Below are positions 1 through 64,000 of a DNA stretch of 64,000 nucleotides, piece after piece. Positions within the stretch are counted from its first letter, which is position 1. Every line of letters begins with the position of its first letter. This DNA comes from Candidatus Methylacidiphilum fumarolicum (GTDB lineage: Bacteria > Verrucomicrobiota > Verrucomicrobiia > Methylacidiphilales > Methylacidiphilaceae), in contig NZ_OX458932.1 of the NCBI RefSeq assembly GCF_949774925.1, positions 1,860,001 to 1,924,000 on the forward strand, written 5' to 3'. Below the pieces are notes generated by a model that did not search any database, was not told the DNA's origin, and saw only the letters and a program-made list of their open reading frames with translations. The translations under genes were made by a program, and so were the position numbers.

Positions 1-1
1 T

Positions 2-1018
2 GCTTCGGTCGTAGGCTATGAAGCTAATTTTTCAATTGTTAAAGCAATGTTTCAATCTGCTCTGAAAACCTACACTCAGAAATCATCAAGCCGAGAGGCC
101 TGGTCAAGCTTTTTTCATATCAGCTCAAAGGATGTGGTGGGCATAAAGATCAACGCATCGGGAGGGACCATCATGTCCACAAGAAAAGCTTTGGTCAATG
201 CCATAGTAGAAAGTCTTATGGAAGCAGGGGTTCCGTCCCAACATATTATCGTTTGGGACAAATACGAAGATGACCTTTATAACGCGAACTATCTCCCGCT
301 TACCGAAGATAGCCGCTATCTGGTCAAATCCGTGATTCCCCAAACCGGATTCGATCCAAAGGTATTTTATGTCAACGAAATTTTAGGCAAACTCATCTGG
401 GGAGACATGCTCTTTCAAGGACTCAAGCCTTCGCCATTTGAAAAGAAACAGGCTTCGGACTCAGAAGATAACGTTGCCAAATTGTACGAAAAAGGAGTTC
501 CAGTCAGCAGTCTCGAAAGACGGGTAAGTAACAAATCATTCTATGCGAAAATTGTCACTCAACTCTGCTCAAAAATTATCAACGTGCCCGTGTTCTGCGA
601 CAATCCCAACATCGGACTCAATGGTTGTCTGGCTTCGCTTGCTCTAGGAATGGTCGATAACACGCGGCGGTTCCAGGGAGAAGGGGTATGGGGCGATCCG
701 GCCATCGCTGAAATCCTCGATCAACCCATAGTCAGGAAAAAGGTCATCCTCCATGTTATGGATGCGTTGATTGCTGGATATGCTGGAGGTCCACAGTTCA
801 GCCCAGAATATGCGGTAGTGACTGGCAGTATTTATTTGAGTACGGATCCTGTCGCCATTGATTCCATCGTGCTTCCTCAAATGGACGCTTGGAGGATTTC
901 GGCAAGAATTCCCCCACTAAGTCCTTATTCCCATTACATTCAAACGGCTGAAGAATATGGTCTTGGTATAGCTGACAGTAGAAAAATTCAGGTTATCCGC
1001 AATTCCTTTCCTCCCTAA
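2..1018 (+). CDS. DUF362 family protein, 5' end outside the window
   Basis: The reading frame is open from base 2 with no stop, and the residues before the first ATG (position 47) continue the fold, so the true start probably lies upstream of the window. The visible part resembles DUF362 proteins: an early VVGIKIN segment, a stretch on a serial daughter-domain pattern (AIVESLMEAGVP), and a late YLSTDPVAIDSI segment near residue 265 that is typical of the family. DUF362 proteins often accompany iron-sulfur or redox proteins, but their reaction is unknown. No CxxCxxC ferredoxin cluster is visible here. The family call is fairly firm; the function is unassigned. Confidence 0.75.
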   Translation, partial: ASVVGYEANFSIVKAMFQSALKTYTQKSSSREAWSSFFHISSKDVVGIKINASGGTIMSTRKALVNAIVESLMEAGVPSQHIIVWDKYEDDLYNANYLPLTEDSRYLVKSVIPQTGFDPKVFYVNEILGKLIWGDMLFQGLKPSPFEKKQASDSEDNVAKLYEKGVPVSSLERRVSNKSFYAKIVTQLCSKIINVPVFCDNPNIGLNGCLASLALGMVDNTRRFQGEGVWGDPAIAEILDQPIVRKKVILHVMDALIAGYAGGPQFSPEYAVVTGSIYLSTDPVAIDSIVLPQMDAWRISARIPPLSPYSHYIQTAEEYGLGIADSRKIQVIRNSFPP

Positions 1019-1088
1019 AGATAAACTGTTGTTTGAAAGACTTTGCTTTTGTATTATAATGTTGCTTTTCTCTTTTTTTTAGTCACCT

Positions 1089-1874
1089 ATGAATCCATAC
1101 GACTCTCTTCCTGCAGACCCCTTACTCAGGATCCTCTCCATTATGACCATTTTAAGATCGCCCCAAGGCTGTCCCTGGGATAGGGAACAGACCCACAAGA
1201 GTCTGAAAGCAAAACTCATTGAGGAATGTTACGAGCTGATCGAAGCCATTGATTCTGAAGATATGGCATCAATGAAAGAAGAACTTGGAGACATACTTCT
1301 TCATGTCTTTTTCCATGCACAAATAGCTCAAGAAGAGGGAAACTTTTCTTTCTTGGAAGTTTTAGAGGACCTTTGCACCAAGCTAATACGCCGTCATCCT
1401 CATGTATTCGGTACCGAATCGGCCACCACTACCGATGAGGTCCATAAGCATTGGGAAAAAATTAAGAAAGCAGAAAAACCGCATAGAGAAAGCTTATTCG
1501 ACGGTATTCCATCCCTCCTACCACCCCTTCTCAAAGCTATAAAGCTCCAATCCAGGGCTTCCAAAATGCATCTGGATTGGACTAGTCCAGAAGGTCCACT
1601 GTTGAAAATGGAAGAAGAACTCCAAGAAATCAAAGAAGCCTACAAGGGAAAGGATCTAGAAAAGATTAAAAAAGAAATTGGCGATCTTATTTTTTCAGCA
1701 ATCAATTTTGCAAGATGGCTTGGGATCGATCCAGAAGAAGCTATTAAAGACTCCTTGTTGACTTTTGAAAAAAGATGTCGGTTTGTCGAAAAAGAACTTA
1801 AAGACAAAGCCAATCCAGTTTCCCCTGAAGAACTGGACAGGCTATGGGAAAGAGCCAAAGAGAAATATTCCTAA
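1089..1874 (+). CDS. mazG: Nucleoside triphosphate pyrophosphohydrolase MazG
   Basis: This 261-residue protein has the usual two-domain MazG length (E. coli MazG is about 263 residues). It hydrolyses NTPs and dNTPs to monophosphates plus pyrophosphate in the cytoplasm, cleaning the nucleotide pool. The N-terminal domain opens with a CPWDREQTHKSL segment and carries the metal-binding EECYELIEA and EELGDILLHVFFHA helices (about residues 45-80). The second domain repeats the pattern with EEELQEIKEA and KKEIGDLIFSAINFAR (about residues 175-208). The gene stands alone, 70 bases after the DUF362 gene. Confidence 0.95.
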   Translation: MNPYDSLPADPLLRILSIMTILRSPQGCPWDREQTHKSLKAKLIEECYELIEAIDSEDMASMKEELGDILLHVFFHAQIAQEEGNFSFLEVLEDLCTKLIRRHPHVFGTESATTTDEVHKHWEKIKKAEKPHRESLFDGIPSLLPPLLKAIKLQSRASKMHLDWTSPEGPLLKMEEELQEIKEAYKGKDLEKIKKEIGDLIFSAINFARWLGIDPEEAIKDSLLTFEKRCRFVEKELKDKANPVSPEELDRLWERAKEKYS

Positions 1875-1920
1875 TAGTTTGTTAGAGGATGGGCTGGAGG
1901 CTCTGTCCTTCTCCTTTTCG

Positions 1921-2060
1921 ACTTGATTGTGTCTCTAAGGAAGCTAAAATAAAAAAAATAGAAAGTGATGCTTCGAGCACAGCGGCGCACTATTTCGGAG
2001 TAGCTGTAAGCTGGATATCAAAGTTTTTTAGCTACTATAGCTCAACTACTAGTCAGCAAA
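1921..2060 (+). pseudogene. Possible relic of an IS630-type transposase N-terminus
   Basis: This gap between mazG and the M14 peptidase gene holds a short open frame reading approximately AAHYFGVAVSWISKF, flanked by a degenerate SLDCVSKEAK segment. It resembles the helix-turn-helix start of IS630-family transposases (consensus AAxxFGVSxSxVxK). The frame ends at a TGA shortly after and no catalytic DDE region follows, so at most a fragment remains. No inverted repeats were recognised. The assignment rests on a short similarity only. The rest of the 1875-2212 gap shows nothing else. Confidence 0.35.
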
Positions 2061-2212
2061 CCGTGTGAGCTATCCTCCTTAAAAAGCCAATAGCTTCTGA
2101 GGCTTGGCTATAAGCCCATAGACTCTGTTTCTATTATATATTTTAATGATTTTCGAACTGAATAAAAAAAATTGTTATTAAAGATGTTAGTTCCTCAAAA
2201 TATTCTCTAGTT

Positions 2213-2965
2213 ATGACAGTACCATTTCATGATCCACTGTGGGTTCAGAAAAAAATTACAAGTCTAAGCAAAAAACTGGGCTGGAAAAAGAAGCACCTTG
2301 CTACCATTAGCAAATATCCAATAACCGCTCTTTTTTCTTCGGCATCTAGTCCCTCTGCAAAACATGTCTATCTTTCTGCAGGCATCCATGGAGATGAACC
2401 AGCGGGTGTTTTAGCTCTTATTGAATGGTTGGAAAATTTTTCAACGGCTTCTTACAATTACCAATTTACTGTGATTCCTCTTATCAATCCCTGGGGACTG
2501 AAACATAACAGTCGACTAAACGAGCAGGGAATCGATCTTAACAGAGCTTTTCATAAAGTTGATCTATCCCCTATCAAGGAAATCCGGCTCTTTTTAGAAG
2601 ATCGCACCCCTTTTGATTTGGCTTTAATTTTACATGAGGACTACGATGCGCAAGGGGTCTATCTCTATGAAACTCCCGCAAACCTTTGCTTAGGTAAAAA
2701 GATCCTAGAGGAAGTTTCGAAGATCTGTGCTATCGATAACCGACCAAAAATTGAAGGACGAAAACACAATGGGGGTGTCCTCTCTAGACCCGTCAAAAAA
2801 AGTTGGTTTGAAAAAAATGGCTATCCAGAAGCCATTTATTTTTATTTTCAATTAGGCTGCAAGAAAATCTACACAATCGAGACCCCATCCGAATGGGATA
2901 TTGCCAAAAGAGTTCAGGCGCATCTCTTAGCGATCGATACGGCGCTTTCATTGCTTAACTCTTAG
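2213..2965 (+). CDS. M14-family zinc carboxypeptidase / succinylglutamate desuccinylase-like protein
   Basis: The 250-residue protein has the M14 zinc site: H59 and E62 in GIHGDEPAG, and H141 in LILHEDYDA. R111 in DLNRAF matches the substrate carboxylate-binding arginine and E223 in TIETPSEW is a plausible catalytic glutamate. The family includes murein peptide amidase MpaA-type carboxypeptidases and succinylglutamate/aspartate deacylases; the sequence alone does not decide between them. No signal peptide is visible, so a cytoplasmic role such as peptidoglycan-peptide recycling is possible. The gene is monocistronic and converges with plsC. Confidence 0.8.
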   Translation: MTVPFHDPLWVQKKITSLSKKLGWKKKHLATISKYPITALFSSASSPSAKHVYLSAGIHGDEPAGVLALIEWLENFSTASYNYQFTVIPLINPWGLKHNSRLNEQGIDLNRAFHKVDLSPIKEIRLFLEDRTPFDLALILHEDYDAQGVYLYETPANLCLGKKILEEVSKICAIDNRPKIEGRKHNGGVLSRPVKKSWFEKNGYPEAIYFYFQLGCKKIYTIETPSEWDIAKRVQAHLLAIDTALSLLNS

Positions 2966-3116
2966 CAACAAACAGTGCCTTCTTACCTTGGAGCTTCATC
3001 CAAGACCAGCATCGATGTAAGCGCTAACAGAATCTCTATTACCTAGAGGAAATAAAAGAAAGAGAGAGCATCAAGAAGATAGGAAGAGAAGTCAGAGTTT
3101 TAAAGAACAGCTTTTT

Positions 3117-3872
3117 TCAAAAACGGCGAGGTTTTTCCTTCCACCTTTGCTGCGCTGAGCAAGGCCATTCAAACGGATCGATATTATACTCTTTTACAAG
3201 CTGCCAAAAAAGCATAAGGAGATACTCATGGATTCTTTTGGTTAATTCCCCTCTTTTCTCCGAAGCTCCCGGATAAATCAGTTCGCCAAATTTTACGAAT
3301 ATTCTTGGTTTATAAAACCAAGTCTTTGGCTGATAAAGAAGATCGGAGCCAACAATGACCGTAGGTAAGATTGGACACTGGGATAATTGGCAAAGAACGG
3401 CTGGACTCAACGAAAGTTTGGCTCCCAACAAAATGGAATTTTTACCATGCCTGATCCCTCTTTCTGGAAATAATCCAACCAATCGACCCGCTTTGAGTCG
3501 ACTGACTATGGATTTTGCGGCTTTCGGATCCATCCGCTCTCTATCTACTGGAATGACATTGAGGTTCGTCAAAATCTGAGAAAGAACGAGATCATTGAAC
3601 AGTTTCCCATCGGCTACATAATCGATTGGCCGAGGAGAATACATGCCTAAGATGATGGGATCAAAATGACTAATATGATTAGACACAAGCAGACAGCCTC
3701 CGCTCAAGGGGATTTTCTCTAGTCCCTGAATATGCATTTTAGAGGATAAAGTTAAAATCCTTTTGCAAATGACACCAGAAAAGAAGAAAAAACCATCTCT
3801 AGCACGTTGATTCATAGGAAAGTCAAAAAAATCGAACATTCGACTTTTTGCCTTTTTTGGAGACAATGACAA
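3117..3872 (-). CDS. plsC: 1-acyl-glycerol-3-phosphate acyltransferase (PlsC family)
   Basis: A 251-residue lysophospholipid acyltransferase. The catalytic HX4D motif is at H66-D71 (NHISHFD) and the acceptor-binding motif appears as LFPERGIRHG near residues 134-143. The enzyme would acylate lysophosphatidic acid at the inner membrane in phospholipid synthesis. It is the last gene of the leftward run secA-cinA-aat-plsC, 31 bases behind aat. The family is certain; the exact acceptor is not, because the family also acylates other lysolipids. Confidence 0.85.
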   Translation of the reverse strand: MSLSPKKAKSRMFDFFDFPMNQRARDGFFFFSGVICKRILTLSSKMHIQGLEKIPLSGGCLLVSNHISHFDPIILGMYSPRPIDYVADGKLFNDLVLSQILTNLNVIPVDRERMDPKAAKSIVSRLKAGRLVGLFPERGIRHGKNSILLGAKLSLSPAVLCQLSQCPILPTVIVGSDLLYQPKTWFYKPRIFVKFGELIYPGASEKRGELTKRIHEYLLMLFWQLVKEYNIDPFEWPCSAQQRWKEKPRRF

Positions 3873-3903
3873 GAAAAAGTTTTTCCCTAAAATTTTTAGG
3901 TTT

Positions 3904-4566
3904 TTAGACGAAGCTAGTCGGAACTTTTAAAGCTTGAGAGAGCCTTTGAAGATATTCACTACGTGGAATATCCACGGCACCCATAAGCCGGGTTACCGGC
4001 GTTGCAACCTGCGTATCAAATAGGACAAAACCTCTTTCTCTTAGATGGGCAATGGTGAAAGCTAGAGCTGCTTTCGACGCATCAGTCACTCTATGGAACA
4101 TTGATTCTCCAGCAAAAAACCCACCAATCGAAACGCCATAGAGGCCTCCCGCTAGCATCCCTTTGTACCAGACTTCCACGCTATGCGCATACCCATAGCG
4201 ATGCAAATCGGTATAGGCTTTTATAAACCGTGGACTGATCCAGGTATGTTCTCTGCCAGGAGCTGGCTTTGCGCAATTTTGAATCACCTCGCCAAAACAC
4301 TGGTTGATAGAAAATTGAAATTGCCCTTGCCTTATTTTTTGCGCTAGGCGTCTAGGAGGCTTGAAAGAAGCTATATCAAATATCGCTCTTGGATCAGGAG
4401 ACCACCACGTCAGTGGTCGATCGGTCCAGGGAAATATGCCAGAACGATACCCCGCTAGCAGCCTAGAAATCGATAAATCCCCACCCACCGCGACAAGTCC
4501 ATCGGGATCAGCTTTCGCTACATCTGGAAATTGTATCCGAAAAATATTTAGAATGACAGCTGCCAC
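3904..4566 (-). CDS. aat: Leucyl/phenylalanyl-tRNA--protein transferase
   Basis: A 220-residue Aat protein, close to the family's usual length. It transfers Leu or Phe from tRNA to N-terminal Arg or Lys of proteins and feeds the N-degron pathway. Diagnostic segments are FPDVAKADPDGLVAVGGDLS, then YRSGIFPWT and WWSPDPRAI in the first 60 residues, and later GGLYGVSIGGFFAGESMFH. The gene lies 46 bases after cinA and 31 before plsC on the same strand, so co-transcription is likely. Confidence 0.96.
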   Translation of the reverse strand: MAAVILNIFRIQFPDVAKADPDGLVAVGGDLSISRLLAGYRSGIFPWTDRPLTWWSPDPRAIFDIASFKPPRRLAQKIRQGQFQFSINQCFGEVIQNCAKPAPGREHTWISPRFIKAYTDLHRYGYAHSVEVWYKGMLAGGLYGVSIGGFFAGESMFHRVTDASKAALAFTIAHLRERGFVLFDTQVATPVTRLMGAVDIPRSEYLQRLSQALKVPTSFV

Positions 4567-4612
4567 GGTTATAAAATTAACAAAAAATAAATTAATGCAA
4601 CATTTAATTTTC

Positions 4613-5854
4613 TTAACATTTAGGCAAATTTTTGTCGAGAATAGAGCGTCTTAATAGATCTATACCAAATTGGGATACAAGTCGTTTAAAAGTCAGTCTA
4701 TCGGAAGGGAAAAACCGTTCATAGGATCTTATCGGTTTTCCTTTTCTCCCGACGGCTAACCAAACAAGCCCCACGGGCTTTTCTGGAGTACCGCCTTGAG
4801 GTCCAGCAATACCAGTGACAGCAAGGGATATATCTGCACCGCTTGCTTCCAAAGCACCTAGCGCCATAGCTTCTGCGACTTCCCTGCTAACGGCACCTAC
4901 GGAAGAAAAGAGATCGCTGTGGACTTTCAATTGAGAGATTTTCGCTTCGTTCGAATAGGTCACCCAGCCATAGGTAAAGACTGCTGAGCTTCCAGGTACA
5001 TCAGTCAGCCTGTTGCTTATCAAGCCCCCCGTGCAGGACTCAGCGGTAGCAACTTTCAAATTCCTTGCCGCAGCACTTTTAATAACGACCTCTTCGAGCG
5101 TTTGGTCTTCTAGGGTATACAAATCATCACCGAAGGCTTCGCTCAGAAGCTGAGCTATCTTCCCTGTAGCAGCTGGGTCTTTGAAAAGCAATCTTAGAGA
5201 GACTTCTCCGGGGCTTTCACAATACCCTATTTCCTCTATACCAACTAACTTCAATTTCGATTCTATTTTTTCTTGTATGATCGATTCGGGCACTCCAATG
5301 ATGCGACAAACTAACCGGGTGGTTTTTTCGGAATGAAAATGGGCTTTCCACCAGGGAATGATGCTTTTTTTCCACATCGGTTCGAGTTCCCTTGGCGGTC
5401 CTGGAAGCAAGATCAAGTAATGGCCTTCTTTTTCAATGATAGCTCCACAAGCCGTACCATAAGGGTTTTCCAAAATAAGAGAGTTTTCAGGGAAAAACGA
5501 CTGTTTTTGCACTGCCCATTCAGGAGCTTGAATTCCTTGGGCTTCATAGAGGGATTGCACCTGTTTCGAAACTTCTGGATAAAAAACCAAGGGAAGATTA
5601 AGGGCTTCTGCCGCAGCCTCCCTTGTCATATCATCCGATGTTGGTCCTAAGCCGCCTGTAACAATCGTAACGGTGGAACGATGAAAAGAAGTTTTAATCA
5701 CTTCTTTCAGCTCGTCCCCATCCCCCACAGTCTGTTGTAAAGCAATTCTTCCATCAAGGAAAAAGAGTTGATTGGCTAGAAATTCTAGATGCGTATTGGG
5801 CTTATATCCCAATATGATTTCCGTCCCCGTATTGATCAATTCAATTCTCATCAA
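4613..5854 (-). CDS. cinA: CinA-family protein (nicotinamide-nucleotide amidase type)
   Basis: At 413 residues this is a full-length two-domain CinA. The N-terminal part is a MoaB/MogA-like (MoCF) domain starting ELINTGTEIILG and containing TGGLGPTSDDMTRE. The C-terminal CinA domain carries ATAESCTGGLIS and AVTGIAGPQGGTPEKPVG, which in the family hosts NMN deamidase activity. It would act in pyridine nucleotide salvage. The gene follows secA by 27 bases and precedes aat by 46. Confidence 0.93.
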   Translation of the reverse strand: MMRIELINTGTEIILGYKPNTHLEFLANQLFFLDGRIALQQTVGDGDELKEVIKTSFHRSTVTIVTGGLGPTSDDMTREAAAEALNLPLVFYPEVSKQVQSLYEAQGIQAPEWAVQKQSFFPENSLILENPYGTACGAIIEKEGHYLILLPGPPRELEPMWKKSIIPWWKAHFHSEKTTRLVCRIIGVPESIIQEKIESKLKLVGIEEIGYCESPGEVSLRLLFKDPAATGKIAQLLSEAFGDDLYTLEDQTLEEVVIKSAAARNLKVATAESCTGGLISNRLTDVPGSSAVFTYGWVTYSNEAKISQLKVHSDLFSSVGAVSREVAEAMALGALEASGADISLAVTGIAGPQGGTPEKPVGLVWLAVGRKGKPIRSYERFFPSDRLTFKRLVSQFGIDLLRRSILDKNLPKC

Positions 5855-5881
5855 AAAGAACTATTCCAGGCTCATCTAAGC

Positions 5882-8800
5882 TCATTTCTTTGCCTCTCGA
5901 TGCCCTTCTTCTGGATAGGGATATTCCATAGCTATCTTTAAACAGCATTTAGCTCCTTGGGCACCACAACAATTTTTAAATTTTTTCCTTGGATCCAACG
6001 GACAGGGATCATTCCTTCCCATTTTTGGCCCGGATCTTCTCACAGGCAAGCTTACTTTCGCTGCCTTTTTTTCTTGTCCCCCCTCTTCCTCCTCTTCATG
6101 AGCAACAGGAGGAATTGACGTCGGCAGCTGATCGGTATGTTCACTACGCGTCAATGAAGAAAGAAATTGTTCAAAAGCGACAACACTAGAAGCCGATCTG
6201 AATAGATTATGAGCTATCTCTTTTTTGATTCGATCCATAAGATCCTCAAAAAGAAGATAGGCTTCCTGCTTGTATTCGATCAAAGGATCTTTCTGCCCAT
6301 AGGCTCTTAATCCAATGCTGCCTCGAAGGCCATCCATTGAGTAGAGATGCTCCTGCCATAGCTTGTCAATAGCCGAAAGGACAATGTATTTTTCCAGAGA
6401 AATCAACTCATCGCTTTTCTCAAATTTAATCTTTAATTCATAGGCTTTCCTGACCTTATCTAAAATATAATCGCTTATCTCTTTCTCAGTCCCCAACTTT
6501 TCGATTTCTTCCGGTTTCACCACAATCGGAAACATTTGATTGACCCAATGGGTAAGCCCCACAAAATCTGGATGTTCTCCACTGCTAATTCTGCTTTTTA
6601 CCTCCTTTTCAATCACTTCCTGAACCGCTGAAAAAATTTCTTCTCGGGGATTATCCGTTTCTAGGATTTCATTGCGGTACCCATAAACCACTTCTCTTTG
6701 CAGATTCAGCACGTCATCATACTGGAGGGTGTGTTTGCGAATCATGTAATTTCTCTGTTCTACCCTTTTCTGAGCAGCCGCCACCGCTTTAGTCAGCCAT
6801 GGATGCTCTAGCTCCTCATCCTCCTTCATTCCCATACTAGTCAAAAGAGAAGCAATTTTCCTAGAATCCCCAAAATTCCTCATCAGATCATCTTCTAGAG
6901 AAATATAAAATTTTGAGATCCCTGGATCTCCTTGTCGGGCGCATCGACCCCGCAACTGGAGATCGATCCGTCTAGCCTCATGCCTTTCTGTTCCCAAAAC
7001 ATAGAGTCCCCCAAGCTCCGCAACCCCTTCCCCTAGCTTAATATCCGTGCCTCTTCCTGCCATATTCGTCGCAATCGTCACCGCTCCCCGTAAACCCGCA
7101 CGCGCAATAATTTCAGCTTCCTGTTGATGATGTTTGGCATTGAGAACGTTATGCGGGATGTTTTCCCTTTTAAGCATTCGACTCAAAAGTTCGGAAGCTT
7201 CAACGGAAATCGTGCCAACCAGCACGGGTTGTCCCTTAGCATGCAGCTCCTTTATCTTCTGGACTATATTTTGGTACTTCGCCCGGCGCGTCTTAAAAAT
7301 GGTATCTTCATAATCTATTCTACGGCAAGGCTTATTCGTCGGAATAACCACCACATCTAGCTTATATATATCATGAAACTCATTGGCCTCTGTCTCTGCG
7401 GTGCCTGTCATTCCAGCCAGTTTCTTATAAAGCCTAAAATAATTTTGTATGGTTATAGTCGCCAAGGTCTGCGTTTCTCTATCAATTTGCACCCCTTCTT
7501 TAGCTTCTATGGCCTGATGCAAGCCCTCACTCCATCGTCTTCCAGGCATAAGCCTCCCCGTAAACTCATCAACAATAACAACTTTATTGTCCTGAATCAC
7601 GTAATGGACATCCTTTTCATACAGGCAGTAGGCTCTTAACAACTGGGAAACACAATGGATCCTTTCGGTTGCTTCTTCATATTTCTGTTGGGCTTGTAAC
7701 CGAATTTTTTCTTTCTCCTGAATATCCAAACCAGGATTTTTGTCTAACTGATCGAAGAGAGCAGCTAGATCTGGAGGAGCGAAATAATCGGGATCAGTTG
7801 GATTTAAAAACTTTCTTCCCCTTTCGCTGATGTCTACCTCGTTGTTTTTCTCATCGATAGAAAAAAGTAGTTCTTCTTTTATGGCATATAGTTCGGTTCT
7901 ACGCGAATCCTGGTAAAGAGAAAGCTCGGCATCATCCATATACCTTCTAATCTCTGGGTCTTCCAAGAATTTCATTAGTTGTTTATTCCTGGGCATACCC
8001 AGCTTTATTTTGAAAAGGAGTCGACCGATCTTTTCTTTATTGGCTGCCTTATCCTTAAGCAACCCTTGCACTTCCTCGGCCATGCGAGCGCATTCGATCA
8101 CTTGTTGTTGAACCAGCCGGCTGACTTGAGGCTTGTAGCGACTATATTCCTGAGTAGCTCCTACGGTGGCAGGACCTGAAATGATCAATGGCGTGCGGGC
8201 TTCATCAATGAGGATACTGTCCACTTCATCGATAATCGCATAAAAATGGCCTCTTTGAACTTTCTCCTCTTTTTGCGTCACGATGCTGTTATCCCTAAGA
8301 TAATCAAAGCCAAACTCACTATTAGTCCCATAGGTAACATCACAGGCATACTGCGCTCTGCGTTCCTCATAAGACTGTCCTTGTTGGAGACAGCCCACCG
8401 TTAGATTCAAAAACCGATAAATCTCCCCCATCCACTCACTGTCTCTAGCTGCCAAATAATCGTTGACGGTTACCACATGTACCCCTTGACCAAGCAAGGC
8501 ATTTAAATAAACAGGCAGAGTGGCCACCAAAGTTTTTCCTTCGCCGGTGGCCATTTCAGCAATCTTTCCCATGTGCAGGACAATGCCCCCTAAAAGCTGG
8601 ACATCAAAAGGGACCATGTCCCAAACAACCGGATGGCCGCGAACAATAATCACTTTGCCGCTTTCCTTAAACCTGCGACAGACATGTTTTACCACAGCAA
8701 AAGCTTCGGGAAGTAGATCATCAAGGCTTTCCCCTTCGTTAAGCCGTTTTTTAAATTCAAAAGTCTTATTGGACAGAGCCTCATCAGAAAGGGCAAAAAG

Positions 8801-8902
8801 ATCCTTTTCTAGCTCGTTGATTCTATGGACAATGGGCCATAGCCGACTCAGCTCTCGTTCATTTTTTGAGCCAAATACTTTTTGAAGCAATTGCTTTATC
8901 AT
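5882..8902 (-). CDS. secA: Preprotein translocase ATPase SecA
   Basis: The 1006-residue SecA drives protein export through SecYEG. Visible motifs are Walker A MATGEGKTL, the DEAD-type box IIDEVDSILIDEARTP, and the helicase motif TNMAGRGTDIKLG. It exceeds E. coli SecA (901) mainly by an insertion of roughly 100 residues after IISGPA, a pattern seen in several Gram-negative phyla. The C-terminal zinc-binding tail is odd: it reads GRNDPCPLDPRKKFKNCCG where the usual form has CPCGSGKKxK, so the second zinc cysteine is missing. It heads the secA-cinA-aat-plsC run. Confidence 0.98.
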   Translation of the reverse strand: MIKQLLQKVFGSKNERELSRLWPIVHRINELEKDLFALSDEALSNKTFEFKKRLNEGESLDDLLPEAFAVVKHVCRRFKESGKVIIVRGHPVVWDMVPFDVQLLGGIVLHMGKIAEMATGEGKTLVATLPVYLNALLGQGVHVVTVNDYLAARDSEWMGEIYRFLNLTVGCLQQGQSYEERRAQYACDVTYGTNSEFGFDYLRDNSIVTQKEEKVQRGHFYAIIDEVDSILIDEARTPLIISGPATVGATQEYSRYKPQVSRLVQQQVIECARMAEEVQGLLKDKAANKEKIGRLLFKIKLGMPRNKQLMKFLEDPEIRRYMDDAELSLYQDSRRTELYAIKEELLFSIDEKNNEVDISERGRKFLNPTDPDYFAPPDLAALFDQLDKNPGLDIQEKEKIRLQAQQKYEEATERIHCVSQLLRAYCLYEKDVHYVIQDNKVVIVDEFTGRLMPGRRWSEGLHQAIEAKEGVQIDRETQTLATITIQNYFRLYKKLAGMTGTAETEANEFHDIYKLDVVVIPTNKPCRRIDYEDTIFKTRRAKYQNIVQKIKELHAKGQPVLVGTISVEASELLSRMLKRENIPHNVLNAKHHQQEAEIIARAGLRGAVTIATNMAGRGTDIKLGEGVAELGGLYVLGTERHEARRIDLQLRGRCARQGDPGISKFYISLEDDLMRNFGDSRKIASLLTSMGMKEDEELEHPWLTKAVAAAQKRVEQRNYMIRKHTLQYDDVLNLQREVVYGYRNEILETDNPREEIFSAVQEVIEKEVKSRISSGEHPDFVGLTHWVNQMFPIVVKPEEIEKLGTEKEISDYILDKVRKAYELKIKFEKSDELISLEKYIVLSAIDKLWQEHLYSMDGLRGSIGLRAYGQKDPLIEYKQEAYLLFEDLMDRIKKEIAHNLFRSASSVVAFEQFLSSLTRSEHTDQLPTSIPPVAHEEEEEGGQEKKAAKVSLPVRRSGPKMGRNDPCPLDPRKKFKNCCGAQGAKCCLKIAMEYPYPEEGHREAKK

Positions 8903-9021
8903 ATCTCTTCTTTCTATTCCACAATCTTGAATAGAGAAAAAACTCTTTTTTTATTTCATGTGTAAAATAATCTAGAAAAAAAATACACGCTTTTCTCTTC
9001 GATAGCTAATAGCAAAAAATC

Positions 9022-10212
9022 TTATCTAGAAAACACCTGCACCGTAGAAGTTTGACTGAGGAAAAACCCTTGGCTTTCCCGCACCACCATAATGGTCATC
9101 AATACTCCTTCTCCACTTTTAATATCCTTGAGCAGCATGGGATAGGACTCCAATTCATCAACTCTACGGTTGCCAATTGCCAGAACGATCATTCCAGATT
9201 TGATTCCCGCTTTGGCTGCAGGGCTATTGGGTTCCACATCAGAAATGAGCAAGCCCATTCCCTCCTGCACATGGAAAGCTTCGGCTAACTCTCTATTCAT
9301 CTCTTGGACATGCAATCCAAATTTCTTAGCCAATATTTGCTCAATTGTTACTGTCTTTTGAGAGGGGGTTCCGTTTTTAATTTCGGACAATGCCTCTTGA
9401 TAAAAAATATTCACTTTTTTAGCAGGAATAGCAAATCCTATCCCTTCTATCGCTTCTCCAGCAAACTTAGCAGAACTGATACCCACAAACTTACCAGAAA
9501 TATCCACAATCGGACCGCCACTGTTGCCAGGATTAATCGCAGCATCCGTTTGTAGAAGCCCCTCGATCCTACCCTCATCGGTTTCAATCGTCCGATCCAT
9601 CGCGCTAAGGATTCCTTTGGAAACACTATTCTGATAGCCCACTGGATTGCCCAGAACGATAACCGTTTGACCAAGCAATGTGGGAGAGCTACTCTGAATA
9701 TCAAGAAAAGGAAGGGCAGTTTTAGACTCGATTTTTAATAGAGCTAGATCCACAGCGGGATCAATGATTAACACTTTGCCCTCCACAGCGGATTTTTTTT
9801 CGTTTAAAGTCACTTGGACTTTGCGCTCGATGGACCTTTCCACTACATGCGCACAGGTGATGATGTAGCCTTCGGCACTAACTAATACACCAGAGCCCAA
9901 ACTCTTGACTCTTTCCTTGTAGCTATAATACCTGCCGAAGAAAAGATCAAAAGGATCCTGTACTCTTTTCTGTACGATTCTTTCTGAGCTGATATTGACT
10001 ACGGCAGGCATCACCTTTTGCACTACAAGTACCGTGGGTTCATCTTCGGCCCGATAAGGGATTTTGTTTTGGGACCATCCGGAAGTAAGAAAGAAAAAAA
10101 AGCATAGGCCTAAAACAAGCTTTCCTTTCTGCTTCCGTTCTAAGCAAGAATAGAGAGAAAAAGAAAAAAGAGTCCTAGACCAACGTTGTGAATCAAAGGA
10201 AAAAAAATTCAT
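9022..10212 (-). CDS. DegP/HtrA-type periplasmic serine protease
   Basis: A 396-residue trypsin-like protease with one PDZ domain, acting in envelope protein quality control. The catalytic triad is H122 (ITCAHVVE), D155 (DPAVDLALLK) and S231 (NPGNSGGPIVD). A hydrophobic segment near residues 32-45 ahead of SGWSQN is a signal peptide or anchor. The PDZ domain covers about residues 300-390. With a single PDZ it resembles DegS/HhoA-type proteins more than two-PDZ DegP. It lies 123 bases downstream of trpD, so the link to that operon is uncertain. Confidence 0.92.
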   Translation of the reverse strand: MNFFSFDSQRWSRTLFSFSLYSCLERKQKGKLVLGLCFFFFLTSGWSQNKIPYRAEDEPTVLVVQKVMPAVVNISSERIVQKRVQDPFDLFFGRYYSYKERVKSLGSGVLVSAEGYIITCAHVVERSIERKVQVTLNEKKSAVEGKVLIIDPAVDLALLKIESKTALPFLDIQSSSPTLLGQTVIVLGNPVGYQNSVSKGILSAMDRTIETDEGRIEGLLQTDAAINPGNSGGPIVDISGKFVGISSAKFAGEAIEGIGFAIPAKKVNIFYQEALSEIKNGTPSQKTVTIEQILAKKFGLHVQEMNRELAEAFHVQEGMGLLISDVEPNSPAAKAGIKSGMIVLAIGNRRVDELESYPMLLKDIKSGEGVLMTIMVVRESQGFFLSQTSTVQVFSR

Positions 10213-10335
10213 CGGGGTTATTCCTGTTTTACATTCTTAGGCTTTGCCACCAGCCAAAAGAAAAAATAGGCTCTTTTTTTAAGATTCTCGATAAAAAATT
10301 CACTCCTCTTCTCTGAATACTTTATTCTGAATACT

Positions 10336-11418
10336 TTAATACGAAGAAGAGGCTCTCTGCCACAGAACGGCAAAATTCCTTGCTTCTTGCAATTTTCTAT
10401 AGACTTTGCCTGAATCGATCGCTTCCTCAATAGCCTCTAAGGCATCTTCCACTTTTCCTTTCCATCCCCACTGTAACAGGCCTACCAGACAATTTGCTAC
10501 CACCAGTCCTCTGGCATACCCTTTTAGAGTGGCTCTAAAAATCCCTTCGATTTTTTGGGCGCTTTCTAGAGGAGAATGCACCAGTGCTTCCGCCATCGAT
10601 CCAGGAGCATACCCCCTTTTGAAAGCATGTTTTTTCAGCAAAGGCTGTATTTCTTCTAAAGCTATGCCTGAAGCTTTCCCTAATCCTTCGACACCTAGTT
10701 CTCCTAGAGGATTCGATTGCTCATCTAGCCCGTAGACGATGGCCCGCTGTTCTATCCCCATAGCCTCAAGGGCCGCGTCAAAAAGATCCACATGCTCTTC
10801 TCTAAACACTCCGACTAACTGTACCATTGGTCGAGCAGGATTCAGTAATGGCCCAAGGAAATGGAAAACGGTCTGTATCTTTTTTTCGCCCAGCCTTTTC
10901 CTCAGAGGAGCTAATTGCATAAAGCTAGGATGATAATCGGGCGCATAAACAAAAGCCAAACCTATCTCCCTCATTGACCGATACACCCCTTCTGGAGAAA
11001 GCCTATAGGCTATCCCCAGCTTTTCCAGAACATCCGCACTGCCTGAGATTTTTGTTATCCCCTTATTCCCATGCTTGATTACCGGAACTCCCAGAGAGGC
11101 CAGGACAAAAATCATGGCAGTGGAAACATTGAATAGTGACAATCCCCCTCCTCCTGATCCACAACAATCAAAAAGGGGGAGACTATCCCATTGCCTTTGA
11201 AAAGATAGTTTAAGACTCTTTTCTAAAAAGACCTTAGCAAAGGCAACCAATTCTTTGGGTCGCATCCCACGACACGCCATGGAAACCAAGAACTGCTCCT
11301 TTTCTGAATCAGGAAAAGATGGATTCAACAGTAACGCTACTGCTTCTTGAACTTGCCCTTCATCCAACTCCCTGCCAGAGTTAATTTCCAAAGAAAGGGC
11401 ATGCAACTGCCATCTCAT
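10336..11418 (-). CDS. trpD: Anthranilate phosphoribosyltransferase
   Basis: A 360-residue TrpD that joins anthranilate to PRPP in tryptophan synthesis. The PRPP-binding loop reads CCGSGGGGLSLFNVSTA (usual form GTGGDGxxTFNIST; the D is a G here), followed by KHGNKGITKISGSADVLEKLG and TVFHFLGPLLNPA. It is 6 bases downstream of carA on the same strand, and no other trp gene is in the window. The glycine-for-aspartate change in the loop is a deviation worth noting, though the rest of the fold is intact. Confidence 0.9.
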   Translation of the reverse strand: MRWQLHALSLEINSGRELDEGQVQEAVALLLNPSFPDSEKEQFLVSMACRGMRPKELVAFAKVFLEKSLKLSFQRQWDSLPLFDCCGSGGGGLSLFNVSTAMIFVLASLGVPVIKHGNKGITKISGSADVLEKLGIAYRLSPEGVYRSMREIGLAFVYAPDYHPSFMQLAPLRKRLGEKKIQTVFHFLGPLLNPARPMVQLVGVFREEHVDLFDAALEAMGIEQRAIVYGLDEQSNPLGELGVEGLGKASGIALEEIQPLLKKHAFKRGYAPGSMAEALVHSPLESAQKIEGIFRATLKGYARGLVVANCLVGLLQWGWKGKVEDALEAIEEAIDSGKVYRKLQEARNFAVLWQRASSSY

Positions 11419-11424
11419 CGTGTT

Positions 11425-12636
11425 TTATCCTACCTGATAAATTTTACTTGCCCGGACTTTATTGAAAAAAACTTCAAAATAGCCTAACGCATCATGTGGT
11501 CCTGGAGCAGCTTCTGGATGATATTGCACAGAAAAAATGGGCTTAGTCTTATGCACCATCCCTTCAATGGTCCCATCGTTGAGATTGATTTCACTAATTT
11601 TCAAGCAATCAGGGATCGATTCGGCACAAACCGCATACCCATGATTCTGAGAAGTAATCTTGATGGTCGAATCAAAGAGGTTTTTTACCGGATGATTCGC
11701 TCCTCTATGCCCAAAGCGCAGCTTGAAGGTTTTCGCTCCCAAAGCAATAGCTATGAGCTGATGCCCCAGGCAAATACCAAAGACAGGCCTGGCTCCTAAA
11801 AGCGGTTTTATTTCTGCATGCAATGTTTCGAAAAATGCAGGATCTCCAGGACCGTTAGACAGAAAAATGGCATCAGGATCACTTTCTAAAATACGTTTTG
11901 CAGACGCATAGGCTGGGAATACGTGCAGATCAAAACCTTTACTGCGAAGATAGCGTAAAGTAGAGAACTTGACACCAAAATCCATGACCGCTAACCGATA
12001 AATAGGCGGGGCCAGGCGTGTTACCCTCTGAGTCCATTTTTCGATCAACTCCTTTTTATGGGCATTCCAACCGTCTGCCTCCTTCATCTCTTCAATGATT
12101 GGTTTCAGCGCTTCTATCTCATCCCACCGGTAAGGCACTGGTGTCGTTACCTGAGCTATAAAATCGACTTTGGAATAGTCCCAATTTTGGGTTAATGCCA
12201 CAGCCTCAGTCCTTTCCATGTCTTCTGTTGTCAAGACCGCTCGCAATACCCCAGCTTCCCGTATGTGCAGCGTCAGTCGCCTCGTATCCACTCCTTGGAT
12301 TCCAATTACCCCCTTCCGTTTTAAAAATTCAGGCAGCGAACAGAAAGCTCTCCAACTACTAGGTATCGGAGAAAGAGAACGGATGACTAAACCGGCTACT
12401 TGAATATCCCTGGACTGATGATCGAAAGGACAAAGTCCATAATTACCGATTTCTGGATAGGTCAGGCATACAATCTGGCCTCGATAGGAAGGATCCGTCA
12501 GTATTTCCTGATAACCAGTCATCGAAGTATTAAAACAGATCTCTCCAATGGCCGTGCCTTCAGCTCCAAAAGATTCACCAGCGAAAACCGTACCATCTTC
12601 AAGAACTAAGAATGCCTTTTTTTTATGTTTTTTCAT
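11425..12636 (-). CDS. carA: Carbamoyl-phosphate synthase small (glutaminase) subunit
   Basis: A 403-residue CarA, which hydrolyses glutamine and passes ammonia to CarB for carbamoyl phosphate synthesis. The N-terminal domain has FAGESFGAEG and FNTSMTGYQEILTDPSY. The class I glutamine amidotransferase domain has the nucleophile in FGICLGHQLIA and the catalytic His/Glu in VQYHPEAAPGP. carB is not in the window. The gene sits between pyrC (23 bases upstream) and trpD (6 bases downstream). Confidence 0.97.
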   Translation of the reverse strand: MKKHKKKAFLVLEDGTVFAGESFGAEGTAIGEICFNTSMTGYQEILTDPSYRGQIVCLTYPEIGNYGLCPFDHQSRDIQVAGLVIRSLSPIPSSWRAFCSLPEFLKRKGVIGIQGVDTRRLTLHIREAGVLRAVLTTEDMERTEAVALTQNWDYSKVDFIAQVTTPVPYRWDEIEALKPIIEEMKEADGWNAHKKELIEKWTQRVTRLAPPIYRLAVMDFGVKFSTLRYLRSKGFDLHVFPAYASAKRILESDPDAIFLSNGPGDPAFFETLHAEIKPLLGARPVFGICLGHQLIAIALGAKTFKLRFGHRGANHPVKNLFDSTIKITSQNHGYAVCAESIPDCLKISEINLNDGTIEGMVHKTKPIFSVQYHPEAAPGPHDALGYFEVFFNKVRASKIYQVG

Positions 12637-12659
12637 CTCTATTGGTTAAACCTATTTTT

Positions 12660-13979
12660 CTACACCGTTTTTTGTTCCCCCACTACCCTTTTTTCCCTCC
12701 ATACAATCTTGCCATCAATCATGGTCAAAACAACCTTTCCTTTTAGATTCATTCCTTCAAATGGGGTATTCTTGCCTTTGGAAAAAAAGGCATTAGAGTC
12801 GACTTTCCAGGAAGCGTTGAGGTCTAGCAAAATAAGGTCTGCAGGCGATCCATATCGAAGGGAGGGGGGCTCTAGTCCAAGGACTCGACTGGGGCCTACA
12901 GTTAACTTAGCAAACAAATCCACCAGATCCATTTTTTTCGAGTAATAGAGCTCTTTGAGACAAACCGCCACCAGCGTTTCTAAACCAACGACTCCAAAGG
13001 GCGCTTTTTCAAACTCTACTTCTTTTTCGAAAAGAGCATGAGGAGCATGATCCGAAGCAATGACTTCCACAGTACCATCAACTAGAGCCTCGATCAAGGC
13101 TTCTCGATCTTTTTGCGTTCTTAGGGGAGGGTTCATTTTAAAGCGGGGATCATACTCTTTGAGGGCAGATTCTGTTAAGGCAATATGATGTGGACAAACC
13201 TCAGCGCTTACGGGAAGCCCCCTTTTTTTAGCATCCCTTAATAGCCGAATGGATCCTTCTGTAGTTAAATGCTGCAAATGAATTTTAGCCCCGGTTTTTT
13301 CGCAAAGAAGGATATCACGGCTAACGATCAGTTCTTCAGCAATACTGGGCCAACCAGGCAACCCCAAAAGCGTACTCCATAGCCCTTCGTTCATAACCCC
13401 TCCATCCGATAGAGCCGTATCCTCGCAATGATCCAGTATGGGAACTCCTAAGACAGATGCATATTCCATTGCCCGGCGCATAATTCGGGCATTCTGAACG
13501 CAGCTGCCATCATCTGTCAACGCAATAGCTCCAGCCTGAATAAGAGATTGAAAAGGAGCCAGTTTTTCTCCCAACCGCTCCTCAGTGATACATCCTGTAG
13601 GATAGACTTTTACTAGTGCTTCCTTATCCACTTTTTTACGGATCCAAGCGATCGTGTCGGGATGATCAGCTGGTGGAATAGTATTGGGCATAGCCACCAC
13701 AGTCGTTATGCCGCCTGCGGCAGCTGCCATCGTGGCAGTTCTGATCGTTTCTTTTCTAGATTCACCGGGCTCCCGCAAATGTACATGCATATCGATCAAT
13801 CCAGGCAGAACGATAAGGCCCTGAGCGTCTATTTTCGTCCAAGGAAAATCTTTGGGATAGTTGGTAGGATCTACAATTTTGCCCTCTGCTACATAAAGAT
13901 TAACTGGCTCCTCGTCGCGTCTTAGTAGCGGATCAATGAGCCGGCCAGCCGAAATACAAAAAGCCTCCTCAGTTTTCAT
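12660..13979 (-). CDS. pyrC: Dihydroorotase
   Basis: A 439-residue amidohydrolase that cyclises carbamoyl-aspartate in pyrimidine synthesis. The zinc-binding HxH is H65/H67 in LIDMHVHLREPGE; other metal-site segments are ILDHCEDTAL, KIHLQHLT and the late ASDHAPH with the catalytic aspartate. The length fits the class I dihydroorotases, which usually work with aspartate transcarbamoylase. Its ATG overlaps the pyrB stop (ATGA), a sign of translational coupling. Confidence 0.95.
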   Translation of the reverse strand: MKTEEAFCISAGRLIDPLLRRDEEPVNLYVAEGKIVDPTNYPKDFPWTKIDAQGLIVLPGLIDMHVHLREPGESRKETIRTATMAAAAGGITTVVAMPNTIPPADHPDTIAWIRKKVDKEALVKVYPTGCITEERLGEKLAPFQSLIQAGAIALTDDGSCVQNARIMRRAMEYASVLGVPILDHCEDTALSDGGVMNEGLWSTLLGLPGWPSIAEELIVSRDILLCEKTGAKIHLQHLTTEGSIRLLRDAKKRGLPVSAEVCPHHIALTESALKEYDPRFKMNPPLRTQKDREALIEALVDGTVEVIASDHAPHALFEKEVEFEKAPFGVVGLETLVAVCLKELYYSKKMDLVDLFAKLTVGPSRVLGLEPPSLRYGSPADLILLDLNASWKVDSNAFFSKGKNTPFEGMNLKGKVVLTMIDGKIVWREKRVVGEQKTV

Positions 13980-14956
13980 TGTGTACCAACCTGGTTTTGT
14001 TGCCCATTTTCAAAGTAGCCACCAAGCAGGTAGAACACAGCCATTCGGATGGCTAAACCATTCTCTACCTGCTTTAGAATGGCTGAATTGGGCGAATCAG
14101 CCAGTTCGCTTTCCATTTCTACCCCTCTTTCCACCGGACCTGGATGCATAATGAGAACATCTTTTTTACACTTTTTCATTCTTTCTGTAGTCAAGCTATA
14201 AGAGGCAATGTATTCGCTTATGGAAGGGAAAAGATCTTTTCTTTGTCTTTCATGCTGAAGCCGGAGCAGAATGATGCAATCAGCAAAAGGCAAGGACTCA
14301 TCCAGATTGTAACTGATCTCTGCTCCAAAATCTTTGAAATAGCTAGGCAGGAGGGTGATAGGACCGACAAATTTCACGTTTGCCCCATACTTGGAAAGCG
14401 CCCAAAACGTCGAACGTGCTACTCGACTATGCAGAATATCCCCAACGATTAATACCTTAAGCCCACGAACGGTCCCAAAATGCTCTTCAATAGTCATCAA
14501 ATCAAGAAGCCCCTGCGTTGGATGTTCATGGGCACCATCCCCTCCATTAATGACCGAAATGTTAAGGAGTTTTGCCAGGAAGGCAGCAGAGCCTGCCGCT
14601 GGATGGCGAATGATGAGAAAATCGATCCCCAAGGCTTCGAGATTCTTAGCCGTATCCTTCAAGGATTCACCTTTTTGAATAGAACTCGTTTTGTAGTCAA
14701 TCGATAAAAAAGAAATGCCTAGTTTTTTAGCCGCAATTTCAAAGGAAACCCGTGTGCGGGTACTTGGTTCAACCATCAAGGCCAAGGCCGTATATCTTTT
14801 TAAAAAAGGAAGAGGAAGGTTTTCCTTGAGAATTGTCTTAAACTCTTTGGCCGCAAGCAAAATGGCCTCGATTTCAGAAAAATCTAGTGCCTCTAAAGAA
14901 ACTAAATCTTTTCTTTTCCACTTTCTTTTTATTGCATCAAGTTTTAAGTTTTGCAT
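13976..14956 (-). CDS. pyrB: Aspartate carbamoyltransferase catalytic subunit
   Basis: PyrB condenses carbamoyl phosphate with aspartate. I chose the ATG at 14956 (MQNLKLDAIK), giving 326 residues, the family's normal length; a longer frame reaching 15124 would run into the divergent leuD gene and adds 56 unfamily-like residues. Key motifs are MVEPSTRTRVSFE (carbamoyl phosphate binding), HPTQGLLDL and GDILHSRVARS, and the late MHPGPVERGVE. It is first in the leftward pyrB-pyrC-carA-trpD run. No pyrI regulatory chain is present. Confidence 0.96.
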   Translation of the reverse strand: MQNLKLDAIKRKWKRKDLVSLEALDFSEIEAILLAAKEFKTILKENLPLPFLKRYTALALMVEPSTRTRVSFEIAAKKLGISFLSIDYKTSSIQKGESLKDTAKNLEALGIDFLIIRHPAAGSAAFLAKLLNISVINGGDGAHEHPTQGLLDLMTIEEHFGTVRGLKVLIVGDILHSRVARSTFWALSKYGANVKFVGPITLLPSYFKDFGAEISYNLDESLPFADCIILLRLQHERQRKDLFPSISEYIASYSLTTERMKKCKKDVLIMHPGPVERGVEMESELADSPNSAILKQVENGLAIRMAVFYLLGGYFENGQQNQVGTQ

Positions 14957-14995
14957 TGATCTAGAGAAAAATATAGAAAGAAGAAAAAGAAGAAA

Positions 14996-15544
14996 ATGAC
15001 AAAAAGAATTTTTGGTAAAGCTTACGTTGTGGGGGATAATATCGATACCGATCAAATTATTCCAGCACAATATCTTATGTATGTTCCAACGGTTCCTGAA
15101 GAACTCGAAAAATTGGGCAGTCATGCGCTTTGCGGATTGCCTGAATCTCTCTATCCCCTTCGGTTTGTTGAAGCAGGTAAAACCAAGACGGAATATCCCA
15201 TTATCATTGCAGGAAAAAACTTTGGCTGTGGTTCATCTCGAGAGCATGCCCCCATTGCTCTAGCTGCTGCTGGCTGTCGAGTGGTAATTGCCAAAAGCTA
15301 TGCAAGAATTTTTTTTCGCAACTGTATTGCTACAGGAGTTCTTTTTCCTTATGAGATCGGAGAGAGATTTCCAGAAAAAATAGAGATTGGCCAAGAATTA
15401 GTCGTTGACCTAGAAACGGAGACTCTGTTGGTGGCTGATCAAGTTTATCCCTTAAAGCCTCTTGGGGATGCCAAAGAGGTCATCGAAGCTGGTGGAATAT
15501 TTAACTATGCAAAAAAAACGGGAATGATCCCCGTTAGCTCTTAA
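14996..15544 (+). CDS. leuD: 3-isopropylmalate dehydratase small subunit
   Basis: A 182-residue aconitase-type swivel domain of leucine synthesis, partner of LeuC. It opens with VVGDNIDTDQIIPAQYL and holds the substrate-loop motif FGCGSSREHAP near residue 77, as in the shorter archaeal/HacB-like LeuD group. The start is preceded by a purine-rich stretch (AGAAGAAA). Only 39 bases separate it from pyrB, so both promoters must lie in or overlap a very short divergent interval. leuC is not in the window. Confidence 0.94.
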   Translation: MTKRIFGKAYVVGDNIDTDQIIPAQYLMYVPTVPEELEKLGSHALCGLPESLYPLRFVEAGKTKTEYPIIIAGKNFGCGSSREHAPIALAAAGCRVVIAKSYARIFFRNCIATGVLFPYEIGERFPEKIEIGQELVVDLETETLLVADQVYPLKPLGDAKEVIEAGGIFNYAKKTGMIPVSS

Positions 15545-15577
15545 TTTTCTATTGCGTCTCATTTTAACTTTTCCTTT

Positions 15578-16690
15578 ATGAAAACTTATCGCGTCGCTGT
15601 TCTTGCTGGAGATGGTATAGGTCCGGAATTGGTGCGAGTCACTATTCCAATTCTACGATTAGCTTCCTATCTGTACGGCTTTGAACTCATTTTTGAAGAA
15701 GCCTTAGTGGGAGGAACGGCTATAGAAGCAACAGGTAAAGCCCTGCCTCCAGAAACCCTGGAAATCTGCAAGCGGGCACAAGCCATTTTTTTTGGTGCAG
15801 TAGGAGGAAAACAATGGGAAAGTCTGCCGCCAGAAAAACAACCTGAGAGGGCTGCCTTGCTTCCCCTACGAAAAACTTTTTCGCTTTTTGCCAACCTTAG
15901 GCCAATTACCTGTTATCCAGAAATCATCGACGCTTCCCCCCTTAAACCCGAAATAGCTTCTGGGGTAGACCTGCTTATCGTAAGGGAACTGACAGGGGGC
16001 ATTTACTTTGGTCAGCCCAAAGGAAGGGTTTTAACTGAGCAAGGGGAAAGAGCGATCGACACGCTTCTTTATGATACCTCTGAAATTGAAAGAGTGGCCA
16101 CAGTCGCCTTCGAATTAGCCTTGCGGAGAAAAAAGAGTTTAACCCTTATTGACAAAGCCAATGTTCTGGAATCGAGTTTATTATGGAGGAAGACCGTCAA
16201 GGAAATTGCCAATAACTATCCTGAGGTCGACCTTAAGTTTATGTACGTAGACAACGCGGCCATGCAGCTTGTATTAAAACCCACACAGTTCGATGTCCTT
16301 CTTTGCGAAAATCTTTTTGGAGACATCCTCAGTGATGAGGCTGCTGGCATTGCTGGAAGCCTTGGGCTTTTAGCCAGTGCTTCCATTGGCGCTAGTAAAT
16401 TTGGCTTATACGAGCCTGCCGGAGGATCCGCTCCTGACATTGCTGGCAAAGGAATAGCTAATCCTATTTCACAGATATTATCCGGAGCGTTGATGTTCGA
16501 ATATAGTTTTCAGGAAGAAGAAGCTGCCCAGGCTATAAAAGATGCTGTAAGAGATGTTCTAAAAGAGGGATATCGAACAATGGACATTGCTAAGGGCTCT
16601 GCTACGTATTGTACGACCGAAGAGTTCGCTGAAAAAGTAGCTCAGAAGATTGAAATAAATTTCAAGAAGAAAAAACAGGAAGGGAGCTGA
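15578..16690 (+). CDS. leuB: 3-isopropylmalate dehydrogenase
   Basis: A 370-residue LeuB performing the NAD-dependent oxidative decarboxylation in leucine synthesis. It starts VAVLAGDGIGPELV; the substrate-binding arginines lie in LRKTFSLFANLRP and IVRELTGGIYFGQP, the metal-binding aspartates in ENLFGDILSDEAA, and the cofactor loop in EPAGGSAPDIAGKGIANP. It follows leuD by 33 bases in an evident operon. Confidence 0.97.
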   Translation: MKTYRVAVLAGDGIGPELVRVTIPILRLASYLYGFELIFEEALVGGTAIEATGKALPPETLEICKRAQAIFFGAVGGKQWESLPPEKQPERAALLPLRKTFSLFANLRPITCYPEIIDASPLKPEIASGVDLLIVRELTGGIYFGQPKGRVLTEQGERAIDTLLYDTSEIERVATVAFELALRRKKSLTLIDKANVLESSLLWRKTVKEIANNYPEVDLKFMYVDNAAMQLVLKPTQFDVLLCENLFGDILSDEAAGIAGSLGLLASASIGASKFGLYEPAGGSAPDIAGKGIANPISQILSGALMFEYSFQEEEAAQAIKDAVRDVLKEGYRTMDIAKGSATYCTTEEFAEKVAQKIEINFKKKKQEGS

Positions 16691-16757
16691 AGAAAAAAAT
16701 CTTAAAATGCAATTCTTTTTATAATAAAATATATTTAAATCAATTATTTATACGAAT

Positions 16758-17897
16758 ATGCCACTTTCAGCTTTTGATTCCACTGCCAGTATTGAAGATG
16801 AGATCAATCAAAAAATCCTTTCGGTCTCAGAAGATCGACTACAGGGATTTATTGCGGATCCTTTCAAGGAAATTGCCCATTTGACAAACCTACCCCTTGC
16901 CCTGGTCTTAGAAAGAATCCGTTTGATGTTTTCTGCTGGAACAATCCGGCGCATACGACTAACCCTTTTAGCCAATGATTTAGCGCCTGGAGCATTAGTG
17001 GCCTGGAAAATACCTGAGAACAGTCTACATGAAGCTTTTGACTTTTTGTTTCAAAAAGATCCATTCAGTGGCCATGTGGTGATTCGTTCCACAGATCCAG
17101 CAGCGGCAGGTGCTCGGTATCGACTATGGAGCACCTTAAAAGTCCCCCAAGGCTTTTCTATTCAAACCCATTGTGAACTACTAAAAAATCTTATTGGTGC
17201 TGAAGACTACAGAATCATGCCTGCCAAAGGAATCTTTACTTTAGGAGTGGGACATATCCGCCGAAAAACGATTCTTCCCGGAACAAAATCTCCAAAGGCA
17301 GCCGTCATGCATCCGGTTGCCATAAAAACGCTTAGTGAAAAACAGTGGCTTGTGCTGAAATCCTTGAAAGAAGAATTGACTTTGGAAGAAATCGACGAGG
17401 GATTATGGGAAAAAAGAGCAAGCAAAATAGGGATGAGTAGCCAGGCATTTTTCTCAATAGCCAAAGAACTTGAACAAATTGGGATTTTAGGACGGTTTTC
17501 TACCTTTTTGGAACATGTTAAACCCTTGTATGACGGAAGAAAAGTGACTAAATTTAACGCCCTTTTCCACTGGGCCGTTCCTCAAGGCATGGAAAGAGAA
17601 GCGGGTGGTCAAATCGGAAGATTTGAAATTCTTACTCATTGCTATTGGAGGGAAGCAGGAAGTGAATTTAAAAACGTCAATATCATGGCTGTAGCCCATG
17701 GAAAGGATAAGGGATTGTTGGAATCTCATAAGAAAGCGATCGACGAACATTTGGAGTCGGTCGGTATCCCAGTTTCCTATACGAACATTTTTTGGGGAGG
17801 AAGAAGCGAAATTAAACCTTCAGAAATTTTCCCCGAGGCTTATAAAGAATGGCTCCAAAAGATGGATTTAGATTCAAGCGTAATATCAAATTCCTGA
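16758..17897 (+). CDS. Two-module AsnC/AhbA-AhbB-like protein (siroheme decarboxylase superfamily?)
   Basis: The 379-residue protein appears to hold two copies of a winged-helix plus Lrp/AsnC-type ligand domain. The first HTH is near residues 38-65 (LPLALVLERIRLMFSAGTIRRIR) split by a turn; the second half has LTLEEIDEG and KFNALFHWAVP followed by ILTHCYWRE and IMAVAHGKD. That H/C-Y pattern resembles AhbA and AhbB, the paired siroheme decarboxylase subunits, rather than a DNA-binding Lrp. A fused AhbA-AhbB is one reading; a two-module regulator is another. No other siroheme gene is in the window. It overlaps the sulP start by 49 bases. Confidence 0.5.
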   Translation: MPLSAFDSTASIEDEINQKILSVSEDRLQGFIADPFKEIAHLTNLPLALVLERIRLMFSAGTIRRIRLTLLANDLAPGALVAWKIPENSLHEAFDFLFQKDPFSGHVVIRSTDPAAAGARYRLWSTLKVPQGFSIQTHCELLKNLIGAEDYRIMPAKGIFTLGVGHIRRKTILPGTKSPKAAVMHPVAIKTLSEKQWLVLKSLKEELTLEEIDEGLWEKRASKIGMSSQAFFSIAKELEQIGILGRFSTFLEHVKPLYDGRKVTKFNALFHWAVPQGMEREAGGQIGRFEILTHCYWREAGSEFKNVNIMAVAHGKDKGLLESHKKAIDEHLESVGIPVSYTNIFWGGRSEIKPSEIFPEAYKEWLQKMDLDSSVISNS

Positions 17898-19696
17898 TTA
17901 GGCGTTCTGTTCCATCCTTTAATCGATGGAAGGGACGGTTTATTGAGCAAATTCAGGATTTGCATTTTGATCTTGGTCCGTTCAGAGACACAATCAAAAA
18001 CTATTCGAAAGAAAAGTTTCAAATCGATTTCAAAGCGGGCATCAATGTGGCCCTCTTATCCATCCCACAGGGAATGGCTTATGCTCTCATTGCTGGATTG
18101 CCTGTCCAGTATGGACTTTATGCTTGCGCTATCTCTTCTTTGCTTGGCCCCCTTTTTCAAAGCTCCCGCTATGTCGTACTTGGTCCAACCAATGCCACCT
18201 CAGTCCTTTTGTTTAGTACCTATTTAAACATCCAAAAACAAGTAGACAAGCTCTCCACCCTACCCTTTGTATTACTTTTTGTGGGGATCATTTTGATCCT
18301 CGTCAGCCTTTTTAGAATGGCTGGCCTCACTCAATATGTATCCAGAACGGTTATAGTTGGGTATATTACTGGGGCTTCTTTCCTTATTATTGCGGGACAG
18401 CTGCACCGAGTTATGGGGTTTGAGCTTTCGGAAGCCTATACGTTTTTCGATATTGTTGTGCAAACATTGAACCGACTGCATCTCATCCAGTGGCCATCTG
18501 TAGCTATCGGTATCTGCTCGCTTGGCTGTTGGTGGTGGCTTAAAAAGCGGTTTCCAAAACTCCCAGCTATTGCCCTTAGCCTTGTTTTGATGAGTTTTCT
18601 AGGCACCTTGATGCATTCTTTGCATCTACCTATTGAATTCCTAAAACCTATTCCCATGGCCACCTGGCCAATTACGCTCCCAACGATGAATTTTCACTGG
18701 TTTTCAACCCTAGCAAGCATGTCTTTTGCTCTCGCTTTTTTTGCTGCCGTAGAAGGCACAGGCATTGCCAGATCGCTTGCTAATAGGTCCGGAGAACCTT
18801 TAGAACTAAACCGCGATCTGTTCGCTCAGGGAATTGCTAACATTGGATGCAGCTTCTTTAGTGGTATGCCTGTATCAGGCTCCTTAACACGATCCGCATT
18901 AAACTGGGCAAGCAAACCGGCCACCCAGCTTGCCAATTTATGGAGCGGTATACTCATGTCCATAGCTCTGCTATTCGGAGGTCCTCTTCTAGGCTATATT
19001 CCAATTCCAGCTCTTTCGGCTCTCGTTATTAGCGCTGGATTATCCCTCATTAATCCGAATGAAATCAAAATCGCGCTTACAGCTACTCGATTCGATTTTA
19101 CGGTCTTTGTTGTCACCTTCATCGGCGCCCTCCTCACCCCACTGGATTTTGCCATCGGCCTTGGCATCGGAGCTTCCATTCTGTTTTTTCTCAAACAAGC
19201 TGGAGAGCCCTTTTTTGTCGAGTACACTTTCGATACCGAACAGGGAGATCTAAGAGAAAAGATAAAAGGGGAACCGACCGTTCATCCAGATATTTCTATC
19301 ATCCATATCGAAGGGGAACTCTTTTTTGGAGTTTCAGAACTTTTTAGAACACAGATCAACAAGATCCTTGCCCTGAATCCAAAAATTCGAGTGGTCATTT
19401 TAAGAATGCGTAATGCCCATCACCTGGATGCTACCAATGCAATGGCTTTAGAAGAATTGCATCATTGGCTCACCGAACAGGGGAAGTTTCTACTGATCAG
19501 TGGGGTCATCCGTCCCGTTTTCCGCGTCTTGAGGAACTCTGGGGTCTTAGATCGTATCGGTAGAAAAAATGTATTTCCACTAATTCCTACACAACCCAAT
19601 CTTTCGACTCGTCAGGCACTCATAAGGGCTCAGGAACTCTTAGGGAAAAAGGAGAGTGAAGTCAAAATTTTCTTCGAAAAACTCCCAAAAAAATGA
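17849..19696 (+). CDS. SulP-family anion (sulfate) permease with STAS domain
   Basis: A 615-residue membrane transporter. It has the SulP signature LLSIPQGMAYALIAGLPVQY near residue 72, followed by about ten hydrophobic segments to residue 450, and a C-terminal STAS domain (about 470-590) starting ISIIHIEGELFFG. SulP proteins move sulfate, bicarbonate or other anions; the substrate cannot be read here. The ATG at 17849 lies inside the preceding gene and implies a 49-base overlap; no better downstream ATG precedes the first membrane segment, so coupling to the AhbA/B-like gene is likely. Confidence 0.88.
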   Translation: MAPKDGFRFKRNIKFLIRRSVPSFNRWKGRFIEQIQDLHFDLGPFRDTIKNYSKEKFQIDFKAGINVALLSIPQGMAYALIAGLPVQYGLYACAISSLLGPLFQSSRYVVLGPTNATSVLLFSTYLNIQKQVDKLSTLPFVLLFVGIILILVSLFRMAGLTQYVSRTVIVGYITGASFLIIAGQLHRVMGFELSEAYTFFDIVVQTLNRLHLIQWPSVAIGICSLGCWWWLKKRFPKLPAIALSLVLMSFLGTLMHSLHLPIEFLKPIPMATWPITLPTMNFHWFSTLASMSFALAFFAAVEGTGIARSLANRSGEPLELNRDLFAQGIANIGCSFFSGMPVSGSLTRSALNWASKPATQLANLWSGILMSIALLFGGPLLGYIPIPALSALVISAGLSLINPNEIKIALTATRFDFTVFVVTFIGALLTPLDFAIGLGIGASILFFLKQAGEPFFVEYTFDTEQGDLREKIKGEPTVHPDISIIHIEGELFFGVSELFRTQINKILALNPKIRVVILRMRNAHHLDATNAMALEELHHWLTEQGKFLLISGVIRPVFRVLRNSGVLDRIGRKNVFPLIPTQPNLSTRQALIRAQELLGKKESEVKIFFEKLPKK

Positions 19697-19859
19697 TCGG
19701 ATCTGTCCTCTTCCCCTCTCCATAACCCCCATTCAATCAAACAGCAGCAGAGCCAACACTTTAGCCTAAGGAGCTCTAGCTGGCTTTGCCGCTGTCCCTT
19801 TTCCCCCTCTCTGGCTCTAAACGGCTGGGTTTATCGCACACATGGTTAAAAAAAGTGTT

Positions 19860-21017
19860 TTAGCTAGAAGGCTTAATTCTAGCAAAAAATCTTTTGCCGC
19901 ATCTTAAAACAGCATCCGGTTGTATCTCAACGCAGTCGTGAATATCGGTAACCTTTTTGCCTTGGTAAGAGACTCCACCCTGGGTGATCAACCTTCTAGC
20001 TTCTGATTTGCTTTTTACTGCTCCCACAGCAACTAATAGCTCTACAATCGGCATCTGTTTTTGAGAGAAGCAAAACTCAGGCATCTCTTCGGGAAGTTCT
20101 TTTTTGGAAAACACTCGCTCAAATTCAGTTCTGGCTTTGATGGCTTCTTCCTTCCCATAAAAAAGAGTCACAATTTTTTCGGCAAGTCTCTTCTTTTCTT
20201 CCATGGGATTAGTAAGGAGATCCACCTCTTCTCCGAAAAGCACCAAAAACCATCTTTTCATTAGCCAATCTGAAATGCTCATGGTTTTACCAAAGATTTC
20301 CTTCGGAGGCTCCGTAATCCCAATATCATTTCCTAAAGACTTACTCATTTTTCTTGAGCCATCCAAGCCCTCCAAAATAGGAAGAGTTATCACCACTTGT
20401 GGATTCTGTCCTTCTTCCTTTTGAAAATCTCTTCCTAACAACATATTGAAGAGCTGATCCCTTCCCCCAATTTCAATGTCAGCCCTCACCATGACCGAAT
20501 CCCAAGCTTGCAATAGCGGATAAAATAGCTCATGAAGGAATATGGATTGATCAGCAGTGAACCGGTCATGAAAATCCTGCCTATGCAGAAGCTTATTAAC
20601 CGTGACTCTTCTTCCTAGACCAAGCAGTTCTTCGGCCGATAGGCGCCCAAACCAGCTGCCGTTCCAAAAAATTTCCGTGTGCTCTTTATCAAGGATCTTG
20701 AAAGCCTGCTCCGTATAGGTTTGGGCATTCTTAAGGATCTGCTCCTTAGGCACCAGAGGCCTTGTAGTGTTTCTTCCGCTCGGGTCACCAATCGAAGCAG
20801 TAAAATCACCAATCACTAGAAGCACTTGATGGCCTAAGTCTTGAAATTGTTTGAGCTTCAGCAAGGAAATGGCATGACCAAGATGAAGATTGGCCGAGGT
20901 TGGATCTACGCCAAACTTGATCCGCAACTTTTTTCCGCTACTCAGTAGCTTGTCTAGCTCTTCTTCTGAAATGACCTGTTCAGTACCTCTAGTCAATATC
21001 TTTAAAAGAGGGTGCAT
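19860..21017 (-). CDS. tyrS: Tyrosyl-tRNA synthetase
   Basis: A 385-residue class I synthetase. The HIGH-equivalent is HLGH (residues 45-48, in SANLHLGHAISLL), and the KMSKS motif is intact in GSRKMSKSLGND. The C-terminal S4-like RNA-binding domain starts near PIVELLVAVGAVKSKSEARR. The HLGH form and overall length place it with the TyrZ-type bacterial enzymes. Single gene, facing sulP. Confidence 0.96.
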   Translation of the reverse strand: MHPLLKILTRGTEQVISEEELDKLLSSGKKLRIKFGVDPTSANLHLGHAISLLKLKQFQDLGHQVLLVIGDFTASIGDPSGRNTTRPLVPKEQILKNAQTYTEQAFKILDKEHTEIFWNGSWFGRLSAEELLGLGRRVTVNKLLHRQDFHDRFTADQSIFLHELFYPLLQAWDSVMVRADIEIGGRDQLFNMLLGRDFQKEEGQNPQVVITLPILEGLDGSRKMSKSLGNDIGITEPPKEIFGKTMSISDWLMKRWFLVLFGEEVDLLTNPMEEKKRLAEKIVTLFYGKEEAIKARTEFERVFSKKELPEEMPEFCFSQKQMPIVELLVAVGAVKSKSEARRLITQGGVSYQGKKVTDIHDCVEIQPDAVLRCGKRFFARIKPSS

Positions 21018-21083
21018 AGCTCAATGGTGGCCCCAAGGCCTTTCTTTCAAAAAGATAGGAATCTAGCTTTCTCTTAGGAAATT

Positions 21084-21806
21084 TTATTCCTGGGTGGAAT
21101 CTTTTTTTTCGGATTTCGCCCCAGTAACGATTATGCGTCTGCCCATAACCTCTATTCTATTGAGAATAGTTACGGCCTTGCGAGCGGAATCAAGATCTGC
21201 CATTTCTACAAACCCAAAACCTTTAGTTCGATTCGTCCTCCTATCTCGAATAATCTCCACATTTTTTATTGGTCCGACTTTGGCAAAAATCTCAAACAGA
21301 TCGCTATCCGTTAAATTGTAGGGAAGATTGCCCACGTAGAGTTTGTTGGAAGTAACAAGCTCTTCAATAGACTGTCCAGGAGGTGGAGTCTGAGCTTCTT
21401 TTTGTTCGTCTAGGCTCTCAGTAACCGTTTTTGTTTCGGTAGGCACTGTGCCTTGATCGACGGTAGCTTTCGGTGACCATTCCTGATAGGCCGCTACCTG
21501 CTCTTTGGATTTAGCCACAGTCGCTTTGCTTAGAGTCTTCGCTTCTGTATAAGACTTCTCAGGAGCTTTCCTATCTTCGGTTTTTATCTCCTCCTTTTTA
21601 TCAGTTCGTTTTGTAAGAGCAACGGATTTGGTCGGGTGAGAACCAAAAAGATTTCCAAAATACGAGGAAATCTTTTCTTTTAAACTCTTCCAAAAAGAAG
21701 TTTTGACTTTTTTTGTTTCTTCCGAACGTAAGGCATACCGATTTTTTCTGGAATATCTTCGAGAAGAATCCTTTCTGTAAGAACTTTTTAATTGACGATC
21801 TTTCAT
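21084..21806 (-). CDS. RRM-domain RNA-binding protein with long basic N-terminus
   Basis: I place the start at 21806 (MKDRQLKSSYRK): a GAAAGGAAAC sequence sits just upstream, whereas the ATG 15 codons earlier has no such signal. The 240-residue product has one C-terminal RRM (about 154-230) with RNP-2 LYVGNLPY and RNP-1 KGFGFVEM. The first 150 residues are Lys/Arg/Ser/Thr/Glu-rich and look disordered. Bacterial RRM proteins bind single-stranded RNA and are often cold- or stress-induced; most are only about 90-110 residues, so the long tail is unusual. Confidence 0.88.
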   Translation of the reverse strand: MKDRQLKSSYRKDSSRRYSRKNRYALRSEETKKVKTSFWKSLKEKISSYFGNLFGSHPTKSVALTKRTDKKEEIKTEDRKAPEKSYTEAKTLSKATVAKSKEQVAAYQEWSPKATVDQGTVPTETKTVTESLDEQKEAQTPPPGQSIEELVTSNKLYVGNLPYNLTDSDLFEIFAKVGPIKNVEIIRDRRTNRTKGFGFVEMADLDSARKAVTILNRIEVMGRRIIVTGAKSEKKDSTQE

Positions 21807-22367
21807 TGTTGTTTCCTTTCTTAAGGAATCCAGCTGTTGGATGAGGATCATTATTGGCTGCGGATGGTTCCCTTCTTTTTATTTGAGAAAAAGCAAATAA
21901 GAATAACCGTTTTGTGTAAACACCTTTCCAAACGGCTAAAATAAAGAATAGTCCCAAGAAAAAAAAGAGAAAAGGCCTATTATGGTCTTTCCTGCGTGTG
22001 CGCGCAGGAAAGAACGTATTCTCTAAAAGAAGGAATGTAAGCGGGCTCATTATTCCTTCTCTTTCATCCATACTGGATTCACATTGTATTGAATTGCCCT
22101 TCAATCTTATACCTTCTTTTTTGGCGCTTGTATCTGTTTTTAGCCACCAACTGAGTGATAACATTCCGTTCACTAACCCCCGCAGGCCTTTGATTTATAT
22201 CCCGCTATAAAAAAATAGAATAAAATGGGATTTGTTCAAAATTTTTTCATTTAATTTTGGATTTTCATTTAAAAGTCACATCAGGTCCTTTATTAAGGGT
22301 CCTTTTAACTGAGGTAAAAAGTGGCAATGCGTAGGGATAAAAAGTCTATGACAGAAGGCTCAACCGG
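21807..22367. other. 561-base intergenic region with a hairpin
   Basis: This is the upstream region of the RRM gene and the downstream region of apaG. No convincing gene is seen; a leftward open frame from 22173 overlaps the RRM gene and looks like chance. The only clear structure is the hairpin annotated separately at 21986-22013. Confidence 0.6.
21986..22013 (-). promoter_or_regulatory. Perfect 11-bp hairpin upstream of the RRM gene
   Basis: The arms TCTTTCCTGCG (21986-21996) and CGCAGGAAAGA (22003-22013) are perfectly complementary around a six-base loop. Read leftward, the stem is followed by CCATAATAGGCC and then a T-rich run, so it could be a terminator/attenuator in a long leader of the RRM gene, or the terminator of apaG, which lies 350 bases upstream on the same strand. 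The sequence does not tell which. Confidence 0.55.
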
Positions 22368-22754
22368 CTAAATAATATCTTCAGGAATCAAAAGAGAAAA
22401 TTTAGGGACAGGGATCACAATCAGAGAGCCTTCTGAATCAATGCCAAAATAAGAGCCTTCGACGACACTAGGCCTCGAATAGAAATGATGGCTTGAATAA
22501 CGGAACTTTTCTCCCATCTTCAATCTTGGATAAGTCCCAACAATCCCCAGGCCTTCAATGACCGTTTTTTCACCTAAGTCATTGGTCACTATCCATTTTC
22601 TACCTTTTAAGAGCACTGTTTTGGGGCTAAAATTCAGAATCGAAATATAATAAAAACAGACATAAAGATAATTGGAAGAAAGGCTTTTGGAGCGTTCATA
22701 TTCGAGATGCTCAATAATCACTTTGATCTCATTGACTTTTAAAAATTCTTCCAT
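22368..22754 (-). CDS. apaG: ApaG-domain protein
   Basis: A 128-residue protein consisting of one ApaG (DUF525) fibronectin-III-like domain. Matching segments are the VLLKGRKWIVTNDLGE strand, EGLGIVGTYPRLKMGEKF and VVEGSYFGI. The family's biochemical role is unsettled (linked to Ap4A and Co/Mg phenotypes in enterobacteria). Single gene, divergent from thiD. Confidence 0.85.
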   Translation of the reverse strand: MEEFLKVNEIKVIIEHLEYERSKSLSSNYLYVCFYYISILNFSPKTVLLKGRKWIVTNDLGEKTVIEGLGIVGTYPRLKMGEKFRYSSHHFYSRPSVVEGSYFGIDSEGSLIVIPVPKFSLLIPEDII

Positions 22755-22813
22755 TTGAATCTTTATTTGTTTTTCTTCGTATCCATTTTATCTTATTTCT
22801 AGGATCTAACAAG

Positions 22814-23587
22814 ATGATTGGAATACTTATTATTGGAGGATCTGATTGTAGTTGCGGAGCTGGCATACAAGGCGATTTAAAAACTGTTACAAACCTTGGG
22901 GCCTACGGGACAACCATTATAACTAGCATTGTTGCCGAACATCCTGGCCGTGTTGAATCCTTATTTCCCCTCCCCGTTTCGATTATTGAATCTCAGTTTC
23001 ATTCCATTCTAGACTTTTTTCCAATCTCAGCAATCAAAATTGGGATGCTCTATAAAAAGGAACTTCCAGAAAAAATTGCGGAATTAATCCAGAAGTTTCG
23101 CATTAAAGCACCCATAGTCATTGATCCGGTGCTGGCTGCCGGAAACGGAGATCCCCTTGCCGAACCTGGAATGGAAGAAGCACTGCCTAAAAACCTTTTT
23201 CCCTTAGCCACAATCGTCACTCCCAACATAGAAGAAGCCGAAATATTGAGTGGTTTTATAATTGAAGGTCCCGAAGACTTACCCAGCGTGGCTCAAGACT
23301 TGGCCGAACAGTACGGCACCTCCTTCATGATCAAAGGCGGCCATCTTCAAGGGAAAACGACACTCGATGTGCTTCACCACAATGGCAAAACCTACTCGTT
23401 TGAATTGCCGCGGATTTTTTCTGCCAATCCCCATGGAACGGGCTGTTCTATGGCTTCCATGATTGCTGTTTTCCTTGCCCAAGGGTTGGACGTACCTAAT
23501 GCTGTGGAAAGAGCTAAACACACCCTCTATGAGAAAATAAAAAGAGAAATACAAATCGGTCCCTTTTATTTTTTGCCTCCACAATGA
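22814..23587 (+). CDS. thiD: Hydroxymethylpyrimidine/phosphomethylpyrimidine kinase
   Basis: A 257-residue ribokinase-fold enzyme that phosphorylates HMP and HMP-P for thiamine synthesis. It begins IGILIIGGSDCSCGAGIQGD, includes VIDPVLAAGNGDPL, and ends with the anion-hole motif NPHGTGCSMAS. The usual GSDSSGGAGIQAD appears here as GSDCSCGAGIQGD. No other thi gene or visible thiamine riboswitch is nearby. It converges with the next gene, leaving five bases between stops. Confidence 0.92.
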   Translation: MIGILIIGGSDCSCGAGIQGDLKTVTNLGAYGTTIITSIVAEHPGRVESLFPLPVSIIESQFHSILDFFPISAIKIGMLYKKELPEKIAELIQKFRIKAPIVIDPVLAAGNGDPLAEPGMEEALPKNLFPLATIVTPNIEEAEILSGFIIEGPEDLPSVAQDLAEQYGTSFMIKGGHLQGKTTLDVLHHNGKTYSFELPRIFSANPHGTGCSMASMIAVFLAQGLDVPNAVERAKHTLYEKIKREIQIGPFYFLPPQ

Positions 23588-23592
23588 GGTTT

Positions 23593-24621
23593 TTATAAAA
23601 CTCCCGATTTACCGCCTAGCCGAAGGACAATCTTTCCGAAATGCTTGCCACTTTCTAAGCGCAGAAAAGCTTCCTTGTATTGAGAAAAAGGAAAGACGGT
23701 ATCGATCAGCGGTTTAATTCCCAACGTTGTAATGGCTCTATTCATCGCCTCAAACATAAGCCGATTACCCACATAGATCCCATGGATTTTTGCTTGCCTC
23801 ATAAGAAGAGAAACCACATCAATCTCGGCTTTTAATCCAACCAAAATCCCAATCGAACATACCATTCCCCCATGTTTGACAGCCTTAATGCTTTCCTCCA
23901 AATTCCCTCCCAGTACATCGATCAGTACATCTGCACCCCTTCCCTCCGTCAGTTCCCGAACTTTTCTATGCCAATTCTTCTCTTTAGTGATATTTATGCC
24001 CTCTTTAGCTCCTAGTCTTTTTGCTTTTTCTATCTTTTCTTCACTCCGGGACAGAAAGATCACTTGAGCCCCACAGGCCAACGCAAATTGCATGGAAAAA
24101 AGGCTTACGCCTCCACTGCCCTGCACAACAACGGTTTGTCCAGGAGAGACGGTCGCTTCTTCCACAATCCCATTCCAGGCTGTCAGTGCTGCACAAGGGA
24201 GCGTAGCCGCTTCTTCAAAACTAAGATTTTTAGGAACCGGTAACGCCCCCTCTTCTTTCAAAATGATATATTCAGCAAGGGTACCATCCAGAGGGCCGCC
24301 CAGCACCGATTGAGCATATTTTTTTTCGAAAGGACCAGCTAGCCAGTCTTGAAAAAAAGTTCCAACTACTCTATCCCCAGGCCGAAAAGACTGGACCGCT
24401 TTGCCTACGGCCACCACTTCGCCCGCTCCATCAGAGCACGGGATCAAAGGTAAAGCTTGATCGGGATTATACAGTCCTTTCACCATCAACCAATCCCTAT
24501 AGTTCAAAGAAACTGCCTGAAGCCGTACCAGAATTTCTTTATCTTTGGGCTCCTTTGGATCAGCAAGATCGACCATGGCAAGTCCATCGAGTCCAAAAGT
24601 ATGGATCCTTACTGCTTTCAT
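23593..24621 (-). CDS. Zinc-type alcohol dehydrogenase / quinone oxidoreductase-like (MDR) protein
   Basis: A 342-residue medium-chain dehydrogenase/reductase. The N-terminal GroES-like domain contains LNYRDWLMVKG and IPCSDGAGEVVAVG; the Rossmann domain has VVVQGSGGVSLFSMQFA near residues 165-181. The four-cysteine structural zinc loop is absent, so it fits the quinone-oxidoreductase/NAD(P)-dependent group. The substrate is unknown. Single gene. Confidence 0.85.
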   Translation of the reverse strand: MKAVRIHTFGLDGLAMVDLADPKEPKDKEILVRLQAVSLNYRDWLMVKGLYNPDQALPLIPCSDGAGEVVAVGKAVQSFRPGDRVVGTFFQDWLAGPFEKKYAQSVLGGPLDGTLAEYIILKEEGALPVPKNLSFEEAATLPCAALTAWNGIVEEATVSPGQTVVVQGSGGVSLFSMQFALACGAQVIFLSRSEEKIEKAKRLGAKEGINITKEKNWHRKVRELTEGRGADVLIDVLGGNLEESIKAVKHGGMVCSIGILVGLKAEIDVVSLLMRQAKIHGIYVGNRLMFEAMNRAITTLGIKPLIDTVFPFSQYKEAFLRLESGKHFGKIVLRLGGKSGVL

Positions 24622-24820
24622 TCTCTAATAAATGCACAGAAAAGCCTATCCTATCCAGAATAAAATACTAACTCTGGCTAATCAAGCAGCGGACCTTTCC
24701 ATCCCAGGGATCAATCAAAAAAAAGAAAAATTCTGATGAAACACTACTCAGTTTGTTCTTCCTTTCGCACAACAAAGCAAGAGCGTTTTGGATCTCCAAA
24801 GGCTCAGCTACTCAGAATAT

Positions 24821-25354
24821 TTACCAGCCTTCTGTTAATAGATTAACGATCCGATTGGCCAAATCCTCTGCAACTAACGGAAGATCTTGCCTTTGGGCTT
24901 CAGGCATGTTTGTTTGCGTAAAATAATAGGAAGAGCCGCTGACCTGAGCTCCTTTTATCGTTGCTCTGCCAAGCTTCCTATTAATTAAGGTGACCGAAGC
25001 AGTAATAATGAGCTTGTATTCAGCGGTAGTAAAAGGATCTAGAATTTCTGGCCTTAGGATGACTCTGTTGAAATCCACAATTGTCACGTCTAGTTCGGCA
25101 TCTGCATCAACATTCCTAGATGTTTGCATAGTCCCATCATTGTCGATAGCCCTGATGATCTCATTGGTCACCATCGACTGCAACCCCGGAATAACTGTCT
25201 TGTTTTTCACCGTCGGAACATAAATCGTCTTGATCCCCTGAATCGCTGGTCCGCCAATACTACCAAGCCGGTACCCACCCGAACATCCAACAAGACCAAT
25301 ACAAAAGAAAAAACACACAATCCATAGCCAAAAGGTCGCTCTTCGATGCGTCAT
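24821..25354 (-). CDS. LptE-like LPS-assembly lipoprotein
   Basis: A 177-residue lipoprotein. The signal peptide ends in LVGCSGG, a lipobox placing the acylated Cys near residue 24. The body has GIKTIYVPTVKNKTVIPGL and VTNEIIRAID, the pattern of LptE-type proteins that plug the LptD barrel at the outer membrane. It is preceded on the same strand by the BamD-like gene with a one-base overlap of stop and start, so the two are translationally coupled. Confidence 0.75.
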   Translation of the reverse strand: MTHRRATFWLWIVCFFFCIGLVGCSGGYRLGSIGGPAIQGIKTIYVPTVKNKTVIPGLQSMVTNEIIRAIDNDGTMQTSRNVDADAELDVTIVDFNRVILRPEILDPFTTAEYKLIITASVTLINRKLGRATIKGAQVSGSSYYFTQTNMPEAQRQDLPLVAEDLANRIVNLLTEGW

Positions 25355-26439
25355 TAAGGGGTTCCTTTCGTTTGCTGAGTTTCGGAAGAGGAAGCGGAGT
25401 TCCCATTGGGAGAAGGCGCAGAAGGAGGATTGGAGGTTAAGGAAGGCAATCCCAAATCTTTGGCAACTAGAGGTCGCAGTTGGATAATTTTTTGCTCAGC
25501 AATTTTTGCCTGATCCGAGGTAGGGTTCTGTTTGATCACATCACTATAATAAATGTAGGCGGCTTTGAAATTCTTAGCCCTTTCATAATACTGGGCAATA
25601 TGAAAACTGCCCAAAGTGGTCTTTCCCTTGAGTTCGGCAATATGGGCTTTAGCTGCTTCTACCTTATCCCCCGAAGGATATCGAACAATGTAATCTTCAA
25701 AACCCTCAATTGCCTTTTCCGTTGCACTCTGATCGTACTCAGAAGCCTGTGAAGCAACATACCACGTATACCCAATTTCATACTGGGCATCATCCGCTAG
25801 GGAATGATTAGGATACTTATCTAGCAAACGATTAAAAGTTGCAATCGCATCTGTAAATTTTTTTTGTTTAATTCGAGTTAAGCCAAGCTGAAATTCTGCC
25901 TGTGGAGCAAAACGACCATAGGGAGCCGCCCGAATAATGCTTTCAAAAATATCCGCTGCGATATCCAGTCCTGAACCCATGGGGATATTGAACAACCTTT
26001 TGGGTTCACCGGCGAGATAAAGATTACCAATAGCCAATTTTCTTTCCAGCGCCTGTTCGAAAAAACTTGATGAAGGATATTTCTGGATCATCCGATCATA
26101 GGCCTTATTGGCTCCAAGAAAATCCCCCTTTTTTTCTAGACATTGTCCAATACGAAACTGTGCTTCAGGAGCAAACACTGCATAGGGCCATTTCCTGATG
26201 AGAATCCGATACGCTTTCAAGGCGTTGTCATAATCTTTGGCCTCTTCAAACTTTTTTGCTAAGTTGAGCTGATCTCTGGAACTGGAAGCGGAAAGCCCCG
26301 TTCCTGTACTTTCATCAACCCAACCTTCTCCTGGTCTCCATACCAATGGAGCATAGAGCTCAACCTTTAAAAAGAAAAAAGTCAAGAAAAAGAGGAGTAA
26401 AACTTTTCGATAACGAAAAGTGTTCATTGACTTAATCAC
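25354..26439 (-). CDS. BamD-like outer-membrane assembly TPR protein
   Basis: A 361-residue protein with an N-terminal hydrophobic signal (VLLLFFLTFFFLKVELYA) and repeated tetratricopeptide units, for example AKKFEEAKDYDNALKAYRIL, PEAQFRIGQCLEKKGDFLGA and ADDAQYEIGYTWYVA. The repeat layout matches BamD/YfiO, which helps insert outer-membrane barrels. There is no obvious lipobox cysteine at the end of the signal, unlike classical BamD. The C-terminus is a Ser/Pro-rich tail. Confidence 0.75.
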   Translation of the reverse strand: MIKSMNTFRYRKVLLLFFLTFFFLKVELYAPLVWRPGEGWVDESTGTGLSASSSRDQLNLAKKFEEAKDYDNALKAYRILIRKWPYAVFAPEAQFRIGQCLEKKGDFLGANKAYDRMIQKYPSSSFFEQALERKLAIGNLYLAGEPKRLFNIPMGSGLDIAADIFESIIRAAPYGRFAPQAEFQLGLTRIKQKKFTDAIATFNRLLDKYPNHSLADDAQYEIGYTWYVASQASEYDQSATEKAIEGFEDYIVRYPSGDKVEAAKAHIAELKGKTTLGSFHIAQYYERAKNFKAAYIYYSDVIKQNPTSDQAKIAEQKIIQLRPLVAKDLGLPSLTSNPPSAPSPNGNSASSSETQQTKGTP

Positions 26440-26615
26440 ATTCTCCCTTTTTAATGGTTTAGCTTTTCGTCGATGGAAAAGCCTTTTTGTTTATAGGAAA
26501 AAAAAATTCAAATTTTTTTTTAATTAAGTAACTTTGGATTCCATGGGCATTGTAATCATCAAAAATAAGGATTCTTTTTCCTTCCTCAAGTTATTAGACT
26601 GCGGATCTCAATAAT

Positions 26616-27809
26616 ATGTCGAAAAAAACTGGAAAAAAATTAAACAACTTTACTCTCAGCCACCCTCCTTTACCACAGGGAGCTAAAAAGAGTTTTCTTT
26701 TAAAGACCAAAGCAGTTTTCAGCTCCAAAGGTCAAGGAAAAACGCAATCAGAGATCCAATTGTCTGCCGCGGCCCAACCCTCTTCCTCTCCTCCTATCCC
26801 TCCTTCGCTTCCAAAGACTGGGAGAAAACAGCTCTTTTTCTATCTTTTTGCCGTAGACCCACATGCCCTACATGCCTACTGGATTATGGATCAAAAAGCC
26901 TTCAGGGCTTTCGAAAAGAGCCGTTGGGTATTTCGGTTGGTTAGTAATGGCTCTCAACTGGAAGCAGAATTGCCATTAGAAAAATCAACGCATAGAATCT
27001 ATTATACTAAAGCAAAACCCAACACCCGCTACCATGCTGAAATCGGGTTCTATATTAGTAGCAGCAATCATTTTATCCTCATTGCCAAATCCCCCGAAGC
27101 CCATACCCCTCCTCTTTCTTTCTCTGCAAAAAATGAAATAAGATTAGCTACGCTCCCCCCACAGCTCTCCTTTCAAGAGCTTATCCAAAAAGCCACAAAA
27201 AAAGGCATTAAAAAGGAAACCGTCGCTGAGGCCTTTGAGCTTCCTCCTCAGAAAATCCAACAGCTCCTCACTGAAAAAGAATCCGTGATCCAATCCTCAG
27301 AACAAACTCCCAATCTTTTCTCTTTCCCAGATTCAATTCAAAATTTTCTCTTCCCCCAAGACCCCTCATTGAGTAGTTCGTATTCTTCTCCTATCCCCCC
27401 TTATACTCCCCTAAAAGAATTCTCTAGCTTTGAATTCTTTCCGTGGTTCCAACCCGAAGACTTTCCACTCCAGTTCCTTTGGCCTGCTTCTTTTGGATTT
27501 GAACCAAAAGAGGGATCCTTCCCACAGAATGAACCGCCAGAATCTCGGCATTTTCCTTTGGAACTGGAAGTCGAGCTCGTTATCCGAGGCAAAACTTCCC
27601 CAAATGCCCTTCTAAAAGTCTCCAATAAAAAGATGCAAGTCGCTGAAGATGGCTCTTTTACTTTTCGGTTCGATTTTGTCGATGGCATTTATGAAGTTCC
27701 CATTGAAGCCTTTGACCAAGAAAATCTACAGGCAGAAAAGCTCGTTCTGTTCTTTTCCCGTTTCAGTCGACCTCTCCTTGAAGTTCAATCCTTTTTTCCT
27801 TCTCCTTGA
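26616..27809 (+). CDS. DUF4912 domain protein
   Basis: A 397-residue protein whose central region (about residues 65-170) matches DUF4912: LFFYLFAVDPHALHAYWIMD, then a strand-rich stretch. A Pro/Ser-rich linker follows, and the last 80 residues (LELEVELVIRGKTSPNALLK) look like a second beta-sandwich. DUF4912 genes commonly neighbour GH57 branching enzymes, as here (37 bases upstream of one), so a role in binding or handling glucan is an inference. The biochemical function is not known. Confidence 0.8.
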   Translation: MSKKTGKKLNNFTLSHPPLPQGAKKSFLLKTKAVFSSKGQGKTQSEIQLSAAAQPSSSPPIPPSLPKTGRKQLFFYLFAVDPHALHAYWIMDQKAFRAFEKSRWVFRLVSNGSQLEAELPLEKSTHRIYYTKAKPNTRYHAEIGFYISSSNHFILIAKSPEAHTPPLSFSAKNEIRLATLPPQLSFQELIQKATKKGIKKETVAEAFELPPQKIQQLLTEKESVIQSSEQTPNLFSFPDSIQNFLFPQDPSLSSSYSSPIPPYTPLKEFSSFEFFPWFQPEDFPLQFLWPASFGFEPKEGSFPQNEPPESRHFPLELEVELVIRGKTSPNALLKVSNKKMQVAEDGSFTFRFDFVDGIYEVPIEAFDQENLQAEKLVLFFSRFSRPLLEVQSFFPSP

Positions 27810-27846
27810 CTCTTAAATGCCATTGGCTTACAGCTAGAGATTATTA

Positions 27847-29442
27847 ATGAAATCATCCCCTTTGGGCTATCTAGCATTGCTACTGCATGCGCACCTCCCC
27901 TTCGTGCGTCATCCTGAGGATGAGGAGGTTTTAGAAGAAGATTGGCTCTTTGAAGCAATCACCGAATGTTATATTCCGCTGTTGTGGATGCTCGAAGAAC
28001 TATATCAGGCGGCGATTCGGTGTAAACTGACCCTTTCCTTAAGTCCAACCCTCTGTTCAATGCTAAAGGATCCCCTGCTTATCCAACGCTACAAACGCTA
28101 CCTTCTAAAACGGATCGAACTTTGCTCAAAAGAAATAGAGCGATATGCCGCAGCCGATCCTGAAAGATTGCTGCTTGCGAAATTTTATAAGGAAAGGTTT
28201 CAGAATGTCTGGAAGAGCTTTACAGAAGTGTATGCTGAAGATATTCTTGGCCAGTTTAAAAAATACCATGAAAAAAGCCTTTTAGAACTGGTCACCTCTT
28301 CGGCCACCCACGGGTATTTGCCGCTGCTAAAAAATCCAAAACAGGCGGTTAACGCCCAAATCTTTGTGGCTATTGAGAGTTTCTTTGATTCCTTTCAGAC
28401 CTATCCTAAAGGCTTCTGGCTGCCCGAATGCGGTTATTATCCGGGAATTGAATTTTTCCTGCAATCTGCCGAAATCCGCTGGTTTGTCCTGGAAGCGCAT
28501 GGCCTACTTTTTTCTGAGCCTCGTCCGTTTCTGGGTCTTTTCTCCCCAATCTACACTCCTTCTGGTCCAGCCGCCTTTGGCCGTGACTCTCTTTCAAGCA
28601 AAGAAGTATGGAGCGCTCAAGAAGGCTATCCCGGAGATCCTGTGTATAGAGAGTTCTACTGGGATTTAGGTTTTGAATCCGATCTCGATTATATTAGACC
28701 ATATATCCTACCTACCGGACAGAGAAAATTTACAGGTATCAAATACTACAGGATTACAGGAAAAACTGAACAAAAAGCGCTCTATAATCCCCAAAAGGCC
28801 CAGCAAAGAGCTAAAGAACATGCCGAAAATTTTATCATGAAAAGAGAAGAAGCAATTAAAAAAGCGGCGCCTCTATTCCCAACCTTCACTAAGCCAATTC
28901 TCCTTTGTCCTTTCGACTGTGAACTTTTTGGCCATTGGTGGTTCGAAGGCCCGCTTTTTTTAAAAGAACTAATAAAGAAAGCACATCAGAGCGAAATCCT
29001 TGAGCTAACTACTCCTTTGGAATATCTCCATCGTTATCCTACCCAACAGATATGTCGTCCGACCTATTCGTCTTGGGGACTCGAGGGATATTCCAAAATG
29101 TGGCTTAATGAAACGAACGATTTTATCTATCAGCATTTGCATGAGGCTGCTTATCTTCTGGTTGAACTCGTTAGAAAATATAAAAATGGCAATAAACAAA
29201 CTGTTCGATCTTTGAAACAGGCAGCAAGAGAGCTATTGCTTGCCCAGGCTAGCGACTGGCCCTTTCTGATCAGCAAGTCCACTGCTAAAGAATATGCCTT
29301 TTTACGAGTCATTACCCATCTGAACCGCTTTTCAGAACTCTGTGAAGGGATTATCCAACAAAAGATTAATAAAAGCTTACTCGAATACTGTGAATATACC
29401 GATAATCTTTTCCCATCCCTTAATCTCAATTATTTTAGTTGA
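27847..29442 (+). CDS. GH57-family 1,4-alpha-glucan branching enzyme (DUF1957 type)
   Basis: A 531-residue glycoside hydrolase family 57 protein. It opens LALLLHAHLPFVRHPE; the motif GFWLPECGYYPG carries the family's catalytic glutamate and FDCELFGHWWFEG the catalytic aspartate. Enzymes of this type introduce alpha-1,6 branches into glycogen. Together with the DUF4912 gene it points to glycogen storage. The normal family length is about 520-560 residues. Confidence 0.9.
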   Translation: MKSSPLGYLALLLHAHLPFVRHPEDEEVLEEDWLFEAITECYIPLLWMLEELYQAAIRCKLTLSLSPTLCSMLKDPLLIQRYKRYLLKRIELCSKEIERYAAADPERLLLAKFYKERFQNVWKSFTEVYAEDILGQFKKYHEKSLLELVTSSATHGYLPLLKNPKQAVNAQIFVAIESFFDSFQTYPKGFWLPECGYYPGIEFFLQSAEIRWFVLEAHGLLFSEPRPFLGLFSPIYTPSGPAAFGRDSLSSKEVWSAQEGYPGDPVYREFYWDLGFESDLDYIRPYILPTGQRKFTGIKYYRITGKTEQKALYNPQKAQQRAKEHAENFIMKREEAIKKAAPLFPTFTKPILLCPFDCELFGHWWFEGPLFLKELIKKAHQSEILELTTPLEYLHRYPTQQICRPTYSSWGLEGYSKMWLNETNDFIYQHLHEAAYLLVELVRKYKNGNKQTVRSLKQAARELLLAQASDWPFLISKSTAKEYAFLRVITHLNRFSELCEGIIQQKINKSLLEYCEYTDNLFPSLNLNYFS

Positions 29443-29472
29443 TATTTTTTCTAAGCGGCATAGGCTTTAAGA

Positions 29473-30456
29473 GTGGGGAAAGTCCAAAAAAAGCTTATTT
29501 TCCCTTTTCTTTTCTCCCTTTTCCTCCTCCTTTTTTCGGCGCATGGAAAGATTTGTCTTCCCTTTTCCAGGGTCTTCGTGGGCATGGATACCTTTGAGAA
29601 GCTCATACGCTTTGCTAAAGAAGAAGGCTTATCGACCCTTCCTTTGGGTGAAAGAACCGTCCGAATAGGACTTTATTTGGTGGGTACTCCCTATCGGCAT
29701 TATACCCTTGAAATAGATGATCAGATCGAATCGCCTTCGGTAAATTTCCAGGCCATGGATTGCTGGACATTCTACGAAATCAGTTTAGCTTTCGCCCGAA
29801 TGCTCCATTATGACGAAAGCTTTTGGAGTCCCGAAACCCTCCTGAAGCTCATCGAAATTGAAAGGTACCGGAACGGAGAATGTACTGGGAGCTATCTCTC
29901 GAGAATCCATTTTTTAGAAGAACTCTTTGTAGATAATCAAAAAAGAGGCCTTTTGGTCGATAAGACAAGAAGCCTTGGTGGCGTCCCTATCCACAGGAAG
30001 GTAAGGGAAATGACAGTCGGCTGGCACCAATATCGCTACCTGCGCCACAACCCGACTCTTTTGCCCGCTATGGCAAAAATAGAAGAGCGGGTCTCAGCCC
30101 TTAAGGTCTATCATATCCCCAAAGCAGCAGTTCCATCAATCGAACCAAAAATCAAAAATGGAGATATCATTGCCATTACTACGCACGATCTTCATTCCTA
30201 TACTTCCCATGTCGGAATCGCCTACAGGGATTCTCAAGGCATTCTTCATTTCCTCCATGCTTCTTCCACACACCATCAGGTCTATATAGACAAACGACTT
30301 TCCGATTATTTAAATTCCATTGCGAGTGATGCCGGCATCATTGTCGTCGAACCCAAAGAGGTTCCTTTGAATCTGATCGAAACAAGCCAGTACCCTGCTG
30401 CGGCTTTAACTCCAGTTGCGTCGACCAAAAAATCGTTTTTCCCTCCGATTCAATAG
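29473..30456 (+). CDS. DUF1460 family protein (NlpC/P60-like amidase fold)
   Basis: Starts at a GTG and encodes 327 residues with an N-terminal signal peptide (LIFPFLFSLFLLLFSAHG). The DUF1460 core includes GTPYRHYTLEI, MDCWTFYEISLAFARM (the cysteine in MDCWTF is the likely nucleophile) and a late HSYTSHVGIAYRD that holds the probable histidine. DUF1460 proteins resemble N-acetylmuramoyl-L-alanine amidases. It lies 30 bases after the GH57 gene. Its 3' end overlaps the convergent next gene by 119 bases. Confidence 0.8.
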   Translation: MGKVQKKLIFPFLFSLFLLLFSAHGKICLPFSRVFVGMDTFEKLIRFAKEEGLSTLPLGERTVRIGLYLVGTPYRHYTLEIDDQIESPSVNFQAMDCWTFYEISLAFARMLHYDESFWSPETLLKLIEIERYRNGECTGSYLSRIHFLEELFVDNQKRGLLVDKTRSLGGVPIHRKVREMTVGWHQYRYLRHNPTLLPAMAKIEERVSALKVYHIPKAAVPSIEPKIKNGDIIAITTHDLHSYTSHVGIAYRDSQGILHFLHASSTHHQVYIDKRLSDYLNSIASDAGIIVVEPKEVPLNLIETSQYPAAALTPVASTKKSFFPPIQ

Positions 30457-31543
30457 GTTTTGCCCAGGGCTTTAGTTCTAGCCAGTCATACTCCGGTTTT
30501 TCTTCTGAATCAATTCTTTTGCCTATAGTCAAATCGTAGCGTTCATAGAAAGGAGCCCTGTTTTTTTCTGTCGAACCAAACACGACTCCTTGGCCTTCCT
30601 TTTCAAAATACCAGTCGATCAACTGTGGGTATTTGCCAAATACCCTTAAAAAAATGGCGCTGGCTTTGTAAAATTCAAGGTAAGACCAACCCCCTGGACT
30701 TTGAGCCTCGCGGATCCATCCTGCCGTCCCGTTCCGAGCAATCTTGAAATTTCGACATACCCCAGGATACCTTAGCTCGGTTCTTTTACCGCTTTTAAAG
30801 ATGAGGGTCACCACGGTAGTCTTTTTTGCAGGTTCTGTGTCATACACCTTGCCAACTATAGCAACAGGAAAGTCTTCTTTAGCCTCTGCATGATGAAACA
30901 CATAGGGCAGAAAATCGACATCTTCCCTAAGGAGCTGCTCCCAGGCAGTCCTCCCAAAGCTTGCTTCCAGTTTGTCTTCAGCCTTAATCCTTCTGCCTGT
31001 ATCCAGATCAAAGACTTCCACCAGTATTTGGCCATTGAAATCCCTTGACCGAAGCCCTACGGCCATGTCTCTTAAGCCTTCAATCCGGCAAAAAAGCCAA
31101 GCTTCTATGAACGGATAGGCGCTTTTAAGTGTTAATTGTCGTGGGTTCCCCTTTTTCTTTTCCTGAACTCTGAGCTGGTCGCAAACATAATCGATCCCCA
31201 CTCCGACTCCTTCGTGCCGGCCTTCTACCCATCCAATCCACTCGGGAGATTCGATTGGGAGAACTGAAAGTTTATCTAGCAGTGCCTTTTGTTCTTGATT
31301 CAGAGAGATTTTGCCATGGATCCACTGGGCTGAACAAGTTGGATAGTTGCAAGGCACAGGAATTAAATAAAGAATTAAATCTTTCTTGTTTTTATTCTCC
31401 GGAGCATTTCTATCGAAAAGAGAAAAAAAAAGAGGGAAAAAGAAGAAGAAACAAAATGAGTGTAGGAGCAGCCTTGAACTTGGAAAAGATAATACAAGCC
31501 ACGGTTTGTTTCTCGGAGGAGAATTCCTTTTTAAAATCTTCAC
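30338..31543 (-). CDS. Unrecognised membrane-anchored or secreted protein
   Basis: The 401-residue product has a strongly hydrophobic N-terminal segment (about residues 24-42) and otherwise a soluble, strand-rich body. I do not recognise the family. Notable segments are IPVPCNYPTCSAQWIHG with two cysteines and WIGWVEGRHEGVGVGIDY. Its 3' end overlaps the DUF1460 gene by 119 bases in opposite orientation, which is unusual for two real genes, but the open frame is long and the upstream region is free, so I retain it. Confidence 0.6.
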   Translation of the reverse strand: MKILKRNSPPRNKPWLVLSFPSSRLLLHSFCFFFFFPLFFSLFDRNAPENKNKKDLILYLIPVPCNYPTCSAQWIHGKISLNQEQKALLDKLSVLPIESPEWIGWVEGRHEGVGVGIDYVCDQLRVQEKKKGNPRQLTLKSAYPFIEAWLFCRIEGLRDMAVGLRSRDFNGQILVEVFDLDTGRRIKAEDKLEASFGRTAWEQLLREDVDFLPYVFHHAEAKEDFPVAIVGKVYDTEPAKKTTVVTLIFKSGKRTELRYPGVCRNFKIARNGTAGWIREAQSPGGWSYLEFYKASAIFLRVFGKYPQLIDWYFEKEGQGVVFGSTEKNRAPFYERYDLTIGKRIDSEEKPEYDWLELKPWAKPIESEGKTIFWSTQLELKPQQGTGLFRSDSKEPLWVRRQ

Positions 31544-31646
31544 GATCCTGAGTTTATAAAACCATTTATTGAAAAATAGATTTTTTTATTAGCTCAGAAT
31601 CGAGAAATTTTTTGTTTGGTCAACAAGAAACCCACCCAAAAAGCGC

Positions 31647-32081
31647 TTAGCGACTAAGAAAATAAAGGAGAATTCTCTGATGCAATACGTCAAAGATTTT
31701 TTGGAAAGCTTCTTTTTGTTTGTCTATATCCCCTTCGACAGCTGCCGGATCTGGCAAATCCCAATGTTCAATGGTCGCCTTTTTAGGGAAAAGTGGACAG
31801 GCCTCTTTTGCAGCACTTGAACAAACCGTTACGACATAATCGATCGCAGGGGCATCGGCTTGCAAAAACTCAGTCAATGGTTTACTCCGTAGCCCATCGA
31901 TGGGAATTCCATGTGATCGGAGAGTTTCCAAAGCAAGGGGATGCACTAGTCCTTTTGGCCTGCTCCCCGCGCTATAGGCGCGGAAACGGCCGCCACTATA
32001 ATGGTTTAAAATGGCCTCCGCCATAATCGATCGGGCTGAATTGCCTGTGCACAAAAACAAAACATGCGATTGGAGCCTCAT
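31647..32081 (-). CDS. arsC: Arsenate reductase, thioredoxin-coupled (LMW phosphatase fold)
   Basis: A 144-residue LMW-PTP-fold arsenate reductase. The P-loop CTGNSARS gives nucleophile C11 and R17, and two further cysteines in VTVCSSAAKEACPLF fit the relay of thioredoxin-dependent ArsC. It reduces arsenate to arsenite. Its ATG overlaps the arsR stop (ATGA), so the two are co-translated. Confidence 0.92.
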   Translation of the reverse strand: MRLQSHVLFLCTGNSARSIMAEAILNHYSGGRFRAYSAGSRPKGLVHPLALETLRSHGIPIDGLRSKPLTEFLQADAPAIDYVVTVCSSAAKEACPLFPKKATIEHWDLPDPAAVEGDIDKQKEAFQKIFDVLHQRILLYFLSR

Positions 32082-32446
32082 CTGCAGGTCTGCCTTTCAG
32101 TGGAAAGAGAACTTTCCTCTTGTTCATTTGTTTTACAGAAAAATTGAATCAACGATTCCACATCTTTTCCGCAACAGTCTTCGAGCAAATAGCCAATTAA
32201 CTTAGCGATCTTTTCAAAATCAGCATAATAGACAATCTGTCTGCCTTTCTGTGTGGCCTCAATAAGTGTCGAATTTTTTAAATGATGCAAATGAAAGGAT
32301 AGGGTTGTCAAAGGCACTTGCAGCTTTTCGGCCAGCTCTCCAGGACAACTCCCCTTGGACCCTGCTTTTATAAGCAGCTTGAAGATCTCGATCCGAGTTT
32401 TATGCGCCAGCGCATTTAAAATCAAAAGAGCCGTCTTATTATCCAT
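32078..32446 (-). CDS. arsR: ArsR-family metalloregulator
   Basis: A 122-residue winged-helix repressor. The HTH core is LAEKLQVPLTTLSFHLHHLK and the wing is STLIEATQKGRQIVYYAD. A C-terminal pair LLEDCCGKD and a further cysteine near the end are plausible arsenite ligands of the type in which the sensing site is away from the HTH. It would repress the divergent arsRC and acr3 transcription units. Confidence 0.92.
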   Translation of the reverse strand: MDNKTALLILNALAHKTRIEIFKLLIKAGSKGSCPGELAEKLQVPLTTLSFHLHHLKNSTLIEATQKGRQIVYYADFEKIAKLIGYLLEDCCGKDVESLIQFFCKTNEQEESSLSTERQTCR

Positions 32447-32463
32447 ATCGTAGGGTTAAATCA

Positions 32464-32493
32464 ACAATAGTTTTATTCTATTGGAACTATTGT
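32464..32493. promoter_or_regulatory. Candidate ArsR operator in the arsR-acr3 divergent interval
   Basis: A perfect 9-bp inverted repeat, ACAATAGTT (32464-32472) and AACTATTGT (32485-32493), is separated by 12 bases. It sits 18-47 bases before the arsR start and about 115-140 bases before acr3. The position and symmetry fit an ArsR-family operator controlling both directions; the binding itself is an inference. Confidence 0.6.
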
Positions 32494-32605
32494 AATATTC
32501 AATTCTAAATGTTACTAAAAACGCCAGAAAAGCAAAAAACGCAGGATCACAAATTAAGAAGAAAAAATATTTCCATATTTTTAGAAAAGTGGCAAATTAT
32601 TTCCT

Positions 32606-33676
32606 ATGAAATCTGAAGAAATGGTGGAAATGACCTTAGAGCAAAAGGGAGGTATTGGGTTTTTTGAGAAGTATTTAACGCTATGGGTAGCCCTGTGTAT
32701 AGGCGCTGGGATCGGATTAGGGAAATTGTTCCCAGGCCTTTTTCAGTTCCTTGGAAGCATTGAACTTATGCATGTGAATTTAGTTGTCGGCTTTTTTGTC
32801 TGGCTGATGATTATCCCTATGCTAATGAAAATCGATTTTAGTGTTCTTCACAGGGTAAGAACCCATACCCGAGGCATGCTTGTAACCCTGCTTGTCAACT
32901 GGGCCATCAAACCCTTCTCCATGGCTTTTTTCGGCTGGCTTTTTTTGAAAAAAATCTTTTTCCAGCTTCTCCCTCCCGATCAACTCGATTCGTACATAGC
33001 AGGACTGATTTTATTGGCCGCAGCCCCCTGCACAGCAATGGTTTTTGTTTGGAGCCATCTTTGCCTCGGTGATCCTTACTTTACCCTCTGCCAGGTCGCT
33101 CTCAATGATACCATCATGGTGTTTGCTTTCGCTCCCATTGTTGGGTTGCTTCTTGGTGTTTCTTCCCTCCACGTGCCCTGGGGCACTTTACTGCTCTCGG
33201 TCATCTTTTATATCCTCATCCCCCTTCTCTTTAGTCAATGGCTCCGTGCAAGAATTCTTAAAGAGGGAGGGAAGCAAAAGCTCGATAGGGTACTCCAACT
33301 GCTCCATAACCCTACCCTCTTTGCCCTGCTGGCAACCCTTATCTTGCTATTTGGCTTTCAAGGTAAAGTCATTCTGAAAAACCCTTTTATCATTCTGCTC
33401 CTTGCTATTCCTATCTTGGTGCAGGTCTATTTCAACTCAGCCTTAGCGTATATGCTCAATCGAAAGTTCGGAGTGGCTCACTGTGCCGCTGGCCCTTCTG
33501 CTCTAATTGGCGCAAGTAATTTTTTTGAATTAGCCGTGGCCACCGCCATCAGTCTTTATGGACTAGACTCTGGAGCAGCGCTCGCAACTGTTGTCGGTGT
33601 ACTAATCGAAGTTCCCGTCATGCTTTCTGTTGTGGAAATCGTGAAAAAAACCCAAGGATGGTACACCAAAGGCTGA
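32606..33676 (+). CDS. acr3: Arsenite efflux transporter (ACR3 family)
   Basis: A 356-residue membrane protein with about ten hydrophobic segments. The ACR3 signature is the TM4 segment LLAAAPCTAMVFVWSHL with the conserved cysteine, plus the late SALIGASNFFELAVA. It exports arsenite as the antiporter of the arsenate-resistance route. It is transcribed away from arsRC across a 159-base interval. Confidence 0.93.
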   Translation: MKSEEMVEMTLEQKGGIGFFEKYLTLWVALCIGAGIGLGKLFPGLFQFLGSIELMHVNLVVGFFVWLMIIPMLMKIDFSVLHRVRTHTRGMLVTLLVNWAIKPFSMAFFGWLFLKKIFFQLLPPDQLDSYIAGLILLAAAPCTAMVFVWSHLCLGDPYFTLCQVALNDTIMVFAFAPIVGLLLGVSSLHVPWGTLLLSVIFYILIPLLFSQWLRARILKEGGKQKLDRVLQLLHNPTLFALLATLILLFGFQGKVILKNPFIILLLAIPILVQVYFNSALAYMLNRKFGVAHCAAGPSALIGASNFFELAVATAISLYGLDSGAALATVVGVLIEVPVMLSVVEIVKKTQGWYTKG

Positions 33677-33865
33677 ACTTTTGACTTTTACTGTTATATG
33701 AGTTTTTAAAAAAGCATGGAAAGCCTGCCAAAAGATCTTTTTCGTTCCTTTTCCTTCCTCTAGGCTATATTTTTTAAAAAGAGAGAAAGAAAGCTCTAGT
33801 CCTTCCTTCTTTTGGATAGCTAAAAGCTCTCCTTTTTGTAGGAGAACTTCAAGAAGGTTGGCAAG

Positions 33866-33895
33866 CCCTATCTTGGGGGAAAAAAGATAGGAGGG
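33866..33895 (+). promoter_or_regulatory. Hairpin touching the ribosome binding site of the PKS-cluster operon
   Basis: CCTATCTT (33867-33874) pairs with AAGATAGG (33884-33891) across a nine-base loop, and the pairing can extend on the outer side past a small bulge. The right arm runs straight into GGAGGG (33890-33895), the ribosome binding site six bases before the ATG at 33901. Folding would partly bury that site. A smaller CTCCT/AGGAG stem lies just upstream near 33829-33845. Confidence 0.5.
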
Positions 33896-33900
33896 CCTTC

Positions 33901-34581
33901 ATGCAAAGAAAACTCGAAGAAAAGGAATACCTGGATGAGTTGGCTTATGATTCTTATCTGGCTAAAAAGGGAAGAGAAGGATTAAAGAAAATTAACTATA
34001 TAATGGGAAATTTTGTATGGTTTAAAAAAAGGCTTCGGCAGGTAGTCTCTACACAGGGGACAGTACATTTTATAGAAATAGGCGCTGGCGATGGGTCTAT
34101 GGGAAGGTTCCTTTATGCCGACCCATTGTTACAAAAAAATCTGTTGCTAACGGGAATAGATAGGGTTCCTAGGCCACAACACTGGCCTGTTCATTGGCCG
34201 TGGATTCAAACCGATCTTTTTGTTCTGATCGACTCTGGCACCTTTGCCTCAGGATGCTACCAAGGCATACTAGCCAATATGGTTCTGCATCATTTTTCGT
34301 CTGCCCAACTGGCTATAATTGGGAATTGGATCGTACAGCTTTCCCCTCTTTACCTTTTTTGTATTGAACCACTCCGCTCTCCTCTTTCTCTCTTCGAACT
34401 GTTCTTGCTCAGATTGGCCGGACTCAATCAAATAACCTTTCATGACGGCTGGCTAAGCATCAAAAGTGGGTTTATGGGATTGGAACTGCCAGAGCTTTTA
34501 AATCTTAGTTCCGAACAGTGGCAATATAAGATCGATGTAACCCTCTTGGGAGCTTACCGGTTAGAAGCCACAAAAAAATGA
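33901..34581 (+). CDS. SAM-dependent methyltransferase of the type III PKS cluster
   Basis: A 226-residue class I methyltransferase. The SAM-binding motif I reads VHFIEIGAGDGSMGRF (residues 57-72) and the motif IV-like segment QGILANMVLHHFS is near residue 122. The start is fixed by GGAGGG six bases upstream. Its stop overlaps the ATG of the FAD oxidoreductase by four bases, so it is translated with it. By context it methylates a phenolic or pyrone product; that is inference. Confidence 0.8.
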   Translation: MQRKLEEKEYLDELAYDSYLAKKGREGLKKINYIMGNFVWFKKRLRQVVSTQGTVHFIEIGAGDGSMGRFLYADPLLQKNLLLTGIDRVPRPQHWPVHWPWIQTDLFVLIDSGTFASGCYQGILANMVLHHFSSAQLAIIGNWIVQLSPLYLFCIEPLRSPLSLFELFLLRLAGLNQITFHDGWLSIKSGFMGLELPELLNLSSEQWQYKIDVTLLGAYRLEATKK

Positions 34582-35597
34582 AACCGATTACGATCATTGG
34601 CGGAGGACTAGCTGGCTTAGCTTTAGGCATAGGGCTGCGTCGCTACAAGATCCCAGTTGCTGTGTACGAGAGAAACGATTATCCGCTTAAGAAAGTCTGC
34701 GGGGAATTCCTTTCTGGACTGCCTCAAAAGGTAATTCAGCAATTAGGAATCAGGCCTATCCTCGATCGCTTTCCGCTCGCTTCATCGGCCAGTCTATCGA
34801 TAGGAGATAGTCAACCAACCCTTCTTCACTTCACTTTGCCTGTGTATTTAACTGCTCGAGAACGTTTAGATACCGAGTTTGCACAACTTTTCGTGGATCA
34901 CGGGGGCAGCCTGTATACAAAAACCCAGTGCGATCCTACCCTCTGTCAAGAAGCTGTTGTCTTGGCTACCGGTAAAAAGCGGATTGGTGGACCATGGATC
35001 GGGCTTAAAGTGCATCTCCAAGGGATTGAATTAAAACATGACCTGGAAATGTATGCAGCTAAAGACGGTTACGTTGGACTTTGCAAGATTGATCATAGCA
35101 CCGTTAACCTTTGTGGGCTATTCAAAAAGAAGAAATTTTCGGTTACGTCTAAAAAAGAACTCCTTGCGTTTTTTCTTAAAACATCGCAGCTTGCAAAGCC
35201 TTACCATTACTTAGAAGAAGCTAACTTTATGGAAAAGAGTTTTGTAGCCATTCCTTCTTTTTCTCTCGGATTCCAACACACAAAGTCTGAACCTATGGTA
35301 GCCCTTGGGGATGCCTTTGGCGTGCTTCCACCTTTCCTAGGTAACGGTATGGCCATGGCTATGGAATCGGCTGCTTTGGCCCTCGATGATCTCATAGCTT
35401 ACGCCCAAGGCTCCAAAAGTTGGACAGAAACTCTAAGGCAAATCCACCATAAACTGAAAAAGACCTTTGCCCTTCGAATAACCCTTGGCCTTTGCTTGCA
35501 TCCCCTCCTTTTTAAAAAATCTCCTCTCCAAACGGTCTTGATCAAAAAGCCTATCGTTTCCTTTCTTTATACCCTGACAAGGTCCATGGAGTCTTAG
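34578..35597 (+). CDS. FAD-dependent oxidoreductase of the type III PKS cluster
   Basis: A 339-residue flavoprotein of the geranylgeranyl-reductase/aromatic hydroxylase type. The FAD-binding GGGLAGLALGIGLR starts at residue 8, KVCGEFLSG follows at about residue 41, and the second FAD motif is ALGDAFGVLPPFLGNGMAMAM near residue 235. It could hydroxylate or otherwise oxidise the polyketide product. Coupled upstream to the methyltransferase (4-base overlap) and 75 bases ahead of the PKS. Confidence 0.82.
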   Translation: MKPITIIGGGLAGLALGIGLRRYKIPVAVYERNDYPLKKVCGEFLSGLPQKVIQQLGIRPILDRFPLASSASLSIGDSQPTLLHFTLPVYLTARERLDTEFAQLFVDHGGSLYTKTQCDPTLCQEAVVLATGKKRIGGPWIGLKVHLQGIELKHDLEMYAAKDGYVGLCKIDHSTVNLCGLFKKKKFSVTSKKELLAFFLKTSQLAKPYHYLEEANFMEKSFVAIPSFSLGFQHTKSEPMVALGDAFGVLPPFLGNGMAMAMESAALALDDLIAYAQGSKSWTETLRQIHHKLKKTFALRITLGLCLHPLLFKKSPLQTVLIKKPIVSFLYTLTRSMES

Positions 35598-35672
35598 TCA
35601 AACTACCAACTACTAATACAGGGAAAATCCAAGAATTCGTTTAGTCTCCTGTCCGATTCTAAACTATATTTT

Positions 35673-36728
35673 ATGCATAAAGAGACTATGATACTTCAAT
35701 CCATCTGCTCCATGGTTCCAGAGCATGGTTATACGCAATCTGAATGCTGGGAAATCTTTAGCCAGTCTATAGCAGCTAAAACCCTAAAAGAGGCTTCTTT
35801 GGATTTAGTAAAAAGAATTCTACTTGGAGATAGCTGGATTGAACGCCGATATTTTGCTGTTGACCCTATCGAGTCAGTCTTTGAGATGTCAGCAGAAGCT
35901 TTAAACAAGGCCTTTGAAAAATTGGCTCCGGTTCTGGCTGCTAAATCCCTCAAAGCTGTGCTGGATCAATCTGGACTCAAGGCCACAGAACTGGACGCCC
36001 TTTTTGTTTGTACGTGCACGGGTTATCTTTGTCCAGGTCTTTCCAGTCACATTGCTGAAAAAGTAGGGATGCGATCCGATAGTTTCTTGATCGATATCGT
36101 AGGCCATGGCTGCGGAGCAGCACTACCTATGCTGTATTCGGTCAAAGGTTTTCTAAAAGAAAACCCAGATTGCTATGCTGCTGCCATTGCCATAGAACTT
36201 TCCTCTACCGCTTTCTATGTGGACGATGATCCAGGATGTCTGGTTAGCCTTTGTATTTTTGCCGATGGGGTCAATACCACCCTATGGCACCATACGAAAA
36301 AGGGTTTAGGATGGCATTGCAAAGATTTTTTATCGTTGCATATTCCAAAAAATCGAGAAAAGCTGAGATTCGAAAACGCTTTTGGAAAACTCCGCAATAA
36401 ACTTCATCGAACAGTGCCTGTGCTTGCTACTGAAGCAGTATGGGAACTTTATAAAAGATTTGAAAAGCATTCTCAAACTGATTTGAAAAGGCTCATTGCT
36501 CATCCGGGAGGAAAAGAGGTATTGATCGAATTAAGAAAAGCCTTGCCTTGTGGAAAATTCGAAGAGAGTGAGGCAGTTCTTAGAGCTTTTGGCAATATGA
36601 GTAGTCCTTCGGTTATGTTCGCCTTTCAAAAAGGAATTGAATCCCAGCCAATAGAAAAGGAATTTTGGTTGTTTAGTTTTGGCGCTGGCTTTTCATGCCA
36701 TGGTTGCCGTATCGTCATGAGGCACTGA
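35673..36728 (+). CDS. Type III polyketide synthase (chalcone synthase-like)
   Basis: A 351-residue homodimeric ketosynthase. The Cys-His-Asn triad is C147 (IVGHGCGAALPM), H277 (IAHPGGKEVL) and N308 (FGNMSSPSV). Such enzymes extend an acyl-CoA or acyl thioester with malonyl-CoA into alkylpyrones, alkylresorcinols or similar products. The downstream cluster is absent: the next gene lies 711 bases away. Together with the upstream methyltransferase and FAD oxidoreductase it forms a three-gene biosynthetic unit; the product is unknown. Confidence 0.9.
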   Translation: MHKETMILQSICSMVPEHGYTQSECWEIFSQSIAAKTLKEASLDLVKRILLGDSWIERRYFAVDPIESVFEMSAEALNKAFEKLAPVLAAKSLKAVLDQSGLKATELDALFVCTCTGYLCPGLSSHIAEKVGMRSDSFLIDIVGHGCGAALPMLYSVKGFLKENPDCYAAAIAIELSSTAFYVDDDPGCLVSLCIFADGVNTTLWHHTKKGLGWHCKDFLSLHIPKNREKLRFENAFGKLRNKLHRTVPVLATEAVWELYKRFEKHSQTDLKRLIAHPGGKEVLIELRKALPCGKFEESEAVLRAFGNMSSPSVMFAFQKGIESQPIEKEFWLFSFGAGFSCHGCRIVMRH

Positions 36729-37439
36729 GCAGGTGGGAAGGGACCAAAGTGATTGCTTTTAAGAGGGCAAAAAGAATGGTGAACGGTGCTAAATGCCCTT
36801 TGCAACAACTTATATGGTATGCCTTAATCAAAGAGACCATGGAGAAACGAAGTCATTAAAATAGCGCAGGATATCATTGGGGAAAAAATTCCAAACACTG
36901 CCCACTTTCTAGCATTTAGCCGATTCTTGCTGGCTTTTTGCTCCATAACACTTCTCAAGAAAGATTCTGTGCAACTCCTCTCTAGGCTATAGACTATCAA
37001 AGTATCTTCAAATCATTCGCATGAAAGCAGCCAAGCACTTACAGAAAGCCCTAACCAAAACTATTTAGCCAACAGTCCATGAAGGAGGATAAAAAAAAAG
37101 AGAGAGACTTTTAAGCTGAATTTTTAAGCAAACACCGAAAGCCTTTCCCCAAAAGTGTAAGGGATAAATACGGAAGGCATAACTTTTTCTGCTCAGCAGC
37201 GTAGAGTACAACCAGATGATTCTCTCACCCCCAAGCAAATCCTCAGGTTTTCTAAAATAAAGGTTTTTATGTTGGTTTTATAGCCTGAAGTCGACTAAGC
37301 ATTTTCCCTAATATTTTTCCCATAAAAATTCCCCTCCTCTTCACATTTTTTTCTTTAAAATATTCATCATTACCTGATATAGACGATATAATATGTGATA
37401 TCATATTCACTCATTTGATTTCTACTGGGAAAGATAGCC
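36729..37439. other. 711-base gene-free region upstream of the cytochrome gene
   Basis: No convincing gene is seen. Discontinuous coding-like fragments (for example a frame reading NEVIKIAQDIIGEKIP near 36,850) suggest a possible decayed gene, but I recognise no family. Just before the cytochrome gene, at about 37,390-37,410, the sequence AATATG-TGATAT-CATATT forms a small inverted repeat that could be a regulator site. Confidence 0.4.
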
Positions 37440-39851
37440 ATGCATAGACTTCAGAAAGAAATTATAAAAGGTTTACTACCCGTTCTCCGTGTTATCTTCT
37501 TTTTGGCAGCGTCGCTTCTTCAGGCAGCCGATTATGATCCAAACCCGCCTTTTGGATTGGAGCAACTTAAGCCTGTGGAAGTCAAAGATCCCCTCACTCA
37601 AAAAATCATCAAAGGCTATCAACCTAAAAATCCCTACAACATTTTCATCAACTATGAGCTTGGAATGCATTGTGTTGGTTTTGATATTTCCTACTGCTGT
37701 GTCATTCCCCCTTATAACTCGATTCAGGCTCAAGCCGTAGCCTCAGGGCTCAATGGCTCTACTCCGAAACTGCTAACCCCAGAAGATAAAGTCAAGCTCT
37801 ATTACTATCTCAAAGACAACAGCTATTCGGAAGGCAACAAAATGAGGTACTGGTCCGTTTTAAAAGATGTCAATGGCAACGGCAGCCTTGCTGACCCAGG
37901 AGACAATATGGCTAATTATGTCTGGGAACACCTTTTTATCTATAAAGATTTAGAAGGCACCCTACCCAAAGACTGGTCGATTAAAAAGCGGATCCGTATA
38001 GGAAAGGACATCATGGTGCCAATCGATGCAGGTCCTTCCGGGAAGCCCCTTGCGGGAGGATATCTTGAGTATGCCCCTGATACCGGTGGAAATATCGTTT
38101 TTACCGATTCGATGATCCCAGAAGTGAAAAATATTGCCATTAAACTGACTGCTTCGAATATTTGGGATGCTCTTGGCTTGCCGCTGACCGCTTTTAATGA
38201 CTCGGTAAGGAAAGGAACTATTCGAACGATCACGGATAAAGATTTTCAACCTTATCAATATTCTACCGTGCAATTGCATGATGATACCGGTAAGCCAATA
38301 ATAATCGAAGGGAAAAAAGTGGAATTTTTTGGGACAAATCCTGTCGATATCCCCAACTGTGTCATGTGCCATTCTGGAGAAGGCAAGGCAGCAAAGCTTT
38401 CTAGACAAGCCGGCTTTGTCCTATTTGAAAAAGAATACGAGTACTGGAAAAAAAATTATCCCGATGAATCCGATTACATGGCAAGACTGTCAGCCTCTTC
38501 TATAAATCTGCTCGAACTCCACGATAAGATGTTTAAAACCAATTTCTTAAAAGACTATAACCCGAATGCCTCCTCGAACCGGCTCGGATCGGTTGGATCC
38601 GTAAACTGTGCTGACTGTCATGGTGATAACGTTTCTGGAAATCTTCAGGAACCAAGGCCCGGAACTACCGGATATAAAGCTGTCAAAGCAAGACCTCTAA
38701 CCGAATCCATTCATGCAGTACATGCTAACTTTCTGGCTGATATGAACGATAAAGCAGGTAGAACCGTTAGCTGTCAGGCCTGCCATCCTACTCACTGGAC
38801 TAATCCAAACCTGAATAATTTTGATACGAATCCTTATCAGATCATCGATTCTAACGGGAACAACAAATACGCGAATGCTGACCAAAGGACTGCTGGAGGA
38901 GGTTGCTATTTAAGAAGGGATGCCCATACTAACCCTGCTGTCAAACCACCGTTCTTCTTGAATTCTGTTGGAAAGTGGTATTTGGAAAACGTCAGTACTA
39001 GAGATGAAAACGATCAGCCGATCTCAGAGCTCAGAGGCCTTACTTGTACGAATTGTCATAACCAACTTTCTCATGAACTCTATAAGTATGACGATCTGGA
39101 TAATGGAGTCAGCCAGGAAGGCAAAACATTAAGGAATAAAAGTATCGATGAAATCATAAAAGTTCTAGCTGATGGAGATACTAGGCGGTTTGCTGATATG
39201 GCTGATCCTAGAATAAAAGACGGAAATAATCCACTTTACGAGTTTTTCCATAATCATCAAGGAGCCACTCTAGTAAAGGCTACAAAGGACAGCAAAGGCA
39301 ACTTAAAGTTGTTGGCCTGGAACGCCAAAGAAGGCGTGCCTGTACCTTATGAAAAGGCATCCGGGGGGAGCGATTGGTGGCTTGCGCCCGCTGAACCGAA
39401 ATGTGCAAGCTGCCATGCCGCTCCCTTCGTAGAAAGCATGGGAGGAAAATATTTTCCTGTCGATCAGCCTCGTAAATACTCGCTTTACCGGTTTTCGAAG
39501 GCTCACGGTAAAATTGCTTGTCAGTCCTGTCACGAGTCGATCCATGGGCTTTATCCAGTCAGAGCCGAAGGCGAAGAAAACACCGTGGATCTTACCACGC
39601 ATAAGCAAGCCCTCCAGTATTCACCCGATGGTCGGTATGCAGGGCCTGTCAGCTGTTCTGCTTGTCACACAGTCAATGCAAAAGGAGTGCCCGTTCAGCT
39701 TGTAGGCACCGAGTATGAAAATGATTACTGGGCTTCCGTTGTGCTCCTGCACTTCATGCGCGAAGGAGACGAAAAGTTACCAATCAAAGAGCTCATTCAG
39801 AAATATCCCTATCAAAAATCAAGGCAAATAGTCATTGAAAGCTGGAAATAG
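37440..39851 (+). CDS. Seven-heme c-type cytochrome
   Basis: An 803-residue protein with a signal peptide (LPVLRVIFFLAASLLQAAD) and seven CxxCH heme sites, at residues about 307 (CVMCH), 390 (CADCH), 445 (CQACH), 536 (CTNCH), 655 (CASCH), 694 (CQSCH) and 739 (CSACH). The first 300 residues are heme-free, with a YELGMHCVGFDISYCC segment. A CYLRRDAH sequence near residue 490 might be a lost eighth site. It should be periplasmic and carry out multi-electron transfer; the substrate is unknown. An Slp-like gene follows. Confidence 0.9.
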   Translation: MHRLQKEIIKGLLPVLRVIFFLAASLLQAADYDPNPPFGLEQLKPVEVKDPLTQKIIKGYQPKNPYNIFINYELGMHCVGFDISYCCVIPPYNSIQAQAVASGLNGSTPKLLTPEDKVKLYYYLKDNSYSEGNKMRYWSVLKDVNGNGSLADPGDNMANYVWEHLFIYKDLEGTLPKDWSIKKRIRIGKDIMVPIDAGPSGKPLAGGYLEYAPDTGGNIVFTDSMIPEVKNIAIKLTASNIWDALGLPLTAFNDSVRKGTIRTITDKDFQPYQYSTVQLHDDTGKPIIIEGKKVEFFGTNPVDIPNCVMCHSGEGKAAKLSRQAGFVLFEKEYEYWKKNYPDESDYMARLSASSINLLELHDKMFKTNFLKDYNPNASSNRLGSVGSVNCADCHGDNVSGNLQEPRPGTTGYKAVKARPLTESIHAVHANFLADMNDKAGRTVSCQACHPTHWTNPNLNNFDTNPYQIIDSNGNNKYANADQRTAGGGCYLRRDAHTNPAVKPPFFLNSVGKWYLENVSTRDENDQPISELRGLTCTNCHNQLSHELYKYDDLDNGVSQEGKTLRNKSIDEIIKVLADGDTRRFADMADPRIKDGNNPLYEFFHNHQGATLVKATKDSKGNLKLLAWNAKEGVPVPYEKASGGSDWWLAPAEPKCASCHAAPFVESMGGKYFPVDQPRKYSLYRFSKAHGKIACQSCHESIHGLYPVRAEGEENTVDLTTHKQALQYSPDGRYAGPVSCSACHTVNAKGVPVQLVGTEYENDYWASVVLLHFMREGDEKLPIKELIQKYPYQKSRQIVIESWK

Positions 39852-40022
39852 TTTGTTTTAGCCATCCTTTTTATGCCTCCTCCATCAAAAGCCCCCCCTT
39901 GGCTCTTCCCCCTCCCTATTTGCACAACAACTTATAATCTTAATTGGTGTACTTACATATTAAATTAGGTTTTCATTTTTCTCTCCAGGGATAAAGGATT
40001 TGAAAATTCGTCTGATGAAAGG

Positions 40023-40514
40023 ATGAAATCAGTAAATAAGATAGCTCGTTTTTTCTTTTTGGGGATCTTCTTTTATGCATTGGTTGCCTCTGCTTCTCCG
40101 ATTCCTAAAGAAATACGAAAGGAAGCTAAAAACCAGCCTTCTTTTGAGTTGCTACTAAAAAATCCTGAATCCTTTAAAAATCATTTGGTGCTGTTAGGAG
40201 GAGTAATTATAGAAAATACACCCTTAGAAGATCGTACAGAACTTCTTATAGAACATAGAAAACTTGGCAGTTCAGGAAGACCTAAATATTCAACCAAAAA
40301 TAAAAAAAGGTTTTCAGTAGTCACTAAGGATTTTCTAGATCCAGAAATTTATGCCCAAGGCCGATTTATTACAGTTTACGGAAAGGTTGGTAGCTTACAA
40401 AAAGGAAAAGAAAAACAACTCCTTGTCTATGCCAAATTTATCTATCTTTGGCCTGAAGACTTTATTCCAAGCAGTGGATGGTACATGGGAATAGGACCAG
40501 GGTTTTTCTTTTAA
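40023..40514 (+). CDS. Slp-family outer-membrane protein
   Basis: A 163-residue protein with a signal peptide (FFFLGIFFYALVASASP) and the Slp pattern FELLLKNPESFKNHLVLLGG, then FLDPEIYAQGRFITVYGKV and YLWPEDF. Slp proteins are starvation- or acid-inducible outer-membrane lipoproteins, but no lipobox cysteine is visible here, so it may be soluble in the periplasm. It follows the cytochrome gene on the same strand after 171 bases; a shared role is possible but unproven. Confidence 0.7.
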   Translation: MKSVNKIARFFFLGIFFYALVASASPIPKEIRKEAKNQPSFELLLKNPESFKNHLVLLGGVIIENTPLEDRTELLIEHRKLGSSGRPKYSTKNKKRFSVVTKDFLDPEIYAQGRFITVYGKVGSLQKGKEKQLLVYAKFIYLWPEDFIPSSGWYMGIGPGFFF

Positions 40515-40544
40515 TTCTTAATTTTGGGCTTTTTGACTAGCCTT

Positions 40545-41072
40545 GACAAAGCGCTCATAAACTGAGTGAAACTTGGACATTTTTTATTAGCCTAGCCATA
40601 TCCAATTCTTTAGCTATTGTTCCAGCTACCGCTTCCGTATAGGATCGCTTGGCTTTGGAAAACAGGCGTTTCAGTTTCTCTTTAGGATTTAGGTGTTTTT
40701 CAGAGTTGTGAATTTCCTGAACACTAATACTTAATACTTTTTCAAGAGCAATAGGATCAGCTAGAAGTCAAGCTTCTAACATAGGTACTACAACCACACA
40801 TTGAACAGGTCGTGTAATTCTTTCCCTATCTTTTCTCACTTCATTTTCCATGCGATTTTTAATTGCTCTAGAACTTTCTGGTCATCAGTGTCAGTAACCC
40901 TGATAAATCCATCCACAACACCGTTATCTGATTCCATTAAATTTATTATTTTGCGGTAGTCGCGTTGAGGGGCTATAAGGATTTTTGGTTTATAGTTTGT
41001 ATATTTCCTCTTAACCAAAACTCTAATGACTTCTTTATCATATTTCTCCCGTCTACAAGGATTCCTATACAG
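40545..41072 (-). pseudogene. Decayed TOPRIM/DUF4276-like protein gene
   Basis: Read leftward, the sequence gives a nearly continuous protein across at least two frameshifts and stops: a start-like GILVDGR, then YDKEVIRVLVKRKY, RDYRKIINLME, VTDTDDQKVLEQLK, and after a shift VVVVPMLEA-stop-LLADPIALEKVL and HLNPKEKLKRLF. The MLEAWLLADP motif of DUF4276/DUF3226-type TOPRIM proteins is recognisable with TGA in place of the TGG codon. Its start (GTG) overlaps the stop of the ATPase upstream. The pair has the layout of OLD-like or RloA/B-like two-gene defence modules. Confidence 0.7.
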
Positions 41073-41076
41073 CCCA

Positions 41077-42335
41077 CTAATCTTCCTTTTCTAGCGTTCC
41101 TGAATAAAAGAGTTCGTCCAGACCTAGTTTCTTCCAGGAAAGGACTTTTTGATCTTCTGCCTTCGTTTTTGGAGGGCTTATGTATGAAGCACCTTTCTTT
41201 CTGGATGTAATTAGAAGGTCTTCAATATTAACTGTATTAATCAGATGCTGAGAATGCGTAGTAATCAGTAGTTCGCTGCTTGTGGTCCAAGCTCTCATTG
41301 GCGTTGTAAATAGACTTCGACAAGACCCTCTATAAGATAAGGGTGAAGAAAATTTTCAGGCTCTTCTATACAAAAAAGACAAGCTCCCAGTTCGTTTGGG
41401 GTCAAAATAAGAGCAAGAAAAGCTAGACAAATGAGCAACCATCAGAAAGTTGATAGGGTGGAATTCGGGCTCGCTATAGATTATTTTCAGATACTGATAA
41501 CGGTAGGGGCCCATAATCAGTTGGATCAGGTTGTATGTCTTTGATATGAGGAAGAAGATCGATAATGAGTTGTTTAACCCGATTATAGAATTGGTTATTC
41601 TTTAGCATAAAAGGCAACCAGCTTGAAAAATTCTGACCATTCTCAAAAAGAAAAAAAAGGAAATGGGGACCAACATAGGGTTGTCTCATAACAGCAGGAA
41701 TAAGTCGATAAAAGCGCCATTGCACAACTGATTTCGATTGTTCCTTCAAAATTGTTTCTTCAATCTCATTAATACCAAAGACTTCTAGAAAAGATTTATC
41801 CCTTGGAAAATGTTGAGACTAAAAGAGGTCTCTGAGGAGTAAGGGCAATAGATTTATCAGGAGCAATGATAAAGGATTCAAGGGTTCCTTGTTTTTTTAC
41901 TTTAAATATGAGCTCTTTCTTTTCTCCTTCCAATCGGTATAGATACTCCTCCCTTACTTCTACGCTATAGGTTGAAAAACTTCCCTTAACCAAAAAACCA
42001 TGTTCATAACGAACCCATCTTCCCAAATCCTCCCTAAAACATTTAATTTCTATCTCAATGCTAAAAGAAAGAGATCGTCACTTCCCTTCCAACTAAGCTC
42101 ATCCATTCCTCCATAGTTAAGAGTAGCTTACTGCACCCCCACTCCAATTGGAGGGGGGCTAAGAGCATAGACTAAAAACTTAAGTACCTGAATCAGGTTA
42201 ATTTTCCCAAACATATTAGGCCCACATGAATGTTGACTTGTTTGAGCTCAAGGCAAGGAAGGTCTTGGAAACTCAGTATATTTTTAAGCGAAAGTCATCG
42301 AATCATAAAAGACATTGCCTTATAAAAAGAAAAGA
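41077..42335 (-). pseudogene. Decayed AAA-family (AAA_21-like) ATPase gene
   Basis: Leftward reading recovers the family's landmarks in several frames. A Walker A region near 42,220 reads GPNMFGKINLIQVLKFL after a one-base correction (family GPNGSGKSNLIEALRFL, so the lysine survives but the serine does not). Central pieces at 41796-42026 and 41474-41749 are fragments. The Walker B is FCIEEPENFLHPYLIEGL near 41,340-41,400, and the sensor is ELLITTHSQHLIN near 41,240. Frameshifts and stops separate the pieces. It directly precedes the DUF4276-like pseudogene. Confidence 0.75.
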
Positions 42336-42683
42336 TCCAATCAATCTAAGTTGAAAACGAGCAAACGGTTCTGTCTCTTGTAAATAAATAGATTCAAGAA
42401 TATCTAACAAGCTGAAAACTAACTCATAATAATCCAAAGAGAATTAAGTTGTTTCAAAAATTATATTCCATTATAATGCTTGCAAGAAAATCCAAATAAG
42501 ATCTCTAGTTATAAAATCGCTATCTCAATTGAGCTGAAAAACTATTTTTACTCTGGTTAAAAAAAAAGATTTTCTTAGAAACATTTTCTCTTTTAACAGA
42601 AAATAGCTAAATAAGCTCAAGCCTTTTTTAGCCAAAGAGTTTTGTTTCTCTCAAACTCCAAAGAATGACTTAAAAAATTTTAG
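42336..42683. other. AT-rich gene-free region
   Basis: No gene, repeat or hairpin was recognised in this 348-base stretch upstream of the decayed ATPase. Confidence 0.5.
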
Positions 42684-42935
42684 TTATTTTTTTAGCCTAT
42701 TGTATTGCTGGAAGGACTTTGTAGTGCCTCCTTTTTTTGGTTTTTCAATGGCATCAGTCTTTTGTTCCCCATCCTCGAGTCTTTTCTTCATGGTTTCAGT
42801 TAGAGAAGAAACAATGACAGTAGCTGTTTGTTCATCAGGTACATCAGCAATCCATTTTCCTTGAGAATCAATAATGGCATATAAGTGAGGCTGATGTGTC
42901 GATTTTTTCCATGTTAAAGGTAGTTCAACTTTCAT
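42684..42935 (-). CDS. Small unrecognised protein (83 aa)
   Basis: I do not recognise this 83-residue protein. It is supported as real by an excellent ribosome binding site, AGGAGGTATA directly before the ATG. The N-terminal half reads as a compact strand-rich domain (HLYAIIDSQGKWIADVPD) and the C-terminal half is Lys/Glu-rich. The isolated setting, between a decayed defence-like pair and a gene-poor region, suggests an accessory gene. Confidence 0.6.
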   Translation of the reverse strand: MKVELPLTWKKSTHQPHLYAIIDSQGKWIADVPDEQTATVIVSSLTETMKKRLEDGEQKTDAIEKPKKGGTTKSFQQYNRLKK

Positions 42936-43818
42936 TATACCTCCTATAAATTAGTTTTTTATAAATATAACTATAAATACTTAAATGCAAGAAATATTTT
43001 ATATTCTTATTTATTAGTTTAAAAATAAGTGGAAAGATCCCATTGCCTCTAGCCTGAAGAGTTTCTAAAAACACTATTTTAAGAAAATATTTACTTAAAA
43101 TAATCCTTGTTTGCTTAGAGATAAAAAATAATATTCTTACCCTGTCTCTTTTAAAAACTTCTTCTAAAAGCCCCTTTTTTCAACAATCTCTTTGCTTAAA
43201 GGATAACATTAAAAAATTCAATGACGACTGCTGGTCTTCTTTTTCTCTATTTTTGTAACTATTTCATATTACTCAAATATAAGATAAAATGATAAATTAT
43301 AGATAAAGTATGTTTTTAAAAAACAGCTCCGTTCAAGAAAATATTCTTTTGCTAGTCCAATCAAGATTCTCTAGTGCGTTATAAAGAAATAACCAAAGAA
43401 AATGAATGATAATAAGCTCTTAATACTCTTCTTTTCTTTAAAATTTAGACTTTCTGCTTTATCCAAACATAAAACTTATTAGTAAAAGATTGTTTTGTTA
43501 TTAGTAAATAGAGCAATTTTTTGTTTCAAGAAAGCTTGCTATGGAAATTAATCAATCATTGATCTTGAACATTATTTTAAACGGATCCCTTATAAAAGAT
43601 ATTTTTTCAGAAATCTAAATACCTAATTTGCTATTTGTCTATCCCATACACAACACATTCCTTTTGAAAATCTTAATATTCTTCTTGGGAAAAGTATCTC
43701 TCTGGCATTGCCGGACACATAAATTGGAACAAATAGAATTTTATGGATTAATACACAACCAGTTATTAATGAATTGGATTATAAAGAATTAATCTCTATA
43801 GGGGTAAACTCATTATCC
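42936..43818. other. 883-base very AT-rich gene-free region
   Basis: No open frame of credible length, no tRNA and no clear repeat was found. It is visibly richer in A and T than its surroundings. It carries the promoter of the small gene downstream of 42935 and the 3' side of the TolC-like gene. Confidence 0.5.
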
Positions 43819-45225
43819 TTAGTCCCTAGGCAATTGTCCGCCAACGGCATATTCTAATCTTGCAAGCGCAGCATTGTAAATATATTTAGCTTCCGCATAC
43901 CCAATTTTTGCTTTCAGCAAGGCTTGCCTAGCAAGTACAGCCTGAACCCAGTTTGTTTCCCCGCTTTCAAATAATCTTCTTGCTTGATAAAAACCTTTTT
44001 CCGCATCATTGACCGCATTTTCTTGAAAAGCAAAAGACTCTTTCGATCTTTTCAGCTGTTGATACAGTTCTCTTAACTCTGCAGGAATATCCACTTTAAG
44101 CTGTGTCACTTTTACCTGCGCAATATCTTCCAAGGCCTTTTGTGCCTTTATTTTCCCATTGTTTTCCATAATATCAAAAAAATTCCATTGCCCTTGGACT
44201 CCAGCTGTCCAGCCCCATTTTGGATAAAGAATGTACACATTGCTGATGTTTTCGTACTGGAGTAGAGCATCAAGATTAGGATAATAACTTGCCTGGGCTG
44301 CAGCAACAGCTGCGTGAGCTGCATAAAGGCCGTGTAGCGCTGCATTGAGATCTGTCCTTTTTTGTAGGGCTATTTTTAAAGCCTCATCATAAGGAACATC
44401 AAAAGGAACAATCTGACTTTCTCCAGAAAGATACAATGGATCGTTCTCTAATCCACTAGGCAAGTTCAGAATCATCCGCAACTGCTCTCTGGCCTTCACA
44501 TATTGGTATCTAGCTTGAGCTAGATCCCCTTGCGCAGTTGAATATTCTGCTTGGGCACTCAACGCTTGATACTGAGGAAACTCCCCTGCCTTGTACATTT
44601 TCATGGTATAATCGGCAATCGCTTTACTTGCTTCCGTTAGTTCTTCTCGGATACCTACCACTTCCTGGCGAAAGAGGGTTAAATAAAATGCCTCCTTTAC
44701 CTGAGCGGTAGTTTTTAGCGCCACGTCCATGGCTTGCCAAATCGCTTTTTCAACTAGCTCCTTTTGTTGACGAGCCAGTTTGACTGACTCCACATTAAGA
44801 ATGGTTTGCTTAATTTGTACAGCTCCTAGCCAACTAGTCCTTGTTAAGGGATAAGTCTCGATAGTAGGCAGAAACATCAACAAAGAGCTTTGCTCCCTTT
44901 GTGCTCGGTAGACCAATCCACCATGGGGATAGAGCTTAGCCTTAAACTGCATCTTGATCCCTTCTTGTTGTTCTATCGCTTTACGAGCAGATACTACTTC
45001 AGGATTCGCATCTAAGGCTCTCTGAATGACCTCTTCGAGAGTCCAAGTTTTCTGTTTGTTGATAGAAAGTTGTTTAGGATAAATGAGTTCCACTGGCTTT
45101 TTTACACTATAAAAGAGAGGCAAGTCTGTGCTTTGAGACAGCTGATTTGAGGCTCGCTGGGCAAATAAAGTAAGAGCGAATATTGAAAAAAAAAATTGGG
45201 AAAAAGCAAAAATCTTTCTTTCCAT
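43819..45225 (-). CDS. TolC-family outer-membrane efflux protein
   Basis: A 468-residue protein with a signal peptide and the two-fold repeated TolC/OEP architecture: TLEEVIQRALDANPEVVSARK near residue 62 begins the first repeat and KIALQKRTDLNAALHGLYAAH near residue 285 the second. It would form the outer-membrane channel of a tripartite efflux or secretion system. No membrane-fusion or inner-membrane pump gene is nearby, so its partner must lie elsewhere. Confidence 0.88.
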   Translation of the reverse strand: MERKIFAFSQFFFSIFALTLFAQRASNQLSQSTDLPLFYSVKKPVELIYPKQLSINKQKTWTLEEVIQRALDANPEVVSARKAIEQQEGIKMQFKAKLYPHGGLVYRAQREQSSLLMFLPTIETYPLTRTSWLGAVQIKQTILNVESVKLARQQKELVEKAIWQAMDVALKTTAQVKEAFYLTLFRQEVVGIREELTEASKAIADYTMKMYKAGEFPQYQALSAQAEYSTAQGDLAQARYQYVKAREQLRMILNLPSGLENDPLYLSGESQIVPFDVPYDEALKIALQKRTDLNAALHGLYAAHAAVAAAQASYYPNLDALLQYENISNVYILYPKWGWTAGVQGQWNFFDIMENNGKIKAQKALEDIAQVKVTQLKVDIPAELRELYQQLKRSKESFAFQENAVNDAEKGFYQARRLFESGETNWVQAVLARQALLKAKIGYAEAKYIYNAALARLEYAVGGQLPRD

Positions 45226-45794
45226 TTTAACCCTCGTTTCTTCATTGTATTTAATTCAACAATAAAACAGCAGAGGAAAACAATTTTTCCTTAAGAGATC
45301 CATAAGTTAATTAAGTTAGAACTCCATCCTCAATTTTCTTTAAAAAATTACCTTTTAGTCTAATCCAAATCATATTGGTTAATCACTTGAGCTGTAGAAT
45401 ATTAATTCCAGTTTTAATTTTCAAAAGATTCTACTCTGTTTTCCAATTTTTTTTTAACACACCTTTCATTTGCCAGTTTTTTTAACTAAAGAGGCGATAC
45501 TTTCTTATGTTTTTTTCTTTTTAACCAGTTCCTATTTATATTTGGCTTCTTCCCACTGTTTTAGTCTCGCATTCCCTGCCTTGTAAAGACTTTCAATTTC
45601 TTATGAACTAGATCTAAGCTTTTTCTGTTTCGGATTGACCTCTCTCCTATCACTTCGACTTCCATGCATAACCCTTTCCTTAAGGAAACAAAAAGAATAA
45701 ATAAAGAAAACATAAGAAACAATTTTATTGGGCATAAACTTTTAACATTACTCTTTTGCAATAGCCGCTTGAGCAAAGGGCATTTTCACAACAG
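45226..45794. other. Intergenic region upstream of the TolC-like gene
   Basis: No supported gene. A leftward 71-residue open frame (45561-45776) begins with a hydrophobic segment, but it has no recognised family and no strong ribosome binding site. Confidence 0.45.
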
Positions 45795-47126
45795 TCAAAA
45801 AAGAGCGTCTTTTAATCTGTACCACAGCCCTATCAACGGAAGGGACCATGGAGGAGTCTTGTAAAAAAACCCTTTCTTAAAAGGAAGAGTTAACAATGAG
45901 CTTTGCCCTCTGGGATCGTTTAAAAGATAATAGGCAGTAAGTTTGCCTAGATAGCTTGCTAAGGCAACCCCATGACCACAATAGCCAAGGCAATAATGGA
46001 TCCCGTTTGTTAATCTGCCATAATGAGGCAACTGATCAAGAGTAAAGCAGACTTTTCCTTCCCAAACGTTCCTAATCTTAATTTCTTTAAGCGCTGGAAA
46101 TACCATATAGATGGACCGGAGAAGTTCCTTTGCAGCCTCTGTGATTGAACTACCAAAGCTTAAATGGGTTCTTCCGCCAAAAAGTAGCTTTCCATCATCT
46201 AAAAATCGGAAGTAATAAAGAAAGTTTTTCGTATCATAGACAGCGGATTTTGTGTGGATCAGTCGTTCTAATAGATGCTGATCTATAGGTTCAGTCAACA
46301 CAATTGTGCTCGGTAGAGGAATGATCCGTCTTTGTATTTCAGGAAAAGAAGAACTTGTATACCCATTGGTGGCAATAAGCACCTCGCTAGCCAGGGTTCT
46401 TTTTTTTCCAGAAAGAGTTACTTCAAATTTTCCCCTTTTCTGTTCTATCTGTTGTACCTCAGTTTGCAGATGAAAATTGACTCCTTTGTTAATCGCTAAT
46501 GTGAGTACACCCTGATAATAGTGGGCAGGGTTAAGAAGGGCTCCATCAGCTAAAAAAAGTCCACCATGATAGAGGTCCGTCTCCATACAAGCCGATAGGG
46601 AAGCTTTGTCCAACAGTCTAGTTTTCAGAGAAAAGTACTTCTCCAACAGTTCCGCTGTCCTTTCTAGGTTAGCAAGATGCCTTGGCTTCCATGCGGCTAC
46701 AAGGTGACCTGGTACAACGAAGCCACAATCAATGTTTTCTTTTCGGATCGTTTCTTCAATATCCTTTCTTGCCTTCAAAGAAATATTGTACAGTTCCACA
46801 GCCTTGTCTTTACCATAAATCTTAAAGAGCTTGCTTACTCCTAATTTGTATCCAGAGCCTACAAACCCTGCATTGCGTGTAGAAGCTCCATATCCAAGTT
46901 CTTTGGCTTCAAAAACATGAACATTGAGACCCTTTTCTTTTAAAATGATCGAGGCCCAGAGGCCCGTATAACCACTGCCAATGATCGCTACATCAATTTG
47001 GGTAGGAATCTCTTTATTCTCTACTTTTAGTGGCTCAACGGTTTCCCACCAATAAGGAGTGGTCTTAAAAGGAAGGATAGTCGTTCCAAAAGGATTTTCT
47101 CTTCGAATGAAAACTGACATAAACAA
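45795..47126 (-). CDS. FAD-dependent amino-acid oxidoreductase (DadA/PuuB type)
   Basis: A 443-residue flavoprotein of the DAO family. The FAD motif is VAIIGSGYTGLWASIILKE near residues 46-64, followed by GASTRNAGFVGSG, and the late LPHYGRLTNGIHYCLGYCGH completes the FAD site. The layout matches gamma-glutamylputrescine or D-amino-acid oxidases. The substrate is not identifiable. Single gene next to a decayed transposon. Confidence 0.85.
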   Translation of the reverse strand: MFMSVFIRRENPFGTTILPFKTTPYWWETVEPLKVENKEIPTQIDVAIIGSGYTGLWASIILKEKGLNVHVFEAKELGYGASTRNAGFVGSGYKLGVSKLFKIYGKDKAVELYNISLKARKDIEETIRKENIDCGFVVPGHLVAAWKPRHLANLERTAELLEKYFSLKTRLLDKASLSACMETDLYHGGLFLADGALLNPAHYYQGVLTLAINKGVNFHLQTEVQQIEQKRGKFEVTLSGKKRTLASEVLIATNGYTSSSFPEIQRRIIPLPSTIVLTEPIDQHLLERLIHTKSAVYDTKNFLYYFRFLDDGKLLFGGRTHLSFGSSITEAAKELLRSIYMVFPALKEIKIRNVWEGKVCFTLDQLPHYGRLTNGIHYCLGYCGHGVALASYLGKLTAYYLLNDPRGQSSLLTLPFKKGFFYKTPPWSLPLIGLWYRLKDALF

Positions 47127-47429
47127 TGACGAATGGTTGAACTGTTCCTAAAAATATACTCAGGGACTTGCTTACGCCTGCGCCAAGTTCATTCTTTTCG
47201 CATTAGTTTTGGATAGGGATATCCCGGGATTGCCAAGATCATTTCGTTCTCTAGGGGGGAGAAGGTTAGAATTAGTGTGTCATCTTAACAATCAAAGATG
47301 TCACCTCCCCGCTGCCAAGAGTCGTCCTCCCTAGAACAGTCTCCCACCTTGGGATTCCCAGCAGGCAGTTACCCACTATTACGAGTAAACCTCCCCAGTA
47401 TAATCACATACAGCCGTTTCAGCGGGTCC

Positions 47430-48060
47430 ACGACAATAATCTCACAATCTCCGATCCTTTTTTTGAGGTTGTATGCGCCCACTCTACCCGCATAGCTCAT
47501 ATGCCCGCCAGGCTAGTACGCAAACTTGGCTCCAGTACGATGCTTCAGATGGACATACCCACACCGCAGACAAAGCCAGAAAGCAATAGGCTAGGTTGAT
47601 TATCTCTCGACAAGAACCTCTCGCCGACCCAAGAAATTCGATTCGCTCTTGAAGCGCATAGCTGGGCATTGGTAGGATGCCCCTGGAATGCTCTCTACTT
47701 GGAGCGTTTCCATATATAGGTAGATCCTCAAGAAACAAGTTCTGAAGCTTTTCGTAATGTAAGAAGAGGGCTTAGGCGTGTATTTAGTTGCCGCTCGATT
47801 TCCACCTGCCCCTTGCGCACACGAAGCTGTCGTTTTTTCCTCCAATTTTGTGCTTGCGGATGCGTCTTGCTTTAGCTGTCTTTCCCGTATGCTTACTAAT
47901 CAGCTGAAGATGATGCCGTTTCTTCCCCTCCTCCTTATGATATTTAGAAAGCTTAGAGAGCAACTCCCCAATCTCTTACCTATATTTCTTTCCGCGGTCA
48001 TCTGCAAAAACTTCAGAAAGTCAAGCTTCTATCCAGATCGCTTTTCCATATGATCGCTTC
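47430..48060 (-). pseudogene. Decayed TnpB (IS200/IS605 or IS607-type) gene
   Basis: Several leftward frames carry TnpB features broken by stops and shifts. At about 47,500-47,575 a zinc-finger remnant reads CLRCGYVHLKHRTGAKF, followed by VGAYNLKKRI, which matches the CxxCG...HAD..A.N end of TnpB. At about 47,880-48,000 another frame gives LLSKLSKYHKEEGKKR and KTAKARRIRKHKIG, a segment typical of the RuvC-region start of TnpB. Less certain traces extend to about 48,520. Composition is higher in GC than the flanks. Region 47127-47430 shows no other gene. Confidence 0.65.
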
Positions 48061-48728
48061 GAAATTTGTAGTGTCGCTGCATAGGGAATTGCAGCCTCCT
48101 TTTCCTTTAAAACAATGCAAACATGCCCTGAATATTTAAGTTATCTTGACAAAACAATGACCATCCCTTTGTCACTTTCAATGCTCGTATGTGGGATATA
48201 CTGCCTTCCCTTCTCTTCAAAAGCCCGGTAGCTCCATTCCTCGCATACAATCGACTGACGCAGCGTTACTCTTGACAGCTTTTCTATTGCCCATTGCAAG
48301 TCTTTCGCTACCTAAAAAAGATGGCAGCTTCCTCTCTTTTGTGATGTGAAATTTAGAAGTGGGCATCTTTCTTTTTCCTAACACAGATGCTATTCGCTGC
48401 AGAGAGTAGAATATCCAGAAAGCAAAATCGCTTTTCTGCGTAGTATTCTACCACAAGCTTGTCCCACTTCCCACGTTCACAAGAGGCTTGCCACAAAACG
48501 GTCCAAGCCAAAGAAACAGACGAGAAATCACTCCCTTGTGCAGCGTTCTCGTCGCCTTTTTACCGCTCCCCTAGATAGTGCTCATGATGGTAATACAAGC
48601 GGTTTACCAGAGACTGTTTGGCGGATGCCTCCCCTCCCGCCCTCTTTCTCTACTGCCTGTTTAGGCTTCGATCGATCAACGCGCCAAACTTCTTCGGCGA
48701 ATATAGGTTTGCGATGCCTATTTATAAC

Positions 48729-48759
48729 TAGATTGGCATCGTAATAGCAATAACTATTC
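48729..48759 (+). repeat. 31-bp repeat, copy A
   Basis: A block beginning TAGATTGGCATCG and ending CAATAACTATTC is repeated at 61120-61150 in the same orientation with only two differences in 31 bases. Just left of this copy, CGATGCC (48712-48718) forms an inverted repeat with GGCATCG (48735-48741) inside it. It lies at the outer edge of the TnpB relic, as expected of a transposon end. A shared promoter element is the alternative. Confidence 0.75.
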
Positions 48760-48881
48760 ATAACTTCTCTTCCAGCATTTTATTAAATACTACTTTCAAC
48801 AATACTCATTTGGATCCTAAAAAAAATTGACATTCTTTTTTTCTAGGCAGAGATTGTTCCGTTTCCAACAGACTATCATTT

Positions 48882-49928
48882 ATGGCTTTTAAGGAGGGAT
48901 TTGATCTTGTAGAAGCTTTAGGGCTTGCATCTTTATGCGCTGAGATTGAAGAGATTCCTATCCCTAATAATCTGTCAGACTGGCAATTGATTTTTGATTC
49001 ATTAGAATTTTCTCCATTCAATGAAAGATGGAAATTATGGAAAAAGCTATCCACAGATACTTATGCCATTGTTATTCGTGGGACCATTCTAAGTTTTGGG
49101 AGTATTCTAGAGGATCTTCTTTCTTTTTTGATTAAATCAGATGCCCAACTTAATTATAAGCATCAATGCATTGCTTATAAATTTGCTCCTCATCCTCAAG
49201 CTTCTGTTCATGCAGGATTTGCTATTGGTGCCCTCCTCCTTCTTCTTCATCCAGAAAAAGGCCTAGTGAATCAATTAAAAAGGAATGTTCCTTCTGGCTC
49301 CCCAATTTATATCACCGGACATAGTCAAGGAGCAGCCGTTGCAACCCTCATTCGATCTTATTTGCACTATCAGCCTACCAATCCATCCCACAATTACAAA
49401 AGCTATGTTTTCGCCCAGCCCAAGCCTGGCAATGATTTTTATGCCTATGACTTTGACCACCTGTTCAGCAACAAAGGATTGGCTTTTCGCATTACCAATT
49501 CACTGGATTGGGTTCCCCAGCTTCCATTCACATTCGAGCTTCTATCTGACATCAATAATCCAACACCATCAGATCTTCTCAACCCTTTAGAGAAAAACAG
49601 TTTAAAGTCTATGCCTCATATAGATTTTTTTCTTTCACAACTAGGGATCAAAGAGCTTGGAAACAACTATGGCCGCCTAATTTCATCTCTTTTAACTAAA
49701 ATTCAAACTAAAGCTCTCAATTTAATCAACACCATTCTAAAGCCTCTAGAATCCCTTCAGCCTGCCGATATTCATTTGCCTGTTGTCCAATCATTCTTTT
49801 TCACCCCCTCAGCTACTCCAATTGTCCTTATTGGTTCTCCTTGTTCAGGTATAGATTGTGAGAACCCTTTCTATCAACACAGCATATCTATGTATTACAA
49901 GCTAATGAAAAATCAGCTCCAAACATAA
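48882..49928 (+). CDS. Class 3 lipase-like alpha/beta hydrolase
   Basis: A 348-residue protein of the lipase class 3 type. The nucleophile elbow is ITGHSQGAAVAT with S148; a plausible aspartate is in LDWVPQLPF (about residue 208) and a histidine in MPHIDFF (about residue 247). No signal peptide is visible. A stop lies 18 codons upstream and no alternative start intervenes, so the ATG is retained even though its ribosome binding site is poor. The substrate is unknown. Confidence 0.75.
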   Translation: MAFKEGFDLVEALGLASLCAEIEEIPIPNNLSDWQLIFDSLEFSPFNERWKLWKKLSTDTYAIVIRGTILSFGSILEDLLSFLIKSDAQLNYKHQCIAYKFAPHPQASVHAGFAIGALLLLLHPEKGLVNQLKRNVPSGSPIYITGHSQGAAVATLIRSYLHYQPTNPSHNYKSYVFAQPKPGNDFYAYDFDHLFSNKGLAFRITNSLDWVPQLPFTFELLSDINNPTPSDLLNPLEKNSLKSMPHIDFFLSQLGIKELGNNYGRLISSLLTKIQTKALNLINTILKPLESLQPADIHLPVVQSFFFTPSATPIVLIGSPCSGIDCENPFYQHSISMYYKLMKNQLQT

Positions 49929-50432
49929 CTCCTTTTGACTTTGAAAAAGATCGCTCACTGGGGGAATCAAAATTGTTTGTTTTCTTAAGAATCTTTGCAA
50001 ATACGAGCTTATCTTTAGAGATTAGAGCTCAGACATTATGAAATTGAATAGTTGCAGATAGGAAAGCTTTTTTTTGCAAACTCTTTTAGATCAAAAAGAG
50101 GATAGTTCAGAGGCTCTTAGATGAATTCCAAACTCTCATTCTTATCTACCGTAAGCCAGAATCGGATTGATCAACATTTTCTATAAAGAAAAATGCAGAG
50201 CCAACCTCCTTTGTTGATCAATCCTCATCTTTTTCAATCCCACTTATCCTCAATCCTGTATTCTCCCATATTTATCATTTTTTGACCTAATTTTCTAATC
50301 CCACTAAAACCTTCCCATAATCCCTTTCCTGGTCTTTGTTCATTTTAGCTACCAGATTTTTTGACCATCTTTTAACAGCTAAAAGGCCTTTATATAGGTT
50401 CCGGCAAGACCTTCTTGATTCATGTTTTAAGC
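49929..50432. other. Intergenic region between the lipase and TonB-like genes
   Basis: A 504-base stretch with no recognised gene, RNA or repeat. Confidence 0.5.
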
Positions 50433-51152
50433 ATGAAGACGATACTCTTTCAACAAAGCCCTTCGCAAGAAACACTCTCTTCTGGCAACAAAAACTATAC
50501 TTTCTTATTTTGTCTCATCCTTGCATTTGTTGCTCATTGGCTTCTGCTTCATTGCAGATTTTCACAAGAAAAAAAAGATACAATCGTGCAACAAGGACTA
50601 TTAAAAAAGGAAGATGAGATTGCCATTACTCTTGTTGCTCAACCCCCTCCGGCTTCCTCACCCCTTTTTGATGAAAAGACAAAACAACAAGATCCACCCC
50701 AATCCATTACACCAATAAAAACGGATGAAAACATCACACATCCTTCTTCAACACCACTATCAAAAAATCTTGGAAAATATACTAACTTTTCTCCTAAAAA
50801 GAGTAAGAAAGAAGAAAGGGATAGGCTAGCTGATCCCATTAATTTTTCGAATACCAAAGAGCTCAAAGGCATCCATGGTCCAGTCTCCTACCATCTTCCA
50901 GTCCCTCCCTATCCTTTATTGGCTAGGTTAAATCATATGCAAGGTAAAGTAGTCCTTCGAATTACCGTGCATAATGGAAAAGTGATTTCTTCAACAATCG
51001 TCAAATCTTCAGGTTACACCCTTTTGGACCAGACCGCAAAATATTGGGTTGAGACGCATTGGCAATTCCCAGAGGGGATTAAAAAAGTTTTTCTCGAAGA
51101 AATAATCTTTGAATTAGAAGAAACAGACGATTCTCCCTCTCTAGTTTCTTAA
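50433..51152 (+). CDS. TonB-like energy transducer
   Basis: I place the start at the ATG at 50433, giving 239 residues; the frame also opens at a TTG 18 bases earlier. One membrane segment is near residues 22-37 (YTFLFCLILAFVAHWLLL), followed by a Pro/Ser/Lys-rich periplasmic linker and a C-terminal TonB domain beginning VPPYPLLARLNHMQGKVVL. TonB passes proton-motive energy to outer-membrane receptors. No exbB, exbD or receptor gene is adjacent. Confidence 0.8.
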   Translation: MKTILFQQSPSQETLSSGNKNYTFLFCLILAFVAHWLLLHCRFSQEKKDTIVQQGLLKKEDEIAITLVAQPPPASSPLFDEKTKQQDPPQSITPIKTDENITHPSSTPLSKNLGKYTNFSPKKSKKEERDRLADPINFSNTKELKGIHGPVSYHLPVPPYPLLARLNHMQGKVVLRITVHNGKVISSTIVKSSGYTLLDQTAKYWVETHWQFPEGIKKVFLEEIIFELEETDDSPSLVS

Positions 51153-51210
51153 ATTCATACCTTTGAAATAACAGAAGAAATTATAATATTTATTCTTTAT
51201 CTCTGTTTCT

Positions 51211-51726
51211 TTAATGAACGCGCTTCCAAATTTCAACCAGAGGGCCATCTGCACCATAAACAGGATCAGTCTTAGGAAGAGCTACTCGAGCTAAATTCTC
51301 CAAAACAATAGGCAGTTCTTTTGGATCCCCTCGACGCAGATCCCATGACCGACCCTCTGGATAAGCTCCAACCACAAGAAAGCCCAAACTAGCCCAAATC
51401 CGAGCATGCGCTACTCCAGCAGGAATCACCACTACGTCGCCTACACTTAATTCTATCCCTTTGCCTCTAGGTCCTCCCAATCTAACCTTAGCTTGTCCAC
51501 TTACTACCGCAAGCACTTCATGTGTGGTCGAATGAAAATGATCAAAAGAGTAAATTCCATTTACCCAAGACCCTTGCCAATGATGCAAATAGAAAAGCTC
51601 TTCAACGGCAGAAGGCTTTCTTTCATATTCCTTTAATACTCCTTGATAATGAAGAACAGGTAAAGGGCTATTGGGGAACCCTTCAAAAGCAGTCAAGAAT
51701 ATTTCATCAGGCTTTATTCGGTGCAT
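51211..51726 (-). CDS. Cupin-domain protein (YjlB-like)
   Basis: A 171-residue single-cupin protein. The metal-site strands are FDHFHSTTHEVLAVVSG, giving two His and a Glu, and GDVVVIPAGVAHAR with a further His. It resembles YjlB-type cupins of unknown function. It is convergent with the TonB-like gene and lies 323 bases downstream of the FtsK-like gene on the same strand. Confidence 0.8.
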   Translation of the reverse strand: MHRIKPDEIFLTAFEGFPNSPLPVLHYQGVLKEYERKPSAVEELFYLHHWQGSWVNGIYSFDHFHSTTHEVLAVVSGQAKVRLGGPRGKGIELSVGDVVVIPAGVAHARIWASLGFLVVGAYPEGRSWDLRRGDPKELPIVLENLARVALPKTDPVYGADGPLVEIWKRVH

Positions 51727-52049
51727 TATCCTCTCTAACTTCGAAGAAGCAATAGCCGCTTGTTGCTTAATTCTGGCTTTAGCTTCTTTTAATAAATATT
51801 ATCTTGAATTCCAGAAAATTAGAGAAGTTTTTATGTGTAAAAGGCAAAGCAGATATACTAAGCCCAAAGAATCCATCCGATTAAAATGTAAATGATCAAC
51901 AAATGATGAAAAGACAACTACCTCCATTACGAAAAAATAAAAAAGGAACTCTATAAAAGGAAGAATAACACTCTTAGAAGGCAACAGACACTAAGCAGAG
52001 AGAAAAATTATTAAGCCTTTGCTCCTCTTTCCTAGAAGGATTTCACTTA
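51727..52049. other. Intergenic region between the FtsK-like and cupin genes
   Basis: No recognised gene or structured element in these 323 bases. Short open frames overlap the cupin gene or lack a ribosome binding site. Confidence 0.5.
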
Positions 52050-55043
52050 TTATCTAACGGCTTGTAAAACAACTTTTTTCCATTCTTTATCGGTAATAAA
52101 AGCAGATTGCGCTCTTAAAAATCTGCCGTGTTGAAAATTACAAAGCAGATCTCCTTTCCCCCTGAGCTGCTCCGCTCCGCCTCTATCAAGGATCAATAAA
52201 GACTCCGTATCATCAGTTACTCTAAAAGAGATTTTTCCAGGCAGACATTGTTTGATTAGTCCTGAAACGATTTCTTTCCTTGGACTTTGAGTAGAAATGA
52301 TAAGATGAATTCCAGCACTTCTTCCCTTCTGAGCAATTCGCTGAATATAACTTTCAAACTCTCTTCTCCTATTGCCTCTTAGTCCAGAGATCATATCTGC
52401 ATACTCATCAATCACAATAATCCAATATGGAATGTCTCCTTTCCCTGTCTTATACAGGCTATTAAGGTCATTAAGCATTTCTTTATTTAATCTTTCATTC
52501 CGAGAATTCATTTCCTCAACTGCCTTCTTCAAAAAATCCTCAGCTTCCTTATGGCTCTTTATGCTTTCTAGGGGAAAAAAATCAGTCCCTTTAAAATCAA
52601 TCAAAAAGACTCTAGCTTTTTTTGGAAATTTATAAAGGATGGCTCCAATAAGTGATTTCAAAAATTGACTCTTGCCACTCCCTGTGGTTCCAGCTACTAA
52701 TAGATGAGCAAAATTGCTATCCATAAAATCACCGATAACCCATTCGGACTGTTCTAAGTCAATCGTTTTACCAATTGGAAATGAAAGATTTCCTTTAAGA
52801 TGTCTTAATGCTTTCTTCCAAGGAACTACGCAATCTATTTGAGGGATGGCTACATCGATCTTTACATAATTTCTATACGCATCGATAAAGGGAGGAACAT
52901 CTAGTCCAAGATGTAACTGGATGTCTTTCTTTCTAGCCACGATATTCGTTATTCTTACCCTTACATCTTTTTCAACAAGAAACCGAACAAATTGCGGAGC
53001 AATTTTATAATCACGAACGTTAGCATCGATGTTATTCTTAGAGAAAAATTCATTCAACTTCTCTCTGTAAATTCTATATGGATCATTCTCGTTGCTAGAG
53101 TCTGGTTGTGTTACAGTAATCTCTGATCCAGTAGGAGCAGTAGAAGTAATAGGAAGAGGGGGGAGTTGAGGTAATAGTGAAATTAATGGATCAATCCATG
53201 AAGCAAGCTTCTTTGAGGCAAATTCTTCTATTTTTTCTTTCGAATAGTTGATATCTCTAGAAATAGCATTGCGATAAAGTATAGCCAGAGCATAGAAATC
53301 AGCCGTTTTTTCCTTATCAAGAGCTTCTATGCGTAATAAACCAGAGTTTTTGGCTTGATCGATTGTTTCTTTTTCTTTAGTCTCCTTCCAATTTTTCCCA
53401 GGAATTGTCTTTAGTTCATGGGATCTAGGAAATATACCTAAAAACCGTCTGCTTTTGGCTTGAAAAGAAGCAGATAGTTCAAGTGTCTTCTTAGCGATTG
53501 CGCCCCAACGTTTCCAATTATCACTTTTTTCACAGCCAAAATAAACTGTAGTCTGATCCCCATCATGTTCCCAACAAAGCGAATAGTAATCGTGTTTTAT
53601 CTGCTGGATGGATTCTTTTTTTCCAATAAGTGCTACCTGAATTGCTTCGAGAAAGAGATCAGGTTGAAATAGAACCTGGCCAGAAAGAGTCTTTTTCTTT
53701 TCTTCATTAAAAATCTTTTCTAATTCCTCGTCTCCTTCTCTTAATTCATTTGTTTCTTCTATTTGCTCAAATTCTCTCTCAGCCCATTGAAGAAACTTTC
53801 TAATTCCTACTTTTGATTGGGTAGAAAAAAACGAGGGCAATTTTTCAAGAAGCTTTCTAACTTTGCTTTCTTCAATAGGATATCTCTTGATCCTTTGCTC
53901 GATAAGTTCTCTGGCTTGTTCTATATTCAAACCTTCTAACTCTAACTGTTTTTCATAGGCAATCCTTTCTAGATCTGCTTTTTGGATATAATTTCTATTC
54001 TGCTCCCAAGCATGGAAATTTGTTGTAAGAATAATTAGATGATTCTTGCATTCATTCACAAGAGAACCAATCACAGATCCAAACTTCTGACATAAGGACT
54101 TATCCTCTCCGTAACGCTCAGTTTGATCAAAACAGAAAACAAAAGGACGCGCAAAAGAGGCTAGGTTGCAAAATTGATAAACTCGCTTCCGGCACAAATC
54201 ATTTCGAGTGTCAATAGGCAAATCCATAGGTTCATTGTAGTTAATTGGAAGACCAATATTTCTTACATCTTCTTCCTCTAAAGTGGCTCCTCTTAGCCAT
54301 TCTATACACGTCTCCCTGTGGCGCAGATCAGGGTTGGCGGAATACCAGAAAAAAATCCAAAACAGAGGGATAAGGTCACGTAGCTCTCCAATATTGATAC
54401 CTCTTCTGTATAAAGCATTTTCGCAACATTGAGCTAAAGAATCCCAATAAGATGCTTGCATCCATTGAATCCATTTTTCGGAAGGATTTGAAAAATCAGC
54501 CTTTTGATTAGGTGCCTTTCTTAAGGCTTCTACAACATCCAACTCATTGACAACTCCTCTTACAAGCCCCTGATGAATAAGCTCCTGTGGTTCAATCAAT
54601 TTAGAAGTTATAAGATCCGCCAAAAGATTGCCGATAATGCGACTAGTATAAATCTCAAACTGAGTATAGGATCGGTTATTTCTCCTATCTATATCTATAA
54701 ATTCTTCAGGCTGAGTAAGCTCGGTAAGAATCCTATCGAAGATATTTATCCAAAACCGACTAGAATCAATAAACGCATAAAAATAAATGAGCGTTGCTTT
54801 GCCTTTAAGCTCTTGAAATAATCTTCCAATAAGATAGGTTTTACCATAACCCGCTTCGGGTGAAGATATCAGATAGGCTTTGGGAAGATCGTTTTTTTGA
54901 CATAGCTCTCCAAATTTTTTGAGGAGGAATTTTAGAGGTCTTTCATTTAATCCTCTAAGAGGAGAATCAGGAAGAACCCTTGGATCTGTAACAATTTGTA
55001 CTTCAAAAGGTGGTGGCATCTTCTCAATTATAAGGTTGCTCAA
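52050..55043 (-). CDS. Double-ATPase protein with C-terminal FtsK/SpoIIIE motor
   Basis: A 997-residue soluble protein with two P-loop modules. The first has a Walker A SSPEAGYGKTYLIGRLF (residues 60-76) and a possible Walker B FVFCFDQTE near residue 310, giving an AAA+/STAND-like ATPase. Residues about 560-760 are a less clear linker. The second is an FtsK/SpoIIIE motor: Walker A VAGTTGSGKSQF (about 783-794), Walker B IIVIDEYADM (about 875-884), and IISTQSPRK. Unlike FtsK it has no N-terminal membrane segments. It overlaps the upstream wHTH gene by 20 bases. The role is unknown; a DNA-translocating defence or partition system is an inference. Confidence 0.8.
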   Translation of the reverse strand: MSNLIIEKMPPPFEVQIVTDPRVLPDSPLRGLNERPLKFLLKKFGELCQKNDLPKAYLISSPEAGYGKTYLIGRLFQELKGKATLIYFYAFIDSSRFWINIFDRILTELTQPEEFIDIDRRNNRSYTQFEIYTSRIIGNLLADLITSKLIEPQELIHQGLVRGVVNELDVVEALRKAPNQKADFSNPSEKWIQWMQASYWDSLAQCCENALYRRGINIGELRDLIPLFWIFFWYSANPDLRHRETCIEWLRGATLEEEDVRNIGLPINYNEPMDLPIDTRNDLCRKRVYQFCNLASFARPFVFCFDQTERYGEDKSLCQKFGSVIGSLVNECKNHLIILTTNFHAWEQNRNYIQKADLERIAYEKQLELEGLNIEQARELIEQRIKRYPIEESKVRKLLEKLPSFFSTQSKVGIRKFLQWAEREFEQIEETNELREGDEELEKIFNEEKKKTLSGQVLFQPDLFLEAIQVALIGKKESIQQIKHDYYSLCWEHDGDQTTVYFGCEKSDNWKRWGAIAKKTLELSASFQAKSRRFLGIFPRSHELKTIPGKNWKETKEKETIDQAKNSGLLRIEALDKEKTADFYALAILYRNAISRDINYSKEKIEEFASKKLASWIDPLISLLPQLPPLPITSTAPTGSEITVTQPDSSNENDPYRIYREKLNEFFSKNNIDANVRDYKIAPQFVRFLVEKDVRVRITNIVARKKDIQLHLGLDVPPFIDAYRNYVKIDVAIPQIDCVVPWKKALRHLKGNLSFPIGKTIDLEQSEWVIGDFMDSNFAHLLVAGTTGSGKSQFLKSLIGAILYKFPKKARVFLIDFKGTDFFPLESIKSHKEAEDFLKKAVEEMNSRNERLNKEMLNDLNSLYKTGKGDIPYWIIVIDEYADMISGLRGNRRREFESYIQRIAQKGRSAGIHLIISTQSPRKEIVSGLIKQCLPGKISFRVTDDTESLLILDRGGAEQLRGKGDLLCNFQHGRFLRAQSAFITDKEWKKVVLQAVR

Positions 55044-55776
55044 GCTTTACTCGTAAAAATTTATTGCCTTCATACTGCATAACTGCCTGTTTTTCTATAT
55101 CAGAAGCCAAAGCCCAGTCTCCTTCAAAAAGATGGGCTAAGCCCTTTCTACTCTGCTCAAGAAGCCATTCGTGAAGGCTCTTTAGATCAACACCAGATTT
55201 CTTCTGCAAAGAAGCAATTGCTACATGAGAGATGTTATTAAACTTATTTTCCTTAAGGAGATCCTCATAAGCTTTATAAATCTTTTTTGGATTAATTACA
55301 GAAGTGCCTTTTTTTACTTCTTTACAAAAAAGAGCCATAGGCAAATAGTACCTTGTTTTGCCTATCCTTAAGGGAATCAGAAGACTATCGATGATTAAGC
55401 AGTCTAAAGCCTCTTGAAAAAGAGTTTTAGGACAATTTAGGCATTTCTTGTACAATTGGGTTGCAGAAATAGGCTTGTATTCTATAGGCTTTTCCTCAGC
55501 AGGAAAAAGGGATTCTAAAGTTTTTTCAATTTTACCAGCGATCTTTTCCACACTCGGCGCATAGTCAAACAAATAATATCTTTCAGAAAGTTTGATGACC
55601 TTATTTTCTTGGATCAGTTGGTTAAAGTGTTTATTACTCTCCTCTGAACTATGATTTTTAGGAAGAAGCCTACTTTTAGGTAGGCCCTTTTCTTTTGCTT
55701 TTTCAAGAAGTTTGAGCAATCGTTCTCTTATATCAAAAGAAGCCTTTTTCTTCTTTTCTTTTGAAGTTTTACCCAT
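55024..55776 (-). CDS. Winged-helix-like partner of the double-ATPase protein
   Basis: A 250-residue Lys-rich protein that appears to hold three winged-helix-like units, ending in strand pairs such as KVIKLSERYYLFDY (about residue 68), LLIPLRIGKTRYYLP (about residue 142) and GLAHLFEGDWALASD (about residue 220). I recognise no named family. It is first in a two-gene unit: its 3' end overlaps the start of the FtsK-like gene by 20 bases, so the two are very likely co-translated. DNA recognition or loading of the ATPase is a reasonable inference. Confidence 0.65.
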   Translation of the reverse strand: MGKTSKEKKKKASFDIRERLLKLLEKAKEKGLPKSRLLPKNHSSEESNKHFNQLIQENKVIKLSERYYLFDYAPSVEKIAGKIEKTLESLFPAEEKPIEYKPISATQLYKKCLNCPKTLFQEALDCLIIDSLLIPLRIGKTRYYLPMALFCKEVKKGTSVINPKKIYKAYEDLLKENKFNNISHVAIASLQKKSGVDLKSLHEWLLEQSRKGLAHLFEGDWALASDIEKQAVMQYEGNKFLRVKLEQPYN

Positions 55777-56289
55777 TTTTTCTAAGCCCTAAGCTCCATA
55801 TTTTGAATACTAAATTCCTTCAAAGTCGAGCATAATTTTTTATTTCCGAGTTTCTAACTCCACATTCCTGGTTAATCCAAAGGATTTAAAAGAGAAAAAA
55901 TATTCGTTGAATTTCTTTAAATCTTCTATCCTATTCTTTTTAGTTCTAAGATTTTTTTAAAAGATATTAAGTTTATAAGCTACCCATCCTAAATCCTATA
56001 CCATGCCTATGCAAATCGATTATCCTTAAATCTGGTATTTAAAGCTTAAGGTGCTTAGGAAACTTTAAAACTTCTCCTTGCTTTTCTATACTTCATCCCT
56101 CATACCTCGTAGAAAAGCCAAATTTGTGGTGCAAGAAGTGATCCCTCCATACTATCAATTGAATAAAGAGAAGTCCGATTGCACATGCTTTGAAAAGCAG
56201 AAAAAAGGCGAGCTACTTTTTGCTAAGTCATAAAACCGGCCTCTTTGCAAAGAATTTATTTTTGGATATACATTCAAAAAGGGAGATTC
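55777..56289. other. Divergent intergenic region
   Basis: A 513-base AT-rich interval between the leftward ATPase unit and the rightward amidase. No gene or clear repeat was recognised; both promoters should lie here. Confidence 0.5.
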
Positions 56290-57729
56290 ATGAAAGAGCT
56301 TTGGAAAAAAAGTGCCACTGATCTTAGCCAATTGATTAGGCAGAAAGAACTCTCCCCGGTTGAACTCATCGATTTATATGCCGAAAGAATCAATAATATC
56401 GATCCAATTATTCATGCATTTACTTTTCTATCGATAGAAGCAGCCAAAGAAAAAGCGAGAGCACTCGAAAAAGAGATTCTTCATGGCGATACATCTTCTC
56501 CTTTGTTTGGCATTCCTATCGCAATCAAAGATCACTTTGATACTGTTTCTACGCCTTCAACCTATGGTTCCTATCTTTTAAAAGATTACATAGCTAAAGA
56601 AGATCATCTACTTGTCAAAAGACTAAAAGAAGCCAAAGCAATTATCCTTGGCAAAACAAACATGCCTGAATTTGGATTTAGCGCGACAAGTCACAATCCA
56701 ATTTTTCCTGCGACTCGAAATCCATGGAATTTGGAGTATACCTCTGGTGGTTCCAGTTCAGGTTCAGCAGCTGCTGTTGCTACTGGTCTTTGTCCACTCT
56801 CCTTAGGCAGCGACGGTGGAGGATCTATTCGTATTCCAGCCTCTTTCTGTGGCATTTTCGGTTATAAGCCATCAAGGGGTAGAATACCATGGCCTATTGG
56901 GAAAGGAAAAGATTTAGAGAACTGGGAATTATTTTCCCATGCTGGTCCCCTTAGTCGAACAGTAGAAGACGCTGTGCTTCTTTTGTCTGTTCTTTCTGGA
57001 CCTGATCCTTCTGATCCTTATTCACTCCCGAAAGCAGAATTTTGCTGGAGTGATTGTTTAAAGGAAGATATCAGGGGCTTAAAAATAGCCTACAGCCTTG
57101 ATCTTGGGTATGCACGCATAGATCCTGAAGTAAAACAAATCGTTACAAAATCAATTGAACTTTTTGAAACGGATCTGGGATGTAAAATTGAGGAAGTGGA
57201 TCCTGGCTGGCCTGATCCTTCAGAAGCTTTCTCTACTTTAGTATATTTTGGAGCAGATTTGCCAGTGCTAAAGAAAGCCGTAAGTGAAAACCGCCAGAAA
57301 ATCAGCAGTCATATCACGAGATTTCTGGAACGCAGTTTTAAGCCTGAAGACTTTTCTCAAGCGTTGAAAATAAGAAGGAAAGTGATTTTTGAAATGAGTA
57401 AACTTATGGAACAGTATGATCTTTTTCTTACCCCTGTTACTGCTGTTCCTCCTTTTCCTCTCTATTTTCAAGGACCAGACATCATTGATGGAGAAAGGGC
57501 TGATCCACTGCTTTCTTGGCTTCCATTTACCTATATTATGAACATGACTGGACAACCCGCAGCTGCTGTCCCAGCGGGTTGGACATCAAAAAATGTTCCT
57601 GTAGGTCTTCAGATTGCTGGAAGACATCTAGATGATCTCACGACACTCAGGGCAGCTTACGCTTTCCAAAAGGCTTATCCTTGGCAAGATAAATGGCCTT
57701 TAATAGCTTTGTCTGCCTCAAAGGACTAA
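56290..57729 (+). CDS. Amidase-signature hydrolase
   Basis: I place the start at 56290 (MKELWKKSA) because GGGAG lies five bases upstream; the frame is open 15 codons further but those residues are not family-like. The 479-residue enzyme has the Ser-cisSer-Lys triad of the amidase signature: K in PIAIKDHFD, and the serines in YTSGGSSSGSAAA, followed by GSDGGGSIRIP. It hydrolyses an unidentified amide; the neighbouring cyanase suggests a nitrogen-scavenging setting, as inference. It is not paired with GatB/C genes. Confidence 0.85.
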   Translation: MKELWKKSATDLSQLIRQKELSPVELIDLYAERINNIDPIIHAFTFLSIEAAKEKARALEKEILHGDTSSPLFGIPIAIKDHFDTVSTPSTYGSYLLKDYIAKEDHLLVKRLKEAKAIILGKTNMPEFGFSATSHNPIFPATRNPWNLEYTSGGSSSGSAAAVATGLCPLSLGSDGGGSIRIPASFCGIFGYKPSRGRIPWPIGKGKDLENWELFSHAGPLSRTVEDAVLLLSVLSGPDPSDPYSLPKAEFCWSDCLKEDIRGLKIAYSLDLGYARIDPEVKQIVTKSIELFETDLGCKIEEVDPGWPDPSEAFSTLVYFGADLPVLKKAVSENRQKISSHITRFLERSFKPEDFSQALKIRRKVIFEMSKLMEQYDLFLTPVTAVPPFPLYFQGPDIIDGERADPLLSWLPFTYIMNMTGQPAAAVPAGWTSKNVPVGLQIAGRHLDDLTTLRAAYAFQKAYPWQDKWPLIALSASKD

Positions 57730-57766
57730 ATGTAAAAGCTTTTAGAAGAAATGTTTATTTTATAAC

Positions 57767-57794
57767 AAATGGTAATGGTCATCTGTTACCATTT
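57767..57794. terminator. Hairpin between the convergent amidase and cynS genes
   Basis: AAATGGTAA (57767-57775) pairs perfectly with TTACCATTT (57786-57794) across a ten-base loop. It sits between the two convergent genes and overlaps the cynS stop codon, so it may end transcription from both sides. No long T-tract is attached. Confidence 0.5.
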
Positions 57795-58226
57795 CTTGTA
57801 GGGAAGGAACTTTCCATTCATTATGATTTTTATCCGTGGCCCAGCTGAAGATTCCACTTTTTCAATGGAAATTTCCATATCCACAGCACTCATGATGCCA
57901 TCTCCAAACTTTTCCCAAATGAGTTCTCGCATAGCTTCTCCATACACCCCAAAAGCTTCGTAAAAACGATACAGGACTGGATCATTGGGTATTTGTTTTT
58001 CCCAACTTCTATCAACAGGTTTCTGTAAGTATTCGGAAATTTCAGGCTCTAGACCTAGAACATGGCATAAGAGTTCTGCTTGTTCTTTTTTGGGAACAGC
58101 TTTCCCAAGACAAACGGCCACTAAAAACACCTCAGAGATCCCTGTTTGTTTAGAAAGTTCTTCCCACGAAAGCCTTTTTTTCTCTTTTGCTAGTAATATT
58201 TTCTCTTTGATCAACTCTCGATTCAT
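57786..58226 (-). CDS. cynS: Cyanate hydratase (cyanase)
   Basis: I place the start at 58226 (MNRELIKEK), preceded by an AGAAGG ribosome binding site; the 24 codons upstream that remain open are not family-like. The 146-residue product has the catalytic set of CynS: R87, E90 and S113, with the same spacing as R96/E99/S122 of E. coli. It converts cyanate and bicarbonate to ammonia and CO2. The N-terminal half is the usual HTH-like domain. It is convergent with the amidase gene. Confidence 0.95.
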   Translation of the reverse strand: MNRELIKEKILLAKEKKRLSWEELSKQTGISEVFLVAVCLGKAVPKKEQAELLCHVLGLEPEISEYLQKPVDRSWEKQIPNDPVLYRFYEAFGVYGEAMRELIWEKFGDGIMSAVDMEISIEKVESSAGPRIKIIMNGKFLPYKKW

Positions 58227-58425
58227 AAAAACCTTCTTTCCACCTCTATTGGAGGTATTTTCCTGTTTTATCTTCTGTAACAATAAGATTATATACAAAT
58301 CAAAAAAGGACTATGTCTGCTCAGCTACTATACAAATTAAAGATTTTGTCTAGCATTCCTCAAACTCTGTGATCTTTAAAACTCCAAATCTTTTAAGACT
58401 TTCCATTGCAAATGGAAAAAATAAT

Positions 58426-59427
58426 CTATTGCCTAAAAAAAGAAAGGTTCTGTTTCTTGTCTTTTGGGATCAAAATAAAATGACTTTCGATTATTTTAGT
58501 AATCAAATCATGCAGCTGTTCGTCGGTCTTGTGTGTAAAACCAAACTTTTCAGCTTCCGCAAAGAGCTCTTCTGCTAGTTTTTTCCCCTCCCCTTTTTCC
58601 TTATATTTGATCTCCTGGTACTCACCCAATATCTGTTCCCACACAGATCTAACATTACTCCAAAACTTTTCTGTTTTTTTCATATAAGAGAGAGCGGGAT
58701 CGAAGTCCAACTTGTTTTCCAAACTATACGAAATTATTCCCAGCTCTTTAACAAGTGCATAAGTATTAGATGGTTCTTTAATCCACTTTTCGTTATCCTC
58801 TTGAATCATCCAGCCTCCTTGAAAAACAATCTGGTGCATGACCGATTCCATCAGGTTATAGTCAGATCGTCGTGATAATTCTCTTCGAGGAAGTGGTCGC
58901 ATCAACTTGTTGGATATCCATTCCGAATAACTCCCTGTATGGTTCCAATGACCATAACTAGCATAACGAGGGGAATCATCCACATTCCAGACAGTTTGCG
59001 TCCAACAACCATTAACCTCCTGTGGATTAAGGTGTATTACTTTCCAACTATTATTGCCTGCATAGACCCAAAAAGACTCTCTTTCATAATCCCAATCCTG
59101 CCTCCAATGCTTAATGACTCTTTTCCTAGAATCAACCAGGAAATGTTGTAGGCTTATATGCTTAGGCTTCTCTTCAATAATGATCACTTTTTCGTACCCT
59201 TTGATATCATATGGAGCATGGAGGCTATAGCTCGGGTGTAATGGATAGAGCTCGTTGAATCGATAGCTAACTTTCCAGTTCCCTACCATCGAAAGTATGG
59301 CTTTTCGATCGGTTGCTAGTCTATCATCTGTAGAGAGTCCAAAGGCAAATACTATTGGAAAGGCCACAAAGCCAAGGACAGCAATAAATAAAAAAATCCA
59401 TTTTTGCATAGGTAATGATACCATCAA
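58426..59427 (-). CDS. Exported DUF6607-like protein
   Basis: A 333-residue protein with an N-terminal signal peptide (WIFLFIAVLGFVAFPIVFA). Segments such as HWRQDWDYERESFWVYAG, WNVDDSPRYASYGHW and PLPRRELSRRSDYNLM resemble what I recall of DUF6607 proteins, whose function is unknown. No catalytic residue can be named. Single gene, 200 bases from cynS. Confidence 0.6.
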   Translation of the reverse strand: MMVSLPMQKWIFLFIAVLGFVAFPIVFAFGLSTDDRLATDRKAILSMVGNWKVSYRFNELYPLHPSYSLHAPYDIKGYEKVIIIEEKPKHISLQHFLVDSRKRVIKHWRQDWDYERESFWVYAGNNSWKVIHLNPQEVNGCWTQTVWNVDDSPRYASYGHWNHTGSYSEWISNKLMRPLPRRELSRRSDYNLMESVMHQIVFQGGWMIQEDNEKWIKEPSNTYALVKELGIISYSLENKLDFDPALSYMKKTEKFWSNVRSVWEQILGEYQEIKYKEKGEGKKLAEELFAEAEKFGFTHKTDEQLHDLITKIIESHFILIPKDKKQNLSFFRQ

Positions 59428-59741
59428 AAGTTATGGATTATCCAAGGATAGATTTATCTTTTGATATTAATTTAACTCATTCCATAATATTTTCCCCACT
59501 GTGCTACAGCTCCTAATCAATTGTCTTATGTCAATTCTTTTTTTCTCCTCTACCACTATGGCTTTTCGTGCACAGGTTACCCAATTTAGAACTCCTCCTT
59601 CGTTTTTCCTCTTCGTCTTGGTCTGCGGGCTTTTCGCTCGGAAGTGCGGATGACTTGGGGAAAGACCGATTCCAAATCTGTTTCGAGCCCTCTCCTGCCG
59701 ATGATTGAGCCTGGGAGACAAGCGTGGCAGAAGCGTCTAGG
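59428..59741. other. Transition into the GC-rich block
   Basis: The composition rises from the AT-rich norm to GC-rich between about 59,560 and 59,740. Leftward open frames in here are charged and low-complexity (SEKPADQDEEEKRRR) and match no family; none is supported as a gene. Confidence 0.4.
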
Positions 59742-60824
59742 CTAATGGGATGGCGTTTGTGTCGTTCTGCCAGTTGGAGTTTGCGGTCCCTCATGAGAAA
59801 CCACAGGATCAGAAGGACCCTCGACAATGAGTTCTCCGCCCAAACCCTTTTCCATCCGGGCGAAAAAATGGTCCATCAGCGGATAGCGGCCGGAGACTTT
59901 GGGCGTGAATTCGACAAAACCAGCTCCACCTGCTGGGATGAAGAGAGAACAAGTGTTTTCGCGCAAGGGAGAAAGGACACTGCCATCCGGAGAGACATGT
60001 TCCAACACGGCTCCGAGCAGATGGAGATTGGAAGAGAAATTCGGACCGGCGTTCCCGAAATAGATCCGGATCTTCTCCCCGACTTTTGCTCGAAGCGGGT
60101 GTCGACTCAATGCACCGACCGATCCGTTGAAGACGAAATATTCGGGTTCCGAACGGAGGATCTTCGTTATGTCCGAGGTCTGCGGGCCATGGGAACCCAT
60201 GGGGGCAGAGGTGTAGATTTCCGCTTCCACGATGTAAAACTCTCGATCGACCTTGGGAAGTCCTCCGACAGGCTCGACCAGGATCAGGCCGTACATGCCG
60301 TTTGCGATATGCTGGGCTACCATCGGCGTTCCACAGTGGTAGAGATAGAGGCCGGGATTGAGGGCCCGGAAGGTAAAGACCTTTTCCTGACCCGGAATTG
60401 TCTGGGTCACCGCGGCTCCCCCGGAAAATCCCCATGCGGCGTGAAAGTCGACCGAATGGACCATTCGGCTCGTCGAGTCGTTGGCAAGATGGATCTCCAA
60501 CGTATCGCCAACACGGACGCGTAGGAACGGACCCGGGACCTTCCCGTTGAAGGTCCAATACGGAAAAGAGGCTCCATCCGCTAGCCTTCCTTCCACTTCG
60601 ATCGCATGAAGCGTGACTTTGACGAGCTTTGGCGGCCTCTTTCCCTGCAGCCCTGGCAAGTCGGAGGGATCGCGGCTGATATCGGGGATGGTTTGTTCGG
60701 AAGTAGCAGAAGGTTCGGCGGATAAGTGGAAGGCGAAAAAGAATAGAGCGAGGGCAAGGAGGCTCAGGATGTAGTGGAAAAGGAGTCGCGAGGTTGGCAT
60801 TGGGTTTTTCTGTCGAAGGGACAT
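59742..60824 (-). CDS. nirK: Copper-containing nitrite reductase NirK
   Basis: I place the start at 60824 (MSLRQKNP), just before a signal peptide (LLFHYILSLLALALFFFA); a further 94 upstream codons stay open but lack family features. The 360-residue product is a two-cupredoxin NirK. Ligands are visible in HSVDFH, in LYHCGTPMVAQH with a following M (type 1 Cys, His and Met plus the type 2 His), and a late His in NLHLLG. It reduces nitrite to NO in the periplasm. Its GC content is about 60%, well above the neighbours, suggesting recent transfer. Confidence 0.92.
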   Translation of the reverse strand: MSLRQKNPMPTSRLLFHYILSLLALALFFFAFHLSAEPSATSEQTIPDISRDPSDLPGLQGKRPPKLVKVTLHAIEVEGRLADGASFPYWTFNGKVPGPFLRVRVGDTLEIHLANDSTSRMVHSVDFHAAWGFSGGAAVTQTIPGQEKVFTFRALNPGLYLYHCGTPMVAQHIANGMYGLILVEPVGGLPKVDREFYIVEAEIYTSAPMGSHGPQTSDITKILRSEPEYFVFNGSVGALSRHPLRAKVGEKIRIYFGNAGPNFSSNLHLLGAVLEHVSPDGSVLSPLRENTCSLFIPAGGAGFVEFTPKVSGRYPLMDHFFARMEKGLGGELIVEGPSDPVVSHEGPQTPTGRTTQTPSH

Positions 60825-61188
60825 GAGCGAAGGGGCTTGATCCAACCAGCCTAATATCGAGGCCAGGCAAGGTCCATCGTCGCATCTCGGGAGAGGGCAC
60901 AATTCCGAGTCTGTACCCGAAGATGAGAAAGGATGGTGCGACTTAACGGTTACGGCAGGAAAATTTCCAATTCGCCTCCCCCATGCCGTCCGGGACCGCT
61001 TGCCTTGAGGACGAAATTTGGTATGGTGAGTGAACCGATAGAATGGAGATTTTCTTAGCAGACGGATGAAAAAAGACCAAGGGTTGAATCCTTCTGCAGA
61101 CGCCATGCATGCATTTAATTAGATTGGCATCGCAATATCAATAACTATTCTTTACTATTTCTCTGATTTAACTATAAAAAAGGAGAAA
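60825..61188. other. GC-rich upstream region of nirK, ending at the AT-rich flank
   Basis: Bases 60825-61110 remain GC-rich and lack a supported gene; an in-frame extension of nirK runs through it but reads as non-family sequence. The change back to AT-rich sequence comes at about 61,110, immediately before the 31-bp repeat. Confidence 0.5.
61120..61150 (+). repeat. 31-bp repeat, copy B
   Basis: The second copy of the element at 48729-48759, in the same orientation, differing at two positions (C for T and T for G). It lies exactly where the GC-rich block carrying nirK gives way to AT-rich sequence, and 39 bases before the next gene. Position and conservation suit an insertion-element end; a shared promoter element is the alternative. 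Confidence 0.75.
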
Positions 61189-61194
61189 TTGATT

Positions 61195-62958
61195 TTGCAA
61201 TTGTTTAGTCGACTTACTTTTGTACACTTTCTATTAGTTTTTTTCGCTTTTTGTAGCACAGAGCATGTATCCTCCTTATTTGCCTACAATATTAGTCTTT
61301 TTCTTTCAACAAGCATTCAACCCAACTCAACTCTATCCTCCAATCAATCCACCTCATTAGCAACAACCAAGGCTGAGGATCAGCCGCTTTTTTTGCAAGA
61401 AGAAGGCTTAACTTCACATGGCAAAAAACACTGGTATGACTACCTTATTGAAGCTGATCCTGGTGCCTGCAAAATCCAAATTGCCGCAGACTACGAGCAA
61501 AATGTCCCTCAAAGAATAGCCGTCTTACCTTTCCTTGAAAAGGGAAGCGGTAAATTTTCTATTAATGGGGTTAAAATAGATAATAGGGATAAGGACAATT
61601 TAGAAAGCTGGAGATGGACGATTGCCCAAAGAGTAAGAAGAGTATTTTTTGGCTTTCTTGCCTCAAGGGAATTTGAAGTCGTACCCCTTTCTATAATAGA
61701 TCAAGTGCTTCAGGCAAAAAATATTAGGACTGAAGTCTCTCTTCAATCCATTAAGCCTGAAGTCCTTGGTAAATGGCTGGGGGCCGATGCGCTGGTCTAT
61801 GGAGAAGTCTTTCCATATCAGAGATTTTATATGATCATGGGCAGCGGCATCAGGGTTTTACTTTCCATAAAGATCATTTCTTCAAGGACAGGGAAAGTAC
61901 TTTTTAGCGGCAGTGTCAATAGAAACCTCTTAGATATTAACCCTAGATTTGATCCCGTTGACATAGGCATTTCTTCTGTTTTGACCTTAACAAACCTAAG
62001 AGACATTAACTTAAAAAGAGCAGAAGATGAAGCGTGTCGAGAGCTCGTCTTAAGAATTCCCCTCTCTCCAAGAAAGGCCTATCCTGTCTTTGGAAATACT
62101 ACTCAATTTGCCCCCAAAGCCTTACTCTCAAAAGAAACCGATGCTTCTACCGAAGTTAATCTTTCAACGAGCCTTTCTGAAAGAGATTTTATTAAGCCTC
62201 CTAAGGCCTGGGAAGCTAATGGAAAAAAATTAGAGCCCCAACGATTTTTTTTGGAGGAAAAACAATTTGTTGCTCATAGCAAGAAAAAAACCATGGATTA
62301 TGTCATTGAAATGGACCCTTCACGGTTCCAGCGTATCGCCTCTCCCTTTCTAGCAATAGAACAACCTAAAACATTTGCGCTGCTTCCTTTCATTGAAGAG
62401 GCAACCAAAGGCAAATTCATTCTTAATGGCATTCCCCTGTCTTTTAGATCTAAAGAAAAAAGGGACCAGCTCCGCTGGACAATAGCGAATCGATTACGCA
62501 GGGGAGTAGCCTGTTATCTCGCTCAGAGAGACTTAGCCATTCAAAGCCTTGAACTGACAGATTCTATTTTAAAGGCTCATGGATGGAAAAAGCTTTCTGA
62601 TATGCTTGCAACCGATCCTATCACGGTTGGAGACTGGCTTGGAGTCGATTGTGTTATTTATGGTAAGGTTACCTCAATGATGTCGATTTATTCTTTAATG
62701 TATGCCGCATGTACGGTTGGGATTTCAGTCAAATTTGTCTCTACGAAATCTTCCAAAACTTTAGTGGAGGTATCTGGAAGCCGTACGGAATCCTCTTTTG
62801 CCCCAGCCTTTGATCCTCTAGATATTGCTATTTCTTCTCTTACCACAGCCCTATTAATCAGGGATGTTACCTTTCGAAGAGCAGAAGATGAAGTATGTAG
62901 AGAAATCGCTGCTCGTATCCCCTCCTCAATGTCACAGAGCACGGTGGAAACCAACTAA
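61195..62958 (+). CDS. Exported protein with two GNA1162/DUF799-like domains
   Basis: I favour the TTG at 61195, nine bases after AGGAG; a TTG six bases earlier lies too close to it. The roughly 587-residue protein has a signal peptide and two copies of one domain, at about residues 77-300 and 360-585. Paired motifs include RWTIAQRVRR / RWTIANRLRR, WLGADALVYGEV / WLGVDCVIYGKV and RAEDEACREL / RAEDEVCREI. The pattern (ALPF core, WLGxDxxxYG) resembles GNA1162 lipoproteins. Duplication is clear; the function is unknown. A TPR protein follows on the same strand after 36 bases. Confidence 0.75.
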   Translation: MQLFSRLTFVHFLLVFFAFCSTEHVSSLFAYNISLFLSTSIQPNSTLSSNQSTSLATTKAEDQPLFLQEEGLTSHGKKHWYDYLIEADPGACKIQIAADYEQNVPQRIAVLPFLEKGSGKFSINGVKIDNRDKDNLESWRWTIAQRVRRVFFGFLASREFEVVPLSIIDQVLQAKNIRTEVSLQSIKPEVLGKWLGADALVYGEVFPYQRFYMIMGSGIRVLLSIKIISSRTGKVLFSGSVNRNLLDINPRFDPVDIGISSVLTLTNLRDINLKRAEDEACRELVLRIPLSPRKAYPVFGNTTQFAPKALLSKETDASTEVNLSTSLSERDFIKPPKAWEANGKKLEPQRFFLEEKQFVAHSKKKTMDYVIEMDPSRFQRIASPFLAIEQPKTFALLPFIEEATKGKFILNGIPLSFRSKEKRDQLRWTIANRLRRGVACYLAQRDLAIQSLELTDSILKAHGWKKLSDMLATDPITVGDWLGVDCVIYGKVTSMMSIYSLMYAACTVGISVKFVSTKSSKTLVEVSGSRTESSFAPAFDPLDIAISSLTTALLIRDVTFRRAEDEVCREIAARIPSSMSQSTVETN

Positions 62959-62994
62959 TTTCGGAAAAATGAAATCTGAAAATCCAATAAATTC

Positions 62995-63822
62995 ATGAAA
63001 CTTTTTCTAACGCGTTATTATTTATGGCTTTTGTTCTTCTTTTCTATTCTAGAAGAAAGTCCTGCCAAAAACCAAAAGGCACTACAAGAAAGCTATTCTC
63101 AGCAGGCCAACGGTAACACTGCCTCCATTTCCTTTTCCCAAAGCAAATTGAGACAATCCGATAGACCCTTAATCATTAAAGACAAGGCTTTCCAAGAAGA
63201 TCAGCTTCACTTTTTCACAAAAGCAATACAGTTAGAGCAGAGCAAAGACTGGAAAGGTCTCGTTGTGTTTTCAAAAAAATGGATTGCAACTTTTCCTTCC
63301 GAAGCGGCAGCCTATTTTTTCCTTGGCATTGCCTATGAAAACCTCGGTCATTATTCTCTGGCGATCGAAGCGTATAAAAAAGCGATCGATCTTAAAAAAG
63401 ACTTTGCAAAGGCATGGTGTAATCTTGGAACTTGTTATGTCTTTTTAGGGCAGTATGCAAAGGCAACTGAAGCTTTCAAGCATGCCTTAGCAGACCAGCC
63501 AAATCTAGCAAAGGCATGGTCCAATTTAGGGGCGTGCTATATTCAACTAGGCCAGTATTCCCAGGCAATCAAAGCTTTAAAAAAAGCAATCAGCCTTAAA
63601 CCAGATCTTGCTGAATCCTGGTGTAATCTTGGAATCGCTTATGGAGAAAGGAAAGACTATCATAAAGCCATGGAATCTTTACGCAAAGCTGTTGAGCTTA
63701 GACCCAATTATATGGAAGCCTGGTGGAACTTAGCAAAAATTTATGAAAAAACTAAGAACTTGGTAGAAAAAGTGAAAGCTGAACAGAAAATCAAAGAAAT
63801 AGCGCATCAAAAGTCAAAATAA
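62995..63822 (+). CDS. Exported TPR protein
   Basis: A 275-residue protein with a signal peptide (WLLFFFSILEESPA) and about five tetratricopeptide repeats between residues 90 and 265, such as YFFLGIAYENLGHYSLAIEA, AWCNLGTCYVFLGQYAKATEA and SWCNLGIAYGERKDYHKAME. TPRs mediate protein binding. It lies 36 bases after the duplicated-domain protein on the same strand, so the two are probably one transcription unit and may interact in the periplasm. Confidence 0.82.
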   Translation: MKLFLTRYYLWLLFFFSILEESPAKNQKALQESYSQQANGNTASISFSQSKLRQSDRPLIIKDKAFQEDQLHFFTKAIQLEQSKDWKGLVVFSKKWIATFPSEAAAYFFLGIAYENLGHYSLAIEAYKKAIDLKKDFAKAWCNLGTCYVFLGQYAKATEAFKHALADQPNLAKAWSNLGACYIQLGQYSQAIKALKKAISLKPDLAESWCNLGIAYGERKDYHKAMESLRKAVELRPNYMEAWWNLAKIYEKTKNLVEKVKAEQKIKEIAHQKSK

Positions 63823-63874
63823 CAAAAAACCTTTTTAATACTTGAACAAGATTGAGTGATAAGATTAACTACAA

Positions 63875-64000
63875 TTACTTTTTTGTTTTCCTAGAACGAT
63901 GTTTGGTCTTCTGAATTTTTTTCTCTTTTTTTTCCGTTCCATAAACGACTTCTTTGATTTCTCCAATAGTGACTTTACCAGCAGGCACATGTTGCCCTTC
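63875..64000 (-). CDS. 3' end of an unrecognised gene, cut by the window edge
   Basis: Reading leftward from the window edge, an open frame gives 41 residues ending at TAA (63875-63877): VPAGKVTIGEIKEVVYG followed by a very Lys/Arg-rich tail. The start is outside the window. I do not recognise the family. Confidence 0.5.
   Translation of the reverse strand, partial: EGQHVPAGKVTIGEIKEVVYGTEKKEKKIQKTKHRSRKTKK

Follow-up and report, generated by a model that had tools for sequence, protein, structure and literature searches.

Results

Three co-directional genes on the plus strand of the window, the 64,000-nucleotide stretch of Candidatus Methylacidiphilum fumarolicum DNA analysed here, encode, as read from the open reading frames and the sequence, a methyltransferase, an FAD oxidoreductase and a type III polyketide synthase (PKS), in that order. 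The first (33901-34581, 226 aa) is assigned to a HidA-like class I SAM-dependent methyltransferase from its predicted fold and its conserved PKS neighbour; the second (34578-35597, 339 aa) to a HidB-like FAD-dependent oxidoreductase, a putative phenol hydroxylase, from weak family matches and its predicted fold; and the third (35673-36728, 351 aa) to a HidC-like type III PKS from Pfam and PDB matches, catalytic residues and phylogeny. The four-base overlap of the first two genes upstream of the PKS gene, described in the initial annotation, was confirmed: the sequence ATGA at 34578-34581 is common to the end of the methyltransferase gene and the start of the FAD gene, which thus begins inside the stop of its predecessor, and a gap of 75 nt separates the FAD gene from the PKS gene. 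A GGAGGG Shine-Dalgarno-like site (33890-33895, plus strand) lies 5 nt 5' of the methyltransferase ATG, and the same strand carries an 8-bp perfect hairpin at 33867-33891. A scan for sigma-70-like promoters found none.

Both the Cys-His-Asn catalytic triad and the family domains of type III PKSs are present in the window protein, which scores over the Pfam cut-offs for PF08392 (47.3 bits, cut-off 27) and PF02797 (28.5 bits, cut-off 27). The triad had been reported as intact, and residues 147, 277 and 308 are indeed C, H and N, invariant across an alignment of 11 sequences. The protein also matches, distantly, solved type III PKSs in the PDB. Its nearest NCBIfam model is NF042429, that of the 3,5-dihydroxyphenylacetyl-CoA synthase DpgA; this identity was rejected because the score is far below the cut-off of the model (105.5 vs 425 bits), and dpgB, dpgC and peptide synthetase genes do not adjoin the window operon. 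In the PKS tree, which was obtained by a quick search, has long outgroup branches and can be trusted for its broad split only, the window gene groups with those of its genus and family inside a clade of genes from methyltransferase-FAD-PKS loci (support 99), apart from DpgA and BcsA, and the two gene orders found in Verrucomicrobiota, methyltransferase-FAD-PKS and PKS-methyltransferase-FAD, form separate clades.

The methyltransferase gave no Pfam match and a weak NCBIfam match (PRK06202). Its predicted fold is that of a class I methyltransferase (pLDDT 93.5), and the solved folds closest to the model are those of small-molecule O- and C-methyltransferases from plants and bacteria. The FAD protein has weak matches to FAD_binding_3 and to the geranylgeranyl-reductase family, and its predicted fold (pLDDT 90.1) is nearest to group A flavin monooxygenases, which are aromatic hydroxylases, and to phenol and pyrrole halogenases. 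The structure predictions were built without one row that came from a plasmid record.

The gene trio is conserved beyond chance, as judged from its occurrence in relatives. It is found in all five Methylacidiphilum species examined, the closest named relative of the window locus being Methylacidiphilum sp. Yel, the only organism in which a contig search with a single protein returned matches. The PKS is also present in one genome of a sister genus. A further genus of the same family lacks it in all seven genomes examined, although one of them (G017) carries a FAD gene copy at the end of a contig. Across the phylum, a PKS relative occurs in 70 of 388 Verrucomicrobiota genomes (E <= 1e-40); among 20 sampled Verrucomicrobiota loci, 12 have the order methyltransferase-FAD-PKS and one the order PKS-methyltransferase-FAD, an arrangement also seen in a separate group of the taxonomic order. 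At the locus of G026, a close relative of the window species (L033, 1-6325), each of the homologues of the open reading frame at 30338-31543, of the arsenite transporter ACR3 and of the PKS is broken across reading frames, a pattern more suggestive of indel errors in the assembly than of gene decay.

Upstream of the operon, at 31647-33676, lies an ordinary set of arsenic genes, namely a divergent arsR-arsC-like pair and an ACR3 arsenite efflux transporter (365 bits to TIGR00832). These genes were considered as part of the PKS system and rejected because ACR3, ArsR and ArsC, which adjoin the operon in the window species, in Yel and in G026, do not do so in two other members of the genus, G024 and G025. 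Downstream, 37440-39851 encodes a multiheme c-type cytochrome of 803 aa that has several CxxCH motifs and is conserved beside the operon in G026.

Discussion

A hidABC-type operon is recognized by adjoining genes for a methyltransferase, an FAD oxidoreductase and a type III PKS in the order A-B-C (or C-A-B), and the window shows the first of these arrangements. On gene content and order, we consider it very probable that the three genes constitute such an operon, dedicated to a long-chain alkylresorcinol-derived lipid. hidABC is the operon of the hierridin alkylresorcinols in picocyanobacteria (PMC8086630, PMC10896814); as far as the accounts of Costa et al. 2019 given in those two papers go, that of Cyanobium sp. 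LEGE 06113 shares both the three genes and their order with the window operon and likewise contains no starter-unit or transport gene, while the host phylum differs. A methyltransferase-oxidoreductase-PKS operon has also been described in 58 planctomycetes (PMC10896814), whose mtr-fdo-t3pks genes, as in Gimesia maris and Rhodopirellula baltica, are by description the same and in the same order, in hosts that belong to the same PVC superphylum as the window species. Furthermore, the two orders reported for cyanobacterial hid-like clusters, ABC and CAB (PMC8086630), are those that occur in Verrucomicrobiota. The initial annotation had seen in the window a minimal unit devoid of starter-unit and transport genes. 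That it consists of three genes holds, but as a minimal unit it is not exceptional: its genes correspond, one by one and in order, to those of hidABC and of the planctomycetal operon, units of this type are widespread in Verrucomicrobiota, and since hid-type clusters have no starter-unit gene, such absence is the norm for the kind.

Other arrangements of the same functions were observed on plasmids. In Caballeronia sp. SBC2, plasmid pSBC2-3 (L072, 5010-9717) encodes the same three enzymes, with a PKS that is 36-37% identical; unlike the window operon, it has the order PKS-methyltransferase-FAD followed by extra acyl carrier protein and ketosynthase genes, and this hid-like operon may have its own ACP-bound starter supply. 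Plasmid 5 of Psychrobacter urativorans (L097, 3489-6312) shows a third arrangement, in which the type III PKS gene is opposed by the FAD oxidoreductase and methyltransferase genes on the opposite strand.

The earlier suggestion that a methanotroph makes a small aromatic lipid is supported by the gene content, that is, by the presence of a type III PKS unit. Whether a resorcinol or a pyrone is formed is not readable from the sequence of a type III PKS; by analogy with characterised relatives, an alkylresorcinol lipid that is both methylated and hydroxylated is the most likely product. In the pathway we propose, the PKS would load a long-chain fatty acyl thioester, drawn from ordinary fatty-acid metabolism, on Cys147 and carry out some three extensions with malonyl-CoA, after which closure of the tetraketide would yield a 5-alkylresorcinol; the FAD enzyme would then hydroxylate the ring, and the methyltransferase would methylate the product at least once, on O or C. 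Planctomycetal PKSs expressed in C. glutamicum gave 5-pentadecyl- and 5-heptadecylresorcinols (C15/C17) (PMC10896814). As to the tailoring steps, the methyltransferase of G. maris probably methylates a ring carbon, whereas HidA methylates oxygen, and even the planctomycete work did not settle what the FAD enzyme does (PMC10896814).

Two other products, both of which we regard as improbable, were weighed against this one. The PKS might close its chain as a lactone, as Pks11 and PKS18 do, to give an alkylpyrone that the other two enzymes would decorate, and these two enzymes of alpha-pyrone synthesis are in fact among its best sequence matches in solved structures; the matches are, however, distant, the best of all PDB chains reaching 76 bits, and the characterised methyltransferase-oxidoreductase-PKS operons of Planctomycetota lead to alkylresorcinols (PMC10896814), so that we think a pyrone unlikely. 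Still less probable is a halogenated phenolic lipid, for which the FAD enzyme would have to be a halogenase and for which hierridin C, whose chlorination is unexplained, offers a parallel. The closest solved folds and profile matches of the enzyme are PltA, ChlB4, Bmp2 and CmlS, but aromatic hydroxylases score nearly as high, and the WxWxIP halogenase motif is absent from the consensus of the FAD family, the corresponding stretch being GYVGLxxIExG.

The leader had been proposed to control translation through a hairpin abutting the ribosome binding site. The 8-bp perfect stem is present, with a left arm CCTATCTT (33867-33874), a 9-nt loop and a right arm AAGATAGG (33884-33891), but the right arm does more than abut GGAGGG, as it ends on the first GG of that site. 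A translational switch governing the operon, such as an RNA thermometer or a protein-binding site, would fit the predicted RNA in one respect, namely that the stretch from -15 to -6 ranks in the bottom 3% of 310 genes from the same genome for predicted openness. Otherwise, the hairpin stands out only mildly: over 91 nt, folding is not better than in dinucleotide shuffles (z = -0.82), and a perfect stem of at least 8 bp occurs in the 60 nt upstream of 14 of 310 genes (4.5%) in sampled parts of this genome. Its conservation had been set beforehand as the test that could refute control by the hairpin, and across the five Methylacidiphilum species compared, which are few sequences, it varies without compensatory changes. 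In the two closest species, Yel and G026, the core CTATCTT of the left arm is kept and the right arm AAGATAGG has become AAGAGAGG; one pair is therefore lost, and the predicted openness of the site rises from 0.19 in the window species to 0.62 and 0.34, respectively. The leaders of G024 and G025 bear no recognisable likeness to that of the window species, and the pair counts are no better than those of shuffles, 228 out of 500 of which reach the observed value. An Rfam search of the leader gave no family at the gathering cut-off; a single match below threshold, on the opposite strand, was discarded as chance. These data argue against translational control by the hairpin, a switch being in our opinion very unlikely, and we judge the leader hairpin to be a species-specific sequence and not a conserved regulator.

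Altogether, the operon is real and conserved, and it is of an already known kind in a new host lineage, a verrucomicrobial methanotroph; a literature search found no account of a type III PKS in Methylacidiphilum. No new regulatory mechanism follows from it. What it does is to add methanotrophic and many other Verrucomicrobiota to the hosts of a phenolic-lipid operon known from Cyanobacteria and Planctomycetota, and to indicate which class of lipids might be sought in Methylacidiphilum extracts. More tentatively, it is possible that the acid- and heat-loving methanotrophs among the Verrucomicrobiota produce alkylresorcinol (quinol-type) lipids, methylated and hydroxylated, for use in their membranes or redox chemistry, and that the operon represents a widespread, undescribed trait of the phylum.

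Follow-up and report, generated by a model that had tools for sequence, protein, structure and literature searches.

Could two adjacent genes, one for a triple winged-helix protein and one for a soluble FtsK-like motor, make up a defence or DNA-handling system on their own? The pair occupies positions 52050-55776 of the window, a stretch of 64,000 nucleotides from Candidatus Methylacidiphilum fumarolicum, and the initial annotation put it forward as a candidate for an undescribed system. The window copy is most likely a decaying, nuclease-deleted and fused variant of an anti-invader class that has already been predicted. Below, the window genome is labelled G000, and G001-G012 are other Methylacidiphilaceae genomes. 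Both open reading frames of the pair are real and lie on the minus strand, with the following features.

55024..55776, minus strand: triple winged-helix protein of 250 residues, first gene of the unit (open reading frame, AlphaFold, Foldseek, upstream homologues)
52050..55019, minus strand: fused AAA+/FtsK protein, 989 residues from the conserved ATG at 55019 (997 residues from the TTG at 55043)
53754..54956, minus strand: Orc/Cdc6- and TnsC-like AAA+ ATPase core (alignment invariants, AlphaFold model, Foldseek, motifs)
53244..53681, minus strand: alpha-beta-beta-beta-alpha-beta-alpha-beta fold after the AAA+ core, a candidate inactive REase (secondary structure of the model, topology by eye)
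53098..53116, minus strand: deletion junction at which the PD-(D/E)XK nuclease domain was removed (DNA comparison with G004)
52905..53090, minus strand: FtsK-alpha domain (Pfam)
52068..52811, minus strand: FtsK/SpoIIIE-type motor domain, without gamma domain and without membrane segment (Pfam, alignment, motifs)

The larger frame (52050-55043, minus strand) yields 997 residues if started at the TTG, and the 20-base overlap of the two genes reported in the initial annotation rests on this start. The start kept in relatives, which begins M-N-P-F, is the ATG at 55019, so that the stop of the winged-helix gene and the start of the AAA+/FtsK gene are 4 bases apart and do not overlap.

The AlphaFold model of the 250-residue protein (pLDDT 90) bears out the three winged helices, each appearing as a helix-helix-helix-strand-strand unit, and its best Foldseek matches in the PDB carry winged helices in tandem; an RNA polymerase III subunit, SelB and ScpB are examples. 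No kinship to DndG, SspB or FokI was detected for this protein by PADLOC or Foldseek, and profiles of the winged-helix and AAA+ proteins gave no usable match among PDB sequences. Between the winged-helix gene and the amidase gene, G004 carries about 1.6 kb (L025:12776-14433, a methyltransferase-like and another ORF) that the window genome lacks at 55978-56020.

As for the large protein, its N-terminal ATPase had been called AAA+/STAND-like. The AAA+ assignment holds, and the resemblance is to Orc/Cdc6 or TnsC, with an alpha-beta-beta-beta-alpha-beta fold behind the core. Walker A (SPEAGYGKT at 54863), the DQxE Walker B (FVFCFDQTE at 54143) and the sensor-1 Asn (TTN at about 54032) are conserved; Foldseek relates the core to an ORC chain and to TnsC at probability 0.99-1.00 but with low global TM (<=0.38), and the Pfam matches from sequence only are weak. 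The fold that follows, residues 461-594 of the model, has an alpha-beta3-alpha-beta topology as read by eye and lacks the active-site residues of a nuclease. That part alone gave no direct fold match; it is a candidate inactive REase, whose placement agrees with that of the iREase in PMC10853773. The C-terminal FtsK/SpoIIIE motor, correctly recognized from the start, matches the FtsK_SpoIIIE family of Pfam at 6e-22, with Walker A GTTGSGKS at 52691 and Walker B IIVIDE at 52421. The FtsK_alpha match is weak in the window copy (E 2.7e-4, just short of the cut-off) and reaches 1.8e-6 in the relative L067. The protein has no membrane segment, the highest 19-residue hydropathy being 1.17.

A nuclease domain lost from the window copy

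The view of the 997-residue product as a double-ATPase protein is right in that the Walker motifs of both P-loop ATPases are intact, but such an architecture is not native. The intact, full-length relatives in Methylacidiphilaceae have about 1182-1220 residues, with some 200 additional residues between the two ATPases, and this inter-ATPase domain is recognized as PDDEXK_1 of Pfam (1e-14 to 2e-17). Its RecB/Cas4-type PD-(D/E)XK signature is complete in 29 aligned sequences, where Glu, Asp, Asp-Tyr-Lys and Gln-x3-Tyr are invariant and FH is nearly invariant. Relative to G004, the window copy has lost the domain through an in-frame deletion of net about 633 bp (about 211 codons), and short patches of G004-like sequence flank the junction on both sides. 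The window protein is a nuclease-deleted derivative.

We also considered whether the nuclease gene had been relocated within the genome, and rejected this: the best match to a displaced copy in the window genome has an E value of 0.6, and the other two PDDEXK_1 proteins encoded there are long (935 and 1066 residues), AddAB-sized and common to the whole genus.

The parent unit across bacteria

Based on an AAA+ profile scan of 84,980 species genomes, 44 loci were found in Verrucomicrobiota, Desulfobacterota, Nitrospirota, Nitrospinota, Pseudomonadota, Acidobacteriota and Planctomycetota. Outside Methylacidiphilaceae, in at least six phyla, the unit nearly always consists of three adjacent genes in the same direction, which encode a winged-helix protein (about 250 residues), an AAA+ protein (about 680 residues) and a nuclease-FtsK protein (about 600 residues), in this order; intact operons of this kind occur, for example, in the alphaproteobacterial genera Rhodoplanes (R. 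elegans, L054) and Bradyrhizobium (L069). Pairing is conserved across the phyla, with the winged-helix gene preceding the AAA+ gene in 45 of the 46 loci that have room for it. The motor is present in 36/42 loci, and 35 of the 36 motor-bearing units have the nuclease.

The AAA+ and nuclease-motor proteins are fused as one ORF in Methylacidiphilaceae, where the fused versions form one clade (support 96/96). Another clade (L031, L037 and L061; support 100/99) carries a HerA-type motor instead of FtsK. A further AAA+-FtsK fusion, L067:9944-13045, has a low-complexity linker in the place of the nuclease and belongs to a different clade, and therefore arose independently of the fusion in Methylacidiphilaceae. 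In two related Verrucomicrobiota (L039:12028-12780 and L043:12022-12774), the third gene encodes a nuclease-like domain only, whose catalytic motifs are broken, and the motor is missing. The HerA-flavoured unit of L031 (G033) is directly followed, at 14211-18928, by genes for a Cas3-like helicase-nuclease and for a protein of the Cas_GSU0053 (Csb1-type) family.

The proposal of a stand-alone accessory module is in line with this constant pairing, with the patchy presence and shifting sites of the unit, and with the lack of a recurring third partner among 116 neighbouring ORFs. As had been noted, no conjugation or cell-division gene lies near the window pair. A possible enrichment beside known defence genes, raised at the outset, did not emerge clearly: PADLOC, whose models are permissive, marked SoFic, two TIR-type genes, one SduA and others among the 116 nearest ORFs, and a GajB-like UvrD-type helicase and others among 116 random ORFs from relatives, a control that differs in taxa. 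It is reasonable to read the unit as an accessory, probably defensive module, and the role in defence is one that we infer.

Decay at the window's site and alternative readings

Within Verrucomicrobiota, the unit was found in 7/384 genomes, six of the seven in Methylacidiphilaceae; a solitary AAA+ paralogue of 649-697 residues was set aside from this count. The unit or its remains occur in nine of the 13 Methylacidiphilaceae genomes and are absent from G007-G010. In G000, G001 and G004 the site is between a cupin gene and an amidase gene, in G003 it is different again, and G006, G011 and G012 share another, where G007 and G008 hold other genes. Downstream of the intact unit of G002 (L023:4227-7333) come an FRG-domain gene and, after it, genes read by eye as Ku and an ATP-dependent DNA ligase (LigD).

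The solitary paralogue occurs in most Methylacidiphilaceae genomes searched, has no confident Pfam family, and is apparently conserved and unannotated; in the window genome it has 649 residues and lies near citrate synthase-like and UvrA-like genes (G000:C1:2074301-2075209; L032:10256-12202).

All three copies at the window's site are damaged: the nuclease is deleted in the window, the motor is frameshifted in G004, and G001 has many stops. Pairwise dN/dS between the window and G004 is 0.23 for the winged-helix gene, 0.35 for the AAA+ part and 0.24-0.38 for the FtsK part, that is, 2-4 times the values of three flanking genes (0.10-0.14). This pattern fits relaxed or recently lost constraint, but does not prove the window copy dead. 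Substitution counts polarised by lineage, with G002 as outgroup, cannot decide between a relic and a functional gene, since synonymous sites are near saturation.

For the intact relatives, a capture mechanism in three steps is likely. To judge from their folds, the triple winged-helix protein and the Orc/Cdc6-like AAA+ protein would bind and mark the target DNA; the FtsK motor would then be loaded and pump the marked DNA, as the family of the motor suggests; and the PD-(D/E)XK domain of RecB/Cas4 type, which is joined to the motor and has a complete catalytic signature, may cut the passing DNA. Because the nuclease domain alone is deleted, the window protein is expected to have kept DNA binding and pumping but not cutting. 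We consider it probable that the window pair is a degenerate copy of such a 'capture' anti-invader unit of the Orc/Cdc6-FtsK type. Since each of the two sister copies at this site is also broken, and in its own manner, a recent loss-of-function relic is the most likely description.

The nuclease-less fusion might instead be a working variant, one that catches invader DNA and pumps it but leaves it uncut. It could, for example, block replication, segregation or packaging, or pass the DNA on to nucleases of the host such as AddAB; AddAB-like PDDEXK_1 proteins are encoded in the window genome. The frame is open with the motifs of both ATPases intact, no stop is seen where neutral evolution of the whole branch would give about eight, and dN/dS between the window copy and G004 lies well under 1. 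The independent fusion L067, with a plain linker replacing the nuclease, also speaks for the variant. Against it, dN/dS is elevated over the flanking genes, both orthologous copies at the site are pseudogenes, and the nuclease is missing in only one of the 36 other motor-bearing units; with the deletion undated, an open frame is little proof of function. We regard a working variant as unlikely. A bolder form of the idea, in which AAA+-FtsK fusions without a nuclease are a stable working form that arose at least twice (in the window copy and in L067) and stop invaders by pumping or holding DNA uncut, strikes us as distinctly unlikely.

A module for handling the host chromosome or plasmids (segregation, repair or loading) rather than for defence seems quite improbable. 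FtsK-alpha does connect the motor with cellular FtsK, the AAA+ core is similar to ORC and TnsC, and the G002 unit is near Ku and LigD genes, but a canonical FtsK is encoded elsewhere in each Methylacidiphilaceae genome examined (G000:C1:704725 in the window genome), and the unit is rare in Verrucomicrobiota, missing from G007-G010, shifts its position and decays in several genomes. Given the separate canonical FtsK, the unit is not a housekeeping FtsK. That the unit belongs to a mobile or conjugative element whose own transfer the motor serves is highly improbable. Its position varies between genomes, and a truncated AAA+ piece is found beside IS6 transposases on the 285-kb plasmid pOB3b1 of Methylosinus trichosporium (L093:7055-7735), but among the 116 neighbours there is no recurring gene for a relaxase, an integrase or a mating pore, and the pair is not a remnant of a conjugative element; the scan of viral contigs and phage records gave no relative, and plasmids gave no complete copy, only this truncated remnant.

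Being probably a fading relic, the window copy is of limited interest in itself. The census describes a compact unit of three genes in which pairing is nearly obligate and the nuclease motifs are complete; two motors can replace each other in it, and versions with the nuclease deleted occur naturally. The intact operons of Rhodoplanes and Bradyrhizobium make the idea of capturing DNA with a pump and then cutting it directly testable, and the window copy, with its natural deletion, offers a nuclease-null control that already exists.

Comparison with known systems

The window protein shares FtsK-alpha and the motor domain with cellular FtsK/SpoIIIE, and differs in having neither membrane segments nor a gamma domain, and in the AAA+ part (and, in relatives, the nuclease) fused in front. 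The unit is thus no cellular FtsK, which has a membrane domain, a gamma winged helix and one conserved copy.

The C-terminal motor is related to SspH (PADLOC E values down to 1e-64 within the family, with only the last ~215 residues matching the best SspH model), and the combination of a winged-helix protein, an ATPase and a nuclease-motor also recalls the logic of DndFGH and SspFGH. However, PADLOC detected no SspF, SspG, DndF or DndG in the unit, the AAA+ part matching neither SspF nor DndF, and the SWI2/SNF2, TRD and DAM parts are absent. Without DndF/SspF, DndG/SspG and a long DndH/SspH, the unit is not a DndFGH or SspFGH system. In addition, none of the nine genomes carrying the unit or its remains has dndC, which argues against a dependence on phosphorothioate marks, and we rejected phosphorothioate-linked restriction as its mode. 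HerA-NurA and the antiphage HerA pairs similarly couple a hexameric DNA pump to a nuclease, and L031, L037 and L061 have a HerA-type motor; the nuclease of the unit is RecB-like, unlike NurA or DUF4297, and the AAA+ and winged-helix partners are obligate.

The closest counterpart is the class of 'Orc/CDC6-HerA/FtsK capture' anti-invader systems, predicted computationally (Rakesh, Aravind & Krishnan, NAR 2024; PMC10853773), so the unit does not belong to an undescribed system. That paper frames the class in the terms of the mechanism outlined above, proposes that invader DNA is intercepted during segregation, transfer or packaging, and describes two REase families, one motor version with FtsK-alpha and another that is a different HerA version, and, in some cases, a protein of 2-4 winged helices with kinship to DndG/SspB/FokI; no experimental test of the class was found in the literature searched. 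Measured against this description, the window copy has the Orc/CDC6 family AAA+ ATPase and the HerA/FtsK motor with FtsK-alpha, and differs in lacking the active REase, which was deleted here and is present in nearly all motor-bearing relatives. The fusion of the AAA+ and nuclease-motor proteins is a difference of Methylacidiphilaceae, and the nuclease of the unit is RecB/Cas4-like (PDDEXK_1). In common are the Orc/Cdc6-type AAA+ protein, an apparent REase-like fold after its core, the multi-winged-helix protein, the distribution of domains over one or several polypeptides and, in relatives, a PD-(D/E)XK nuclease predicted to be active and a HerA/FtsK motor in two flavours. Both the domain set and the domain order of the unit match the capture class as the paper describes it.
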